A stretch of DNA of 42,613 nt from an uncultured Candidatus Saccharibacteria bacterium (GTDB lineage: Bacteria > Patescibacteriota > Saccharimonadia > Saccharimonadales > Saccharimonadaceae), in assembly GCA_937859515.1 (NCBI GenBank), contig CALMAK010000023.1, positions 1-42,613 on the forward strand. The letters run 5' to 3'. Below the pieces are notes generated by a model that made no database searches, was not told the DNA's origin, and was given only the letters and a program-made list of their open reading frames with translations. The position numbers were made by a program, and so were the translations under genes. Below, piece by piece: positions 1-42,613 of this stretch (its first letter is position 1; the number at the start of each line of letters is the position of its first letter).

Positions 1-219
1 TTCACCCTTTCGGTACGAGCACAAAGTCCGAATGTTCTCAGAGAGCTACTAACGCGGCTTGAGCGTTCAATTCGTACGATTAATGTGCGTTCACTGAAGA
101 TTGAGCAACAGGGTGATGAGATTCAATTGACGATTGAGGCGGTTGCCTATTATCAGTTAGAGAAGGTTATGGAGACTCGAAAAGAATCAAGGAGTATGAG
201 TAGCGATGAAAAAAACTGA
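1..219 (+). CDS. PilO-like type IV pilus assembly protein, C-terminal part
   Basis: The reading frame is open from the first base and ends with TGA at 217-219, so only the last 72 residues are visible. They read as an alpha/beta domain with LLTRLERSIRTINVRSLKIE followed by a strand-rich segment and VAYYQLE, which resembles the C-terminal ferredoxin-like domain of PilO. PilO is an inner-membrane alignment-complex protein that partners PilN and PilM. The gene overlaps the next start (206) by 14 bases and lies directly upstream of pilB, the expected place for pilMNO. The family call rests on fold-like pattern and context, not on a strict motif. Confidence 0.6.
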   Translation, partial: FTLSVRAQSPNVLRELLTRLERSIRTINVRSLKIEQQGDEIQLTIEAVAYYQLEKVMETRKESRSMSSDEKN

Positions 220-472
220 TATAGCAATGATTGTGTTGATTGCCGGCCTGAGCGTGCTCGTGTCGTATCTGGTTGCTCGTGCAACACCGCTGGGGAATTC
301 AGCGTCGGCAACGGTTGAGGTGCGTGTGGCGGATCCAATTCAGGAGGGTCTTGCACCGATTACTTCAGCAACGTTCCCGGAAGATGGCATTAATCCATCA
401 GTTGATATTTATATCGACGATAAAGAAGTTCCATTGGAGAAGTCCGAGAACGAACCTAACGAGGAGTCGTAG
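206..472 (+). CDS. Small single-pass membrane protein of the pilus operon
   Basis: This 88-residue protein has one N-terminal membrane segment (about residues 6-26, IAMIVLIAGLSVLVSYLVA) and an acidic, polar outside tail. It starts inside the end of the PilO-like gene and stops 6 bases before pilB, so it is translationally linked to the pilus operon. Its place matches pilP in other T4P operons, but no PilP lipobox or HR-domain pattern is visible. I do not recognise the family. A role in the pilus inner-membrane complex is inferred from position only. Confidence 0.65.
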   Translation: MKKTDIAMIVLIAGLSVLVSYLVARATPLGNSASATVEVRVADPIQEGLAPITSATFPEDGINPSVDIYIDDKEVPLEKSENEPNEES

Positions 473-478
473 GGTTAC

Positions 479-2242
479 ATGGCGCTCTTGACAGAAGAGA
501 CGCAGCTAAAACTCGTCAACTTACTCGTTGATGAGGGCTTAGTGACGCGCGACACTATTGATAAGGGACTTGTCGAGGCAGGAAAGAGATCAACAAGTAT
601 TGTTGCCTACTTGTCGCAAGAGAAAATTGTCGATACCGAACTATTGACGCATGCGACCGCACAAGTGTCGGGTGTGCCATATGTCAATTTGGCGAATACA
701 ATTATTGATGAAGCGGTCCTGAACTTATTGCCCGAAGACATTGCTGAGCGCTTTATGGCTGTTCCTCTCGCTGAAGTTCAGAATCGTCTTGCGGTGGCGA
801 TGATTGATGCCAATAACGTCCAGGCGGTTGATTACCTGGCGAGCCGTATTCAGCGTCCTCTCAAGGTGTTTATGGCCTCTGAAGAGGGCGTGCGCCATAT
901 TCTTGATCAGTATAAGGCAGACCTTTCCGGGGTTAATGAGGCTGCTGAGGTAAGCGAGGAGGAGAGTCAGACAGCTGCAAGCAGCAATGTAAAGACGATC
1001 GTCCAGGATTCTCCTATTAGTAAGGCACTGAGCACTATCCTCGAATATGCAGTCAAGACGCGTGCTAGTGACATTCACATCGAGCCTTTAGAAAAGGCAT
1101 TGAAGATCCGTTGTCGCGTGGATGGTGTATTACGTGAAATCATGCAGCTACCAAAGAGTATTGAGCCTGCGCTGGTCAGTCGTATCAAGATTTTGTCTAA
1201 CCTAAAGATTGATGAACATCGTGTGCCTCAAGACGGTCAGTTTGCCGTGAACGTTAGTAATAAAGAGGTTGACCTTCGTATCGCGATCAGCCCAGTTGTA
1301 TGGGGTGAGCAGGTGGTAATTCGTTTGCTGGACAAGTCAGGTAACAGCTTTGATCTTGAACAGATGGGCTATGCGGGCCGTGGACTGCGCGCCATCCGTA
1401 AGGGTGTACGGCGACCAAACGGTATGATTTTGACCTCTGGTCCGACGGGTAGTGGTAAGTCAACCAGTCTGTATGCTTTGATTAAAGAAATCAAAGACGA
1501 AAGTGTAAATATTGTTACCCTAGAAGATCCAGTCGAATACAAGATGGATGGTGTCAACCAGATTCAGGTGAATGCTGATGTTGGGTTGACGTTTGCCTCT
1601 GGACTGCGCTCTATCTTGCGTCAGGACCCCGATGTTGTGATGGTAGGAGAGATCCGTGACAGTGAGACAGCTAATCTTGCGGTACAGGCAGCCTTGACGG
1701 GACACTTGGTATTTAGCACGCTGCACACCAACAGTGCTGCTGGTGTGTTGCCGCGTCTTCTCGATATGGGTATCGAGCCGTTCCTTATTGCCAGCACCGT
1801 GAATACTATCATCGGTCAGCGTTTGGTGCGTCGGGTGGCGCCAAAACGTGACGCCTATCAGTCAAATGCGGTTGAAACGCAGAATATTCTCGCTACGGTG
1901 GGGCATCTGCTGCCAAAGACGCAGGCTGATGTGGCGCGAATCTCAGAAGATCTGGGATACAAGGACTTGCCACTAGCAGGGCAAAACGCTTATACTTTAG
2001 TTAAGGGTAAAGATACCCCGCAAACACCCCGTGGGTACAGTGGTCGTGCCGGACTGTATGAGGTGATGGATGTCGATGAAGATATTCAGGATCTCATTGT
2101 CAAACGATCAACCAGCGCAGAGATTCAGCGGCTTGCTGTTGAGAAGGGGATGGTAACGATGCGTCAGGACGGATACCTAAAGGCGCTGCAGGGACTGACG
2201 ACACTGGAAGAGGTAAATCGTGTTGCGGCGGATATAGCATGA
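479..2242 (+). CDS. pilB: Type IV pilus extension ATPase PilB/GspE
   Basis: 587 residues, the usual PilB length. An N-terminal MshEN/T2SSE_N-like domain (about 1-150) precedes the secretion ATPase core. The Walker A motif GPTGSGKST lies near residue 322, the Asp box region has LRQDPDVVMVGEIRD near 380, and the His box is STLHTNSA. The protein hydrolyses ATP at the inner membrane to drive pilin polymerisation. The zinc tetracysteine that normally follows the RLVRR motif is missing: the sequence reads RLVRRVAPKRDAY and no CxxC pairs follow. It starts 7 bases after the preceding gene and is followed by pilT and pilC, so the order is PilB-PilT-PilC. Confidence 0.97.
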   Translation: MALLTEETQLKLVNLLVDEGLVTRDTIDKGLVEAGKRSTSIVAYLSQEKIVDTELLTHATAQVSGVPYVNLANTIIDEAVLNLLPEDIAERFMAVPLAEVQNRLAVAMIDANNVQAVDYLASRIQRPLKVFMASEEGVRHILDQYKADLSGVNEAAEVSEEESQTAASSNVKTIVQDSPISKALSTILEYAVKTRASDIHIEPLEKALKIRCRVDGVLREIMQLPKSIEPALVSRIKILSNLKIDEHRVPQDGQFAVNVSNKEVDLRIAISPVVWGEQVVIRLLDKSGNSFDLEQMGYAGRGLRAIRKGVRRPNGMILTSGPTGSGKSTSLYALIKEIKDESVNIVTLEDPVEYKMDGVNQIQVNADVGLTFASGLRSILRQDPDVVMVGEIRDSETANLAVQAALTGHLVFSTLHTNSAAGVLPRLLDMGIEPFLIASTVNTIIGQRLVRRVAPKRDAYQSNAVETQNILATVGHLLPKTQADVARISEDLGYKDLPLAGQNAYTLVKGKDTPQTPRGYSGRAGLYEVMDVDEDIQDLIVKRSTSAEIQRLAVEKGMVTMRQDGYLKALQGLTTLEEVNRVAADIA

Positions 2243-2267
2243 TAGATAACATAAGGGAAGGGCAGAT

Positions 2268-3335
2268 ATGACACAAGAACTAAGGATCGAAGTTTTACTC
2301 GAAGAGGTGGTACGAAAGCGTGCCTCCGACCTTCATATCCAAGTTGGCCTTCCGCCAATGCTTCGTATTGATGGCTCTTTAGTGCCGTCTGCTGGGCAGC
2401 CTCCGCTGGATGAGGCGGGTGTCGAGTCTCTTGTGTTTGCTATTCTGGATGAGGATCAGCGCCAGATTCTCCTTAAAGACAAAGAATTTGATTTTAGCTT
2501 TGCATTTGGTACCTTGGGTCGTTTTCGTGTGAATGCGTACCACGAGCGTGGTAATTTGGCGGCAGCTCTTCGTTTGATTCCAAATGAAATCAAATCGGTC
2601 ACTGAACTGGGAATGCCAAATGTTGTCATGGGATTTGCTGATTTTCCGCGCGGTCTTGTATTGGTAACGGGGCCAACTGGGTCAGGTAAGTCGACAACTT
2701 TGGCATCACTTGTCGATAAAATTAATACTGAAAAGTCGACGCACATTATCACCATTGAGGACCCAATCGAGTTTACTCACAAGTCAAAGAAATCTGTGGT
2801 GGTACAGCGAGAAGTTCACTATGACACGTATTCATTCTCAGCGGCACTCCGTAGCTCATTGCGCCAGGACCCTGACGTGGTGCTGATTGGTGAGATGCGT
2901 GACCTCGAGACAATCTCGGCAGCAATTACGATTGCAGAGACGGGACACTTGGTCTTTGCGACACTTCACACAAACTCAGCGGCGCAGTCGATCGATCGTA
3001 TGATTGACGTCTTTCCGCCACACCAACAACCACAGATTCGCGCTCAGTTGTCGAACATCTTGATGGCAATCTGTTCACAGCGTCTGGTGCCTGCTATTGG
3101 TGGTGGGCGAGTAGTGGCAGCCGAGATTTTGATTGCCAATCCTGCAGTTCGTAATATTATTCGCGAAGGTAAATCGCATCAGCTTGATGCGGTGATTCAG
3201 ACAGGTGCTGATCAGGGTATGCAGACGATGGATCGCACGTTAGTGAACTTGGTGCAATCAGGCACCATTACCTACGATAATGCACGTGAGTTTGCTGTTG
3301 ACCTGACCGAGTTTGAAAGGTTGGTGAGGGGGTAA
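2268..3335 (+). CDS. pilT: Type IV pilus retraction ATPase PilT
   Basis: 355 residues, typical for PilT. An N-terminal PAS-like domain (RASDLHIQVGLPPMLRIDG) is followed by a RecA-like core with Walker A GPTGSGKST near residue 133, Walker B LRQDPDVVLIGEMRD, and the His box ATLHTNSA. The end of the core has the PilT signature QRLVPA. PilT depolymerises the pilus and powers twitching or DNA uptake. A ribosome site AAGGG sits before ATG 2268. Having both PilB and PilT argues for a dynamic, retractable pilus rather than only a secretion system. The gene ends 3 bases before pilC. Confidence 0.96.
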   Translation: MTQELRIEVLLEEVVRKRASDLHIQVGLPPMLRIDGSLVPSAGQPPLDEAGVESLVFAILDEDQRQILLKDKEFDFSFAFGTLGRFRVNAYHERGNLAAALRLIPNEIKSVTELGMPNVVMGFADFPRGLVLVTGPTGSGKSTTLASLVDKINTEKSTHIITIEDPIEFTHKSKKSVVVQREVHYDTYSFSAALRSSLRQDPDVVLIGEMRDLETISAAITIAETGHLVFATLHTNSAAQSIDRMIDVFPPHQQPQIRAQLSNILMAICSQRLVPAIGGGRVVAAEILIANPAVRNIIREGKSHQLDAVIQTGADQGMQTMDRTLVNLVQSGTITYDNAREFAVDLTEFERLVRG

Positions 3336-3338
3336 AAT

Positions 3339-4550
3339 ATGCGCAAATTTGCTTACGAAGCACGAGATCAGTCGAATAATTCGATTATTAAGGCAGAGGT
3401 CCAGGCCGACTCGGAAACGTCAGCTGCGAGGTTATTAGCAGCGCAAGGTATGACTCCTTTGAAGATTCGTGAATTATCAGATAACGAGAGCTTCTTTGCA
3501 CGACTTACAGGGCGCATTACAACGAAGGACAAAATTGTCTTTACGAGGCAGCTTGCAACACTGATTGGAGCTGGACTACCATTGGCGCAGAGCCTCCAGA
3601 CCATTATAGAGCAAACGCAGAATAAGAAGTTGCAGAACATTGCCCAGGATATTTTGGCAGGCGTTGAAGGTGGTAAATCTCTATCAGACGCGTTTACGAG
3701 ACATGGTGATGTATTCGGCGCAATTTTTATTGCACTCGTGTCGGCCGGTGAGGCATCGGGTACGCTGGATGAATCATTGCAGCGTATCGCGGCGCAGCAA
3801 GAAAAAGACGCTGCAGTTATGAGCAAAATCAAAGGCGCGTTGACATATCCGTTTATTGTCCTTGGTGTTATTGTGGGCGTCGTGGTATTTATGTTGATTG
3901 CAGTGGTTCCGCAGGTACAGACGCTATATGACGATCTAGGAAAGCAGCTACCGTTATTGTCGCAAATTATGGTGAGTATGGCTAACTTTGTTACTTCGTG
4001 GTGGTGGGCAGTGCTTATTACCTTGGGCGTAGGTGGCTATTTCTTTATGCAGTATCTCAAGACCGAAAGCGGTATTAAATTTAAGGATACTATGAAGCTA
4101 AATGTTCCGTTATTTAAGGGTATGTTCCGCAAACTGTATATGGCGCGTTTTTCGCGTACCGGTCAAACACTACTCAGTACGGGCGTTAGTATGCTAGATA
4201 CACTGAAGATTACGGGTGATGCACTGAATAACACTGTCATCCGTGCCAGTATTATTCGCGCAGCTGACAAGGTAAAAGGTGGTAAAGCGCTATCGGCGGC
4301 CCTACAGCCCGAAGATTATATATTGCCGCTGGTACCCCAGATGATCAAGATTGGCGAGCAGTCTGGTCGTATCGACGAAATGATGGGTAAGGCGGCGCAA
4401 GTGTATGAGGACGAGCTTGATGAGGAGATAAGGACAATTTCCACTGCAATTGAGCCTATATTAATGGCAGTGCTGGCAGTTGTTGCCGGTGGTATGGTGG
4501 GGGCGATTTTGTTCCCGATCTACAATCTGGTAGGCGATATCAACTTGTAA
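3339..4550 (+). CDS. pilC: Type IV pilus inner-membrane platform protein PilC/GspF
   Basis: 403 residues with the duplicated T2SSF domain. The first copy begins at TTKDKIVFTRQLATLIGAGL (about 62-81) and the second around residue 265 (LYMARFSRTGQTLLSTGVSM). Membrane segments are visible at YPFIVLGVIVGVVVFMLIAV, SWWWAVLITLGVGGYFFM and near the C terminus (ILMAVLAVVAGGMVGAILF). PilC sits under the pilus and transmits the movement of PilB and PilT to pilins. The start is 3 bases after pilT stop with a GAGGGGG ribosome site inside the pilT end, so the two are co-translated. Confidence 0.96.
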   Translation: MRKFAYEARDQSNNSIIKAEVQADSETSAARLLAAQGMTPLKIRELSDNESFFARLTGRITTKDKIVFTRQLATLIGAGLPLAQSLQTIIEQTQNKKLQNIAQDILAGVEGGKSLSDAFTRHGDVFGAIFIALVSAGEASGTLDESLQRIAAQQEKDAAVMSKIKGALTYPFIVLGVIVGVVVFMLIAVVPQVQTLYDDLGKQLPLLSQIMVSMANFVTSWWWAVLITLGVGGYFFMQYLKTESGIKFKDTMKLNVPLFKGMFRKLYMARFSRTGQTLLSTGVSMLDTLKITGDALNNTVIRASIIRAADKVKGGKALSAALQPEDYILPLVPQMIKIGEQSGRIDEMMGKAAQVYEDELDEEIRTISTAIEPILMAVLAVVAGGMVGAILFPIYNLVGDINL

Positions 4551-4555
4551 AATAC

Positions 4556-4584
4556 TAGACAGCTTGTGGTTGGAATGCTATCAT
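4556..4584 (+). promoter_or_regulatory. Promoter of the first pilin gene
   Basis: TAGACA (4556-4561), a 17-base spacer and TATCAT (4579-4584) fit a sigma-70 promoter just after pilC. It would give a leader of about 45 bases before ATG 4637, unlike the leaderless starts nearby, and allows the pilin to be expressed separately from the assembly genes. Confidence 0.5.
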
Positions 4585-4636
4585 AACCATAAGCGATTAC
4601 GCGAAAAAGTATTAGTGTTCGTATGAAAGGGTGTAT

Positions 4637-5125
4637 ATGAACGTACAAAAGAGTGAAAAAGGATTTACTATCATCGAGGTGGTCTTGGTGCTTGCTATCG
4701 CAGGTTTGATTTTCTTGATGGTATTTATTGCGCTTCCTGCATTGCAGCGAAGTCAACGTGATCAGGCACGCAAGAATGATGCATCGACGGTTGCGGCTGC
4801 GGTCCAGACATTTAAGGGTAATAACAATGGTGGATTGACTGGATTGAACGACACACGAATTCGGCAGTACATCGACAAGCTTGACCAGTATGATAAGGAT
4901 ACGGGTGTTGCTCTAACTACAGCTGCAAGCGTCAATCCTAATCTTGATCAGGTCTTGGTTCGAGTTAGCTCAAAATGTCCGACTACACTCCCTGCTCCTG
5001 GCACTGCATTGACGCCTCGTACGGGTGCTGCAAATGGCGTAACTAACCGGAATGCAATTGCCGTGGTTAAGCTAGAGAACAACGGCGCCAACGGTCAATG
5101 GCAGATCTACTGCGTAGAAGTGTAA
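4637..5125 (+). CDS. Type IV prepilin (likely major pilin)
   Basis: A 162-residue prepilin with a short leader and the cleavage site KG|FTIIEVVLVLAIAGLIF, including Glu+5, followed by a helical N-terminal stem and a small C-terminal domain. Two cysteines in the C-terminal half (in SSKCPTT and QIYCVEV) are well placed for the disulfide-bounded D-region of a pilin. ATG 4637 is preferred over GTG 4631 because GAAAGG (4625-4630) is then 6 bases upstream. It has its own promoter and terminator and follows pilC, which fits a highly expressed major pilin. Which pilin is major is an inference from this. Confidence 0.9.
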   Translation: MNVQKSEKGFTIIEVVLVLAIAGLIFLMVFIALPALQRSQRDQARKNDASTVAAAVQTFKGNNNGGLTGLNDTRIRQYIDKLDQYDKDTGVALTTAASVNPNLDQVLVRVSSKCPTTLPAPGTALTPRTGAANGVTNRNAIAVVKLENNGANGQWQIYCVEV

Positions 5126-5139
5126 TTACTTTAGCAACG

Positions 5140-5176
5140 ATAAGCAGCCCTCTATAAGAGGGCTGCTTTCTTTATG
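5140..5176 (+). terminator. Rho-independent terminator after the pilin gene
   Basis: AGCAGCCCTC-tataa-GAGGGCTGCT is a perfect 10-bp stem followed by TTTCTTT. It separates the pilin transcript from the prepilin peptidase gene. Confidence 0.9.
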
Positions 5177-5177
5177 G

Positions 5178-5183
5178 TATGAT
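5178..5183 (+). promoter_or_regulatory. -10 box of prepilin peptidase gene (leaderless start)
   Basis: TATGAT lies 7 bases before ATG 5191. Transcription would begin at or next to the ATG, which fixes the start at 5191 rather than the in-frame codon at 5179 that overlaps this box. Confidence 0.55.
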
Positions 5184-5190
5184 AGTGGTT

Positions 5191-6072
5191 ATGAATAGCA
5201 TGTTGATTTGTGTGATGTTGGGTGTTGTTGGGGCAGCTATGGGAAGTTTTGCTGGGGCGCAGGTGTGGCGTCTACGTGCTCGACAATTGGTGGAGGATAA
5301 AAAGGCTGGCGAGCCGTATGACAAGGTGGAATTGAGGCGCTTGAAACCGCTTGTAGGCAAGAAGGGGCGCGCTGATCGCTCAATTGACCTTGACACTGGC
5401 AAACAATTGCAGTGGTATGACATGATTCCGGTTGTTAGCTGGTTGGTGCTACGGGGGCGCTCACGCTATAGTGGTAAATTCATAGGTTGGTTCGAGTTTG
5501 TGATGGAAGTTGGCGTGGCTGCTTTCTTTGTTCTTTCGTACGTATACTGGCCACATACGCTGGACAGTCCGTGGGCAATTGGACAATTTGTCGTGTGGCT
5601 TGTTGCGGGTGTCATATTGGCAGTGCAGTTTGGCTATGACTTTAAGTGGCAGCTACTATGGACATGGCTCAGTCTGTGGGTAATTGTATTAGGGCTTATA
5701 TACGTAAGCTTGGGTATGGCCATTGCTGGGGGCTCATGGGCAATATTGGTATCAGCGATTGGATCTGTTGCGATCTTGGGGGGGCTGTATCTTACTCTAT
5801 GGTGGATATCGCGCGAACGTTGGGTTGGTCTGGGTGACGTGATCTTAGGTGGTGGTCTGGGGCTACTGTTGGCAGATTGGCAGCTGGCGCTAGTCGCGCT
5901 CATCGCTGCAAATCTAGTAGGGACGTTGATTGTGGCGTTTGGAGCAATCTCTGGAAAAATATCGCGTGGTCAGCATATGGCTTTTGGTCCGCTATTAATT
6001 ATTGGCGCAGTTATCGCCCAGCTATGGGGTGGGATGCTCATCGATTGGTATGTTGGATTGTTTCTGCCATAA
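5191..6072 (+). CDS. pilD: Prepilin peptidase (A24 aspartic protease), zinc-site-less
   Basis: 293 residues with about 8 membrane segments. The N-terminal GSFAGAQVWRLR, the loop QWYDMIPVVSWLVLRGRSRY and the C-terminal GLGDVILGGGLGLLL match prepilin peptidases. The GxGD aspartate is present (GLGD), and a second aspartate in GYDFKWQL is the likely catalytic partner. The enzyme cleaves after Gly in prepilins and N-methylates residue +1. The four cysteines that bind zinc in most PilD proteins are absent: the expected CPxCG position reads DLDTG and the second pair reads SRYS. The N-methylation domain may therefore be structured without metal. It is encoded between pilins, as expected. Confidence 0.92.
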   Translation: MNSMLICVMLGVVGAAMGSFAGAQVWRLRARQLVEDKKAGEPYDKVELRRLKPLVGKKGRADRSIDLDTGKQLQWYDMIPVVSWLVLRGRSRYSGKFIGWFEFVMEVGVAAFFVLSYVYWPHTLDSPWAIGQFVVWLVAGVILAVQFGYDFKWQLLWTWLSLWVIVLGLIYVSLGMAIAGGSWAILVSAIGSVAILGGLYLTLWWISRERWVGLGDVILGGGLGLLLADWQLALVALIAANLVGTLIVAFGAISGKISRGQHMAFGPLLIIGAVIAQLWGGMLIDWYVGLFLP

Positions 6073-6084
6073 GCGGAATCATGG

Positions 6085-6090
6085 TATACT
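6085..6090 (+). promoter_or_regulatory. -10 box of the minor pilin operon (leaderless)
   Basis: TATACT ends 6 bases before ATG 6097, so the mRNA would begin essentially at the start codon. No Shine-Dalgarno sequence is visible in between. Confidence 0.55.
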
Positions 6091-6096
6091 GTTCAC

Positions 6097-6843
6097 ATGA
6101 ATAAACATGCGCGCGGTGGGTTTACTATCATCGAGGTGATATTGTTCCTTGGTGTGACAGGGCTGATGATGTTGGGGATTTTTGTTGGCGTGTGGGGTAG
6201 TATTACGCAGCAGCGTTACAAAGATGCAGTTGTATCATTTCAGGAATCGTTACGCCAAACGTATGGTGATGTTGTAGCTGTGCAAAATAACCGTGTAGCT
6301 ACAGCGAGTGGCGATTGTATAGGGGGTGTAGGAACGAGCACGTGCGTAATCTTGGGAAGATACCTCCATGTGTCGAGCCAGAGCTCGGCAGGGACTGGCC
6401 CGAGCATTATTACCGTGAGCGACGTCATTGGCACTATACCGCCAACCGGATCTGTTGCGACAGGTTATATTGATATACTGCGCAGTTATCAACCGCGGGT
6501 AATCAACAATGCAAACCGGAGTGTAAGCCAAATGCAATGGCAAACGCAGCTGCGGTGGCCAAATGGTGATGCGGGTAATGGATTTTCTATGCTTGTTATA
6601 CGCTCTCCAGAGACAGGTCAAATACATACTTTTACGTGGCGAGGGAATAGTACTACGCCGAATCTTGTACCTGTAGGTGGTCCCATTACTGCCGCTAATG
6701 AGACCAATCCGACCAACAGACTGCTGTGTGTTGATACGAACGGTATGTCTGTGCCACCAAGTGGTATACGTATACAGCCACGAGCTTCGACTGCTGCAGC
6801 AATCGGACAAATTGCAAACGATGCAGAGGGTAGCCCGTGTTAA
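6097..6843 (+). CDS. Type IV pilin-like minor pilin (GspH/FimT-like position)
   Basis: 248 residues. The prepilin motif GG|FTIIEVILFLGVTGLMML with Glu+5 is followed by a helical stem and a large, mostly beta C-terminal domain with cysteines in ASGDCIGGVGTSTCV and near the end (LLCVD, GSPC). It is the first of four genes in the order H-I-J-K known from type II secretion and T4P minor pilins that prime fibre assembly. The next gene overlaps it by 7 bases. Exact subunit identity is inferred from order. Confidence 0.88.
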   Translation: MNKHARGGFTIIEVILFLGVTGLMMLGIFVGVWGSITQQRYKDAVVSFQESLRQTYGDVVAVQNNRVATASGDCIGGVGTSTCVILGRYLHVSSQSSAGTGPSIITVSDVIGTIPPTGSVATGYIDILRSYQPRVINNANRSVSQMQWQTQLRWPNGDAGNGFSMLVIRSPETGQIHTFTWRGNSTTPNLVPVGGPITAANETNPTNRLLCVDTNGMSVPPSGIRIQPRASTAAAIGQIANDAEGSPC

Positions 6844-7484
6844 GGAAGGGCGATACTATTATCGAAGTAATGTTGGCTGTGACAGTGTTTAGCCTTGTTT
6901 CGGTCGGTGTATATGTTATCATGAACCGATCTGTTAACTCACTGCAAACCTCGCTTGAGGTAACATTAGTACGCCAGCAGATGGATGCACAAGTAGAGAT
7001 GATTCGTATGATCTATTCTCAGGCACGTGAGGCAGAGATACCGGCTGCGATTAACAACTGGCAAAATGTTATCACTGCATCGTCTATGGTTTCGTCATCC
7101 GTTCCTTCGCTGCCAGACCTCATTCAGGACGACATTCGATGCGTCGATCCCCCTACAAGTAATAGGTTCATAATCCATCCTAATACCGGCGTGGCGGTGG
7201 GAGGGGGCTCCAGCGCGGTCTTTAGGCGGGCTGATATCACGACTCCCGTATCGCTTAATCCTGTGCCGTATGCTTCTGTGTCGGTTGCAGCGGGTGATCC
7301 ATCTATTGTACACGCTAATGGTATATGGATTCAGGTGGTTAGGGGAGGAAGTTCAATACCTGGACAGCCTGATTATCCACAGTATTATGACTTTCACGTA
7401 CGGGCATGTTGGAGCAGTGCTGGCGACAGTACAGTACCAGTAACACTGGGAACAATCACAAGGATCTATGATGCAGCAAGATAG
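6837..7484 (+). CDS. Minor pilin, PilV/GspI-like, with Asp at +1
   Basis: 215 residues beginning with GTG inside the end of the previous gene. The five-residue leader ends in KG and is followed by DTIIEVMLAVTVFSLVSVG, so Glu+5 is kept but residue +1 is Asp instead of the normal Phe or Met. The stem helix and a variable C-terminal domain with two cysteines follow. The GTG start is the only one before the leader. It overlaps the next gene by 17 bases. Position second in the minor-pilin operon fits GspI/PilV. Confidence 0.83.
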   Translation: MLRKGDTIIEVMLAVTVFSLVSVGVYVIMNRSVNSLQTSLEVTLVRQQMDAQVEMIRMIYSQAREAEIPAAINNWQNVITASSMVSSSVPSLPDLIQDDIRCVDPPTSNRFIIHPNTGVAVGGGSSAVFRRADITTPVSLNPVPYASVSVAAGDPSIVHANGIWIQVVRGGSSIPGQPDYPQYYDFHVRACWSSAGDSTVPVTLGTITRIYDAAR

Positions 7485-8244
7485 TATAGTGGCGAAATTA
7501 AACAAGAAGCCCGGGTTTACTCTGGTTGAATTAATGCTCGCAATGGCGTTTGTGGGCCTTTTAATGTTAGCTATTACTTATTGTATTATTCAGGTATCGA
7601 CGACATACAGCCGAGGCCTGACATTACGACAGGTGAATGATGCAGGGCGCTCAATATCAGACGATATGAAACGCGCAATTGCTCGCAGCCCTGGCTCGGC
7701 AAGCATACAAGTAATTAATGTTGGGTCTACCGGAGGTCGTCTTTGTACGGGTGAGTATACATACGTATGGAATAATCCAACAGGATTGGATGCCTTTTCT
7801 TCAAACCCCATATCAGTGATGAATAGGTACAATACAGGCACGGCATCCATTGATGCGGTACCGATTCGACTTGCAAGGCTACTCGACAGAAACGGAGCGT
7901 TGTGTGTGAGTCCAATAGGGCCAATTACTAACACTACAGGCGCCGTGGATCTGCTTGCAGGATCAGACAATGTATTAAGTGCGGACACCACGAGTCCTAA
8001 CTCTGACAGGCCATTGGCATTGCGTCAATTAACGGTGCAGCATATTCCTGGTCCTGCAGGTCCAAGCGCTCCAGTCACAACGAATCGAGGACTATCTGCG
8101 TGGAGAGTAGATTTTCAATTGGGTACATCAGAGTCAGCAGCGTTGAACGCGGCAGGTTGTCGACCGCCGAGTGACGCGGGTGCAAATCAGACATATTGTG
8201 CGATAAATAATTTCTCCTTTACGGCAACCAAGAGTATGAGGTAG
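7468..8244 (+). CDS. Minor pilin, PilW/GspJ-like
   Basis: 258 residues. A longer leader (MMQQDSIVAKLNKKPG) ends at the canonical cleavage site G|FTLVELMLAMAFVGLLML with Glu+5. The C-terminal domain has cysteines in GGRLCTGEY, ALCVSP, GCRPP and TYCAINN. AAGGA lies 4-8 bases upstream of the two adjacent ATG codons; the second (7471) is an equally possible start. The position third in the operon fits GspJ/PilW. Confidence 0.87.
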   Translation: MMQQDSIVAKLNKKPGFTLVELMLAMAFVGLLMLAITYCIIQVSTTYSRGLTLRQVNDAGRSISDDMKRAIARSPGSASIQVINVGSTGGRLCTGEYTYVWNNPTGLDAFSSNPISVMNRYNTGTASIDAVPIRLARLLDRNGALCVSPIGPITNTTGAVDLLAGSDNVLSADTTSPNSDRPLALRQLTVQHIPGPAGPSAPVTTNRGLSAWRVDFQLGTSESAALNAAGCRPPSDAGANQTYCAINNFSFTATKSMR

Positions 8245-8247
8245 AAT
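8242..8247 (+). promoter_or_regulatory. -10 box before the PilX-like gene (leaderless)
   Basis: TAGAAT overlaps the stop of the previous gene and ends 6 bases before ATG 8254. This suggests an internal leaderless promoter inside the minor-pilin operon. Confidence 0.4.
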
Positions 8248-8253
8248 AAAAGC

Positions 8254-9426
8254 ATGAGTAGTTTCAGCGAGGCAGTGGATGCACCCCGACGTGGCGCCGT
8301 ATCTATTTTTATGGTGATATTTGTTGCCTTAGTGGTTTCAGTCATGACAGTGGCGTTTGTTCGCATTGCTCTACGCGATCGTGGATTGGCAGTTAACCAA
8401 GATCTATCGCAAAGTGCTTACGATGCGGCACTGGCCGGTGTTGAGGATGGTAAGCGTGCACTATCTCGATACTATGCCGCGTCGAATAAGAGTGTTGCGC
8501 CATATTACCGTGTAAATACACCTGCTCGTAGTGATTGTAATGATGTCAATGCGATTCTAGGTAATTCATTTGGAGAGCGCCGTATTGAGAGTGGTGGTGC
8601 TGATATGGAACAGGCATATACATGTGCACAGTTGTCAAATCGAGTTGATGATTTTCGAGTAAGCCTCCAACAAGATGAACAGGTCTTGTTTCCATTGCCG
8701 AATAATGCAGATAGCATTCTCATAGAGTGGGCGCATGTTCGTGACGATGGTGGAACAGGTGCTACGCCGTTTAATGTTCCAACAGGTACGGTTGCGCCAA
8801 GTACTCTGCCGACACAGGCTTCGTGGGCGGCGTATCGACCAGCCTTACTGGAGACACAGCTTATTCAGGCGGGTGGGACGTTTACGCTCGATTCGTTTAA
8901 CAATATTGATTCGGGACGATCGAACTCGAATACACTGTTCTTGTATCCGCTGCGGCTAGCGGCACCTTCGTCAGCGAATTTTACGTCCGATGTGCGACGA
9001 GCTTCGGGGTCGACGACCCATCCGACTCCTGCGCAGTGCACGCAGACACCCAACCCGAATGGTGATGGTGCACATTCGTGTGCTATGAGGATTACTCTGC
9101 CGAGCGCGCGAGATACTGGTGCGGTGAGTGCTCGATTTCTTCGACTTTCACCGCGGTACGCGGGTAATTCCATTAAGGTAACGGCGTATCGTGCTGGTGT
9201 CCCAGTGCCTTTTATCGATGTTCAGGTGAAGGCTGATGTGACAGCACGTGCAAATGATGTGTATCGTCGGGTCGAGGTCCGTCTTGATAGTCCTAACGTA
9301 ATGTATCCTGGAACAAGCGACGGGCCAGGAGCTGCTGTGAATATTCGCGGTAATCTCTGTAAAGTGTTTCGAGTTGCAGCTGATCCTGTTGACTATCTTG
9401 CAAATCGCACTATCTGTGAGCCATAG
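8254..9426 (+). CDS. Minor pilin, PilX/GspK-like
   Basis: 390 residues. The sequence RRG|AVSIFMVIFVALVVSVMTVA has a cleavable glycine and a hydrophobic stem but no Glu at +5, which is the hallmark of GspK/PilX-type tip pilins. After the stem, QSAYDAALAGVEDGKRAL matches the conserved PilX/GspK post-stem region, followed by a large domain with several cysteines (RSDCNDVN, AYTCAQ, CTQTPN, HSCAM, GNLCKV, TICEP). In known systems the K subunit lacking Glu+5 caps the H/I/J tip complex. It ends the pilus cluster, 15 bases from a convergent recombinase gene. Confidence 0.82.
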   Translation: MSSFSEAVDAPRRGAVSIFMVIFVALVVSVMTVAFVRIALRDRGLAVNQDLSQSAYDAALAGVEDGKRALSRYYAASNKSVAPYYRVNTPARSDCNDVNAILGNSFGERRIESGGADMEQAYTCAQLSNRVDDFRVSLQQDEQVLFPLPNNADSILIEWAHVRDDGGTGATPFNVPTGTVAPSTLPTQASWAAYRPALLETQLIQAGGTFTLDSFNNIDSGRSNSNTLFLYPLRLAAPSSANFTSDVRRASGSTTHPTPAQCTQTPNPNGDGAHSCAMRITLPSARDTGAVSARFLRLSPRYAGNSIKVTAYRAGVPVPFIDVQVKADVTARANDVYRRVEVRLDSPNVMYPGTSDGPGAAVNIRGNLCKVFRVAADPVDYLANRTICEP

Positions 9427-9441
9427 CGCGAGCTTGCTGAT

Positions 9442-10353
9442 TCAGTCTGTGTGAAACTTTTCGTATGCTTCGCGCAGATGTTGATCAGTGACGTGCGTAT
9501 AGACCTGGGTCGTAGCAATGCTGCTATGGCCCAGCATGCTTTGCACACTGCGGATATCGGCACCGTTCATCAATAGATCAGTTGCAAAACTGTGGCGCAT
9601 TGTGTGAGGGCTGACATGTTTTGTAATACCCGCAAGACGGGCATATTTGCTTATCATCCGTTGAATACTGCGCGCACTGAGGCGACGATAGTCACCGGTT
9701 GTCGAGGCAATATTGTTGGTGCTGTAGCTAAGAAAGAGGGGCGGGAGGTTATCGAGGCGTGCAGACAGGTACTCATCAACATGGGTTGCTGCAGATTGGC
9801 TGACAAAGACAGGTCGGTCTTTCTGGCCCTTACCTCGAACCATGAATTCGCGACGTTTTGTGTTGATGTGGTCGCGGTTGAGGTTGACGAGCTCAGAAAC
9901 ACGAAGGCCACTTGAGAAGAGTAATTCAACGATTGCACGATCACGGAGGCCAGTCTCAGTTGAACAATCTATTTGTTCGATAAGTCGAGTAATTTCGTCA
10001 TAATGAAGGAACGTAACTTGCTTGCGGCTGACCTTTGGAAGGATAATTTTTTCAGGACTAAGAGACGAAATATCACGATTAGAAAGGTATCGCAAGAAAC
10101 CGCGTAGTGCCACGAGATGATAGTTTTGCGTGATAAGAGCAAGCTCTTCGCCTTGGTCGTTTATGTGGCGGTTCAGCCATATACGGTACTTACGAATTTG
10201 TTCTTGTGTAATTTTTTCGACAGGGATGTTACCGAGAAACTCTACGAGACGTTCGAGATATCGTTTGTAATTTTCGGCAGTCTTAGCCGAGCGACCACCT
10301 TCGATTTCGAGGTGTTCAACATAGTCAAGTATCATGTCGGACAAATCATGCAT
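9442..10353 (-). CDS. Tyrosine recombinase, XerC/XerD family
   Basis: An N-terminal SAM-like core-binding domain (about 1-90) and a catalytic domain with the full active site: R in SSGLRVSEL, K in RGKGQKDR, HTMRH (His and Arg), H in LGHSSIATTQ and the nucleophile Tyr in QVYTHVT. The family resolves chromosome dimers at dif or integrates elements. The size (about 300 residues) and simple layout favour a Xer protein over a phage integrase, but C versus D cannot be told. The start at 10353 (MHDLSDMI) is chosen because the -10 box at 10360-10365 ends 6 bases upstream; longer starts overlap the promoter. Confidence 0.92.
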   Translation of the reverse strand: MHDLSDMILDYVEHLEIEGGRSAKTAENYKRYLERLVEFLGNIPVEKITQEQIRKYRIWLNRHINDQGEELALITQNYHLVALRGFLRYLSNRDISSLSPEKIILPKVSRKQVTFLHYDEITRLIEQIDCSTETGLRDRAIVELLFSSGLRVSELVNLNRDHINTKRREFMVRGKGQKDRPVFVSQSAATHVDEYLSARLDNLPPLFLSYSTNNIASTTGDYRRLSARSIQRMISKYARLAGITKHVSPHTMRHSFATDLLMNGADIRSVQSMLGHSSIATTQVYTHVTDQHLREAYEKFHTD

Positions 10354-10359
10354 AACCAT

Positions 10360-10365
10360 AGTATA
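10360..10365 (-). promoter_or_regulatory. -10 box of the tyrosine recombinase gene (leaderless)
   Basis: On the minus strand this is TATACT, ending 6 bases before ATG 10353. It fits the leaderless pattern seen throughout the window. Confidence 0.5.
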
Positions 10366-10396
10366 CCGTAACACGTAGATGAGTACTCAAGTCTGA

Positions 10397-10402
10397 TACA
10401 AT
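10397..10402 (+). promoter_or_regulatory. -10 box of ndk
   Basis: TACAAT about 26 bases before ATG 10429, leaving room for a short leader with the strong ribosome site AAGGAG at 10420-10425. Confidence 0.45.
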
Positions 10403-10428
10403 AATAGGAGTAAACAACAAGGAGAGTT

Positions 10429-10941
10429 ATGAAGCGAACAAGTACAATGCAGCAGACGCTAGTATTATTCAAACCGGATACAGTGCAACGAGGATTAGTC
10501 GGTGAGATTCTAACAAGATTCGAGCGAGTCGGTCTAAAGATTGTCGGAACAAAGATGATCTTTCCTGATCGCGATCACTATTATAAACACTATGAAGATA
10601 TTGGTCAGATGGTGACGCGTCGTGGACAAAAGGCATTTGACGTAACGCTTACGATGATGCAGACAGGTCCTGTCGTTGCTATGGTGTTTGAAGGTGTTGA
10701 GGCGGTTGCCTTGGTGCGCAAGATGGTTGGCGGTACTGAGCCAAAATCTGCAATGCCGGGCACGATCCGTGGCGACTTCAGTCACATGAGCTTTGAGCAC
10801 GCTGATGAAGAGGAGAAGGGCATCCCAAATCTTATTCATGCCAGTGGCGATCCTGAAGAGGCTGCAAAGGAAATCGGGCACTGGTTTAGTTCACAAGAAT
10901 TGTTCGATTACGAATTGGCACACCAAAAGTTCACTCAGTAA
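10429..10941 (+). CDS. ndk: Nucleoside diphosphate kinase
   Basis: 170 residues. QQTLVLFKPDTVQRGLVGEI is the family N terminus, and NLIHASGDPEEAAKEIGHWF contains the phosphorylated active-site His. It transfers the terminal phosphate from ATP to other NDPs through a phospho-His intermediate. It is longer than the usual 130-150 residues because of an added stretch in the middle (QMVTRRGQKAFDVTLTMMQT region) and before the His, as in some CPR and archaeal forms. The start ATG 10429 has AAGGAG upstream; an internal ATG at 10447 is closer to the conserved region but lacks a ribosome site. Confidence 0.95.
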   Translation: MKRTSTMQQTLVLFKPDTVQRGLVGEILTRFERVGLKIVGTKMIFPDRDHYYKHYEDIGQMVTRRGQKAFDVTLTMMQTGPVVAMVFEGVEAVALVRKMVGGTEPKSAMPGTIRGDFSHMSFEHADEEEKGIPNLIHASGDPEEAAKEIGHWFSSQELFDYELAHQKFTQ

Positions 10942-10963
10942 AATGATACAATAACAGCACACC

Positions 10964-11066
10964 ACCTCGTGCGAGTTGTGCTCCCATAGTTCAATGGATA
11001 GAATACTTCCGTCCTAAGGAATAGATCTACGTTCGAATCGTAGTGGGAGTACCACTCGCATGAGGT
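10964..11066 (+). repeat. 13-bp inverted repeat bracketing tRNA-Arg
   Basis: ACCTCGTGCGAGT (10964-10976) pairs over all 13 positions, with one G-U, with ACTCGCATGAGGT (11054-11066). The arms lie immediately outside the tRNA body, so the primary transcript would close a stem around the tRNA, a likely processing signal. Confidence 0.7.
10980..11054 (+). tRNA. tRNA-Arg(CCU)
   Basis: The acceptor GCTCCCA pairs with TGGGAGT. The D-arm is TAGTTCAATGGATAGAA, the anticodon loop GTCCTAA (anticodon CCT), and the T-arm CTACG-TTCGAAT-CGTAG. CCA is encoded at 11052-11054. It reads AGG. A -10 box TACAAT is at 10947-10952. Confidence 0.95.
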
Positions 11067-11087
11067 GTTTATGTTAAACTGGTATAT

Positions 11088-11630
11088 ATGGGGCGAAAGA
11101 AATTAACCAAGCAGACAGAGTTTAATGGTCAGCGTGATGGCGAAGAAGTGCAATTTGTCTTTAGACGGCATATTATCGCGATGCGAAAGGGGTTTTACTG
11201 CCTATTAGTTCCATTTGCAGTGTCGTCGATCCCTCCACTAATATGGCAGTCAAACTTGTATCTATTTTTGCTGCCCGTCGGAGGACTCGCGTTGGGACTG
11301 CTTTTATTCAGTTATCATTTTTTGATGTGGCGATATACGTACTATATCGTGACCGATCAACGTATTCGTCAGGTGACACAGAAGGGTTTTTTTGGTACTG
11401 ATGTTATCGAGTTGCGTCTATCGAAGATACAGAATATTAGCTATAATATACCAGGGTTCTTTGGCGAGATTTTTCATTTTGGAACGATTGTTATTCAGAC
11501 ATTTGTTGGAGACCTTGTGATTAACAATGTTGATCATCCAGAAGATACGTATAATAAGTTGCAAGATGTTGTTGACAAGGCCGCTGGCCAACAGGAGAAT
11601 TATGAAGAAGATAATCCAGAAATTGCGTAA
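11088..11630 (+). CDS. Membrane protein with bacterial PH domain (YdbT/bPH2-like)
   Basis: 180 residues. Two adjacent membrane segments (GFYCLLVPFAVSSIPPLIW and LFLLPVGGLALGLLLFSYHF, about residues 40-85) are followed by a bPH2 domain that begins YTYYIVTDQRIRQVTQKGFF and continues ELRLSKIQNISYNIPG-FGEIFHFGTIVIQT, which matches the DUF304/PH_2 family. Function of these proteins is unknown; they are membrane anchored with the PH fold in the cytoplasm. The downstream foldase gene begins inside the last 29 bases, suggesting co-translation. Confidence 0.82.
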   Translation: MGRKKLTKQTEFNGQRDGEEVQFVFRRHIIAMRKGFYCLLVPFAVSSIPPLIWQSNLYLFLLPVGGLALGLLLFSYHFLMWRYTYYIVTDQRIRQVTQKGFFGTDVIELRLSKIQNISYNIPGFFGEIFHFGTIVIQTFVGDLVINNVDHPEDTYNKLQDVVDKAAGQQENYEEDNPEIA

Positions 11631-12663
11631 AGGTGAGGCCGCCGAGCCGCCGAGCCGAATTACAAATGACACTGTCAGTGAGCATCGTAAGCGTGTTCTT
11701 GCTGGTGGGCGCAAATTCAAATATCCTATTCAGTACTCTCGTCATAAACTCGTCATTAATACGGTCATTATTAGTGCATTTGCACTGGTATTGGCACTTA
11801 TTCTTGGATGGTGGCAGCTATATCCTCGCCAAAATACTAGTGAATTTGCGTATCGTGTTGCTGTTGTTGTGCCGCTGCCAGTGGCAAATGTGAATGGTGA
11901 GAGCGTCAGGTATAGTGATTATCTTATGAAGTTACGCAGTGCTGAACACTATCTTCGTCAAAAAGAAAAAGCAACGCTGACTGGCGATGATGGCGCGCGG
12001 CAGATTGGCTACCTCAAGCAGCAGGCCTTGAATGATACGATCGCTGATGCATACGCTGCGCAACTTGCGCGTACAAAGAACATAACGGTCAGTGATGATG
12101 AACTAGCAGAATTTTTACGTTCACAGCGGCAGTCTGAGGACGGAGAAATATCAGAACGGACGTATTACGCTGTAATTCAGGACTATTACAACTGGAGTGC
12201 CGATGAATATGCGCATACGATGCGCGCAAAGTTGCTTCGCCAAAAAGTGTCATACGAAATTGACGATGATGCACGTGCGGTTGCAATGAAAGCACAAAAT
12301 CTTATGAAGGGGGCGGGCGACACTCCGTGGGCAACAGTCGTACAGAATAATACCGAGGTGCTACCCGGTGTGACGTATGGTGCATCTGGATTTGTTCCAC
12401 GTACAAATCAGGATGGCGGACTTGCTGTCCAAGCGGCAAAACTGGAGAAAGGGGAGATGTCTCGCCCTGTCGCTTCACTGAATGGAGACGGGTACTATAT
12501 TATTCGACTTGTCGATAGTAATAAGGCGCAGGTGAGTTATGAATTCGTTAAGATTCCATTGACGACTTTCAAGCGTCAGCTTGCGGCACTGCATGGCAAT
12601 GATAAAATTGTGACATATATCAACGTGCCACTTGAGAATAAGCAGGGAGAGGGTAATGAGTAA
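11602..12663 (+). CDS. Membrane-anchored foldase, SurA/PpiC-like
   Basis: 353 residues from ATG 11602, preceded by AGGAG. An N-terminal membrane anchor (about residues 50-70, [19 protein letters not shown]) is followed by a SurA_N-type helical domain ([20 protein letters not shown] through the [10 protein letters not shown] repeat) and a C-terminal segment ([33 protein letters not shown]) resembling a degenerate parvulin rotamase domain. It would act outside the membrane on exported proteins, perhaps pilins. The parvulin part is divergent, so peptidyl-prolyl isomerase activity is uncertain. The stop overlaps the superoxide dismutase start by 8 bases. Confidence 0.75.
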
Positions 12664-13267
12664 TAACGAAAATGTATTTACGCTGCCTAACCTTCCATAC
12701 GGGTACGATGACCTAGGCAATCATATTAGCGGCGATATTATGCGCCTTCATCATGACAAGCATCACCGGGCATATGTCGATAAGCTTAACGAGGCGATTG
12801 CCAAAGCGCCGCAGCTGCAAGGTCTGCCAATTCTATCGATTTTGCGAGGTCTTGAGACGGCACCAGGTGAGGTGGCAGCGAGCCTTCGCAACAATGGTGG
12901 TGGTCATTATAATCACAGTCTGTTTTGGCAGTGGATGTCACCGACTGGTGGCGGTAAACCGAGTGGGGAGTTGCTAGGTGAAATTGAGCGTGTACATGGT
13001 AGTTTCGAGCAATTTATCGAGGTGTTTAGCCAAAAAGCTATGAGCGTCTTTGGGAGTGGCTGGGTCTGGTTGCAGCCCGATACGACGATTGTGACGACGG
13101 CGAATCAGGACAATCCAGTGATGCAGGGTGGTGACGAGCCGTTGCTTGGACTTGATGTCTGGGAACACGCGTATTATCTCGACTATCAAAACCGCCGTGT
13201 CGACTACATAAAAGCATGGTGGGATGTGGTGAATTGGGAGTTTGTGGAGGCGAGATATAACGGGTAA
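12656..13267 (+). CDS. sodA: Superoxide dismutase, Fe/Mn family
   Basis: 203 residues. The metal ligands are visible: His in [17 protein letters not shown], His in [14 protein letters not shown], and Asp and His in [17 protein letters not shown]. It converts superoxide to oxygen and peroxide in the cytoplasm; no signal peptide is present. Metal choice (Fe, Mn or both) cannot be settled by eye. ATG 12656 overlaps the foldase stop as ATGAGTAA and begins the conserved sequence ([19 protein letters not shown]). In an organism with few oxidative enzymes this suggests exposure to oxygen or host bursts. Confidence 0.94.
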
Positions 13268-13276
13268 AAGGGATAC

Positions 13277-13491
13277 CGACCGGATTATCGCTTCGTTTCA
13301 CTTCGCTCCTCCGCTTGTTTGAAAAGAAAATAGCCTTCGGCTGTTTTCTTTTCTACACTGCGCTACGCGACCCGGCGATCTTAGGGCCAGCTAAAGCTGT
13401 CCCAGATCGCCGGTCCGAATCCTGCCAAAGGTATGCCATAGAAAATACCCACCAATTGGTGGGTACTTTCTATGGCGCGCTCGACCGGATT
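13277..13491 (-). repeat. tRNA-Asp-linked hairpin element (copy A)
   Basis: CGACCGGATT occurs inside tRNA-Asp (13482-13491) and again at 13277-13286, 205 bp away. At the distal copy the next 10 tRNA bases (CCGGCGATCT, 13372-13381) continue only after an 85-bp block (13287-13371). The tRNA 3' part is thus duplicated and split in the T-loop. The block has an A-rich hairpin (GAAAAGAAAA...TTTTCTTTTC) and resembles the block at 41321-41400. A second hairpin (CCGGCGATC/GATCGCCGG, 13372-13413) and an 18-bp terminator-like stem complete the unit. The whole has no ORF and resembles a tiny non-autonomous element at a tRNA 3' end. Confidence 0.6.
13436..13475 (-). terminator. Terminator hairpin downstream of tRNA-Asp
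   Basis: CCATAGAAAATACCCACC and GGTGGGTACTTTCTATGG form an 18-bp stem with an AATT loop and one mismatch. The stem begins at the tRNA CCA end, and the minus-strand 3' side holds a short T-run. Confidence 0.7.
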
Positions 13492-13548
13492 TGAACCGGC
13501 GATCTCCTCCGTGACAGGGAGGCGTGATAACCCCTTCACTACGAGCGC
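13473..13548 (-). tRNA. tRNA-Asp(GUC)
   Basis: On the minus strand GCGCTCG pairs with CGAGCGC. The anticodon stem-loop CTCC-CTGTCAC-GGAG region gives anticodon GTC, the T-arm is GCCGG-TTCAAAT-CCGGT, the discriminator is G and CCA is encoded (13473-13475). Confidence 0.95.
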
Positions 13549-13569
13549 ATCGGTCTTTCGACTTAGGCT

Positions 13570-13598
13570 ATGATAGCAAATTTGTCCCTCTGTTGCAA
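13570..13598 (-). promoter_or_regulatory. Promoter of tRNA-Asp
   Basis: On the minus strand TTGCAA (13593-13598), a 17-base spacer and TATCAT (13570-13575). The -35 box is the same palindromic hexamer as in other stable-RNA promoters here. Confidence 0.7.
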
Positions 13599-13634
13599 GG
13601 GTGGCAAGCAGTTTATTTATCGCGGTATAACTGG

Positions 13635-13640
13635 TATACT
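13635..13640 (+). promoter_or_regulatory. -10 box of tRNA-Thr
   Basis: TATACT, preceded by TGG, ends 14 bases before the tRNA 5' end. Confidence 0.55.
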
Positions 13641-13654
13641 TTATCAAAGGAGAT

Positions 13655-13730
13655 GCCGCCTTAGCTCAGTTGGTAGAGCGACACATTCGTAACGTGTAGG
13701 TCGCCGGTTCAATCCCGGCAGGCGGCTCCA
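13655..13730 (+). tRNA. tRNA-Thr(CGU)
   Basis: GCCGCCT pairs with AGGCGGC. The anticodon loop TTCGTAA gives CGT, the T-arm is GCCGG-TTCAATC-CCGGC, the discriminator is T and CCA is encoded. The U discriminator matters for the thrS T-box at 16306. The tRNA ends 13 bases before the next gene. Confidence 0.95.
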
Positions 13731-13743
13731 GGTTAGAGCCATC

Positions 13744-14115
13744 ATGATGAAACAACATATACTTAGCACACTCAAACAACTGACAAAGCACAAACGACTC
13801 TTGTGGCTTCTTGTGGTTGTTGTGGTTTTTGGACTGGCGGCAACTATCTTTGTCGGTCTTACGATTGAATCAAGCGAGCTGCGTATTATCACACATTACA
13901 CCGCATACGGCAGTACGCACTTCTATCGCGACCAATGGACATACCTCATTGCTTTTGCGGTATTTATCGTGACGACGGTTGCATTAGGGGTTGGCGTTGC
14001 GTTAAAGCTCCTTCGTCAGGACCGGGAACCACTGGCGCTGCTATACGGATGGGTGAGTATCGGGCTCATTGCGCTGACATTGGTGACGTATATTCATCTT
14101 GTAAGGTTTATGTAG
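13744..14115 (+). CDS. Small integral membrane protein
   Basis: 123 residues with three membrane segments: LLWLLVVVVVFGLAATIFVG (about 19-38), LIAFAVFIVTTVALGVGVAL (about 67-86) and YGWVSIGLIALTLVTYIHLV (about 99-119). No catalytic motif is visible and I do not recognise the family. It ends 4 bases before the glycosyltransferase gene, so the two are probably one operon and the protein may support that enzyme. Confidence 0.75.
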   Translation: MMKQHILSTLKQLTKHKRLLWLLVVVVVFGLAATIFVGLTIESSELRIITHYTAYGSTHFYRDQWTYLIAFAVFIVTTVALGVGVALKLLRQDREPLALLYGWVSIGLIALTLVTYIHLVRFM

Positions 14116-14119
14116 CCGT

Positions 14120-15811
14120 ATGATCGATCTTGAAATACCAATCGGCAAACGTACGCGTAGCTATCGCTTTTTTGAGATGTTGCCGGCAATCTGCAGTTAT
14201 GGCGCAATTATTCTACTCATTGTACTGTCGTTTGTAAATCCACTGCTTGCAGCAGCCTATTTATTGCTTGTTATTATGACGATGCTTACCAAGGCAGTAC
14301 TGATTGCCTACCATACTATCAGAGGCCGTTCGAATTCCGAGAAAGCGCAGAAGATACATTGGACAGGGCGGCTCATGGAGCTGGAAGATCCTGTTGCATC
14401 GTATGATCGTCGGGAGGCAACTGCAACAAAAGCATCAATGCGTGAATTTGGTGCACATGCCCATATGGAGAATCTTCGTCTCATGGCGGCGGCCCCAGAC
14501 ACGTTCCCTCGACCATCGGAGGTTTATAATGCAGTGATTGTGGCTGCGTATAATGAGGGGTATGATGTTTTAGGTCCAACGCTACAATCTGTTCTCGATA
14601 CGACATACGACAAACAGCACCTTATCATTGTGATCGCCTATGAAAAGCGAGGTGGTCCTGCAATGAAAAAGACGGCTCAGCGCCTGCAGCGTGAATTTGG
14701 CGATAAGTTTTTTGCCTTTCATATTGTCGAGCACCCCGATGATATTCCTGACGAAGTGATAGGTAAGGGCGGTAATATTACCTATGCGGGAAAGTTTTTG
14801 GCTGATTGGGTGCCGACTATTGGTATTGATTACAAAGATGTTATTATCACGACTCTCGATAGCGACAACCGTCCGCATGCGACATACTTTGACTATGTCA
14901 CCTATGAATATATTGTGCATGAGGATCGAAAGCACCTCTCGTATCAGCCGATTTCACTATTCCTTAATAATATTTGGGATGTGCCTGCGCCCATGCGTGT
15001 GATTGCAACGGGTAACTCTTTTTGGAATATTATCAGCAGTATGCGTCCGCATACTTTGCGCAATTTTGCATCACACTCACAACCAATGGATGCGCTGGTG
15101 GAGATGGATTTTTGGAGTACTCGTACGATTGTTGAAGACGGGCATCAGTATTGGCGCAGCTACTTCTATTTTAACGGTAACTACAGCGTGACGCCGATTT
15201 TTGCGCCGATTTATCAAGATGCGGTGATGTCAAATACCTATATAAAGACACTAAAGGCGCAGTTTGTGCAGCTGCGTCGTTGGGCGTATGGGGCATCGGA
15301 TGTGCCATACGTAGCAACCCGCGTATTTTCGCGCAAGCGCAATGTACCGTTTTTTGAAGGATTTGCTAGATTCATTCGCTTACTCGATGGTCACGTTACT
15401 CTGGCGACAGTGGCAATTCTTGTGGCGTTTGGCGGCTGGATACCATTACTTATTAACTCTGAGGCTGCGCGAAATAGTGTTGTCGTTCATCAGTTGCCAG
15501 ATACTATTAGTATCGTTCAGCGTGTCGCGATGATTGGTCTCTTTATAACGGTGTTTCTGTCGTTTAAGATGCTGCCGCCACGCCCCGAGCGCTACAAGCG
15601 TCATCGCTCCATTTTTATGCTGGCGCAGTGGGTACTGATGCCGATTACTGCTGTGGCATATAACGCTGCTGCTGCACTGTATTCACAGGGGCGTCTCGCA
15701 GTGGGTCGCTATCTTGATAAGTTTGATGTGACAGAGAAGGCAACGATTGATTCAGTCTCTAAAGAAAAGGCAAAGCGTCAGCAGGCAAAGGCAGGCGTGA
15801 AGCAAAAATAA
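14120..15811 (+). CDS. Membrane glycosyltransferase, GT2 family
   Basis: 563 residues. Two N-terminal membrane segments (about 20-60), a GT-A domain starting YNAVIVAAYNEG near residue 135, and further membrane segments after about residue 425. Catalytic-type motifs are present: TTLDSDNRP (the metal-binding DxD), TIVEDGHQYW (ED motif) and QLRRWAYG (Q..RW), the set used by processive cellulose/hyaluronan-type synthases and related enzymes. It probably builds or exports a surface polysaccharide or glycolipid. The acceptor cannot be told. The C-terminal tail is basic and Lys/Ala/Gln rich. Confidence 0.85.
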   Translation: MIDLEIPIGKRTRSYRFFEMLPAICSYGAIILLIVLSFVNPLLAAAYLLLVIMTMLTKAVLIAYHTIRGRSNSEKAQKIHWTGRLMELEDPVASYDRREATATKASMREFGAHAHMENLRLMAAAPDTFPRPSEVYNAVIVAAYNEGYDVLGPTLQSVLDTTYDKQHLIIVIAYEKRGGPAMKKTAQRLQREFGDKFFAFHIVEHPDDIPDEVIGKGGNITYAGKFLADWVPTIGIDYKDVIITTLDSDNRPHATYFDYVTYEYIVHEDRKHLSYQPISLFLNNIWDVPAPMRVIATGNSFWNIISSMRPHTLRNFASHSQPMDALVEMDFWSTRTIVEDGHQYWRSYFYFNGNYSVTPIFAPIYQDAVMSNTYIKTLKAQFVQLRRWAYGASDVPYVATRVFSRKRNVPFFEGFARFIRLLDGHVTLATVAILVAFGGWIPLLINSEAARNSVVVHQLPDTISIVQRVAMIGLFITVFLSFKMLPPRPERYKRHRSIFMLAQWVLMPITAVAYNAAAALYSQGRLAVGRYLDKFDVTEKATIDSVSKEKAKRQQAKAGVKQK

Positions 15812-15812
15812 A

Positions 15813-15838
15813 GTCGTCAGCTACCGTAAAGAAAGCTG
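15813..15838 (-). terminator. Terminator of the small minus-strand ORF
   Basis: GTCGTCAGCT pairs with AGCTGACGAC. The T-rich tail TTTATTTTT follows on the minus strand, so it stops transcription coming from 15997. It may also act weakly on the plus strand. Confidence 0.7.
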
Positions 15839-15877
15839 ACGACCAGAAGGGTGGGCGAGGTGCAATCCGTACTATAT

Positions 15878-15997
15878 TTAGATAGTGCGGATCTTTACAC
15901 TATGCTTGATATCGCGCAGTGTCTTATCGTACTCGAAGGTAAGGGGTACCTTGGCGAGTTTTGATGGGGCGGTGGTTTTTATGCCTTGTTCAACCAT
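15878..15997 (-). CDS. Small basic protein, 39 residues, unknown
   Basis: ATG 15997 to TAA 15878 encodes MVEQGIKTTAPSKLAKV followed by PLTFEYDKTLRDIKHSVKI. It has a TA-rich -10-like stretch just upstream and a good terminator (15813-15838) after it, an arrangement expected of a real short gene rather than a chance frame. No membrane segment or known motif is visible. The frame is below usual gene-calling limits. Confidence 0.45.
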   Translation of the reverse strand: MVEQGIKTTAPSKLAKVPLTFEYDKTLRDIKHSVKIRTI

Positions 15998-16125
15998 GGC
16001 CTTATATTAGCATAACCGTGCAAAAAAGTCAATAGAACATAACCACTATGAATATATCACGAGGTGAGTAACAGAGAGTGTTTGGTGAAAAAGCACACGT
16101 GGAAAACTAGACGAAAGATGTGGGG

Positions 16126-16160
16126 AAATAAAAAAGACTGCCGCAAAGCAATCTTCTTTA
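16126..16160 (-). terminator. Terminator of tRNA-Val(GAC)
   Basis: On the minus strand AAGATTGC-ttt-GCGGCAGTCTT followed by TTTTTATTT, starting a few bases after the tRNA CCA. Confidence 0.7.
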
Positions 16161-16162
16161 TC

Positions 16163-16239
16163 TGGTGGGCGCGGAGGAGCTCGAATCCCCGACCTCGTCA
16201 ACGTCAATGACGCGCTCTAGCCAACTGAGCTACGCGCCC
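16163..16239 (-). tRNA. tRNA-Val(GAC)
   Basis: On the minus strand GGGCGCG pairs with CGCGCCC. The D-arm is TAGCTCAGTTGGCTAGAGC, the anticodon stem-loop CGTCA-TTGACGT-TGACG gives GAC, the T-arm is TCGGGGATTCGAGCTCCTCC-like, the discriminator is A and CCA is encoded. Confidence 0.94.
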
Positions 16240-16250
16240 ATACCTGATGT

Positions 16251-16302
16251 ATTTTAACAGAAGGTGGAGGTGCTTGCAATAACTGGGGTGGTTATGTATG
16301 AT
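16251..16302. promoter_or_regulatory. Divergent promoters sharing one palindromic -35 box
   Basis: TTGCAA (16274-16279) is its own reverse complement. On the plus strand it is 17 bases from TATGAT (16297-16302), the start of the thrS leader. On the minus strand it is 17 bases from TAAAAT (16251-16256), the -10 of tRNA-Val. The two genes would compete for one -35 element. Confidence 0.7.
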
Positions 16303-16305
16303 GAA

Positions 16306-16487
16306 AGCAAGCTATGATGCGGAGTAACCGCCCGCTGAGCTTCGTGGGACGTAGGAGTGTACGATAACGCTGCTATATGAGTAAAAGTCCGGTGGAACCG
16401 TCTGTAATATGTGCAGACCCGAGACATGCGATTTATGAATTTGTTGCTAGTGCTATAGTAAACAAATTTGAACATCGCATGTTTTTT
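16306..16487 (+). promoter_or_regulatory. T-box riboswitch of thrS
   Basis: The antiterminator is complete: GTC-CGG (16387-16392), the 7-base bulge TGGAACC (16393-16399), the hairpin GTCTG/CAGAC (16400-16418), then CCG-a-GAC (16419-16425). The competing terminator ACATGCGAT (16424-16432) with ATCGCATGT (16474-16482) and six T's reuses GAC. The bulge TGGA pairs with UCCA, matching the U discriminator of tRNA-Thr at 13655. A stem I base is AGCAaGC (16306-16312) with GCTGCT (16369-16374). A candidate specifier is ACG at 16361-16363, followed by A. Uncharged tRNA-Thr would favour read-through into thrS. Confidence 0.8.
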
Positions 16488-16531
16488 AATTCAATTACTA
16501 ACTAATAATTTTCAAACTGGGGAGTTAATAC

Positions 16532-18343
16532 ATGAACGACGACCAATTACATGCTATGCGTCATAGCCTCGCACATATTATGGCAGCAGCCGTACAGCGC
16601 CTTTGGCCGGAGGCAAAATTTGGTGTAGGTCCAGTGGTGGAGAATGGATTTTATTATGATATCGATCTTGGTGATCGAAAAATATCCGACCAAAACTTTG
16701 CCAAAATTGAAAAGGAAATGCGCAAACTGATCGCCTTTGGCGATGATTTCGAGCGATTCACGATGCCGATTAATCAGGCAATTGAGTGGGCGCATGAACA
16801 CGATCAGCCGTATAAAGAGGAGCTTTTGAATGACCTAAAGCGTAGTGGCACGACAGTTGCCAAAGATCTTGATGTGGATGAATTGGGACTAGCGACGGAT
16901 GGTGACGCTGCAATCGAAGAGGTGTCATTCTTTAAGAATGGTAACTTTGTCGATTTGTGCCGCGGTCCACACGTGGCGAACACGAAAGATGTTGGAGCAT
17001 TCAGGTTACTCCGGGTGGCAGGTGCCTATTGGCGCGGAAAAGAAACCAATCCACAAATGCAGCGACTGTACGGTGTGGCATTTGCAACTGAGGATGAGCT
17101 GAATGAGTATCTTGAGCGTCTCGAGCAAGCAAAGCTTCGCGACCATCGCAAGCTTGGTAAGGAACTTGACCTCTACACAACGTCAAATCTTGTTGGTGTT
17201 GGTCTGCCATTATTTACGCCACGTGGCACCGTACTGCGTGATATTGTGGCGCAGTATTCTAACCAATTACGTCAGGCATATGGATTTGAAAAAGTGTGGA
17301 CGCCGCATATCACTAAGAAGGATCTCTATGAGACAAGCGGTCACTGGGCAAAATTTGGTGATGAGTTGTTTTTGGTGACCAGTCAAGAAACGAGTGATCA
17401 GATGGCATTAAAGCCAATGAATTGTCCGCATCATACGCAAATTTATGCGTCAAAACCACGCAGCTATCGTGATATGCCAGTCAGGTTCCTCGAGACGACA
17501 ACTGATTACCGCGACGAAAAGACCGGTGAGCTGGGCGGGTTGAATCGCGTTCGTTCGCTGACACAAGACGACAGTCACGTTTTTGCACGACCAGATCAGA
17601 TTGAGGCTGAAATTAATAATCTGTTAGCGTCGGCCCGAGAACTGTACGGGACGATTGGTATGCCGCTTCGTGTGCGCCTTAGTTATCGCGATGACAGTGA
17701 TGGGTATCTTGGTGATGTTGATCTGTGGCAATCTGCCCAGGCGCAACTGAAGGCGGCTGTTGAGGCAAACGAGCTCGATTTCTTCGAAGAAGAAGGTGAG
17801 GCAGCTTTTTACGGTCCCAAGATTGACTTTATGGCAACTGATGCGATTGGGCGCGAGCATCAAGTTGCTACGGTTCAGTTGGACTTTGTGCAGCCAGAGC
17901 GATTCAACCTTGAATATACTGCCGATGATAGCAGCAAGCAACGACCGGTCATGATCCACTGCGCATTGCTTGGTTCGGTTGAACGTTTTCTGAGTGTATT
18001 TATCGAGCACGCGGCTGGCTGGTTCCCGTTCTGGGCAGCACCAGAGCAGGTGCGTATCTTGACGATCAATGATACGGTTTTGCCGTATGTTGAAGAAATT
18101 ACATCGATTTTAACAGAGACAGTCTTGATGAATCCGGTGAAGTATAATGAAGTCAAATTTACAACTGACACACGGAATGAGAGTCTTGGTAAGAAGATCC
18201 GTGAAGCAACGGCGATGAAAATTCCTGTCCAGTTGATCGTTGGTCCAAAGGATGCCGAGGCACGTGAGGTCAGTGTCCGTACGCGGGATGGCGAAGAGAA
18301 AGTTGCACTTGATGCACTGCGTGAATATTTGCGAGGACTTTAA
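16532..18343 (+). CDS. thrS: Threonyl-tRNA synthetase without TGS domain
   Basis: 603 residues. The protein begins directly in the second additional (editing) domain with RHSLAHIMAAAVQRLWPEAK and has the SAD motif later (VDLCRGPHV). The class II core has LKPMNCPHH (about residue 293, the zinc Cys), DDSHVFARPDQ (zinc His), and HCALLGSVERFL (zinc His and motif 3), followed by the anticodon domain. It charges tRNA-Thr. The N-terminal TGS domain of most ThrRS is absent, which accounts for the length below 640. GGGGAG lies 8 bases before ATG 16532. Transcription is likely controlled by the T-box. Confidence 0.97.
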   Translation: MNDDQLHAMRHSLAHIMAAAVQRLWPEAKFGVGPVVENGFYYDIDLGDRKISDQNFAKIEKEMRKLIAFGDDFERFTMPINQAIEWAHEHDQPYKEELLNDLKRSGTTVAKDLDVDELGLATDGDAAIEEVSFFKNGNFVDLCRGPHVANTKDVGAFRLLRVAGAYWRGKETNPQMQRLYGVAFATEDELNEYLERLEQAKLRDHRKLGKELDLYTTSNLVGVGLPLFTPRGTVLRDIVAQYSNQLRQAYGFEKVWTPHITKKDLYETSGHWAKFGDELFLVTSQETSDQMALKPMNCPHHTQIYASKPRSYRDMPVRFLETTTDYRDEKTGELGGLNRVRSLTQDDSHVFARPDQIEAEINNLLASARELYGTIGMPLRVRLSYRDDSDGYLGDVDLWQSAQAQLKAAVEANELDFFEEEGEAAFYGPKIDFMATDAIGREHQVATVQLDFVQPERFNLEYTADDSSKQRPVMIHCALLGSVERFLSVFIEHAAGWFPFWAAPEQVRILTINDTVLPYVEEITSILTETVLMNPVKYNEVKFTTDTRNESLGKKIREATAMKIPVQLIVGPKDAEAREVSVRTRDGEEKVALDALREYLRGL

Positions 18344-18957
18344 TGAGAAGACTGAAGATTGCTATTGATGTTGATGATGTGCTGGCTGAGAATGCGGCTG
18401 GGTTTGTGGCGTTTAGTAATCAGCGATGGGGTACAGCGTTGACGACTGATGACTATGATGAGCATTGGGCGAAGATGTGGAGCATTGACAATGAGGAGGT
18501 TGAACGACGAGCGGTAGAGTTTCACGAATCTACGGTAATGAGGGGGTATGGACATATAGGAGGAGCGTATGGCGCGTTACGACAGCTGTCTGAAGTGCAT
18601 CACCTTGTTATCGCGACATCTCGCCGTCTACAGATGAAGGCAGATACCCTGGCATGGATAGACGAGCATTTTCCAGGGATATTTACTAGTGACACAGTTC
18701 ACTTCGCTGGGATTTGGGATACGGTTAACGATCAGTCGGTGACGATGACTAAAGCGGACCTAGTCACACAGATTGGTGCCGATGTACTGGTTGATGATCA
18801 GTTAAAGCACTGCGTGGCTGTTGCTGAGACGGGGCGTCATGCGCTGCTTTTTGGTGACTATAGTTGGAATAATCAGGTACCGTTACCACACGGAATCACG
18901 CGCTGCCTAAGTTGGGACGATGTAAGAGATGAAATCGGACGAATCGCTAACAATTAA
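18343..18957 (+). CDS. HAD-family 5'-nucleotidase-like phosphatase
   Basis: 204 residues. The N-terminal KIAIDVDDVLAENA holds the HAD nucleophile and acid Asp pair. A helical cap follows, then VIATSRRLQMK (Thr/Ser motif II), and ADVLVDDQLKHC (acidic motif IV). The layout resembles NT5C deoxyribonucleotidase-like HAD proteins of about 200 residues. The substrate is not predictable. Its ATG overlaps the thrS stop by one base (TAATG), so it is translated from the same mRNA. Confidence 0.82.
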   Translation: MRRLKIAIDVDDVLAENAAGFVAFSNQRWGTALTTDDYDEHWAKMWSIDNEEVERRAVEFHESTVMRGYGHIGGAYGALRQLSEVHHLVIATSRRLQMKADTLAWIDEHFPGIFTSDTVHFAGIWDTVNDQSVTMTKADLVTQIGADVLVDDQLKHCVAVAETGRHALLFGDYSWNNQVPLPHGITRCLSWDDVRDEIGRIANN

Positions 18958-19282
18958 TCTTCGGAATCGTGTGTTTGAGCTAATGGCGCAACTGCCAGCT
19001 GATAAGGTGACGACTTATGGAGATATTGCGGCAATGGCTGGCAGTCCTCGAGCGGCACGGATTGTCGGTGGTATTGCGCATACTGGACCGACAGAACTAC
19101 CGTGGCATCGATTAGTCAACGCCCAAGGGGGCCTTGCGATAGGCTTCCCCGGTGGTCAGGATGTACAGCGACAGCTGCTGGCCGCCGATGGTATTGAATG
19201 CGACGAGGGGTGGCACGTAAAAGAATTTGGAGAACGACGATGGCGACCCGAGTGGAACGACCCGAACCTCCGCTTGTTGTAA
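18929..19282 (+). CDS. Alkyltransferase-like protein (ATL), MGMT fold
   Basis: 117 residues. The DNA-binding domain of O6-alkylguanine transferase is recognisable: VTTYGDIAAMAGSPRAARIVGG (helix-turn-helix with arginine finger) and ELPWHRLVNAQGGLA. The catalytic Cys of PCHR is Trp (PWHR), as in ATL proteins that bind O6-alkylguanine and hand lesions to nucleotide excision repair without methyl transfer. It overlaps the previous gene by 29 bases and the miaA start by 43 bases. Confidence 0.88.
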   Translation: MKSDESLTINLRNRVFELMAQLPADKVTTYGDIAAMAGSPRAARIVGGIAHTGPTELPWHRLVNAQGGLAIGFPGGQDVQRQLLAADGIECDEGWHVKEFGERRWRPEWNDPNLRLL

Positions 19283-20127
19283 TTGTGGGTCCGACGGCAA
19301 GTGGCAAGACAGCATTTGCCGTCAGCCTAGCCAAACAATATGGTGGCGAGATTATATGTGCAGATAGTCGTACGGTGTATGAAGGGATGGATATTGGTAC
19401 CGCCAAGCCAAGTACAGAAGAACAGGCTGGAGTTCCTCATTGGGGGCTTGATCTGGCTAAGCCCGGTAGTCGCTTTACGGCAGCTGATTTTAAACAGTAC
19501 GCGATTGATAAGATTGCAGAGATCAGGGCGCGCGGTAATGTGCCGCTCATAGTTGGCGGCACTGGATTGTACGTAGATGGGGTGCTTTTTGACTATGCAT
19601 TTGGGGGCGATTACGACCAGGTGTTGCGCAGTGACCTTGAGGCGATGACCCTTAGTCAATTGCATAAATATTGTTATGATAACAACATAAGTATACCTGA
19701 AAATGCACACAATAAACGGTATGTTATACGTGCAATTGAGCAGAAAAGCATAAACAGCAAGAGAGATAATAAGGTACTTGAAAATACGATTGTTGTGGGC
19801 ATCGCAACGAGTAGAGAAACGCTTCGTACAAGAATCAGACTCAGGTCTGAACAGATGTTAGTTCATGGTGTTGTGAAAGAGGCAATAAGATTGGGCAAAA
19901 AATATGGCTGGAATAACGAAGCGATGACGGGGAATATCTACCCACTTGTGAGATTGTATCTGGAAGGAGGATTGTCAGTAATTGATTTTAATGATAAAAT
20001 TACAACACTTGACTGGCAACTAGCAAAAAGACAAATGACGTGGTTTCGTAGGAATCCATATATTTATTGGGGTGACCGTGAACAACTTACTTACTACGTT
20101 GCCTCTGTACTTGAACACAAGGTGTGA
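19240..20127 (+). CDS. miaA: tRNA dimethylallyltransferase
   Basis: 295 residues from ATG 19240. The P-loop VIVGPTASGKTAFAVSLA (about 13-30) is followed by CADSRTVYEGMDIGTAKP with the catalytic Asp, VPLIVGGTGLYVDGVL, and the C-terminal QMTWFRRN signature of MiaA. It transfers dimethylallyl from DMAPP to A37 of tRNAs reading UNN codons. Since many Saccharibacteria lack isoprenoid synthesis, the prenyl donor may come from the host. From about 19650 the codons become richer in A/T than in the first half. It is the last gene of the thrS operon. Confidence 0.95.
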   Translation: MATRVERPEPPLVVIVGPTASGKTAFAVSLAKQYGGEIICADSRTVYEGMDIGTAKPSTEEQAGVPHWGLDLAKPGSRFTAADFKQYAIDKIAEIRARGNVPLIVGGTGLYVDGVLFDYAFGGDYDQVLRSDLEAMTLSQLHKYCYDNNISIPENAHNKRYVIRAIEQKSINSKRDNKVLENTIVVGIATSRETLRTRIRLRSEQMLVHGVVKEAIRLGKKYGWNNEAMTGNIYPLVRLYLEGGLSVIDFNDKITTLDWQLAKRQMTWFRRNPYIYWGDREQLTYYVASVLEHKV

Positions 20128-20157
20128 TAGAATAGGAACAGAAAGGTAGGTGAGGAC

Positions 20158-20763
20158 ATGATTGACGCACTATTTGGTTCAAAGACACGAGTGAAGCTTC
20201 TTCACCTCTTTTTGAGCAATCCTGGCAAGGCTTTTTATGTGCGTGAAATAACGCGCCTCATTGACGAACAAATTAACTCCGTTCGCCGTGAATTGGCAAA
20301 TATGACAACGGTTGGTATTGTTACGAGTGACACGGCGGACAATAAACTGTATTACGAGGTTAATCAGAGGTATGAATATTATGTCCCGCTGCGAGCGATC
20401 TTTGCAGATGAAAAAGTGCCTACAGTCTCACATGAGCAAAAGGAATCTTCATCGAGTAAAGCGTGGCATGATACCCTTCGTGCACTGCCGGGTATTCGCA
20501 TTGTCGTTCTTGCGGGTATCCTTGTTAAGGGATCTACGAGCAAGGTTGATATATTAGTAGCCGGTGATGTAAGTACTGCGCGATTCAAGAAGATTGTAAA
20601 GGCAGCTGAGACGGCAGAGGGACGAGAACTTAACTACGTCACATTATCATATGATGATTTTTATTATCGTTTGAGTGTGCGAGATAGATTCATTGCTGAG
20701 ATAATTACCGGAAAGTGCGTTACACTGGTAGATGAAGATAATATACTGAAAACGACTGAGTAA
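20158..20763 (+). CDS. Winged-helix regulator with C-terminal nucleotidyltransferase-like domain
   Basis: 201 residues. The N terminus (ALFGSKTRVKLLHLFLSNPG, FYVREITRLIDEQINSVRREL) is a winged helix of the type found in small CPR transcriptional regulators, and the second half (IVVLAGILVKGSTSKVDILVAG) looks like a minimal nucleotidyltransferase fold, of which only part of the active-site pattern is visible. TAGAAT (20127-20132) is a possible -10 box, and AGGTGAGG precedes ATG 20158. It is followed closely by the MBL-like gene. The target is unknown. Confidence 0.75.
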   Translation: MIDALFGSKTRVKLLHLFLSNPGKAFYVREITRLIDEQINSVRRELANMTTVGIVTSDTADNKLYYEVNQRYEYYVPLRAIFADEKVPTVSHEQKESSSSKAWHDTLRALPGIRIVVLAGILVKGSTSKVDILVAGDVSTARFKKIVKAAETAEGRELNYVTLSYDDFYYRLSVRDRFIAEIITGKCVTLVDEDNILKTTE

Positions 20764-20772
20764 GGAGAGGTA

Positions 20773-21408
20773 ATGTTTGATATTGAATATAAAGGTGGTA
20801 ATACTGTCATTCTGGCGACTAAGAAGGCAACGCTTGCCATTGATCCAAAGCAGTCCGTTGTTGGACTGAAAGACGTTGCCGTAAAAGAGGCAATTCAGCT
20901 AGCAACTGAGGAGCGATTTGTCGTGCCGACGGACGCGTATCAGTTGATACTTGAAGGTCCTGGTGAATATGAGGTATCTGATTTCTCAATTCGTGGTATT
21001 CCTGCTGTGCGTCACCTTGATGCAGAGGGTGGTCCACTACTTTCAACAATGTATCGTATCGAAGTGGGGGGTGTTAGCGTTGCGGTTTTAGGCAATATCG
21101 CGTCGAAGCTATCAGAGGACCAGCTTGAGGGCATCGGTGTTGTTGACATGGTCATTATTCCGGTTGGTGGGGGTGGCTATACGCTTGATGCGACAAGCGC
21201 TGCCAGCTTGGTACGTCAAATTGAGCCAAAGGTGGTGGTGCCGGTACATTACGCTGATGCGACGCTGAAGTATGAAGTTCCTCAGGATACACTCGAGACG
21301 TTCACTAAAGAATTGGGTGCGCCAATTGAAGAGACGGCCAAGTACAAGGTAAAGAGTAGCGCCTCTATTCCTGAGGTGCTTACGACGGTTGTCGTAACCC
21401 GCTCATAA
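20773..21408 (+). CDS. Metallo-beta-lactamase-fold protein, UlaG-like, degenerate
   Basis: 211 residues. The strand pattern (FDIEYKGGNTVILATKKATLAIDP, LILEGPGEYEVSDFSIRGI, VGGVSVAVLGNIASKLSED, VVDMVIIPVGGGGYTLDATSA, EPKVVVPVHYAD) matches the UlaG-type beta-lactamase superfamily. The HxHxDH metal motif is not found, and only the His in PVHYAD is at a usual ligand place. It may be a non-catalytic member. AAGGAGAGG is 4 bases before ATG 20773. It ends before a strong terminator. Confidence 0.8.
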   Translation: MFDIEYKGGNTVILATKKATLAIDPKQSVVGLKDVAVKEAIQLATEERFVVPTDAYQLILEGPGEYEVSDFSIRGIPAVRHLDAEGGPLLSTMYRIEVGGVSVAVLGNIASKLSEDQLEGIGVVDMVIIPVGGGGYTLDATSAASLVRQIEPKVVVPVHYADATLKYEVPQDTLETFTKELGAPIEETAKYKVKSSASIPEVLTTVVVTRS

Positions 21409-21429
21409 GTTGGAGTATATAAAATACAA

Positions 21430-21464
21430 ATAGCCCCGCCTATTGCAGGCGGGGCTATTTGTGA
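21430..21464. terminator. Bidirectional terminator between MBL gene and rpmB
   Basis: AAATAGCCCCGCCT-attgc-AGGCGGGGCTATTT is a 14-bp perfect stem with A-run and T-run on both sides, between convergent genes. Confidence 0.93.
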
Positions 21465-21479
21465 TTCGTTAGGCGCAAT

Positions 21480-21698
21480 TTATTTAGCCGCCTGGACGTC
21501 TTTCTTGCCAAGGATACCCTTTTTCTTGAGAGTGCGAATCGCACTGGTGCTCAAGGTCATGGTAACTTTCTGGCCATCCACTACAAAAGTCTTTTTTTGT
21601 AGGTTTGGCTTGAAGACGCGCTTGGTGCGTCGAAGCGAAAAGCTGACGTTGTTGCCAAATTGCTTGCCTTTTCCTGTTAGATCACAGCGTGCTGCCAT
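21480..21698 (-). CDS. rpmB: 50S ribosomal protein L28
   Basis: 72 residues beginning MAARCDLTGKGKQFGNNVS, the standard L28 N terminus, and VFKPNLQKKTFVVDG in the middle. Only one Cys is present, so it is the type without a zinc knuckle. The ATG at 21698 fits the family; an upstream GTG (21707) is too close to AAGGTG. Confidence 0.94.
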   Translation of the reverse strand: MAARCDLTGKGKQFGNNVSFSLRRTKRVFKPNLQKKTFVVDGQKVTMTLSTSAIRTLKKKGILGKKDVQAAK

Positions 21699-21733
21699 AT
21701 TATTCACCTTACTTTAATTATTCAATCTGTACG

Positions 21734-21775
21734 AGTATAGCGCTCTTTAGCGATTTCGTCAAGGTGTTGTATACT
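21734..21775. promoter_or_regulatory. Divergent promoters of rpmB and the site-2 protease
   Basis: On the minus strand TTGACG (21757-21762), 17 bases, TATACT (21734-21739) drives rpmB with a leader of about 30 bases. On the plus strand TATACT (21770-21775) ends 7 bases before ATG 21783, a leaderless start for the protease. Confidence 0.7.
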
Positions 21776-21782
21776 AGAATGA

Positions 21783-22430
21783 ATGGATATAGGGTATATT
21801 GCGATTGTTATTGGTGTCATTCTAGTCTCGATGACGTTGCATGAGGCAATGCATGCATTTGTTGGCTATTGGTTAGGAGATGATACGGCGAAGAAGCAAG
21901 GGCGTCTGACGCTAAACCCTATCAAACACATTGATCCATTTTTGACGATACTCCTGCCTGTTATGCTGGCAATTGTTGGGGCACCAATATTTGGTGGCGC
22001 TAAGCCAGTGCCGTTTAATCCTGAAAGGGTAAAAGGAGGTGAGTGGGGTGCGGCACTCATTGCGATAGCGGGTCCACTGACTAATTTTGTCATTGCGTTT
22101 ATACTCTTTGGCATCGGTGTGGTATCTGGGGTCATCACGACTGCTGGTATCGAAGCGAGCCTGGCGGGACAGATCATACTGACGGGTATATACGTAAATA
22201 TTGGCTTCTTCATCTTTAATATGTTACCGATTCCTCCGCTGGATGGGTCGCGAGTTCTCTATGCACTCGCACCAGAGTTTGTGCGTCGAGGTATGGAGGC
22301 AGTCGAGCGTATGGGCATTGTCATTATTTTTATTCTCGTTATGGTTGCTGGTTCGGCGATGGGATCACTTCTAGGGGGAGCGATCGTCGGTATCTGGGAT
22401 CTCTTCACAGCGATATTTCGACTTTCATAG
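21783..22430 (+). CDS. Site-2 protease, M50 family
   Basis: 215 residues with about five membrane segments. SMTLHEAMHAFVGYWLGDDTA near residues 16-36 has the HExxH zinc motif, and FFIFNMLPIPPLDGSRVL near 140-157 supplies the third ligand in the NxLPxxxLDG motif. No PDZ domain is present, so it is the compact form (YwhC/SpoIVFB-like). It cuts membrane-embedded substrates such as anti-sigma factors or signal-peptide remnants. No partner is visible nearby. The start follows from the leaderless promoter. Confidence 0.9.
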   Translation: MDIGYIAIVIGVILVSMTLHEAMHAFVGYWLGDDTAKKQGRLTLNPIKHIDPFLTILLPVMLAIVGAPIFGGAKPVPFNPERVKGGEWGAALIAIAGPLTNFVIAFILFGIGVVSGVITTAGIEASLAGQIILTGIYVNIGFFIFNMLPIPPLDGSRVLYALAPEFVRRGMEAVERMGIVIIFILVMVAGSAMGSLLGGAIVGIWDLFTAIFRLS

Positions 22431-22466
22431 ACCTGACTATGGCAAGCAAAGGTGCTATAATAGAAG

Positions 22467-22620
22467 TGTCCCAGAGTAGTCTAGGGCGCATATGATTTTC
22501 CTAACATCATATTGATAGGGAGTTCAAATGATTCGCTGCCGTGGTAGCGCTTTGAGAACACCCACCTTTGCGATACGCAGGGGAATATCAAGCGTCTGAC
22601 GGCAATCTCTGGGGCTTTTT
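22467..22620 (+). ncRNA. Structured small RNA upstream of tRNA-Pro (6S-like candidate)
   Basis: A promoter CTGACT, 17 bases, TATAAT (22456-22461) leads into about 154 nt with no ORF. CCCAGAG (22470-22476) pairs with CTCTGGGG (22607-22614), followed by CTTTTT, so the ends close the molecule and terminate it. Inside are the hairpin ATATGAT/ATCATAT and a stem GTTCAAA...TTTGAGAAC carrying CGCTGC/GTAGCG. A long closed rod with an interrupted centre and a 3' end GACGGCAATCTCTGGGG is reminiscent of 6S RNA, but I cannot confirm the family. Confidence 0.55.
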
Positions 22621-22638
22621 GGTATAATTTGAATGTAT

Positions 22639-22714
22639 CGGGATGTGGCGCAGTTGGTAGCGCGCTGCGCTGGGGGTGCAGAGGTCGCAAGTTCAAGTCT
22701 TGTCATCCCGACCA
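22639..22714 (+). tRNA. tRNA-Pro(GGG)
   Basis: CGGGATG pairs with CATCCCG. The anticodon loop CTGGGGG gives GGG, the T-arm is GCAAG-TTCAAGT-CTTGT, the discriminator is A and CCA is encoded. TATAAT (22623-22628) is the -10 box, 10 bases upstream. Confidence 0.95.
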
Positions 22715-22794
22715 ATTTAATTTTTGATCTATATGTCGTAGAATAACTATAAGAACTATAAGAACTATCAACACAGACAGTAAAAGGAAAGTGC

Positions 22795-23673
22795 GTGAAG
22801 CAACGGATATCGGTTAGGGCAATAGTACGGCGCGAGGGTAAGACCTTATTGCTACGTCGTGCTGATGGTCGTCAAAGTATCGTAGGGCAGTATGAATTGC
22901 CGGGCGGTAAGGTTGCTTATGAAGAGCAGCCAGAGGACGCGTTACGACGATATTTGCATGATGACGTAGGGGTGCACGTACAGACAGCACAATTGTATGA
23001 TGCGGTGACCTATATCGATCATGATGACAGGGCGATCCAGTACGTTGTATTGGTATATCTGGTAAGTCTTGCTGCAGGGCATCATGCAATTGAGCTGAGT
23101 AGTCATTATAGTAAGTATGAATGGAAGACGTTTAAAAATATACAACAAGATGAGGTAACTGACCTGACTTCATTATTGTTGGGAATTATACAACAGAAGA
23201 AAATAACAGATGACCTTGTGACGGAAGAGAATAAAATTGTTGATGAAATAACATCAAACGAAATGATTATAGTTTATTCAGATGGTGGATCGCGGGGCAA
23301 CCCTGGTCCTTCTGCGGCGGGCTTTGTTATTATTAACGCCCATCAAGAAATGGTCGAACAGGGTGGCGAGTATCTTGGTATTACAACAAATAGCGTGGCG
23401 GAATATCATGGGGTTCGGCTCGGACTTGAGCGGGCATTGGAATTGGGCTACAAAAAAATAGACTTTAGGGTAGACAGTATGATGATTGTTAATCAGATGA
23501 ACGGAATATACACGATTAAAAATCGTGAATTGTGGCCAATTCACGATAGAATTCGTGGGCTGATTCGACAGTTTGACATGGTAAAATTCTCGCATGTTAA
23601 GAGGGAATTCAATCAACTTGCTGACGGCATGGTTAATAAAACTTTGGATGCAAAAGCGCGGCAACTGGAATAG
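22795..23673 (+). CDS. Fusion of Nudix-like domain and RNase HI
   Basis: 292 residues starting at GTG 22795 with AAAGGAAA upstream. Residues 1-140 form a Nudix domain whose box reads GGKVAYEEQPEDALRRYLHDDVGV-like; the catalytic REUxEE is altered to RYLHDD, so pyrophosphatase activity may be changed. Residues 158-290 are RNase HI: YSDGGSRGNPGPSAAGF, NSVAEYHGVRLGLERAL, FRVDSMMIVNQ and REFNQLADGMVNK carry the four acidic residues. A role in removing RNA from hybrids coupled to nucleotide clean-up is only a guess. The second half is relatively A/T rich. Confidence 0.88.
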   Translation: MKQRISVRAIVRREGKTLLLRRADGRQSIVGQYELPGGKVAYEEQPEDALRRYLHDDVGVHVQTAQLYDAVTYIDHDDRAIQYVVLVYLVSLAAGHHAIELSSHYSKYEWKTFKNIQQDEVTDLTSLLLGIIQQKKITDDLVTEENKIVDEITSNEMIIVYSDGGSRGNPGPSAAGFVIINAHQEMVEQGGEYLGITTNSVAEYHGVRLGLERALELGYKKIDFRVDSMMIVNQMNGIYTIKNRELWPIHDRIRGLIRQFDMVKFSHVKREFNQLADGMVNKTLDAKARQLE

Positions 23674-23675
23674 TG

Positions 23676-23681
23676 TATACT
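23676..23681 (+). promoter_or_regulatory. -10 box of rnpB
   Basis: TATACT directly after the previous stop, 7 bases before the RNase P RNA 5' end. Confidence 0.6.
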
Positions 23682-23688
23682 AGTCGAT

Positions 23689-24065
23689 AGGCAGTTTATT
23701 AGGCGATCGCTTGCCTTTAGGTAAGAGGAAAGTCCGGGCAGCATAGGATACGACAGTTGCTAACGGCAACCGGGGGAAACCCTAGGGAAAGTGCCACAGA
23801 AACTATACCGCCTCGATTATAACCAGTCCTGCAAGGTCCTTTAGTGGGGCTCGGCAGTCACTGAGAGGTAAGGGTGAAAAGAGTGAGGTAAAAGCTCACA
23901 GCGACGTATGGTGACATGCGAAGGAGGTAAACCCTGTCGGCTGCAAGGAGGTCTGCAATCAAGAACGATCCGTTCGCAGGCCGATACCCGCTCGATTTTT
24001 TCGGCAACGGAAAGACTAGATAGATGATCGTCCACGACAGAACCCGGCTTATCGATAGACTGCCA
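23689..24065 (+). ncRNA. rnpB: RNase P RNA
   Basis: The P1 stem GGCAGT (23690-23695) pairs with ACTGCC (24059-24064). The conserved core blocks are present: GAGGAAAGTCCGGGC near 23726, GGTAAGGGTGAAA near 23868, and ACAGAACCCGGCTTAT near 24038, in the order of a bacterial type A RNA. It is the ribozyme that trims tRNA 5' ends. Length is about 377 nt. Ends are approximate to a few bases. Confidence 0.95.
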
Positions 24066-24068
24066 ACC

Positions 24069-24098
24069 AAAAATACTCCCATTTGGGAGTATTTTTAG
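24069..24098. terminator. Bidirectional terminator between rnpB and rplT
   Basis: AAAATACTCCC-attt-GGGAGTATTTTT serves rnpB on the plus strand and the infC operon on the minus strand. Confidence 0.9.
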
Positions 24099-24114
24099 TT
24101 ACTTTAGCTGGAGT

Positions 24115-24456
24115 TTATTTAGCAGCTTTTACAACTGCGGTAAATGCCGTTGGCTCGTTGACAGCAAGATCAGCCAATACCTTGCGGTCCAGCTCTACGT
24201 TTGCAGCTTTAAGGCCAGCGATCAGCTTGCCGTAGGTCGTACCTTCGATGCGTGCAGCAGCGTTGATGCGCGTAATCCATAGCGCGCGTAGATCACGGCG
24301 GCGGTTGCGGCGGTCGCGGTAGCTGTATTGCAATGCGCGAATAACTGCCTGCTTGGCAAGACGGTAGCTTCGGGTGCGTGCGTGCTGCATACCCTTGGCG
24401 GCTTTAAGAATCTTTTTGTGCTTTGCGCGTGCAGCGACTCCTCGTTTTACTCGCAT
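24115..24456 (-). CDS. rplT: 50S ribosomal protein L20
   Basis: 113 residues with [40 protein letters not shown] and [20 protein letters not shown], the conserved core of L20. It binds 23S rRNA early in assembly. Last gene of infC-rpmI-rplT, one base after rpmI. Confidence 0.97.
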
Positions 24457-24457
24457 A

Positions 24458-24652
24458 CTATACTCCTAGGGCTCGTTTAATGTTCTTTTCCATACCACCC
24501 TTTACAACTGCAGTTGTATTGATGGCTCGTTTGCGGCTCTTGCTTTTCTTTGCAAGCATGTGGCCTTTGAATGCGCGGCGGCGGGTGATTTTACCAGTGC
24601 TGGTAAGCTTTACTCGCTTTGCCGTGCCCTTGTGGGTCTTTAGCTTTGGCAT
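24458..24652 (-). CDS. rpmI: 50S ribosomal protein L35
   Basis: 64 residues, [20 protein letters not shown] followed by [18 protein letters not shown], typical L35. The ATG shares one base with the infC stop. Confidence 0.96.
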
Positions 24653-25164
24653 TACTTCTTACTCCTTACTACTATACTCAGATTGCGACCAGCCATCTGA
24701 GGTTTTTGCTCAAGAATTGCGTCTTCGTCCAGCAGGGCGACAATTCTGTCGATCAATTCGTATCCTAGTTCTTTGTGGGCCATCTCGCGACCGCGATAAA
24801 AGATTTGGATACGGACTTTGTGTCCTGCCTCAAGGAAAGAGCGGATCTTACGCAGCTTGATATCGAGATCTCCGCTGCCAATCTTCAGCCCAAAGCGCAT
24901 TTGCTTTAGTTCGGCTTGCTTGCTGTTCTTACGATTCTTCTGCTGTTCTTTCATCTTCTGGTATTGGTATTTACCCCAGTCAACGATTTTGGCAACAGGA
25001 GGATCTGCATTTGGTGAGATTTCGACCAAGTCAACCCCAGCTTCTTCTGCAAGCTTCAGTGCTTCAGCTCGTGAAACGATTCCCAATTGTTCTCCGTTTT
25101 GACCAATTACTCGTAGCTCGCGTGCGCGAATTGATTCATTGATACGAACTGAATTGTTACTGAT
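24652..25164 (-). CDS. infC: Translation initiation factor IF-3, AUC start
   Basis: 170 residues. The family N terminus ([15 protein letters not shown] and [11 protein letters not shown]) lies upstream of the first TTG (25086) and has no ATG, GTG or TTG before it. The best start is ATC at 25162-25164, 7 bases after AAGGAG (25172-25177). IF-3 genes in other bacteria also use AUU or similar codons so that IF-3 can repress its own synthesis. The rest is standard: [20 protein letters not shown], then the C domain ending [12 protein letters not shown]. It heads the infC-rpmI-rplT operon. Confidence 0.9.
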
Positions 25165-25218
25165 TGTTACTCTCCTTGATTACTTATGAGCTGGCTTCTT
25201 GAGCGTTACTCATCGGCT

Positions 25219-25247
25219 ATTGTACCAAAAAGGCCTATCGAATACAA
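25219..25247 (-). promoter_or_regulatory. Promoter of infC-rpmI-rplT
   Basis: On the minus strand TTGTAT (25242-25247), a 17-base spacer and TACAAT (25219-25224), giving a leader of about 48 bases before the AUC start. Confidence 0.7.
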
Positions 25248-25260
25248 GAGGTACACGGTA

Positions 25261-26769
25261 TTAGCGATACTGTAAGGCTTCTGCGATGTGACGTGAGGCG
25301 ACGATGTCGCTATCCTCGAGGTCAGCAATGGTGCGTGCAACGCGAAGAATGCGGAAGTGCGCCCGTGTGCTGAGCTGTAGTTTCTCGGTGGCAGTTGCAA
25401 GGAGCTGCTTGGATGCGGTATCAAGTTTTATTAATGACCTGATCTCTCGACTGGATAGCATATTGTTGTATTTGCTACTACTCTTATATCGGTTATGTTG
25501 TCGGGTAGTGGCTATTCGTATGGATTTCAGAGCCTCTGTATGTTGCGAATCTGACATCGAACTATGATCTAGGAGAGTATCATGAGGCACTCGTGGAACA
25601 GTGACTATAATATCGATACGATCAATGAGCGGACCAGATAAACGTTTTTGATAACTGCTAATTTGAATGGGCGTACAAATACATTCACGGGTCACGTCTC
25701 CGTAATATCCGCAGGGGCAGGGGTTCATGGTTGCGATCAATGAGAAGTCCGCGGGGTAGATGACTTTACCTTGGGCTCTTGAGATAGCGACATGACGATC
25801 CTCGAGGGGTTGGCGCAGTGCTTCAAGAGTTGATCTTGGGTATTCAGGCATTTCATCAAGGAAGAGGATTCCTCGGTGCGCAAGGCTAATTTCACCGGGT
25901 TGAGGGTTGCTGCCACCTCCGATCAGTGCAATACGACTAGCGGTGTGATGCGGTGTACGAAATGGGCGCCTGTCGATGACGGTATCAATAACTTCTCCGC
26001 CAAGGCTGAGCATTTTCGTGATTTCCAGTTGCTCTCCCGCACCTGGAGGCGGGAGGAGGTGTAGCATTGTTTGCGCCAGCATAGTCTTACCTGTGCCAGG
26101 TGAGCCTTTAAGGAGAATGTTGTGTCGGCCTGCTGCTGCGATAACTAATGCCCGTTTTGCTTGGGCTTGGCCCACGATATCGTCGAGAAGTAAATGAGGT
26201 TTATCTGAAGAATCGGTACTGGCGTTTACTCGTGGAGTTGTCGGTGTGATGCGACGCTCACCCTTGAGGTGGAGAAATAAGTCCTTCAGGCTCGATACAC
26301 CAACAATTGAGATACCCTCAACAAGACATGCCTGATGCGTGTTATCGGTAGGTAGATAGAGGGTGGCGAGGCCAATGTCTCGTGCAGTTTCGGCGATAGA
26401 GATGACACCTCTGATTGGGCGTATTGATCCATCTAGGGCAAGTTCGCCAGCAAATGCTGCACCTGCTATTTCTGATTGCTGTAACTGGCCACTGGCAACA
26501 AGGATGGCGAGGGCGATTGGCAAATCATAATGGGTACCTTCTTTGGGGAGTTCTGCAGGTGCAAGGTTGATTGTGAGCCGCTTGGCAGGGTACTCGAGAA
26601 GTGAATTGGCGAGGGCACTTTTAACACGCTCCTTTGCCTCGTCGATTGACTTGTTGGCAAGTCCAACAATCTGCATGGAAGGGAGGCCTCGGGTGGCGTC
26701 GCCCTCGATTTCAATAGCTTTGCCACCAAAGCCTACAGGAGCCGCCGAATACACCTTTGCCACCGTCAT
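25261..26769 (-). CDS. comM: ComM/YifB family Mg-chelatase-like AAA+ ATPase
   Basis: 502 residues. An N-terminal ChlI/Lon-C-like domain (VYSAAPVGFGGKAIEIEGDA to about 170), an AAA+ core with Walker A KGSPGTGKTMLAQ, Walker B GILFLDEMPEYP, and the zinc-like motif NPCPCGYYGD, then the C-terminal helical Mg_chelatase_C domain. In naturally competent bacteria ComM is a branch-migration helicase that helps integrate imported DNA. Together with the retractable pilus this is consistent with transformation. It ends 14 bases from the infC -35 box. Confidence 0.96.
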   Translation of the reverse strand: MTVAKVYSAAPVGFGGKAIEIEGDATRGLPSMQIVGLANKSIDEAKERVKSALANSLLEYPAKRLTINLAPAELPKEGTHYDLPIALAILVASGQLQQSEIAGAAFAGELALDGSIRPIRGVISIAETARDIGLATLYLPTDNTHQACLVEGISIVGVSSLKDLFLHLKGERRITPTTPRVNASTDSSDKPHLLLDDIVGQAQAKRALVIAAAGRHNILLKGSPGTGKTMLAQTMLHLLPPPGAGEQLEITKMLSLGGEVIDTVIDRRPFRTPHHTASRIALIGGGSNPQPGEISLAHRGILFLDEMPEYPRSTLEALRQPLEDRHVAISRAQGKVIYPADFSLIATMNPCPCGYYGDVTRECICTPIQISSYQKRLSGPLIDRIDIIVTVPRVPHDTLLDHSSMSDSQHTEALKSIRIATTRQHNRYKSSSKYNNMLSSREIRSLIKLDTASKQLLATATEKLQLSTRAHFRILRVARTIADLEDSDIVASRHIAEALQYR

Positions 26770-26813
26770 GTAGTATCAGTTAAGCATAACTAGAAAGGAA
26801 CCACAAGAGGTGA

Positions 26814-26819
26814 TATAAT
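26814..26819 (+). promoter_or_regulatory. Extended -10 box of tmRNA
   Basis: TGaTATAAT (TATAAT at 26814-26819), 11 bases before the mature 5' end. Confidence 0.65.
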
Positions 26820-26830
26820 ATGAGATATCT

Positions 26831-27227
26831 GGGGCTGATACAGCTTTCGACAGAAGGATATTAACAGGTTATTCCGCAAGCCGACTTTTGCACGTAATGC
26901 ATATTGTAATTGCAAACAAGATTGCTACAGCATTTGCTAAGGTAAAGAGCGCTTTTGCTCCTAACTTCGCATTTGCGCCAATCGCAGCCTAATACGCGCG
27001 ATCATTCATTACCAATAGGTGACGTAGGGGTGATGAGTGTTATATTCACGTCACTCACCATATATATGCGCAGTGGTATATATGTGGGAAATTTTTCCAC
27101 GCAACAATTCAGATATTTTTGTTGATCTTCGAGTTTGATGAGTTGTAAATATCCAGGATTAACTATGCTTGTAGACGAATAGTCAGTTACCTTTTGGACG
27201 CGGGGGCAGTACCCGCCAGCTCCACCA
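26831..27227 (+). ncRNA. ssrA: Transfer-messenger RNA with 26-residue tag
   Basis: GGGGCTG (26831-26837) pairs with CAGCTCC, with discriminator A and CCA 27225-27227. The 5' D-like region GATACAGCTTTCGACAGAA is typical. The tag frame resumes at GCA (26912-26914), begins ANKIATAFAK, ends FAFAPIAA and stops at TAA 26990-26992. The tag is about twice the usual length. The T-arm is GCGGG-GGCAGTA-CCCGC, so the loop lacks the normal TTCGA. Pseudoknot-forming segments follow the stop codon. Confidence 0.93.
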
Positions 27228-27233
27228 AAGAAA

Positions 27234-27261
27234 GCGCCCGACAGTAATAGTCGGGCTTTTC
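27234..27261 (+). terminator. Terminator of tmRNA
   Basis: GCCCGAC-agtaata-GTCGGGC followed by TTTT, starting 9 bases after the CCA. Confidence 0.85.
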
Positions 27262-27454
27262 CTTTGCACAGTATATGGGCGAATCGTATGGATAAAAAAG
27301 AAACAACCGCCTGCGAGGAACGGTCGTTTCAAGTGTGGAGTTTTTTGGAAATACTTTTTATTTTTGGTCCCTGTATAATTTTTTTACTCAGGAACTACCC
27401 CTATAATAAGCCAGCATCGTGCTTACGTCAATACTATTTTTTGACAATATTCAG

Positions 27455-27485
27455 GTAAAAAATACCACGTTATTGTAAGGTGGTG
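27455..27485 (-). terminator. Terminator of the HIT pseudogene
   Basis: On the minus strand ACCACC-ttacaataac-GTGGT followed by ATTTTTT. Confidence 0.65.
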
Positions 27486-27535
27486 AAGATAGGGCTGGAT
27501 ACTCTGGAGGATACACTATACGTAGCGTGCCGTGG

Positions 27536-28006
27536 CTACTTTGTGTGCCGAAGCAGGTGCTTGCGCAAGAGGGCAGCGTAGGGAGCGCGTTCGGATGGAG
27601 AGACAATGCGTTTATTATCATGGTTCTGATACAGTCGATCGTCTGGGTAGCGTGGAAAAATATGGGTGTGGAAGTGCCACACGTCCTGGTTGCCATCTGG
27701 CTCGTTATGTTGACGAGTTGAGATGCCAGTGCAGCCGTTGTAGGTTGATCGAATGGCACGAGCGATATGCTTACTGATGATTGCAATATGGCTCAATACT
27801 TCGTCATCAATGTCGTATAGGTTTTCTGCATGGTAGTTAGGAATGATGATGACATGACCTGGATTATTAACCCACTATTTTGGTGAGATGAACGCAGTAA
27901 CGTGGTCGTCTTGTAGAACGATATCACTATTTTGTTTCAGTTCGGTTTCATTTCCGCTCAGCCAATGGCAGAACGGACAGAGATAATTGGTTGGCTCGTG
28001 ATGCAT
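27536..28006 (-). pseudogene. HIT-family hydrolase interrupted by an amber codon
   Basis: ATG 28006 to TAG 27536 reads through as one 156-residue HIT protein except for TAG at 27875-27877 (codon 44). The N terminus has a CPFC pair, then FISPK-stop-WVNNPGHVIIIPN, and the active site WHFHTHIFPR (HxHxH) is intact. A Trp (TGG) fits the family at codon 44, so one G-to-A change explains it. A leaderless promoter (TATAAT, 28013-28018) and a terminator are still present, so the loss looks recent. TAG ends several normal genes here, so it is a real stop. Confidence 0.85.
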
Positions 28007-28012
28007 CCTTTT

Positions 28013-28018
28013 ATTATA
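28013..28018 (-). promoter_or_regulatory. -10 box of the HIT pseudogene (leaderless)
   Basis: On the minus strand TATAAT ends 6 bases before ATG 28006. Confidence 0.5.
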
Positions 28019-28729
28019 ACAAAGGAAGGTTTTTGTGTAGGAGGGTTATGGAGTCGGAAGCGCATGAATGCATAGAATATGTAATATACACAATGTAATT
28101 ATATTTACAACATTTAAATACTATAAAGGGGTGATGTGCGGCATTGTATTTATATGTTGTTATAATTACATATGAATAATCATGATAATCTATTGACCAA
28201 AAAGCATAAGCGTGCTATTATCAGTTCAAGCTTTTAGAAAAACAAAAAAGCAAAAAATACCTTAACAATTCAGCCAGTAAGAACGAAGCCGGCGATGATG
28301 ATTCGACGGAAATTCGGTGACGACAAAAACAAAAAGATAAACAAAAAAACTATGTTGCGCTGTGCGCATCACGCACCTTCTTTACTTTTCTTTTGATCGT
28401 GGCGTCACCGATGCTCCGCCTAAGTGCATAACGTGGCGTTGAGTCGCATTCGGAGTACTGATGCGCCTAGTATATTCCTTTTATCTAATTCATGAAGAAA
28501 TGATAGTACTAGGCGTGTCGTGGAAACGATGCAATATTTACTTGCCCCGAGTTTTCTCGGAGCGGTCAGTAAGCCAACGAGCGGCAGGCTGTTCATTCAG
28601 TTCACACGCCCTATTATTTGAATACAGCGGCGTATGCTGAACTGTGGACGCATAAGCTTGTCGCTTTGGCTACCTTGGTTTGTTCTTCGAGGGCAATCTG
28701 ACTATATATCGTGTATAGTAATAAGCGAT
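28019..28729. other. Gene-poor, A/T-rich intergenic stretch with inverted repeats
   Basis: No convincing gene is seen over about 700 bases. A TATAAT (28161-28166) stands before a 21-codon frame (28172-28237, MNNHDNLLTKKHKRAIISSS) that ends at TAG and continues open for about 58 codons. An imperfect long hairpin spans 28314-28411 (outer arms TCGGTGACG/CGTCACCGA). A 9-bp inverted repeat CGCCTAGTA/TACTAGGCG lies at 28464-28515. The region looks like decayed sequence beside the HIT pseudogene, possibly the remains of a small element. Confidence 0.5.
28314..28411. repeat. Imperfect 98-nt palindrome
   Basis: The outer arms TCGGTGACG (28314-28322) and CGTCACCGA (28403-28411) are exact inverted repeats. 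Inside them an A-rich arm (AAAAAGATAAA) faces a T-rich arm (TTTACTTTTCTTTT), and the centre holds GTGCGcatcaCGCAC. The A/T-rich stem with a GC centre recalls the hairpins of the tRNA-linked elements. Confidence 0.5.
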
Positions 28730-29119
28730 ATGTTTGCTAGGATCCTTACTGTCACGTCAATCATAAGCTTTTGCCTTTTGATGCTTGTTTTAACAACGAC
28801 AACTCCAGGGACTGCTGGGCCAGTCGTTATTCTACTTGTATTTATCTTGATGTATCTGTCACTGCTTGGCGCGGTGACTTTTTTGCTATATGGGAGTACG
28901 CGCATGGTATATTTTTTAATGCATTTGGTTGCGAATCGTAATGTACGATCAAGGTTGGCGCTCAGTCGTGCGTACCTTTACGCAACGGTAGTAGCGGTAT
29001 TGCCGATGATTCTTATGGGACTGTACTCTGTGAATGGCATACGATGGTATGAGCTTCTTCTAGTAGGGATATTCGGTCTTGTTGGAGTGCTCTATATTGC
29101 GCGGCGAACAAAAAGCTAA
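28730..29119 (+). CDS. Four-segment membrane protein near the DNA-transfer ATPase
   Basis: 129 residues from ATG 28730, after TATAGT (28714-28719). About four membrane segments: FARILTVTSIISFCLLMLVL, AGPVVILLVFILMYLSLLGA, ALSRAYLYATVVAVLPMILM and WYELLLVGIFGLVGVLYIA. No recognised motif. A longer frame back to 28634 exists but overlaps the promoter. It lies upstream of the proline-rich protein and the VirD4-like ATPase, so it may be a membrane part of that system, which is only inferred from position. Confidence 0.65.
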   Translation: MFARILTVTSIISFCLLMLVLTTTTPGTAGPVVILLVFILMYLSLLGAVTFLLYGSTRMVYFLMHLVANRNVRSRLALSRAYLYATVVAVLPMILMGLYSVNGIRWYELLLVGIFGLVGVLYIARRTKS

Positions 29120-29147
29120 TACGGCTGTTGATTTGTAGTTCTTATGC

Positions 29148-29153
29148 TATAAT
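29148..29153 (+). promoter_or_regulatory. -10 box of the proline-rich protein gene (leaderless)
   Basis: TATAAT ends 7 bases before ATG 29161, so transcription should start at the start codon. Confidence 0.6.
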
Positions 29154-29160
29154 TACAGAT

Positions 29161-29580
29161 ATGGAACCGAGTCTTAACGCGCCACGCATAAACTATGAGC
29201 AATCTCCGTCATTGCCAGCACCTATGCCCGAGGTTGTGCCTGGGAGTGTACCAGAGGTGTATCCTGATCGCGAGCCAACACGGATTGAACAAGAACCGCA
29301 GCCTGCACCTCAACAGCCAGCACCTGATCCTGCAGTGGTGCCTGTTCTACCACAGCCCGTAGTCCAGACTGACGATACGACAGTATCCCCAACGGTCATC
29401 ACTGATGTTCCAGATACTGCCGCAGACGATGACTTGATTGAGAAGGAGTGGGTTAACAAGGCAAAGCACATTATTGCGCAGACGGTCGATGATCCAAGAG
29501 CAAGAGAAGAAGCCGTGGGGCAGTTACAGCGTGAATATCTACGTAAACGATACGGGAAGGAACTGGGCGTCTCCGAATAG
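29161..29580 (+). CDS. Proline-rich protein with C-terminal helical domain
   Basis: 139 residues. Residues 1-80 are low-complexity and rich in Pro, Glu and Gln (APMPEVVPGSVPEVYP, PQPAPQQPAPDPAVVPVLPQ). The C terminus is a compact helical segment, DDLIEKEWVNKAKHIIAQTV followed by DDPRAREEAVGQLQREYLRK. No signal peptide is visible. It is 20 bases upstream of the VirD4-like ATPase and is probably co-transcribed. I infer an adaptor or tether for that machine; the family has no known function to me. Confidence 0.75.
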   Translation: MEPSLNAPRINYEQSPSLPAPMPEVVPGSVPEVYPDREPTRIEQEPQPAPQQPAPDPAVVPVLPQPVVQTDDTTVSPTVITDVPDTAADDDLIEKEWVNKAKHIIAQTVDDPRAREEAVGQLQREYLRKRYGKELGVSE

Positions 29581-29600
29581 GCGTATGGAATAGGGAAGGT

Positions 29601-32570
29601 ATGACAGAAGTACTGATAACGGGATTCATAGTTATCGTCCTCGCTATTGCTGCGGGAGTATTTTTGTTTAGCCAGTATCGCAAGACGTTACGTGAGGCCA
29701 AGAATTACGAGCGTGGCCTCAAGATGATCCCGATGTATATTCACATTCCGCCCGCCAGTGACGATATTGAGACAGGCGGGCGTGACGAGCGTGATGTCAC
29801 GGAAGAGGTTCTGTCCGAGGCGCAAGTTCTCTATAACATTATTGCTAGTACTGCCACAAAGGGTTTTAAAAGTCGCATTTATGGACAGCGGCACATATCA
29901 TTTGAGATTGTTGCTCACGAGGGGCTCGTGCATTACTATGCGGTTGTACCGTTCGTCTTGGTTGATGTAGTCAAGCAAGCGATTGCTGCAGCATATCCAA
30001 CTGCCCGCCTTGAGGAGGTGGAGGAGAGGAATATCTTTAGCCGCGAAGGGCGTATGAGCGGTACGATTGGTGGTGAATTCACATTGAAAAAAGACTTTAT
30101 TTATCCGATTGCCACATACCAAGAGACTAAACGTGATGCAGCTCGGGCGATGCTTAACGCCTTCTCGTCGGCAACACGTGAAGACGGTATGGCAGTACAG
30201 TTCTTGATGCGACCCGCACAAGAGGGCTGGACGAAGGCTTCAGTTGATGCGGTTGAGAAGATAAAGAAAGAAAAAGGGCTGAAGGGCCCGTTGAATCTTG
30301 GCGGTGTAAATGGCCTGTTGGAGGCATTATGGAAACCGCCAGAGTCTGTTGATCAGATGAAGCCTGAAGATCGTCAACTGACGGCGCTCGAACAGTCAGC
30401 CATTGACGCGATTGAAGAGAAGACGCGTCACTCGGGATATGAAGTATTGATTCGTGTTGTGGTGTCATCAAATACCGCTGCACGTTCACAGGGGCTATTG
30501 AAGAACGTCGTGGCGGCATTCTCATTGTTTGACTCCCCAAGCTACAATGGGTTTCAGTTTACGCCAACCAAAAATGTTGACGAGTTAGTGACAGCATATA
30601 TCTTTCGGTTCTTCCCTCAGTCTGTGTCGCAGAATGTTTTAAACACCGTAGAGCTTGCCACATTATTCCATCTACCAGACCAAAGTAGTATTCCGACATC
30701 ACAGGTTAAGCGCCAGATGTCAAAGCAAGTTGATGGTCCAACACAGGTGATGGACGAGGGAGTATTGTTGGGGTATAACGAATTTCGTGGTGTTAAAAAG
30801 CCAATTCGACTCAGTACAAATGACCGTCGCCGACATACATATATTATTGGACAGACTGGTACTGGTAAGTCGGTCTTACTTGAGAACATTGCGTATCAAG
30901 ATATGATGGATGGCCGTGGGTTTGCCTTTGTCGACCCGCATGGTGACTCGGTGGAGGCGCTGCTGGGCAAAGTGCCAAAAGAGCGTGTCGAAGATATTAT
31001 ATATTTCAATCCAAGCGATATGACCAACCCGATTGGCCTGAATATGTTTGAGTTTGATACGCCCGATCAAAAAGACTTCCTGGTGCAAGAAGCAATTAAT
31101 ATGCTGTATGGCCTCTATGACCCAGGACATACCGGTATTGTTGGTCCACGGCTTGAGCATATCTTCCGTAACTGTGCCTTATTGTTGATGTCGGACCCCG
31201 CAGGAGGTACCTTTATTGATATTCCAAAGGTGTTGATCGACGACGAGTTCCGCAATGCCAAGTTAAAATACGTAACTGATCGGACGGTGCTAGATTTCTG
31301 GACTAAGGAGTTCCCAGCATCTCAAAAGTCAAACGAAGCGGGTGAGGTCATCAGCTGGGTAGTCTCGAAGTTCGGTCCATTTATTTCGAATGATTCAATG
31401 CGTAATATCATCGGACAGACGAAGAGTGGCTTTAATTTGCGCGATATTATGGATAATAAGAAGATCCTTCTGGTCAACCTCTCAAAAGGCAAGATGGGTG
31501 AATTGAATAGTAAGCTTCTTGGTATTATCTTTGTGATGAAATTTCAGGCTGCGGCGATGGCAAGGGCAAATATAGCCGAACATGAGCGACAAGATTTCTG
31601 TCTGTTTGTCGATGAGTTCCAAAACTTTGCGACCGAAAGCTTTGAATCTATTCTGTCTGAGGCTCGTAAGTATCGTCTGAATTTAGCACTCGGTAACCAG
31701 TTTATGACTCAATTGACGGATAAGATCCGTGAGGCGATTATCGGTAACGTAGGAACGGTCATCAGTGGCCGTATTGGTATCACGGATGCCGAAATCTTAG
31801 AGAAGAAGTTTAAGCCGACCTTTGAAGCTGAGGATCTTGCGAAGCTACCGAACCACAACTCTATTACGTCTGTGATGATTCAGAATGTTCCGTCGGCGCC
31901 ATTTAGTATGAGCTGGATCGCACCAATGGGTCAGTCGAATCCGAATCTTGTTGATGCACTGAAGAAGCTATCGGCGGCAAAATATGGTAAACCACGAGTA
32001 GTTGTTGAGAAGGAGATCTCTGATCGCCTAAGCGCAGGTGAGGGTGCTAAGAAGAATAAGCTAGAGGAGCTGCGAAAAGCTCAGAGCAATAGGTTTGGTG
32101 CAGGTGCAGGCGGTCCTAAGTCACCAGTACCGGCCGGCACGACAGCCAAGCCAGGCGCTGGCTCATCGTTCCTTGATGAATGGCTAGCAAAGCGTCAGCA
32201 ACTGGCGAGTCAGCCTGGCGTATCAACTGCCAAGCCAGCGCCTGGGCCGGGCAAGCCAATTGCGCAACCGCCACTTGCCTCACTGCCGGCTCGTCCTATG
32301 GCACCACAGTCCGTGCCTTCAGCGCCTGCTGGGATACCGGTGCCACCATCATCTCCTTTCGTTGGGCAGTCGGCTATACCGCAACAGCCGGCGGGGGAGG
32401 CTATGCCTCCTGTCTCTGATGTTCCAACTGATATTCCAGCCTCGTTGACACCTCCTCCCGTACTACCAAACAGCACACCGTCGGCTAATGGCATCCATAC
32501 GTTTGATGTTCGTGCGGGCTCAGCGCAGGCTACGGATGAGCCGCAAGAGTTTTCAATGAAGATTCGCTAG
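29601..32570 (+). CDS. VirD4/TraG/HerA-like type IV secretion ATPase
   Basis: 989 residues. An N-terminal membrane segment (VLITGFIVIVLAIAAGVFLF), a large unknown domain (about 60-390), then a P-loop core with Walker A YIIGQTGTGKSVLLEN near 414-429, DPHGDSVEALLG, NPIGLNMFEFD, Walker B FCLFVDEFQNFATESFESIL near 666, and sensor NLALGNQFMTQL. This is the coupling-protein/HerA-FtsK group that pumps DNA or protein through the membrane. The tail (about 830-970) is Pro/Ala/Gly rich and disordered, like a docking arm. No relaxase or VirB6/B8 genes are visible here. Confidence 0.85.
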   Translation: MTEVLITGFIVIVLAIAAGVFLFSQYRKTLREAKNYERGLKMIPMYIHIPPASDDIETGGRDERDVTEEVLSEAQVLYNIIASTATKGFKSRIYGQRHISFEIVAHEGLVHYYAVVPFVLVDVVKQAIAAAYPTARLEEVEERNIFSREGRMSGTIGGEFTLKKDFIYPIATYQETKRDAARAMLNAFSSATREDGMAVQFLMRPAQEGWTKASVDAVEKIKKEKGLKGPLNLGGVNGLLEALWKPPESVDQMKPEDRQLTALEQSAIDAIEEKTRHSGYEVLIRVVVSSNTAARSQGLLKNVVAAFSLFDSPSYNGFQFTPTKNVDELVTAYIFRFFPQSVSQNVLNTVELATLFHLPDQSSIPTSQVKRQMSKQVDGPTQVMDEGVLLGYNEFRGVKKPIRLSTNDRRRHTYIIGQTGTGKSVLLENIAYQDMMDGRGFAFVDPHGDSVEALLGKVPKERVEDIIYFNPSDMTNPIGLNMFEFDTPDQKDFLVQEAINMLYGLYDPGHTGIVGPRLEHIFRNCALLLMSDPAGGTFIDIPKVLIDDEFRNAKLKYVTDRTVLDFWTKEFPASQKSNEAGEVISWVVSKFGPFISNDSMRNIIGQTKSGFNLRDIMDNKKILLVNLSKGKMGELNSKLLGIIFVMKFQAAAMARANIAEHERQDFCLFVDEFQNFATESFESILSEARKYRLNLALGNQFMTQLTDKIREAIIGNVGTVISGRIGITDAEILEKKFKPTFEAEDLAKLPNHNSITSVMIQNVPSAPFSMSWIAPMGQSNPNLVDALKKLSAAKYGKPRVVVEKEISDRLSAGEGAKKNKLEELRKAQSNRFGAGAGGPKSPVPAGTTAKPGAGSSFLDEWLAKRQQLASQPGVSTAKPAPGPGKPIAQPPLASLPARPMAPQSVPSAPAGIPVPPSSPFVGQSAIPQQPAGEAMPPVSDVPTDIPASLTPPPVLPNSTPSANGIHTFDVRAGSAQATDEPQEFSMKIR

Positions 32571-32909
32571 CTAGCGACGGCCTCGAGAGATAACGAAAAA
32601 CAGATCATACAATAGCCCAATACACCAACCAAATGCAAATGCAACGAGCGACTCGGTGGCGTTAAAGGGTACTTCGTAGATATGCGCAATGGTGTAGGTT
32701 CCGACTAGAGTAACGAAAGAGACGGCGGCGCCCATCATGAGCGATCGAGGTCGGAATAGTAGCGACCCGAAAAAGCCGCCAATAAGAGCGCCGGTGGGAG
32801 AGTGAAGTAGCCGACTCCATACTCGTTCAGTAGGGGAAAGCTCACTTTGCATGTCGCTCATAGTCGCTTTATAGCTTGATGTGACCGTCGTCTTACTCAA
32901 GGTTGGCAT
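32571..32909 (-). CDS. Small membrane protein, unknown
   Basis: 112 residues with about three hydrophobic segments (PTGALIGGFFGSLLF, MMGAAVSFVTLVGTYTIAHI, LVAFAFGWCIGLLYDLFFVI). An AGGAGG ribosome site lies 8 bases before ATG 32909, which itself is one base from the stop of the next gene upstream (32911), so both form one minus-strand operon. Not recognised. It converges with the VirD4-like gene with no space between. Confidence 0.7.
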   Translation of the reverse strand: MPTLSKTTVTSSYKATMSDMQSELSPTERVWSRLLHSPTGALIGGFFGSLLFRPRSLMMGAAVSFVTLVGTYTIAHIYEVPFNATESLVAFAFGWCIGLLYDLFFVISRGRR

Positions 32910-32910
32910 A

Positions 32911-33339
32911 TTATAAGCCTCCTGTATTTAGCTGTGTACGGATAATACGAATTTCTTTGGCGCGAAGACGCAGGGAGAAATAGGTGAAGAGGTTAACGAG
33001 AAGGCATACCCCGTAGAACGAAATGATAACTGGTGCATCGAATGACGGAAGCTCTTCTGCAAGTTCATCAAACCAGCTGAGGAATGAAGAGGGGGAGGCT
33101 GGTGTCTCATCATAAAACGCAGATACAAAATCATCAGACGATTGGTCGATAGGACTGTGAGATGTGATGGTGGGCACGGGGAATAACGCAATGGCAGTTT
33201 GTGCAATGAATAGAGACGTAACAATGATAAGACTCCATCCACTAATACACTGCCGTCGTTTAAGGACGTGCGCGTATGTACTGAGGCGCTCTATCATGGC
33301 AGGACTGAAGGAGATTTGTGAGACGATTTCTTTAAACAT
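32911..33339 (-). CDS. Two-segment membrane protein, unknown
   Basis: 142 residues. Membrane segments at GWSLIIVTSLFIAQTAIALF (about 39-58) and PVIISFYGVCLLVNLFTYFS (about 102-121) flank an acidic loop of about 40 residues (SPIDQSSDDFVSAFYDETPA region). GGGTGG lies 3 bases before ATG 33339. First gene of a two-gene unit with 32571-32909. Function unknown. Confidence 0.7.
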   Translation of the reverse strand: MFKEIVSQISFSPAMIERLSTYAHVLKRRQCISGWSLIIVTSLFIAQTAIALFPVPTITSHSPIDQSSDDFVSAFYDETPASPSSFLSWFDELAEELPSFDAPVIISFYGVCLLVNLFTYFSLRLRAKEIRIIRTQLNTGGL

Positions 33340-33399
33340 TATCCACCCTTATTACTATGCAATAAGATTACCATAACAGATATAAAATATGCAAGTTAC

Positions 33400-33428
33400 T
33401 TGAGTGGAGCGCGATTTTTCGGTATACT
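33400..33428 (+). promoter_or_regulatory. Promoter of gyrB-gyrA
   Basis: TTGAGT (33400-33405), 17 bases, TATACT (33423-33428). The leader would be about 40 bases with GAGGGAAG before ATG 33474, so gyrB is not leaderless. Confidence 0.75.
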
Positions 33429-33458
33429 ATAGGGAGAAGTAAATAGCTGAATGACTGA

Positions 33459-35450
<1,992 letters not shown>

Positions 35451-35451
35451 T

Positions 35452-37986
35452 ATGGATGACAAAAATACAACACCACCACAAGATACACCACTGGAAGACG
35501 GGCGTTCACAGATAGAGGAAGTTGTTGAAAATACAACAGGTATCGAATATCAGACACTTGAAAATGTGATGGAAAACAGCTTTTTGCGCTATTCAATGAG
35601 CGTGATTGTTGATCGTGCGCTACCTGATGTGCGCGACGGACTCAAGCCGGTACATCGTCGTATTCTATTTAGTATGAATCAGAATGGTAATCGTTCGACT
35701 GCAAAATTCGTCAAGTCTGCGCGTATCGTTGGTGACGTAATGGGTAAGTACCACCCGCACGGTGATAGCGCGATTTACAATTCAATGGTTCGTTTGGCGC
35801 AACCATGGTCGCTGCGCTATCCACTTATTCAAGGTCAGGGTAACTTTGGCTCGATGGATGGTGACGAAGCGGCAGCGATGCGTTATACAGAGGCACGTAT
35901 GGCGAAGCCTGCTGATGAGATGCTTGTTGACATTGACAAGGATACGATTGATTTTCGAGATAACTTCGACGGCTCAGAGCAAGAGCCTGTCGTCTTACCG
36001 GCAAAACTACCAAACCTTCTCCTTAATGGCCAGATTGGTATTGCAGTGGGAATGGCAACGAATATTCCACCCCATAATCTTGGTGAATTGGTTGATGCCA
36101 GTATTGAGCTGATCGACAACGAAGAGGCGACTACTGACGATCTACTAAAGCATGTCAAGGGTCCTGACTTCCCGACAGGTGCTGTTATCTATGGTGGTGC
36201 ACCAATGAAACAGGCGTATCAGACGGGTCGAGGTAGCGTCATGGTGCGTGCCGTTGCGAATATTGAAGAGACCAAGAAGGGCCGTCACCAAATTGTGGTA
36301 ACTGAAGTGCCATATGGTGTAAATAAAGCAACACTTATTGAAAAGATTGCTGAACTTGTCAAGGATAAGAAGATTACGGGCATTAGCGACTTGCGTGATG
36401 AAAGCGCCCGGGGTGCAGTACGTGTTGTGGTTGAGCTAAAGAAGGATGCTTATCCAAAGAAACTTTTGAATCAGCTGTATAAATTAACAGCACTGCAGAC
36501 GAGCTTTAGTTTTAACATGTTGGCGCTGATTGACGGTATTCAACCACGAGTTCTTGGCCTTCACGAAATGCTTAGTGAGTTTGTTAAGCATCGACAGAAG
36601 GTGGTGCGTCGTCGTACCGAGTTTGAACTTCGCAAGGCTAAAGAGCGTGCCCATATTCTTGAGGGCTACAAGATTGCACTCGATCACATCGACGAGGTAA
36701 TCAAGACTATTCGTGCATCAAAGACGCAAGAAGAGGCTGAAAGGGCGTTGATTGCAAAGTTCAAGTTAAGTGAGATTCAAGCTAAAGCTATCCTTGCTAT
36801 GCAACTGCGTCGCCTGACTGGCCTCGAGCGTGAGTCAATCGAGAATGAGCTGAACGAGCTTATCAAGTTGATTGCCAAGCTTGAGGGTATTTTGGCTGAT
36901 GAAAAAGAGATTCTCAAGATTATCAAGACAGAACTTCTAGAGGTTAAGGAGAAGTACGGTGACGAGCGTCGTAGCCAGATTATTAACCATGAGCTGGGCA
37001 AGTTCTCTGATGAAGAGTTGATTCCTGAAGAAGAAAGCGTGATTTTGTTGACGACAGAAAACTATATCAAGCGAACCTTGATTAGTGACTATCGCAAGCA
37101 AAACCGTGGTGGTAAGGGAAAACGTGGTATGACTACTAAGGAAGAGGACGCAATTGATCAGTTGGTACCAGCTAGTACGCATGACTATCTACTGTTCTTT
37201 ACGAATAGGGGTCGTGTCTTCCGTCTCAAGGCGTATGAAGTACCTGCGGCCAGTCTGCAGGCCAAAGGCGTTGCGGCGGTTAATCTGCTGCAACTTCAGC
37301 CGGAAGAGAAGATTACATCAATCATCAAGCATGAAAAAGATGCAAACGATGAGGGGTATCTCTTTATGACAACGACCAAGGGTACAGTCAAGAAGACACC
37401 GTTAAAGGATTACGCAAACATTCGCACGAATGGTCTGATTGCCATTAAGCTTGATGACGGTGATGAATTGCGTTGGATTCAGAAAACAACTGGACAGAAT
37501 GATATCATTGTCTCGACATCTGCAGGGCAAGCCATCCGCTTTAATGAAACAGATGCTCGTCCGATGGGTCGCTCAGCGCGTGGTGTGCGTGGTGTGCGTC
37601 TCCGTCCAGATGATACGGTGGTTGGTATGGACGTCGTTACTGAAGATGACCAGAAATTGCTGGTGATATCTGACTTTGGTTACGGTAAGATTACCAAGGC
37701 TTCAAACTTCCCAAGCCACAAGCGTGGCGGCGTCGGTATTAAGGCGGCGGTCGTGACGGCAAAGACTGGTTCGATCGTGACAGTTCGCACCCTTGAAGCT
37801 GATGCTAGTGAAGTCCTGATGATTTCAGGTAAGGGTCAGACGATTCGTGTCGGGCTCAAGGATATTCCAGTGCTTGGTCGTACGACACAAGGCGTGCGCA
37901 TTATGAAACTTAGTGATGGTGATGCAGTATCTTCGGTCGGTCTCGTGCCAGAAAAGACGGAAGAAGCTGAGGAGGAGAGCGTATAG
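35452..37986 (+). CDS. gyrA: DNA gyrase subunit A
   Basis: 844 residues. The catalytic Tyr is in [11 protein letters not shown], the winged helix has [19 protein letters not shown], and the C-terminal beta-pinwheel starts near residue 515. The GyrA box is QNRGGKG (QRRGGKG in the consensus), which supports negative supercoiling rather than Topo IV. The quinolone-region position equal to E. coli Asp87 is Asn (codon AAT 35779-35781), while Ser83 is kept. ATG 35452 overlaps the gyrB stop context. Confidence 0.97.
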
Positions 37987-38420
37987 TGACGCTCTCTCCG
38001 TATCTCATTGCGATCGCAGCGGCATGGATTGTTGCCCAAGGGGCGAAGTATGCCATCTCAGTTGTAAAGAGTGGTAGTATTCGTAACTTTCGGCAGTTGT
38101 ATCTCTCGGGTAATATGCCGAGTGCGCATAGCGCATCGGTGATCGCATTGTTGACAGTCATCGGTGGACTCAATGGCGTCGAATCTGCGGTATTTGCGGT
38201 TGCAGCACTGTTTGCAGCAATCGTGATGTATGACGCTGTGATGGTGCGCCGTTCGTCGGGTGAGCAAGGTGAAGCAATCAAGGCGCTCCTCAAGGAACAG
38301 AAGAGTAACATTCGCGTACCACGCACTGCCAAGGGTCATACACCGCTTGAGGTTGCGGTCGGGGCGCTGCTTGGGTTGATCGTTGGTCTTGCGGTGATCG
38401 CACTGACGAATGTAGCGTAG
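37986..38420 (+). CDS. Divergent PAP2 family membrane protein
   Basis: 144 residues from GTG 37986, which overlaps the gyrA stop by one base (TAGTG). Sequence features: IAAAWIVAQGAKYAISVV, GNMPSAHSASVIALLTVIGG, VMYDAVMVRRSSGEQ, and RTAKGHTPLEVAVGALLGL. These match the divergent PAP2 (DUF212) family: the SAH and GHTPLEV motifs with His and the acidic YDA are conserved. Members are membrane proteins related to lipid phosphatases. Confidence 0.9.
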   Translation: MTLSPYLIAIAAAWIVAQGAKYAISVVKSGSIRNFRQLYLSGNMPSAHSASVIALLTVIGGLNGVESAVFAVAALFAAIVMYDAVMVRRSSGEQGEAIKALLKEQKSNIRVPRTAKGHTPLEVAVGALLGLIVGLAVIALTNVA

Positions 38421-38550
38421 TCACGTACGACCTCCCAATATCTGTTAGGATATGCTAGATGTGTTCATTGAGGATCGTCTATGTTTAACTTATTTTGTAA
38501 GGTGTTGCGTATAGTTGTGTTTTTCGCTACAAAATAACAGCGAAAGGGTG

Positions 38551-38580
38551 TTGACGTAACACCTCCTGGTGCGCTATGAT
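38551..38580 (+). promoter_or_regulatory. 16S rRNA promoter P1 (and possible P2)
   Basis: TTGACG (38551-38556), 18 bases, TATGAT (38575-38580). A second TATAAT (38654-38659) stands 11 bases before the processing stem and could be a P2. Upstream there is a hairpin TTTCGCT/AGCGAAA (38522-38545). Confidence 0.65.
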
Positions 38581-38669
38581 GAGTAACAGTCTGATTGCTG
38601 CGAGCAACACTCAACGGAGTATAAACGATAATTTATGCGAGTTGGACAGATGTTATAATCGTCCTTTGA

Positions 38670-40431
<1,762 letters not shown>

Positions 40432-40439
40432 TTAAAGAG

Positions 40440-40472
40440 AAAATACCTCGGATAATCCGAGGTATTTTTTGT
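40440..40472. terminator. Terminator after 16S rRNA
   Basis: AAATACCTCGG-ataat-CCGAGGTATTTTTT, directly after the processing stem. It ends the 16S transcript and also lies after the convergent minus-strand gene. Confidence 0.9.
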
Positions 40473-40488
40473 TTATGATTTTAATATT

Positions 40489-40719
40489 TTATGACTGGAA
40501 GATGCCACCGAGGATGAGCTGCAGCAGGAAAGCAGGGATGTTGAGCATAAGCAACAAGCCGAATCCGCAGATAATCAATGCCCATAGCTTGTACTTTTCA
40601 TAACTGCCGACACCACCGCCAAATTCGTTTGCAATAGCTCGGTGCCACCTGACAAAAGCGACGCCTGCAAGGATAACGCCCAGTCCGATGAAGAATGTTG
40701 TTAAGTTAAATTCATACAT
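40489..40719 (-). CDS. Small two-segment membrane protein
   Basis: 76 residues from ATG 40719. Membrane segments TFFIGLGVILAGVAFVRW (about 8-25) and ALIICGFGLLLMLNIPAFLL (about 47-66) are joined by a glycine-rich polar loop (EFGGGVGSYEKYK). The arrangement resembles VirB2/TrbC-type pilins in size and hydrophobic pattern, but there is no cleavable signal peptide and the match is weak. TATAAT on the minus strand (40727-40732) ends 7 bases upstream, a leaderless start. It lies within the split rRNA locus. Confidence 0.65.
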   Translation of the reverse strand: MYEFNLTTFFIGLGVILAGVAFVRWHRAIANEFGGGVGSYEKYKLWALIICGFGLLLMLNIPAFLLQLILGGIFQS

Positions 40720-40803
40720 ACTGGTAATTATACACTTGTCAGATGACAATATCTACGCTAGAATAGGTAAAGTCTGGCAGCTTGTCAGAGCACGTTTATT
40801 TTT

Positions 40804-40861
40804 GGGGCGTTAGCTCAATTGGAGAGCCTTCAGCGAAAAGATCGCAAGCTCTAGCCAATTG
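40804..40861 (+). pseudogene. tRNA-Ala 5' fragment with a fold-back of its D-arm
   Basis: GGGGCGTTAGCTCAATTGG repeats the first 19 bases of tRNA-Ala (40917) with one change. Then, after a 26-base segment, GCTCTAGCCAATTG appears, which is the reverse complement of the tRNA D-arm. CAATTGG/CCAATTG and AGAGC/GCTCT would pair. There is no anticodon or acceptor 3' half, so it cannot be a tRNA. Confidence 0.7.
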
Positions 40862-40916
40862 GCATATCCCTAATATTATGAGCGTAATCTCATTAAACTA
40901 CAGCACCTTTCGATAA

Positions 40917-40993
40917 GGGGCGTTAGCTCAGTTGGCTAGAGCACCTGCTTTGCAAGCAGGGGGTCCGGGGTTCGAGTCCCCGACGCTCCACCA
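40917..40993 (+). tRNA. tRNA-Ala(UGC)
   Basis: GGGGCGT pairs with ACGCTCC including G3:U70, the alanine identity pair. The anticodon loop TTTGCAA gives TGC, the T-arm is CGGGG-TTCGAGT-CCCCG, and CCA is encoded. Confidence 0.97.
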
Positions 40994-40996
40994 TAT

Positions 40997-41032
40997 GGGG
41001 TGAACTAGGCGAAAGTCTAGGACACTCCACCA
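40997..41032 (+). other. tRNA-Ala-like minihelix with encoded CCA
   Basis: GGGGTG (40997-41002) pairs with CACTCC (41023-41028), then A and CCA follow. Inside, CTAG-gcgaaagt-CTAG forms a second helix. The third pair is G-U, as in tRNA-Ala. The 36-nt unit has an acceptor-like end but no D-arm or anticodon. It lies 3 bases after tRNA-Ala. Confidence 0.65.
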
Positions 41033-41053
41033 AGTATTTATTTATGGTAGCAG

Positions 41054-41130
41054 GGGCGATTAGCTCAGCTGGTTAGAGCGCGTCACTGATAATGACGAGG
41101 TCGGAGGTTCAAGTCCCTCATCGCCCACCA
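41054..41130 (+). tRNA. tRNA-Ile(GAU)
   Basis: GGGCGAT pairs with ATCGCCC. The anticodon loop CTGATAA gives GAT, the T-arm is GGAGG-TTCAAGT-CCCTC, and CCA is encoded. tRNA-Ala and tRNA-Ile normally sit in the 16S-23S spacer, and here they follow the separated 16S. Confidence 0.97.
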
Positions 41131-41144
41131 TAAATGAATGATTC

Positions 41145-41221
41145 GGGCGCTTAGCTCAGTTGGCTAGAGCACTTCGTTTACACCGAAGGGGTCGGGGGTT
41201 CGAGCCCCTCAGCGCCCACCA
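41145..41221 (+). tRNA. tRNA-Val(UAC)
   Basis: GGGCGCT pairs with AGCGCCC. The anticodon loop TTTACAC gives TAC, the T-arm is GGGGG-TTCGAGC-CCCTC, and CCA is encoded. The 3' end is duplicated at 41401-41414. Confidence 0.96.
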
Positions 41222-41414
41222 AAAGTAAAAATCCATCTTTCGAGATGGATTTTTACTTTTGTATGGAGCGCTTTGGAACTCGAACCCCCGCTTTTGCAAA
41301 ACAAAAGTACGCAGGGTTCGGTGTAGCGAGTGAAATAAAGAAAAGCAGCGAAGCTATTTTTCTTTATAAGCGAGCGGAAGAGCGAAACGAAGTGAAGCGA
41401 CCCCTCAGCGCCCA
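41205..41414 (+). repeat. tRNA-Val-linked hairpin element (copy B)
   Basis: CCCCTCAGCGCCCA in tRNA-Val (41205-41218) recurs exactly at 41401-41414, 196 bp later. Just before the second copy, GGGTTCG (41314-41320) continues the T-arm, but an 80-bp block (41321-41400) splits it where the tRNA has only AG. Between them: the terminator stem, TATGG....CTTTGG, and a hairpin GCTTTTG/CAAAAG with outer arms CGAACCC/GGGTTCG. The 80-bp block contains AAAGAAAA...TTTTTCTTT and ends AGCGAAACGAAGTGAAGCGA, clearly related to the block of copy A. Confidence 0.65.
41221..41260 (+). terminator. Terminator after the tRNA-Ala/Ile/Val cluster
   Basis: AAAAGTAAAAATCCATCT-ttcg-AGATGGATTTTTACTTTT is an 18-bp perfect stem with a TTCG loop, starting at the CCA end. 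Confidence 0.85.
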
Positions 41415-41445
41415 ATCCTATACGACTCTTTGGATTACTAAGTGC

Positions 41446-41451
41446 TATAAT
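41446..41451 (+). promoter_or_regulatory. -10 box of the Mrr-like nuclease gene
   Basis: TATAAT ends 9 bases before ATG 41461, leaving at most a few untranslated bases. This also argues against starts further upstream. Confidence 0.55.
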
Positions 41452-41460
41452 CCGAATAGC

Positions 41461-42231
41461 ATGTATTTTTATTTTGATAAAAACAAATACTACGTTTCAG
41501 CGAAAAAATATCCGTACATAAGTAACGAGCGGATTAATAGGTATAATGATTCCGCAAGAGAGCTCGAGCAATTGACTAAGATCGCTGCAAAACGTCAATC
41601 GGACGATGAAAAGAGTAGAACCTCAATAAGCTTGATAATCGGCGTAGCGTTGTGTGTAGCGGCATGGGGATTAATATTATCGTATATGGGTAAAGACGGC
41701 TATGTTCTCGCATTAGTAATATCGCTGCCGATTTTAGGATTATGTTATGGTGTTCTGTCGCAAAGTCTACCGGTAAGCTCCGAGCTAAGACTGTTAGAGT
41801 CTTCTATCAAAGAGAAGACAGAACATTTAAATAGTGAATTGCTTGTATTTGATAATCTCAAAAAGAGGCAAGCGCAATACTGGCTCAGTATGGATGGCTG
41901 GCAATTTGAAAAAGAGATCGCAAAGCTGTACGAGGCTCATGGCTATCATGCCGTAGTCACCAAAGGTAGTGACGACGGTGGCATAGATATATTCTTAGCA
42001 AAAAATGGTACAAGACTTGGTGTGCAATGCAAAAATCACTCTAAACCTGTTGCACAAGCCGTCATTCGAGAATTGGCAGGAGCTATGCTGCACGAGAATC
42101 TTGATGGAGGTATTGTCATCGCGTCTTCAGGATATACAAAACGAGCAAAGGAGTTCGTTGAAAATAAACCAATTAAGCTGCTAGACATTCATGATGTATT
42201 GCGAATGCATGCGGGTGCTCTATCTAGATAA
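41461..42231 (+). CDS. Membrane-anchored Mrr/PD-(D/E)XK-like nuclease
   Basis: 256 residues. An N-terminal helical, charged region, two membrane segments (SISLIIGVALCVAAWGLIL and GYVLALVISLPILGLCYGV, about 55-100), then a nuclease domain: SMDGWQFEKEIAKLYEAHGY, GSDDGGIDIFLAKNGTRLGV and QCKNHSKPVAQAVIRELAGA. The D...QCK pattern is the PD-(D/E)XK active site of Mrr-type restriction endonucleases. The N-terminal start at 41461 is set by the promoter; longer frames run through copy B of the repeat. The family is known as membrane-linked restriction endonuclease-like proteins whose target DNA is unclear. Confidence 0.88.
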   Translation: MYFYFDKNKYYVSAKKYPYISNERINRYNDSARELEQLTKIAAKRQSDDEKSRTSISLIIGVALCVAAWGLILSYMGKDGYVLALVISLPILGLCYGVLSQSLPVSSELRLLESSIKEKTEHLNSELLVFDNLKKRQAQYWLSMDGWQFEKEIAKLYEAHGYHAVVTKGSDDGGIDIFLAKNGTRLGVQCKNHSKPVAQAVIRELAGAMLHENLDGGIVIASSGYTKRAKEFVENKPIKLLDIHDVLRMHAGALSR

Positions 42232-42250
42232 TTATCTTACTAGAAAACTC

Positions 42251-42279
42251 TTGCAAAATCTTCTCACATCCTGTACTAT
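42251..42279 (+). promoter_or_regulatory. Promoter of 23S rRNA
   Basis: TTGCAA (42251-42256), 17 bases, TACTAT (42274-42279). The -35 matches the tRNA-Asp and tRNA-Val/thrS promoters. A perfect hairpin GATACGAA/TTCGTATC (42320-42342) lies in the leader. No gene is seen from here to the 23S start. Confidence 0.6.
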
Positions 42280-42565
42280 AAATAACAGATTAAGCGAATG
42301 TTCCTCCCGAACCTCTGGCGATACGAAATGCGAGTTCGTATCAGTGGTAGTAAAAACGCCGCAAAAGTTACAACAGAAAAGACTTTACAGACCTGTTATG
42401 GAAGTGATAGGATGGTAAAGTTGCACTGCGAGGACAGAGAGATTTTATCGGAAACGATAGGTTCAAATGTGTTCTCGAGGTGAGTACGCAAGAATCTTAA
42501 CAATTCAATGATGTAAGAAAATTTTTTAAAGATTGACGGCAAGTAAGTGCTATTTAGCAATTACT

Positions 42566-42613
42566 AGTTAAGTCAATGCATAAAAAGGTACTCAAGGGCA
42601 CAGTAGTGGATGC
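42566..42613 (+). rRNA. rrl: 23S ribosomal RNA, 5' end
   Basis: GTTAAG (42567-42572) and GGGCACAGTAGTGGATGC at the end of the window align with the universal 23S 5' end (GTTAAG...GCACGGTGGATGCC). The gene continues beyond the window. The spacing between these blocks is larger than in E. coli. It lies 2.3 kb after the 16S 3' end. Confidence 0.7.

Follow-up and report, generated by a model that had tools for sequence, protein, structure and literature searches.

The units at tRNA-Asp and tRNA-Val

We analysed a stretch of 42,613 nucleotides of an uncultured Candidatus Saccharibacteria bacterium (GCA_937859515.1, contig CALMAK010000023.1, positions 1-42,613), hereafter the window; its genome is G000 in our comparisons. 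On the minus strand, an intact tRNA-Asp(gtc) gene is followed by a unit that repeats parts of it. In the sense of the tRNA, the features are:

13473-13548, minus strand: intact tRNA-Asp(gtc), the putative target and regenerated gene (ARAGORN, Rfam)
13435-13476, minus strand: terminator hairpin, immediately 3' of CCA (inverted repeat)
13404-13422, minus strand: inverted copy (S') of the tRNA-Asp T-arm, GGATTCGGACCGGCGATCT on the minus strand (inverted repeat; family-wide test)
13384-13403, minus strand: hairpin H2, GGGACAGCTTTAGCTGGCCC
13372-13381, minus strand: copy of the T-stem 5' half, AGATCGCCGG, an exact match to tRNA-Asp
13287-13371, minus strand: 85-nt block (match to covariance model R1, 88.9 bits; alignment)
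13277-13286, minus strand: copy of the T-stem 3' half, AATCCGGTCG, the displaced tRNA-Asp fragment

The preliminary description of this locus had reported a copy of the tRNA-Asp 3' end split in its T-loop by an 85-nt block at 13287-13371. We confirmed this: the 10-mers on the two sides, CGACCGGATT (13277-13286) and CCGGCGATCT (13372-13381), are the exact T-loop sides of tRNA-Asp(gtc), and in the copy the block takes the place of T-loop bases 54-57 (TGAA on the plus strand, TTCA on the minus strand). The displaced fragment is decayed beyond ~10 nt. The block consists, in this order, of a G-N-A-G tag, hairpin H3, GCGGAGGAG, hairpin H4, and a terminal GCGAT. The strong terminator hairpin is present as described (13435-13476, 21-bp arms, 95% complementary), and no ORF is confined to the unit (minimum 80 aa), in line with the claim that it has none. 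The composition of the unit was refined by adding a further copy of the tRNA 3' end and two parts that had been overlooked, the inverted T-arm copy (89% match across 19 nt) and the hairpin H2. Folded as DNA, the unit was far more stable than shuffled sequences (z -5.9). A putative tyrosine recombinase gene, XerC/D-like in sequence, lies 3 kb from the element (window 9442-10374).

A related copy had been noted at 41205. Its host is tRNA-Val(tac) and its architecture is identical to that of the tRNA-Asp unit:

41145-41221, plus strand: tRNA-Val(tac), gene hosting the second copy (ARAGORN)
41222-41260, plus strand: terminator hairpin of tRNA-Val(tac)
41275-41291, plus strand: inverted copy of the tRNA-Val T-arm, GGAACTCGAACCCCCGC
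41291-41307, plus strand: hairpin H2 of this unit, CTTTTGCAAAACAAAAG
41311-41320, plus strand: copy of the T-stem 5' half, GCAGGGTTCG
41321-41400, plus strand: block, the second copy of the window (match to R1, 96.2 bits)
41401-41414, plus strand: displaced T-stem 3' half and acceptor of tRNA-Val(tac), CCCCTCAGCGCCCA

This unit folded as DNA just slightly better than shuffled sequences (z -1.6). A third block copy was found by BLAST on contig C15 of the same genome, which has full units at four tRNAs (Asp, Val-tac, Ser-gct, and Arg-gcg) and remnants at two others (Pro-tgg and Ser-tga). An orphan copy on C15 (L003, 1400-1600) has tRNA-Gln flanks (ATCCCTCCATCCCAGCCAAGA) and no tRNA-Gln gene upstream; similar orphans occur in L033, L037, and L104. 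Between tRNA-Ala and tRNA-Ile (window 40994-41035), a second tRNA-Ala tail, CTCCACCA, lies ~40 bp further, past a hairpin (CTAGGCGAAAGTCTAG). A similar stretch is present in another genome (G124, L031), and this may be another small tRNA-end duplication.

Distribution of the block

The preliminary description had called for a search of the block in its own genome and in other Saccharibacteria. BLAST searches in 61 relatives found copies at several other tRNAs, and a covariance model built from nine blocks (R1) matched 93 of the 198 genomes of the taxonomic family, i.e., 34 of 61 genera, with up to 13 matches per genome. Across the class, 65 of 295 genomes had R1 matches, distributed over several families of the order; outside the class, the phylum sample gave the block in a single genome (G605). 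A scan of named genomes retrieved nine records, mostly titled Saccharibacteria or Patescibacteria. In Rfam 15, the gathering score was reached by the tRNA only, and relaxed thresholds added just chance matches. We found no description of such units in open-access papers. Copies from related genomes are not independent, and some tests compare related genomes, so the counts given here are not fully independent either. Some neighbours of copies are hidden at contig ends because the genomes are mostly draft assemblies.

Position relative to tRNA genes

We parsed 103 block copies for their position and listed the neighbours of each, nearly always a tRNA gene. A tRNA lies upstream on the same strand in 81 of them. 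The distance between the tRNA end and the block was 61-103 nt in 79 copies, with a mode of ~90, and these 79 tRNA-downstream copies span 24 anticodons. Among the remaining 22 copies, five are inverted beside a tRNA on the opposite strand, three interrupt D-loop copies found upstream of an intact tRNA-Ser (GGTTG/block/A, with slashes marking junctions; L013, L024, L062), one follows a tRNA cut off by the extracted stretch, and several others are at contig edges. There is no recognisable tRNA near ~7 of the 103 copies. The strand of the block is the sense strand of the tRNA in ~90% of the placed copies.

The order of the unit is intact tRNA, terminator, inverted T-arm 5' half, H2, T-stem 5' half, block, and T-stem 3' half with the acceptor. 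A terminator stands ahead of the unit in all 79 copies. The flanks are specific to the neighbouring tRNA: the 12 nt past the T-loop match it at 11-12 positions in 36 of 79 copies (0.6% for other tRNAs), and the 10-nt inverted copy matches it at 9-10 positions in 41 of 79 (2.3% for other tRNAs). We rejected the idea that the inverted copy spans the entire acceptor end: its tRNA specificity is limited to the T-stem 5' half, the acceptor portion scoring as it does with other tRNAs. The left junction is TTCG/GYGNAG with G57 tRNAs and usually GTCG/CGNAG with A57 tRNAs, whereas the right junction is GCGAT(A)/N59. A chance origin is excluded, since homologous copies from other genomes show the arrangement again (79 of 103), their flanks being specific to the adjacent tRNA.

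Empty, filled, and decayed sites

As had been proposed, we searched relatives for empty sites; these were found, as were filled and decayed ones. The window itself contains an empty site:

16163-16239, minus strand: tRNA-Val(gac), empty site (alignment with congener G001, L200)

At this tRNA the congener is longer by ~178 bp, which comprise an inverted block together with an additional tRNA 3' end and an additional terminator, and the empty and filled sites are syntenic on both sides. At the orthologous tRNA-Asp site, the same congener has only a remnant, consisting of the T-stem 5' half and the first part of the block. The tRNA-Ser(tga) site of genus g18 is empty in three genomes (G202, G096, G153), holds an R1-type block in three (G018, G145, G183), and an unrelated block in two (G161, G196).

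The distal fragment is intact through CCA in 24 of 79 copies, and a second terminator follows it in 13 of these 24, versus 7 of 54 decayed distal fragments. The two terminators are clearly duplicates in some copies (identical in L011, 84% in L091). The distal terminator is the orthologous one in G161 and G196 (0.93), whereas at tRNA-Val(gac) it is the proximal terminator that resembles that of the empty site. We therefore rejected the idea that the distal terminator is always the original one, and read this mixed origin as terminator duplication. An element-borne terminator was also rejected, the signal being weak (p=0.015).

Hairpins and folding

The arms of H3 pair at 8.6 of 10 positions within a copy and at 4.5 of 10 when swapped between copies, the former value being inflated by the selection of positions that pair. 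Of the 55 type-1 H4 motifs, 58% have two Watson-Crick inner pairs, versus 24% after swapping. The tag 5' of H3 is GNAG in 96 of 103 copies (GTAG 55, GGAG 16, GAAG 16, GCAG 9), and a recurrent mismatch in the H3 stem occurs in 64 of 103. Sequences of H2 recur across different tRNAs. GNA triloop tips are found in 30 of 77 H2 and 17 of 78 H3 hairpins, versus 2 of 78 of the terminators just upstream. Triloops of the GNA type form unusually stable DNA mini-hairpins (PMC4686876). The hairpin tips and the sense-strand bias fit folding as single-stranded DNA, without proving it.

Spread of the block and other occupants of the slot

For 11 blocks, the most similar one came from the same genome (2.1 expected, p=0.0002), and for 14 it came from a tRNA with the same anticodon (3.1 expected). 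In G213, the copies at tRNA-Tyr and tRNA-Asn have blocks 88% alike, with just 51% in the stretch of the inverted copy and H2. Judging from these similarities, the block itself is the unit of spread within a genome, without its tRNA flanks.

The T-loop slot also holds other blocks (L011, L034, L040, L139). In genus g18 (L169, L170, L165), a different block (AGAAGCCTGTCAAATC...GCG) occupies it at tRNA-Ser(tga) and tRNA-Ser(gct); there is therefore at least one more family in this niche. Behind a tRNA-Ile of G209 (L139, 1081-2060), a third type of block sits in one slot and a RAYT-like gene (229 aa, with its own GGGGACGGTTCCCC palindromes) in the next. Other RAYT-like genes lie near tRNA-Met, tRNA-Glu, and tRNA-Gly (L149, L156, L159), between near-identical inverted palindromes; their proximity to tRNAs may or may not be due to chance.

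Interpretation and alternatives

In this family we observe insertion-like polymorphism, a tRNA 3' end and a terminator in duplicate around the insert, a loop-specific position, tandem units, both orientations, spread of the block within genomes, and decay. From the sequences compared here, we consider it probable that the units are a family of gene-free, non-autonomous mobile hairpin elements in tRNA loops of Saccharibacteria, the tRNA being regenerated alongside. The preliminary description had suggested non-autonomous elements targeted to tRNA 3' ends. This is supported by the recurrence of the block, nearly always at a tRNA, and by the empty, filled, and decayed sites; the target can now be narrowed to the T-loop and sometimes the D-loop. 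A bolder version, in which gene-free elements of folded single-stranded DNA enter the T- or D-loops of many tRNAs and insertion remakes the tRNA end from the target, thereby giving target-specific flanks, would make them a new class of mobile DNA. We put this forward tentatively and regard it as rather doubtful.

In the mechanism we propose, the block of ~85 nt with H3 and H4 occupies the T-loop between positions 53-57 and 58-59, or less often the D-loop. Insertion would bring a second tRNA 3' end (positions 58-76) and a terminator, leaving the tRNA gene whole with a split displaced fragment beside it, and the intervening stretch would also gain the inverted T-arm copy and H2. The block may move as folded single-stranded DNA, joined at TYG/A in the loop by a recombinase acting in trans, of the HUH/Y1 type or another. 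Insertions without an intact tRNA would be lost, and those recovered would therefore carry a regenerated end. As a guess, two template switches during fold-back synthesis, at the terminator palindrome and H2, could give rise to the inverted copy. Deletion erodes the older copies. Several observations count against the mobile-element reading: we found no element that carries a transposase between such ends, the window genome has no match to Y1_Tnp or RVT_1, a simple insertion does not account for the inverted copy and H2, and ~7 of the 103 copies lack a recognisable tRNA nearby. Simple versions of the mechanism are disfavoured because H2 sequences recur across tRNAs and D-loop copies lack the inverted part. 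A reverse transcriptase, as in a retroelement or group II intron, was rejected as the driver since RVT_1 is absent from several carriers (no match in the window genome, G001, or G017-G019).

The units could be genuine REP/REPIN sequences, moved by a RAYT (Y1 HUH) transposase that the genome encodes. The GTAG-like tag before H3 and the recurrent stem mismatch recall hallmarks of REPs (PMC8266576), one RAYT gene occupies the same slot at tRNA-Ile (L139), and the block is found in 31 of the 37 genomes of the family sample with RAYT-like genes versus 62 of the 161 others, a comparison that ignores phylogeny. Yet, there is no Y1_Tnp match in the carrier genomes G000 (the window genome) and G019, nor in G001, and G125, a high-copy genome, is missing from the matches too. 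The RAYT genes examined are flanked by other palindromes, with no convincing pair of R1 blocks around 30 Y1 genes. The junctions (TTCG/G and GAT/N59) are not CT, and the copies are confined to tRNA loops. We regard this explanation as unlikely. Y1_Tnp as the driver was rejected, in spite of the genome-level association, given the carriers that lack it and the other palindromes flanking RAYT genes.

A regulatory element serving the host, in RNA or DNA, would account for the conserved spacing after the tRNA (~90 nt), the compensatory changes in H3 and H4, and the ability of the T-stem 5' half to pair with either the inverted copy or the 3' half. The inverted and split T-arms would then form alternative structures controlling tRNA termination or processing, with the block as a conserved domain. 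However, its presence is polymorphic among congeners and it is absent at most tRNAs; copies are eroded by deletion, are found in either orientation, and also lie in D-loop copies ahead of the gene. The slot can hold unrelated blocks instead, and the terminator is already ahead of the unit in every one of the 79 copies. Such a role appears quite improbable.

The T-loop crossover and a regenerated tRNA with a displaced fragment are the typical look of integrative islands (PMC4383910, PMC1762012), which also leave 3' and, rarely, 5' fragments. The units might thus be eroded remnants of phages or ICEs with a tyrosine integrase, the T-loop being attB and the displaced fragment attR. This is very improbable: the size is nearly constant (~200 bp), which erosion would not give, and the block is conserved in dozens of genera. 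We found no integrase, no longer version, no match in phage and plasmid collections, and no exact pattern match in IMG/VR viral contigs.

In a purely local replication accident, the tRNA 3' end would be duplicated and inverted by fold-back synthesis at the palindrome of the terminator, without any mobile block. This is hardly credible: two template switches would give the order sense-palindrome-antisense-palindrome-sense, but unrelated tRNAs and genera could not share an 85-nt block without a common source, and D-loop copies lack the inverted part. Such an accident is refuted as a full explanation. Cruciform-driven duplication alone, the other suggestion of the preliminary description, leaves the shared block unexplained; fold-back synthesis may still be one step and explain the inverted copy.

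Prokaryotic mobile DNA classically integrates into tRNA genes, the known cases being large islands with their own integrase. Mobile hairpin elements that lack genes, sit in the loops of at least 24 tRNA types, and leave the tRNA gene whole would be this strategy at its smallest. They would also pose a question open to testing, namely which enzyme moves them and how the tRNA end is copied. In the small genomes of Saccharibacteria, the units take up part of the space around tRNA genes, where they form a natural archive of insertions, tandem additions, and decay.

Comparison with known systems

In E. coli, the 178-bp repeats of tyrT (rtT RNA) are also tandem repeats downstream of a tRNA, each with a tRNA 3' end; they concern one locus and a 19-bp piece of the tRNA. 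We know of no split T-loop or inverted copy there. Miniature elements derived from IS200/IS605 resemble the units by insertion 3' of a short motif (TYG here), hairpins at both ends, and no evident short target duplication. Unlike them, the insert of the unit is flanked by a long duplicated tRNA 3' end and a terminator, and we found no IS with matching ends.

Islands and phages with tyrosine integrases, of which some use the T-loop (e.g., mycobacteriophage Ms6), share with the units the T-loop target, the regenerated tRNA, the displaced cognate fragment, tandem insertions, and mostly 3', rarely 5', fragments. They are kilobases long and encode an integrase, whereas the units have ~200 bp and neither an integrase nor any other gene; the 2-kb length filter of Islander would exclude them. 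Furthermore, the displaced fragment of the unit is itself split by the block, and there is an inverted T-arm copy.

REP/REPIN sequences with their RAYT (TnpA-REP) are likewise small extragenic hairpins with an irregular stem, no ORF, spread within genomes, and features of single-stranded DNA hairpin recognition; the GNAG of the unit, which is GTAG in 55 of 103 copies, may correspond to their GTAG-type tag. They require a RAYT gene flanked by the same repeat, whereas several genomes carrying the unit lack RAYT. They are cleaved at CT (or CA), the junctions of the unit being TTCG/GYG and GAT/N59, or GTCG/CG and GATA with A57 tRNAs. Finally, they are dispersed in many copies through extragenic space, whereas the units, which are longer and have two different hairpins, are restricted to tRNA loops (up to 13 per genome, ~90% at tRNA genes) and have flanks that copy the neighbouring tRNA. 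We read the unit as a variant of miniature mobile DNA that is neither a REP nor a tRNA island, because it fails defining tests of both; it has the appearance of a minimal mobile element, so far undescribed, by which the targeted gene is rebuilt.

Follow-up and report, generated by a model that had tools for sequence, protein, structure and literature searches.

The 80-bp block that splits a copy of the T-arm downstream of certain tRNA genes in Saccharibacteria is, we conclude with moderate confidence, a non-autonomous miniature mobile DNA element inserting at tRNA T-loops. The family to which the block belongs is real and widespread and, to our searches, apparently undescribed: no description of the element was found in open-access full text. 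Two of its loci, at tRNA-Val and tRNA-Asp, lie in the window, that is, the whole stretch of 42,613 nucleotides that was analysed.

The Val element locus occupies positions 41145-41414 of the plus strand. It opens with an intact tRNA-Val(TAC) at 41145-41221, found by ARAGORN and matching Rfam family RF00005 with 66.5 bits, and continues with a perfect, A/T-tailed hairpin at 41222-41260. This hairpin, right after the CCA, looks like an ordinary intrinsic terminator, and comparable hairpins follow most tRNAs of the genome, with or without an insert. Next comes an antisense copy of the Val T-arm region (41264-41291), which is the 5' arm of a hairpin, P2; the 3' arm of P2 is a copy of the T-arm 5' half (CGCAGGGTTCG, 41310-41320), as seen in the sequence and in the MFE fold. 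The class A insert at 41321-41400 consists of GTGTAGCGAGTGAA, the A/T-rich hairpin P3, GCGGAAGAG, P4 and GCGA; it is delimited by alignment with the Asp locus, by covariation and by a covariance model, R2, which matches 41313-41406 with 90.2 bits. At 41401-41414 the locus is closed by a copy of the 3' part of tRNA-Val, comprising the acceptor strand and the 3' half of the T-arm. An earlier note on this DNA had described this copy as an exact 14-base repeat and the T-loop as split by the block, and both descriptions are correct: CCCCTCAGCGCCCA is present at 41205-41218, inside tRNA-Val, and again at 41401-41414, 196 bp apart, and the downstream copy reads GGGTTCG (to 41320), then the 80-bp block, then the second CCCCTCAGCGCCCA.

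The Asp element locus, 13277-13548 on the minus strand, has the same parts: a predicted tRNA-Asp(GTC) at 13473-13548, a terminator-like hairpin 3' of it (13437-13472), an antisense copy of the T-arm (AGGATTCGGACCGGCGATCT, 13400-13425), a copy of the T-arm 5' half (AAGATCGCCGGGTCG, 13368-13382), the class A insert (13287-13367, by alignment with Val and an R2 match at 13282-13375 with 67.3 bits) and a copy of the tRNA-Asp 3' part (AATCCGGTCG, 13277-13286). The order that had been claimed for both loci, i.e. tRNA, perfect hairpin, TATGG..CTTTGG, inverted T-arm-like hairpin and split T-arm, is thus indeed shared. The two blocks, which had been said to be similar, align end to end from GTAGCG to GAAGCGA with a local score of 67, against a maximum of 33 among 2000 dinucleotide shuffles. 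No Rfam family matches over the insert, the families in the window being only tRNA, rRNA, RNase P and tmRNA, and rtT gives no match in the window at the gathering threshold.

The window's own genome (G000, 907 kb in 34 contigs) contains five copies, as found by sequence search, by reading of the tRNA flanks and with the covariance model: at the Val, Asp, Ser-GCT and Arg-GCG tRNAs and at a decayed Gln. The last of these, on contig C15, was recognised with the model and adjoins a decayed Gln-like tRNA end. Further, there is a partial copy at Pro-TGG and a remnant at Ser-TGA. Relatives of the same family carry the element at Gln, Arg, Asn, Met, Tyr, Lys and Ser tRNAs. The covariance-model search for the same element type elsewhere revealed a large family across the order (Saccharibacteria): of the 392 genomes sampled from it, R2 detects the insert in 103, up to 11 times per genome. 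In the genomes sampled outside the order no insert was found with R2; in a phylum-wide sample 5 of 286 genomes are positive, all five of the same family. A pattern scan of named records leads to Candidatus Saccharibacteria/Saccharimonadia, and strong model matches are located in such records or in bacterial MAGs. There is no insert match in the phage and plasmid collections, and none of four short pattern matches in viral contigs is confirmed by the covariance model.

The position of the element is narrowly defined. Among 89 inspected copies, 76 are found 60-103 nt 3' of a tRNA (counting as downstream those less than 130 nt away on the same strand), and these represent 22 isoacceptors. The remaining 13 are second tandem copies, lie at contig ends or adjoin a decayed tRNA of which CCA and terminator are left; one of them is inverted (L084). 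The common order is tRNA, terminator, antisense T-arm, T-arm 5' half, insert, and T-arm 3' half with acceptor. A direct repeat of the tRNA 3' end flanks the element and the crossover lies in the T-loop, as looked for in a tRNA island.

The ends of the element depend on the tRNA beside which it is found. The right flank shares with the 3' end of its own tRNA an exact block of 11 nt (median), compared with a mean of 4.7 nt for tRNAs of other amino acids, none of which reaches 11. The right-hand (T3') copy matches tRNA positions 59-66 (0.87-0.99), the left-hand (T5') copy positions 51-57 and the antisense segment positions 48-56. In the 76 loci the antisense segment agrees with its own tRNA at 12.5 of 17 positions, with other tRNAs at 9.9 and with a control stretch at 8.2 of 17. 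The wider pattern is not chance, since 56 of 243 tRNAs (a set enriched in loci fetched for holding the insert) have their own 3' part copied downstream, exactly and over at least 11 nt; when the 3' part of a tRNA for another amino acid is looked for instead, the figure is 11 of 7754. A shared core with locus-specific tRNA ends, as proposed in the earlier note, is therefore strongly supported by the model matches, by the match of the flanks to their own tRNA and by the likeness of inserts within a genome.

The same note suggested that the tRNA end is copied or acquired at each insertion. This is one possible reading, but the right-hand end looks like the original 3' half of the tRNA, displaced by the insertion. 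It can carry CCA, and in genomes G340 and G001 it is followed by a full second terminator. At the Pro tRNA of G340 this terminator resembles the tRNA-proximal terminator of G248, and the one next to the tRNA in G340 is similar to the second one in G141. Since the two terminators of a locus are not alike in G340 and G141, we reject a simple target-site duplication. Integration of a circle carrying its own tRNA end is rejected as well, as near-identical inserts at different tRNAs would need hybrid tRNAs. Such inserts are found at Arg-GCG and Ser-GGA in G069, nearly the same with different tRNA ends, and at Ser-GCT and Gln-TTG in G266, where they are close copies.

In general, inserts resemble others of their genome: the nearest neighbour is in the same genome for 21% of the inserts (3.8% by chance) and at the same tRNA for 13% (5.5%). 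Inserts are also stacked. At the Pro tRNA of G141 an intact tRNA and terminator are followed by an insert of a second type, class B, then by a tRNA 3' end with CCA and terminator, and then by a class A insert. The class B sequence (TGAGAACTGCC...GTGACCG) is seen repeatedly, at tRNAs that include those for Ser, Pro and Ile. In G141 (L121, 500-700) a class B insert splits a 5' half of tRNA-Pro in the D-loop and is followed by a new leader and an intact tRNA, a mirror-image case.

Two inserts, at Val-GAC in G001 and at Ser-GCT in G372 (the copy L084), are inverted. At both loci T54 is the last position of the left copy and C56 the first of the right one, which mirrors the forward arrangement of TTCG, insert and position 59; such symmetric junctions are expected with insertion in the palindrome TTCGAA. 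In the cases examined by eye the insert's own top strand lies directly 3' of TTCG, and tRNAs with TTCA have altered junctions. The site, the local ends, the stacking, the inversion, the occurrence at several tRNAs of one genome and the decay described below are all directly visible in the loci. From them we infer transposition of the element. It would insert at the T-loop palindrome TTCGAA of a tRNA gene, in either orientation; the interrupted old 3' half, initially with CCA and terminator, would be pushed downstream, an intact tRNA with terminator would stand upstream, and later rounds would stack new copies beside the tRNA.

The element also decays. The sister genome G001, of the same genus, keeps the element at Arg-GCG; at its Asp, Ser-GCT and Gly tRNAs there are remnants left by deletions. 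No clean pair of an empty and an occupied site turned up: each locus of G001 is either conserved or decayed, and G131 was discarded as an empty-site reference, its flanks being too diverged and its Pro locus holding an antisense remnant. A hammerhead-like sequence is present in G266 (L101, 866-920; Rfam Hammerhead_3, 32 bits, below the gathering score); an insert with a decayed tRNA lies about 200 nt downstream of it.

The persistence of the Arg-GCG elements in G000 and G001, together with the covariation of the stems, counts against the mobile reading and could reflect a kept function. The main rival is a conserved regulatory or non-coding RNA of tRNA operons (a second terminator, a decoy or an antisense partner of the T-arm) that is under selection, and whose ends match because pairing needs it. 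The structure behind R2 was set by hand on an alignment of 14 inserts; RNAalifold had found no pairs on the alignment of a first model, which the hand-structured one replaced. In the 14 inserts 79% of the cells are paired, compared with 67% after shuffling, and 11 of 16 pairs show changes on both sides, compared with 6.0, a signal that is lost when the strands are slid. These stems speak for an RNA, as do the fixed spacing and the mostly single orientation, but the outer stem P1 has no specific pairing. In P3 there are 52 G.T and 20 A.C mismatches, much as in tRNA terminators (42 and 8), which hints at structure at the RNA level, but the count is inflated since the G.T excess comes mostly from a few recurring hairpin motifs. 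When T5' copy and tRNA disagree, the better fit to the tRNA is usually that of the antisense strand (41 of 50 cases, against 1), in a rough ungapped comparison that indels in the copy can bias. Together with the hint from P3, this fit may point to a retained RNA role. Against selection for a conserved RNA stand the many genomes that lack the element, which are the majority, its decay by deletion in G001, its survival beside decayed tRNAs, the inverted and stacked copies, and the other insert classes at the same place. We regard a conserved RNA as an unlikely explanation.

The antisense T-arm looks like a fold-back copy located 3' of the terminator, and TGG stands opposite CCA in 56 of 76 loci. 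Such a copy, following a terminator palindrome, is what template switching during replication, or gene conversion, at tRNA and terminator palindromes might leave while spreading the insert among T-arm copies, and the hairpin arms of the orthologous Arg-GCG copies do differ strongly between G000 and G001. Alone, this process yields neither one fixed T-loop breakpoint at 22 isoacceptors nor symmetric inverted insertions, and we consider it quite improbable. From the usual insertion of REP or IS605 elements, or by an integrase, one would expect neither the antisense T-arm nor the rebuilt tRNA, which counts against the mobile reading. As an extension of the mobile-element reading we raise, tentatively and as a minor prospect, that T-loop insertion is coupled to the re-creation of an intact tRNA 3' end and a fresh terminator, through fold-back copying with the antisense T-arm as its trace.

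A mobile element of this kind would depend on an enzyme acting in trans. The most likely mobilisers are a RAYT/IS200-like Y1 transposase, which would act on hairpin-rich single strands, or a large serine recombinase acting at TTCGAA, whose palindromic CG centre would make both orientations possible; both are candidates. Y1 transposases are present in 7 of 10 carriers and in none of 8 non-carriers. When seven genomes with only IS200-type or fragment matches are set aside, a RAYT-like Y1 protein (about 200-260 aa, with an HxH motif) and the element occur together in 41 of the 392 genomes, the element alone in 62, Y1 alone in 34 and neither in 255 (odds ratio 5, Fisher p=4e-9, uncorrected for phylogeny). 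No Y1 gene was found flanked by a class A insert: ten Y1 loci have unrelated palindromes of their own, and the three R2 matches within them are either next to a tRNA or far from the gene. Nor was any case found of class A inserts flanking a gene of any kind, and Y1 is absent from G000. At tRNA-Ile of G390 (L248, 1970-2700) the T-arm copy that follows a class B insert is the site of a Y1 gene with GGGGACGGTTCCCC palindromes.

Large serine recombinases are found in all 10 element-bearing genomes inspected and in 5 of 8 element-free ones, and in 12 of 20 inspected loci their ORF overlaps a tRNA gene. In these (L280, L281, L282, L284, L288-L290, L292, L295-L297 and L299) the 3' end of the ORF runs into a convergent tRNA, and in G000 two such ORFs run into Lys-TTT and Leu-CAG. 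Further, G141 and G300 have island-like T3' copies at a distance of 5-9 kb, with a match that begins in the T-loop, and a serine recombinase is used at the tmRNA T-loop by the Dehalococcoides ssrA islands (PMC3146451). The elements might be scars or mini-versions of serine-recombinase tRNA islands, the insert being an attachment-site arm beside the displaced tRNA end. The far ends of the islands seen lack a class A insert, the insert alone is inverted in the inverted cases, and the recombinases are also present without the element; we judge island scars unlikely. A tyrosine integrase was rejected as mobiliser, as carriers and non-carriers alike have about one Xer-like gene per genome. In G000 the sole PF00589 (Xer-like) recombinase is encoded at 9478-10011 of the window (minus strand), upstream of tRNA-Arg(CCT). 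In G141 (L287, 8800-9000), immediately 5' of a tRNA T-arm and 3' end, inspection by eye showed a stretch that looks like the 3' part of a group I intron.

The genomes of Saccharibacteria are tiny and most of their tRNAs are single-copy, yet the element can be present at as many as about one quarter of the tRNA genes. If it is mobile, REP/MITE-like elements extend to a universal target, the T-loop; the insert would be a mini-substrate for a recombinase working on any tRNA, and many repeats of split tRNA ends in candidate-phylum genomes would be explained. The rebuilt tRNA raises the testable question of repair-coupled insertion, and if the fold-back coupling is true, nearly every single-copy tRNA of a minimal genome is open to an element without genes.

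Several known systems resemble the element in part. The E. coli tyrT/rtT repeats are 178-bp tandem units that each start with the 3' end of tRNA-Tyr, and tandem copies of a tRNA 3' end downstream of the tRNA are found here too. We know of no split T-arm in them, and they are confined to one locus, whereas the Saccharibacteria family is found at many tRNAs. The MITE-like palindromic RPEs of Rickettsia are likewise non-autonomous, short and structured repeats of a small genome; the elements differ from them in having the tRNA T-loop as target and locus-specific ends. The TTCG rule in both orientations and the hairpins recall miniature elements of the IS200/IS605 type, which insert immediately 3' of a fixed tetranucleotide, have subterminal hairpins and make no target duplication; here junctions are altered at tRNAs with TTCA, and tRNA sequence is duplicated.

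Two systems come closer. REPs are palindromes of 20-40 bp, tagged at one end with GTAG (or CGTC) and associated with IS200/IS605-like Y1 transposases (PMC3733652). The elements are likewise small, non-coding, intergenic hairpin repeats of patchy distribution, with RAYT-like genes in many carriers, and about half of the 14 model sequences have GTAG near the left end of the insert, the others having GCAG, GGAG or GAAG and none having it at the very end. They differ in that the Y1 genes are not flanked by the insert, in the antisense T-arm and rebuilt tRNA, and in the splitting of the T-loop, which that paper does not describe for REPs. In the Dehalococcoides ssrA islands a serine recombinase is used at the tmRNA T-loop, direct repeats stand in tandem and a motif of 15 bp lies beside the repeat (PMC3146451); the elements share the T-loop site, the direct repeat of the RNA 3' end, the tandem stacking and a motif adjoining the repeat. 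Unlike in these islands, only about 200 bp separate the repeats, with no genes or integrase inside, 22 tRNA isoacceptors are used, and the block is also inverted alone. The element shares traits with both REP/RAYT systems and T-loop islands, and departs from each of them in a defining one.
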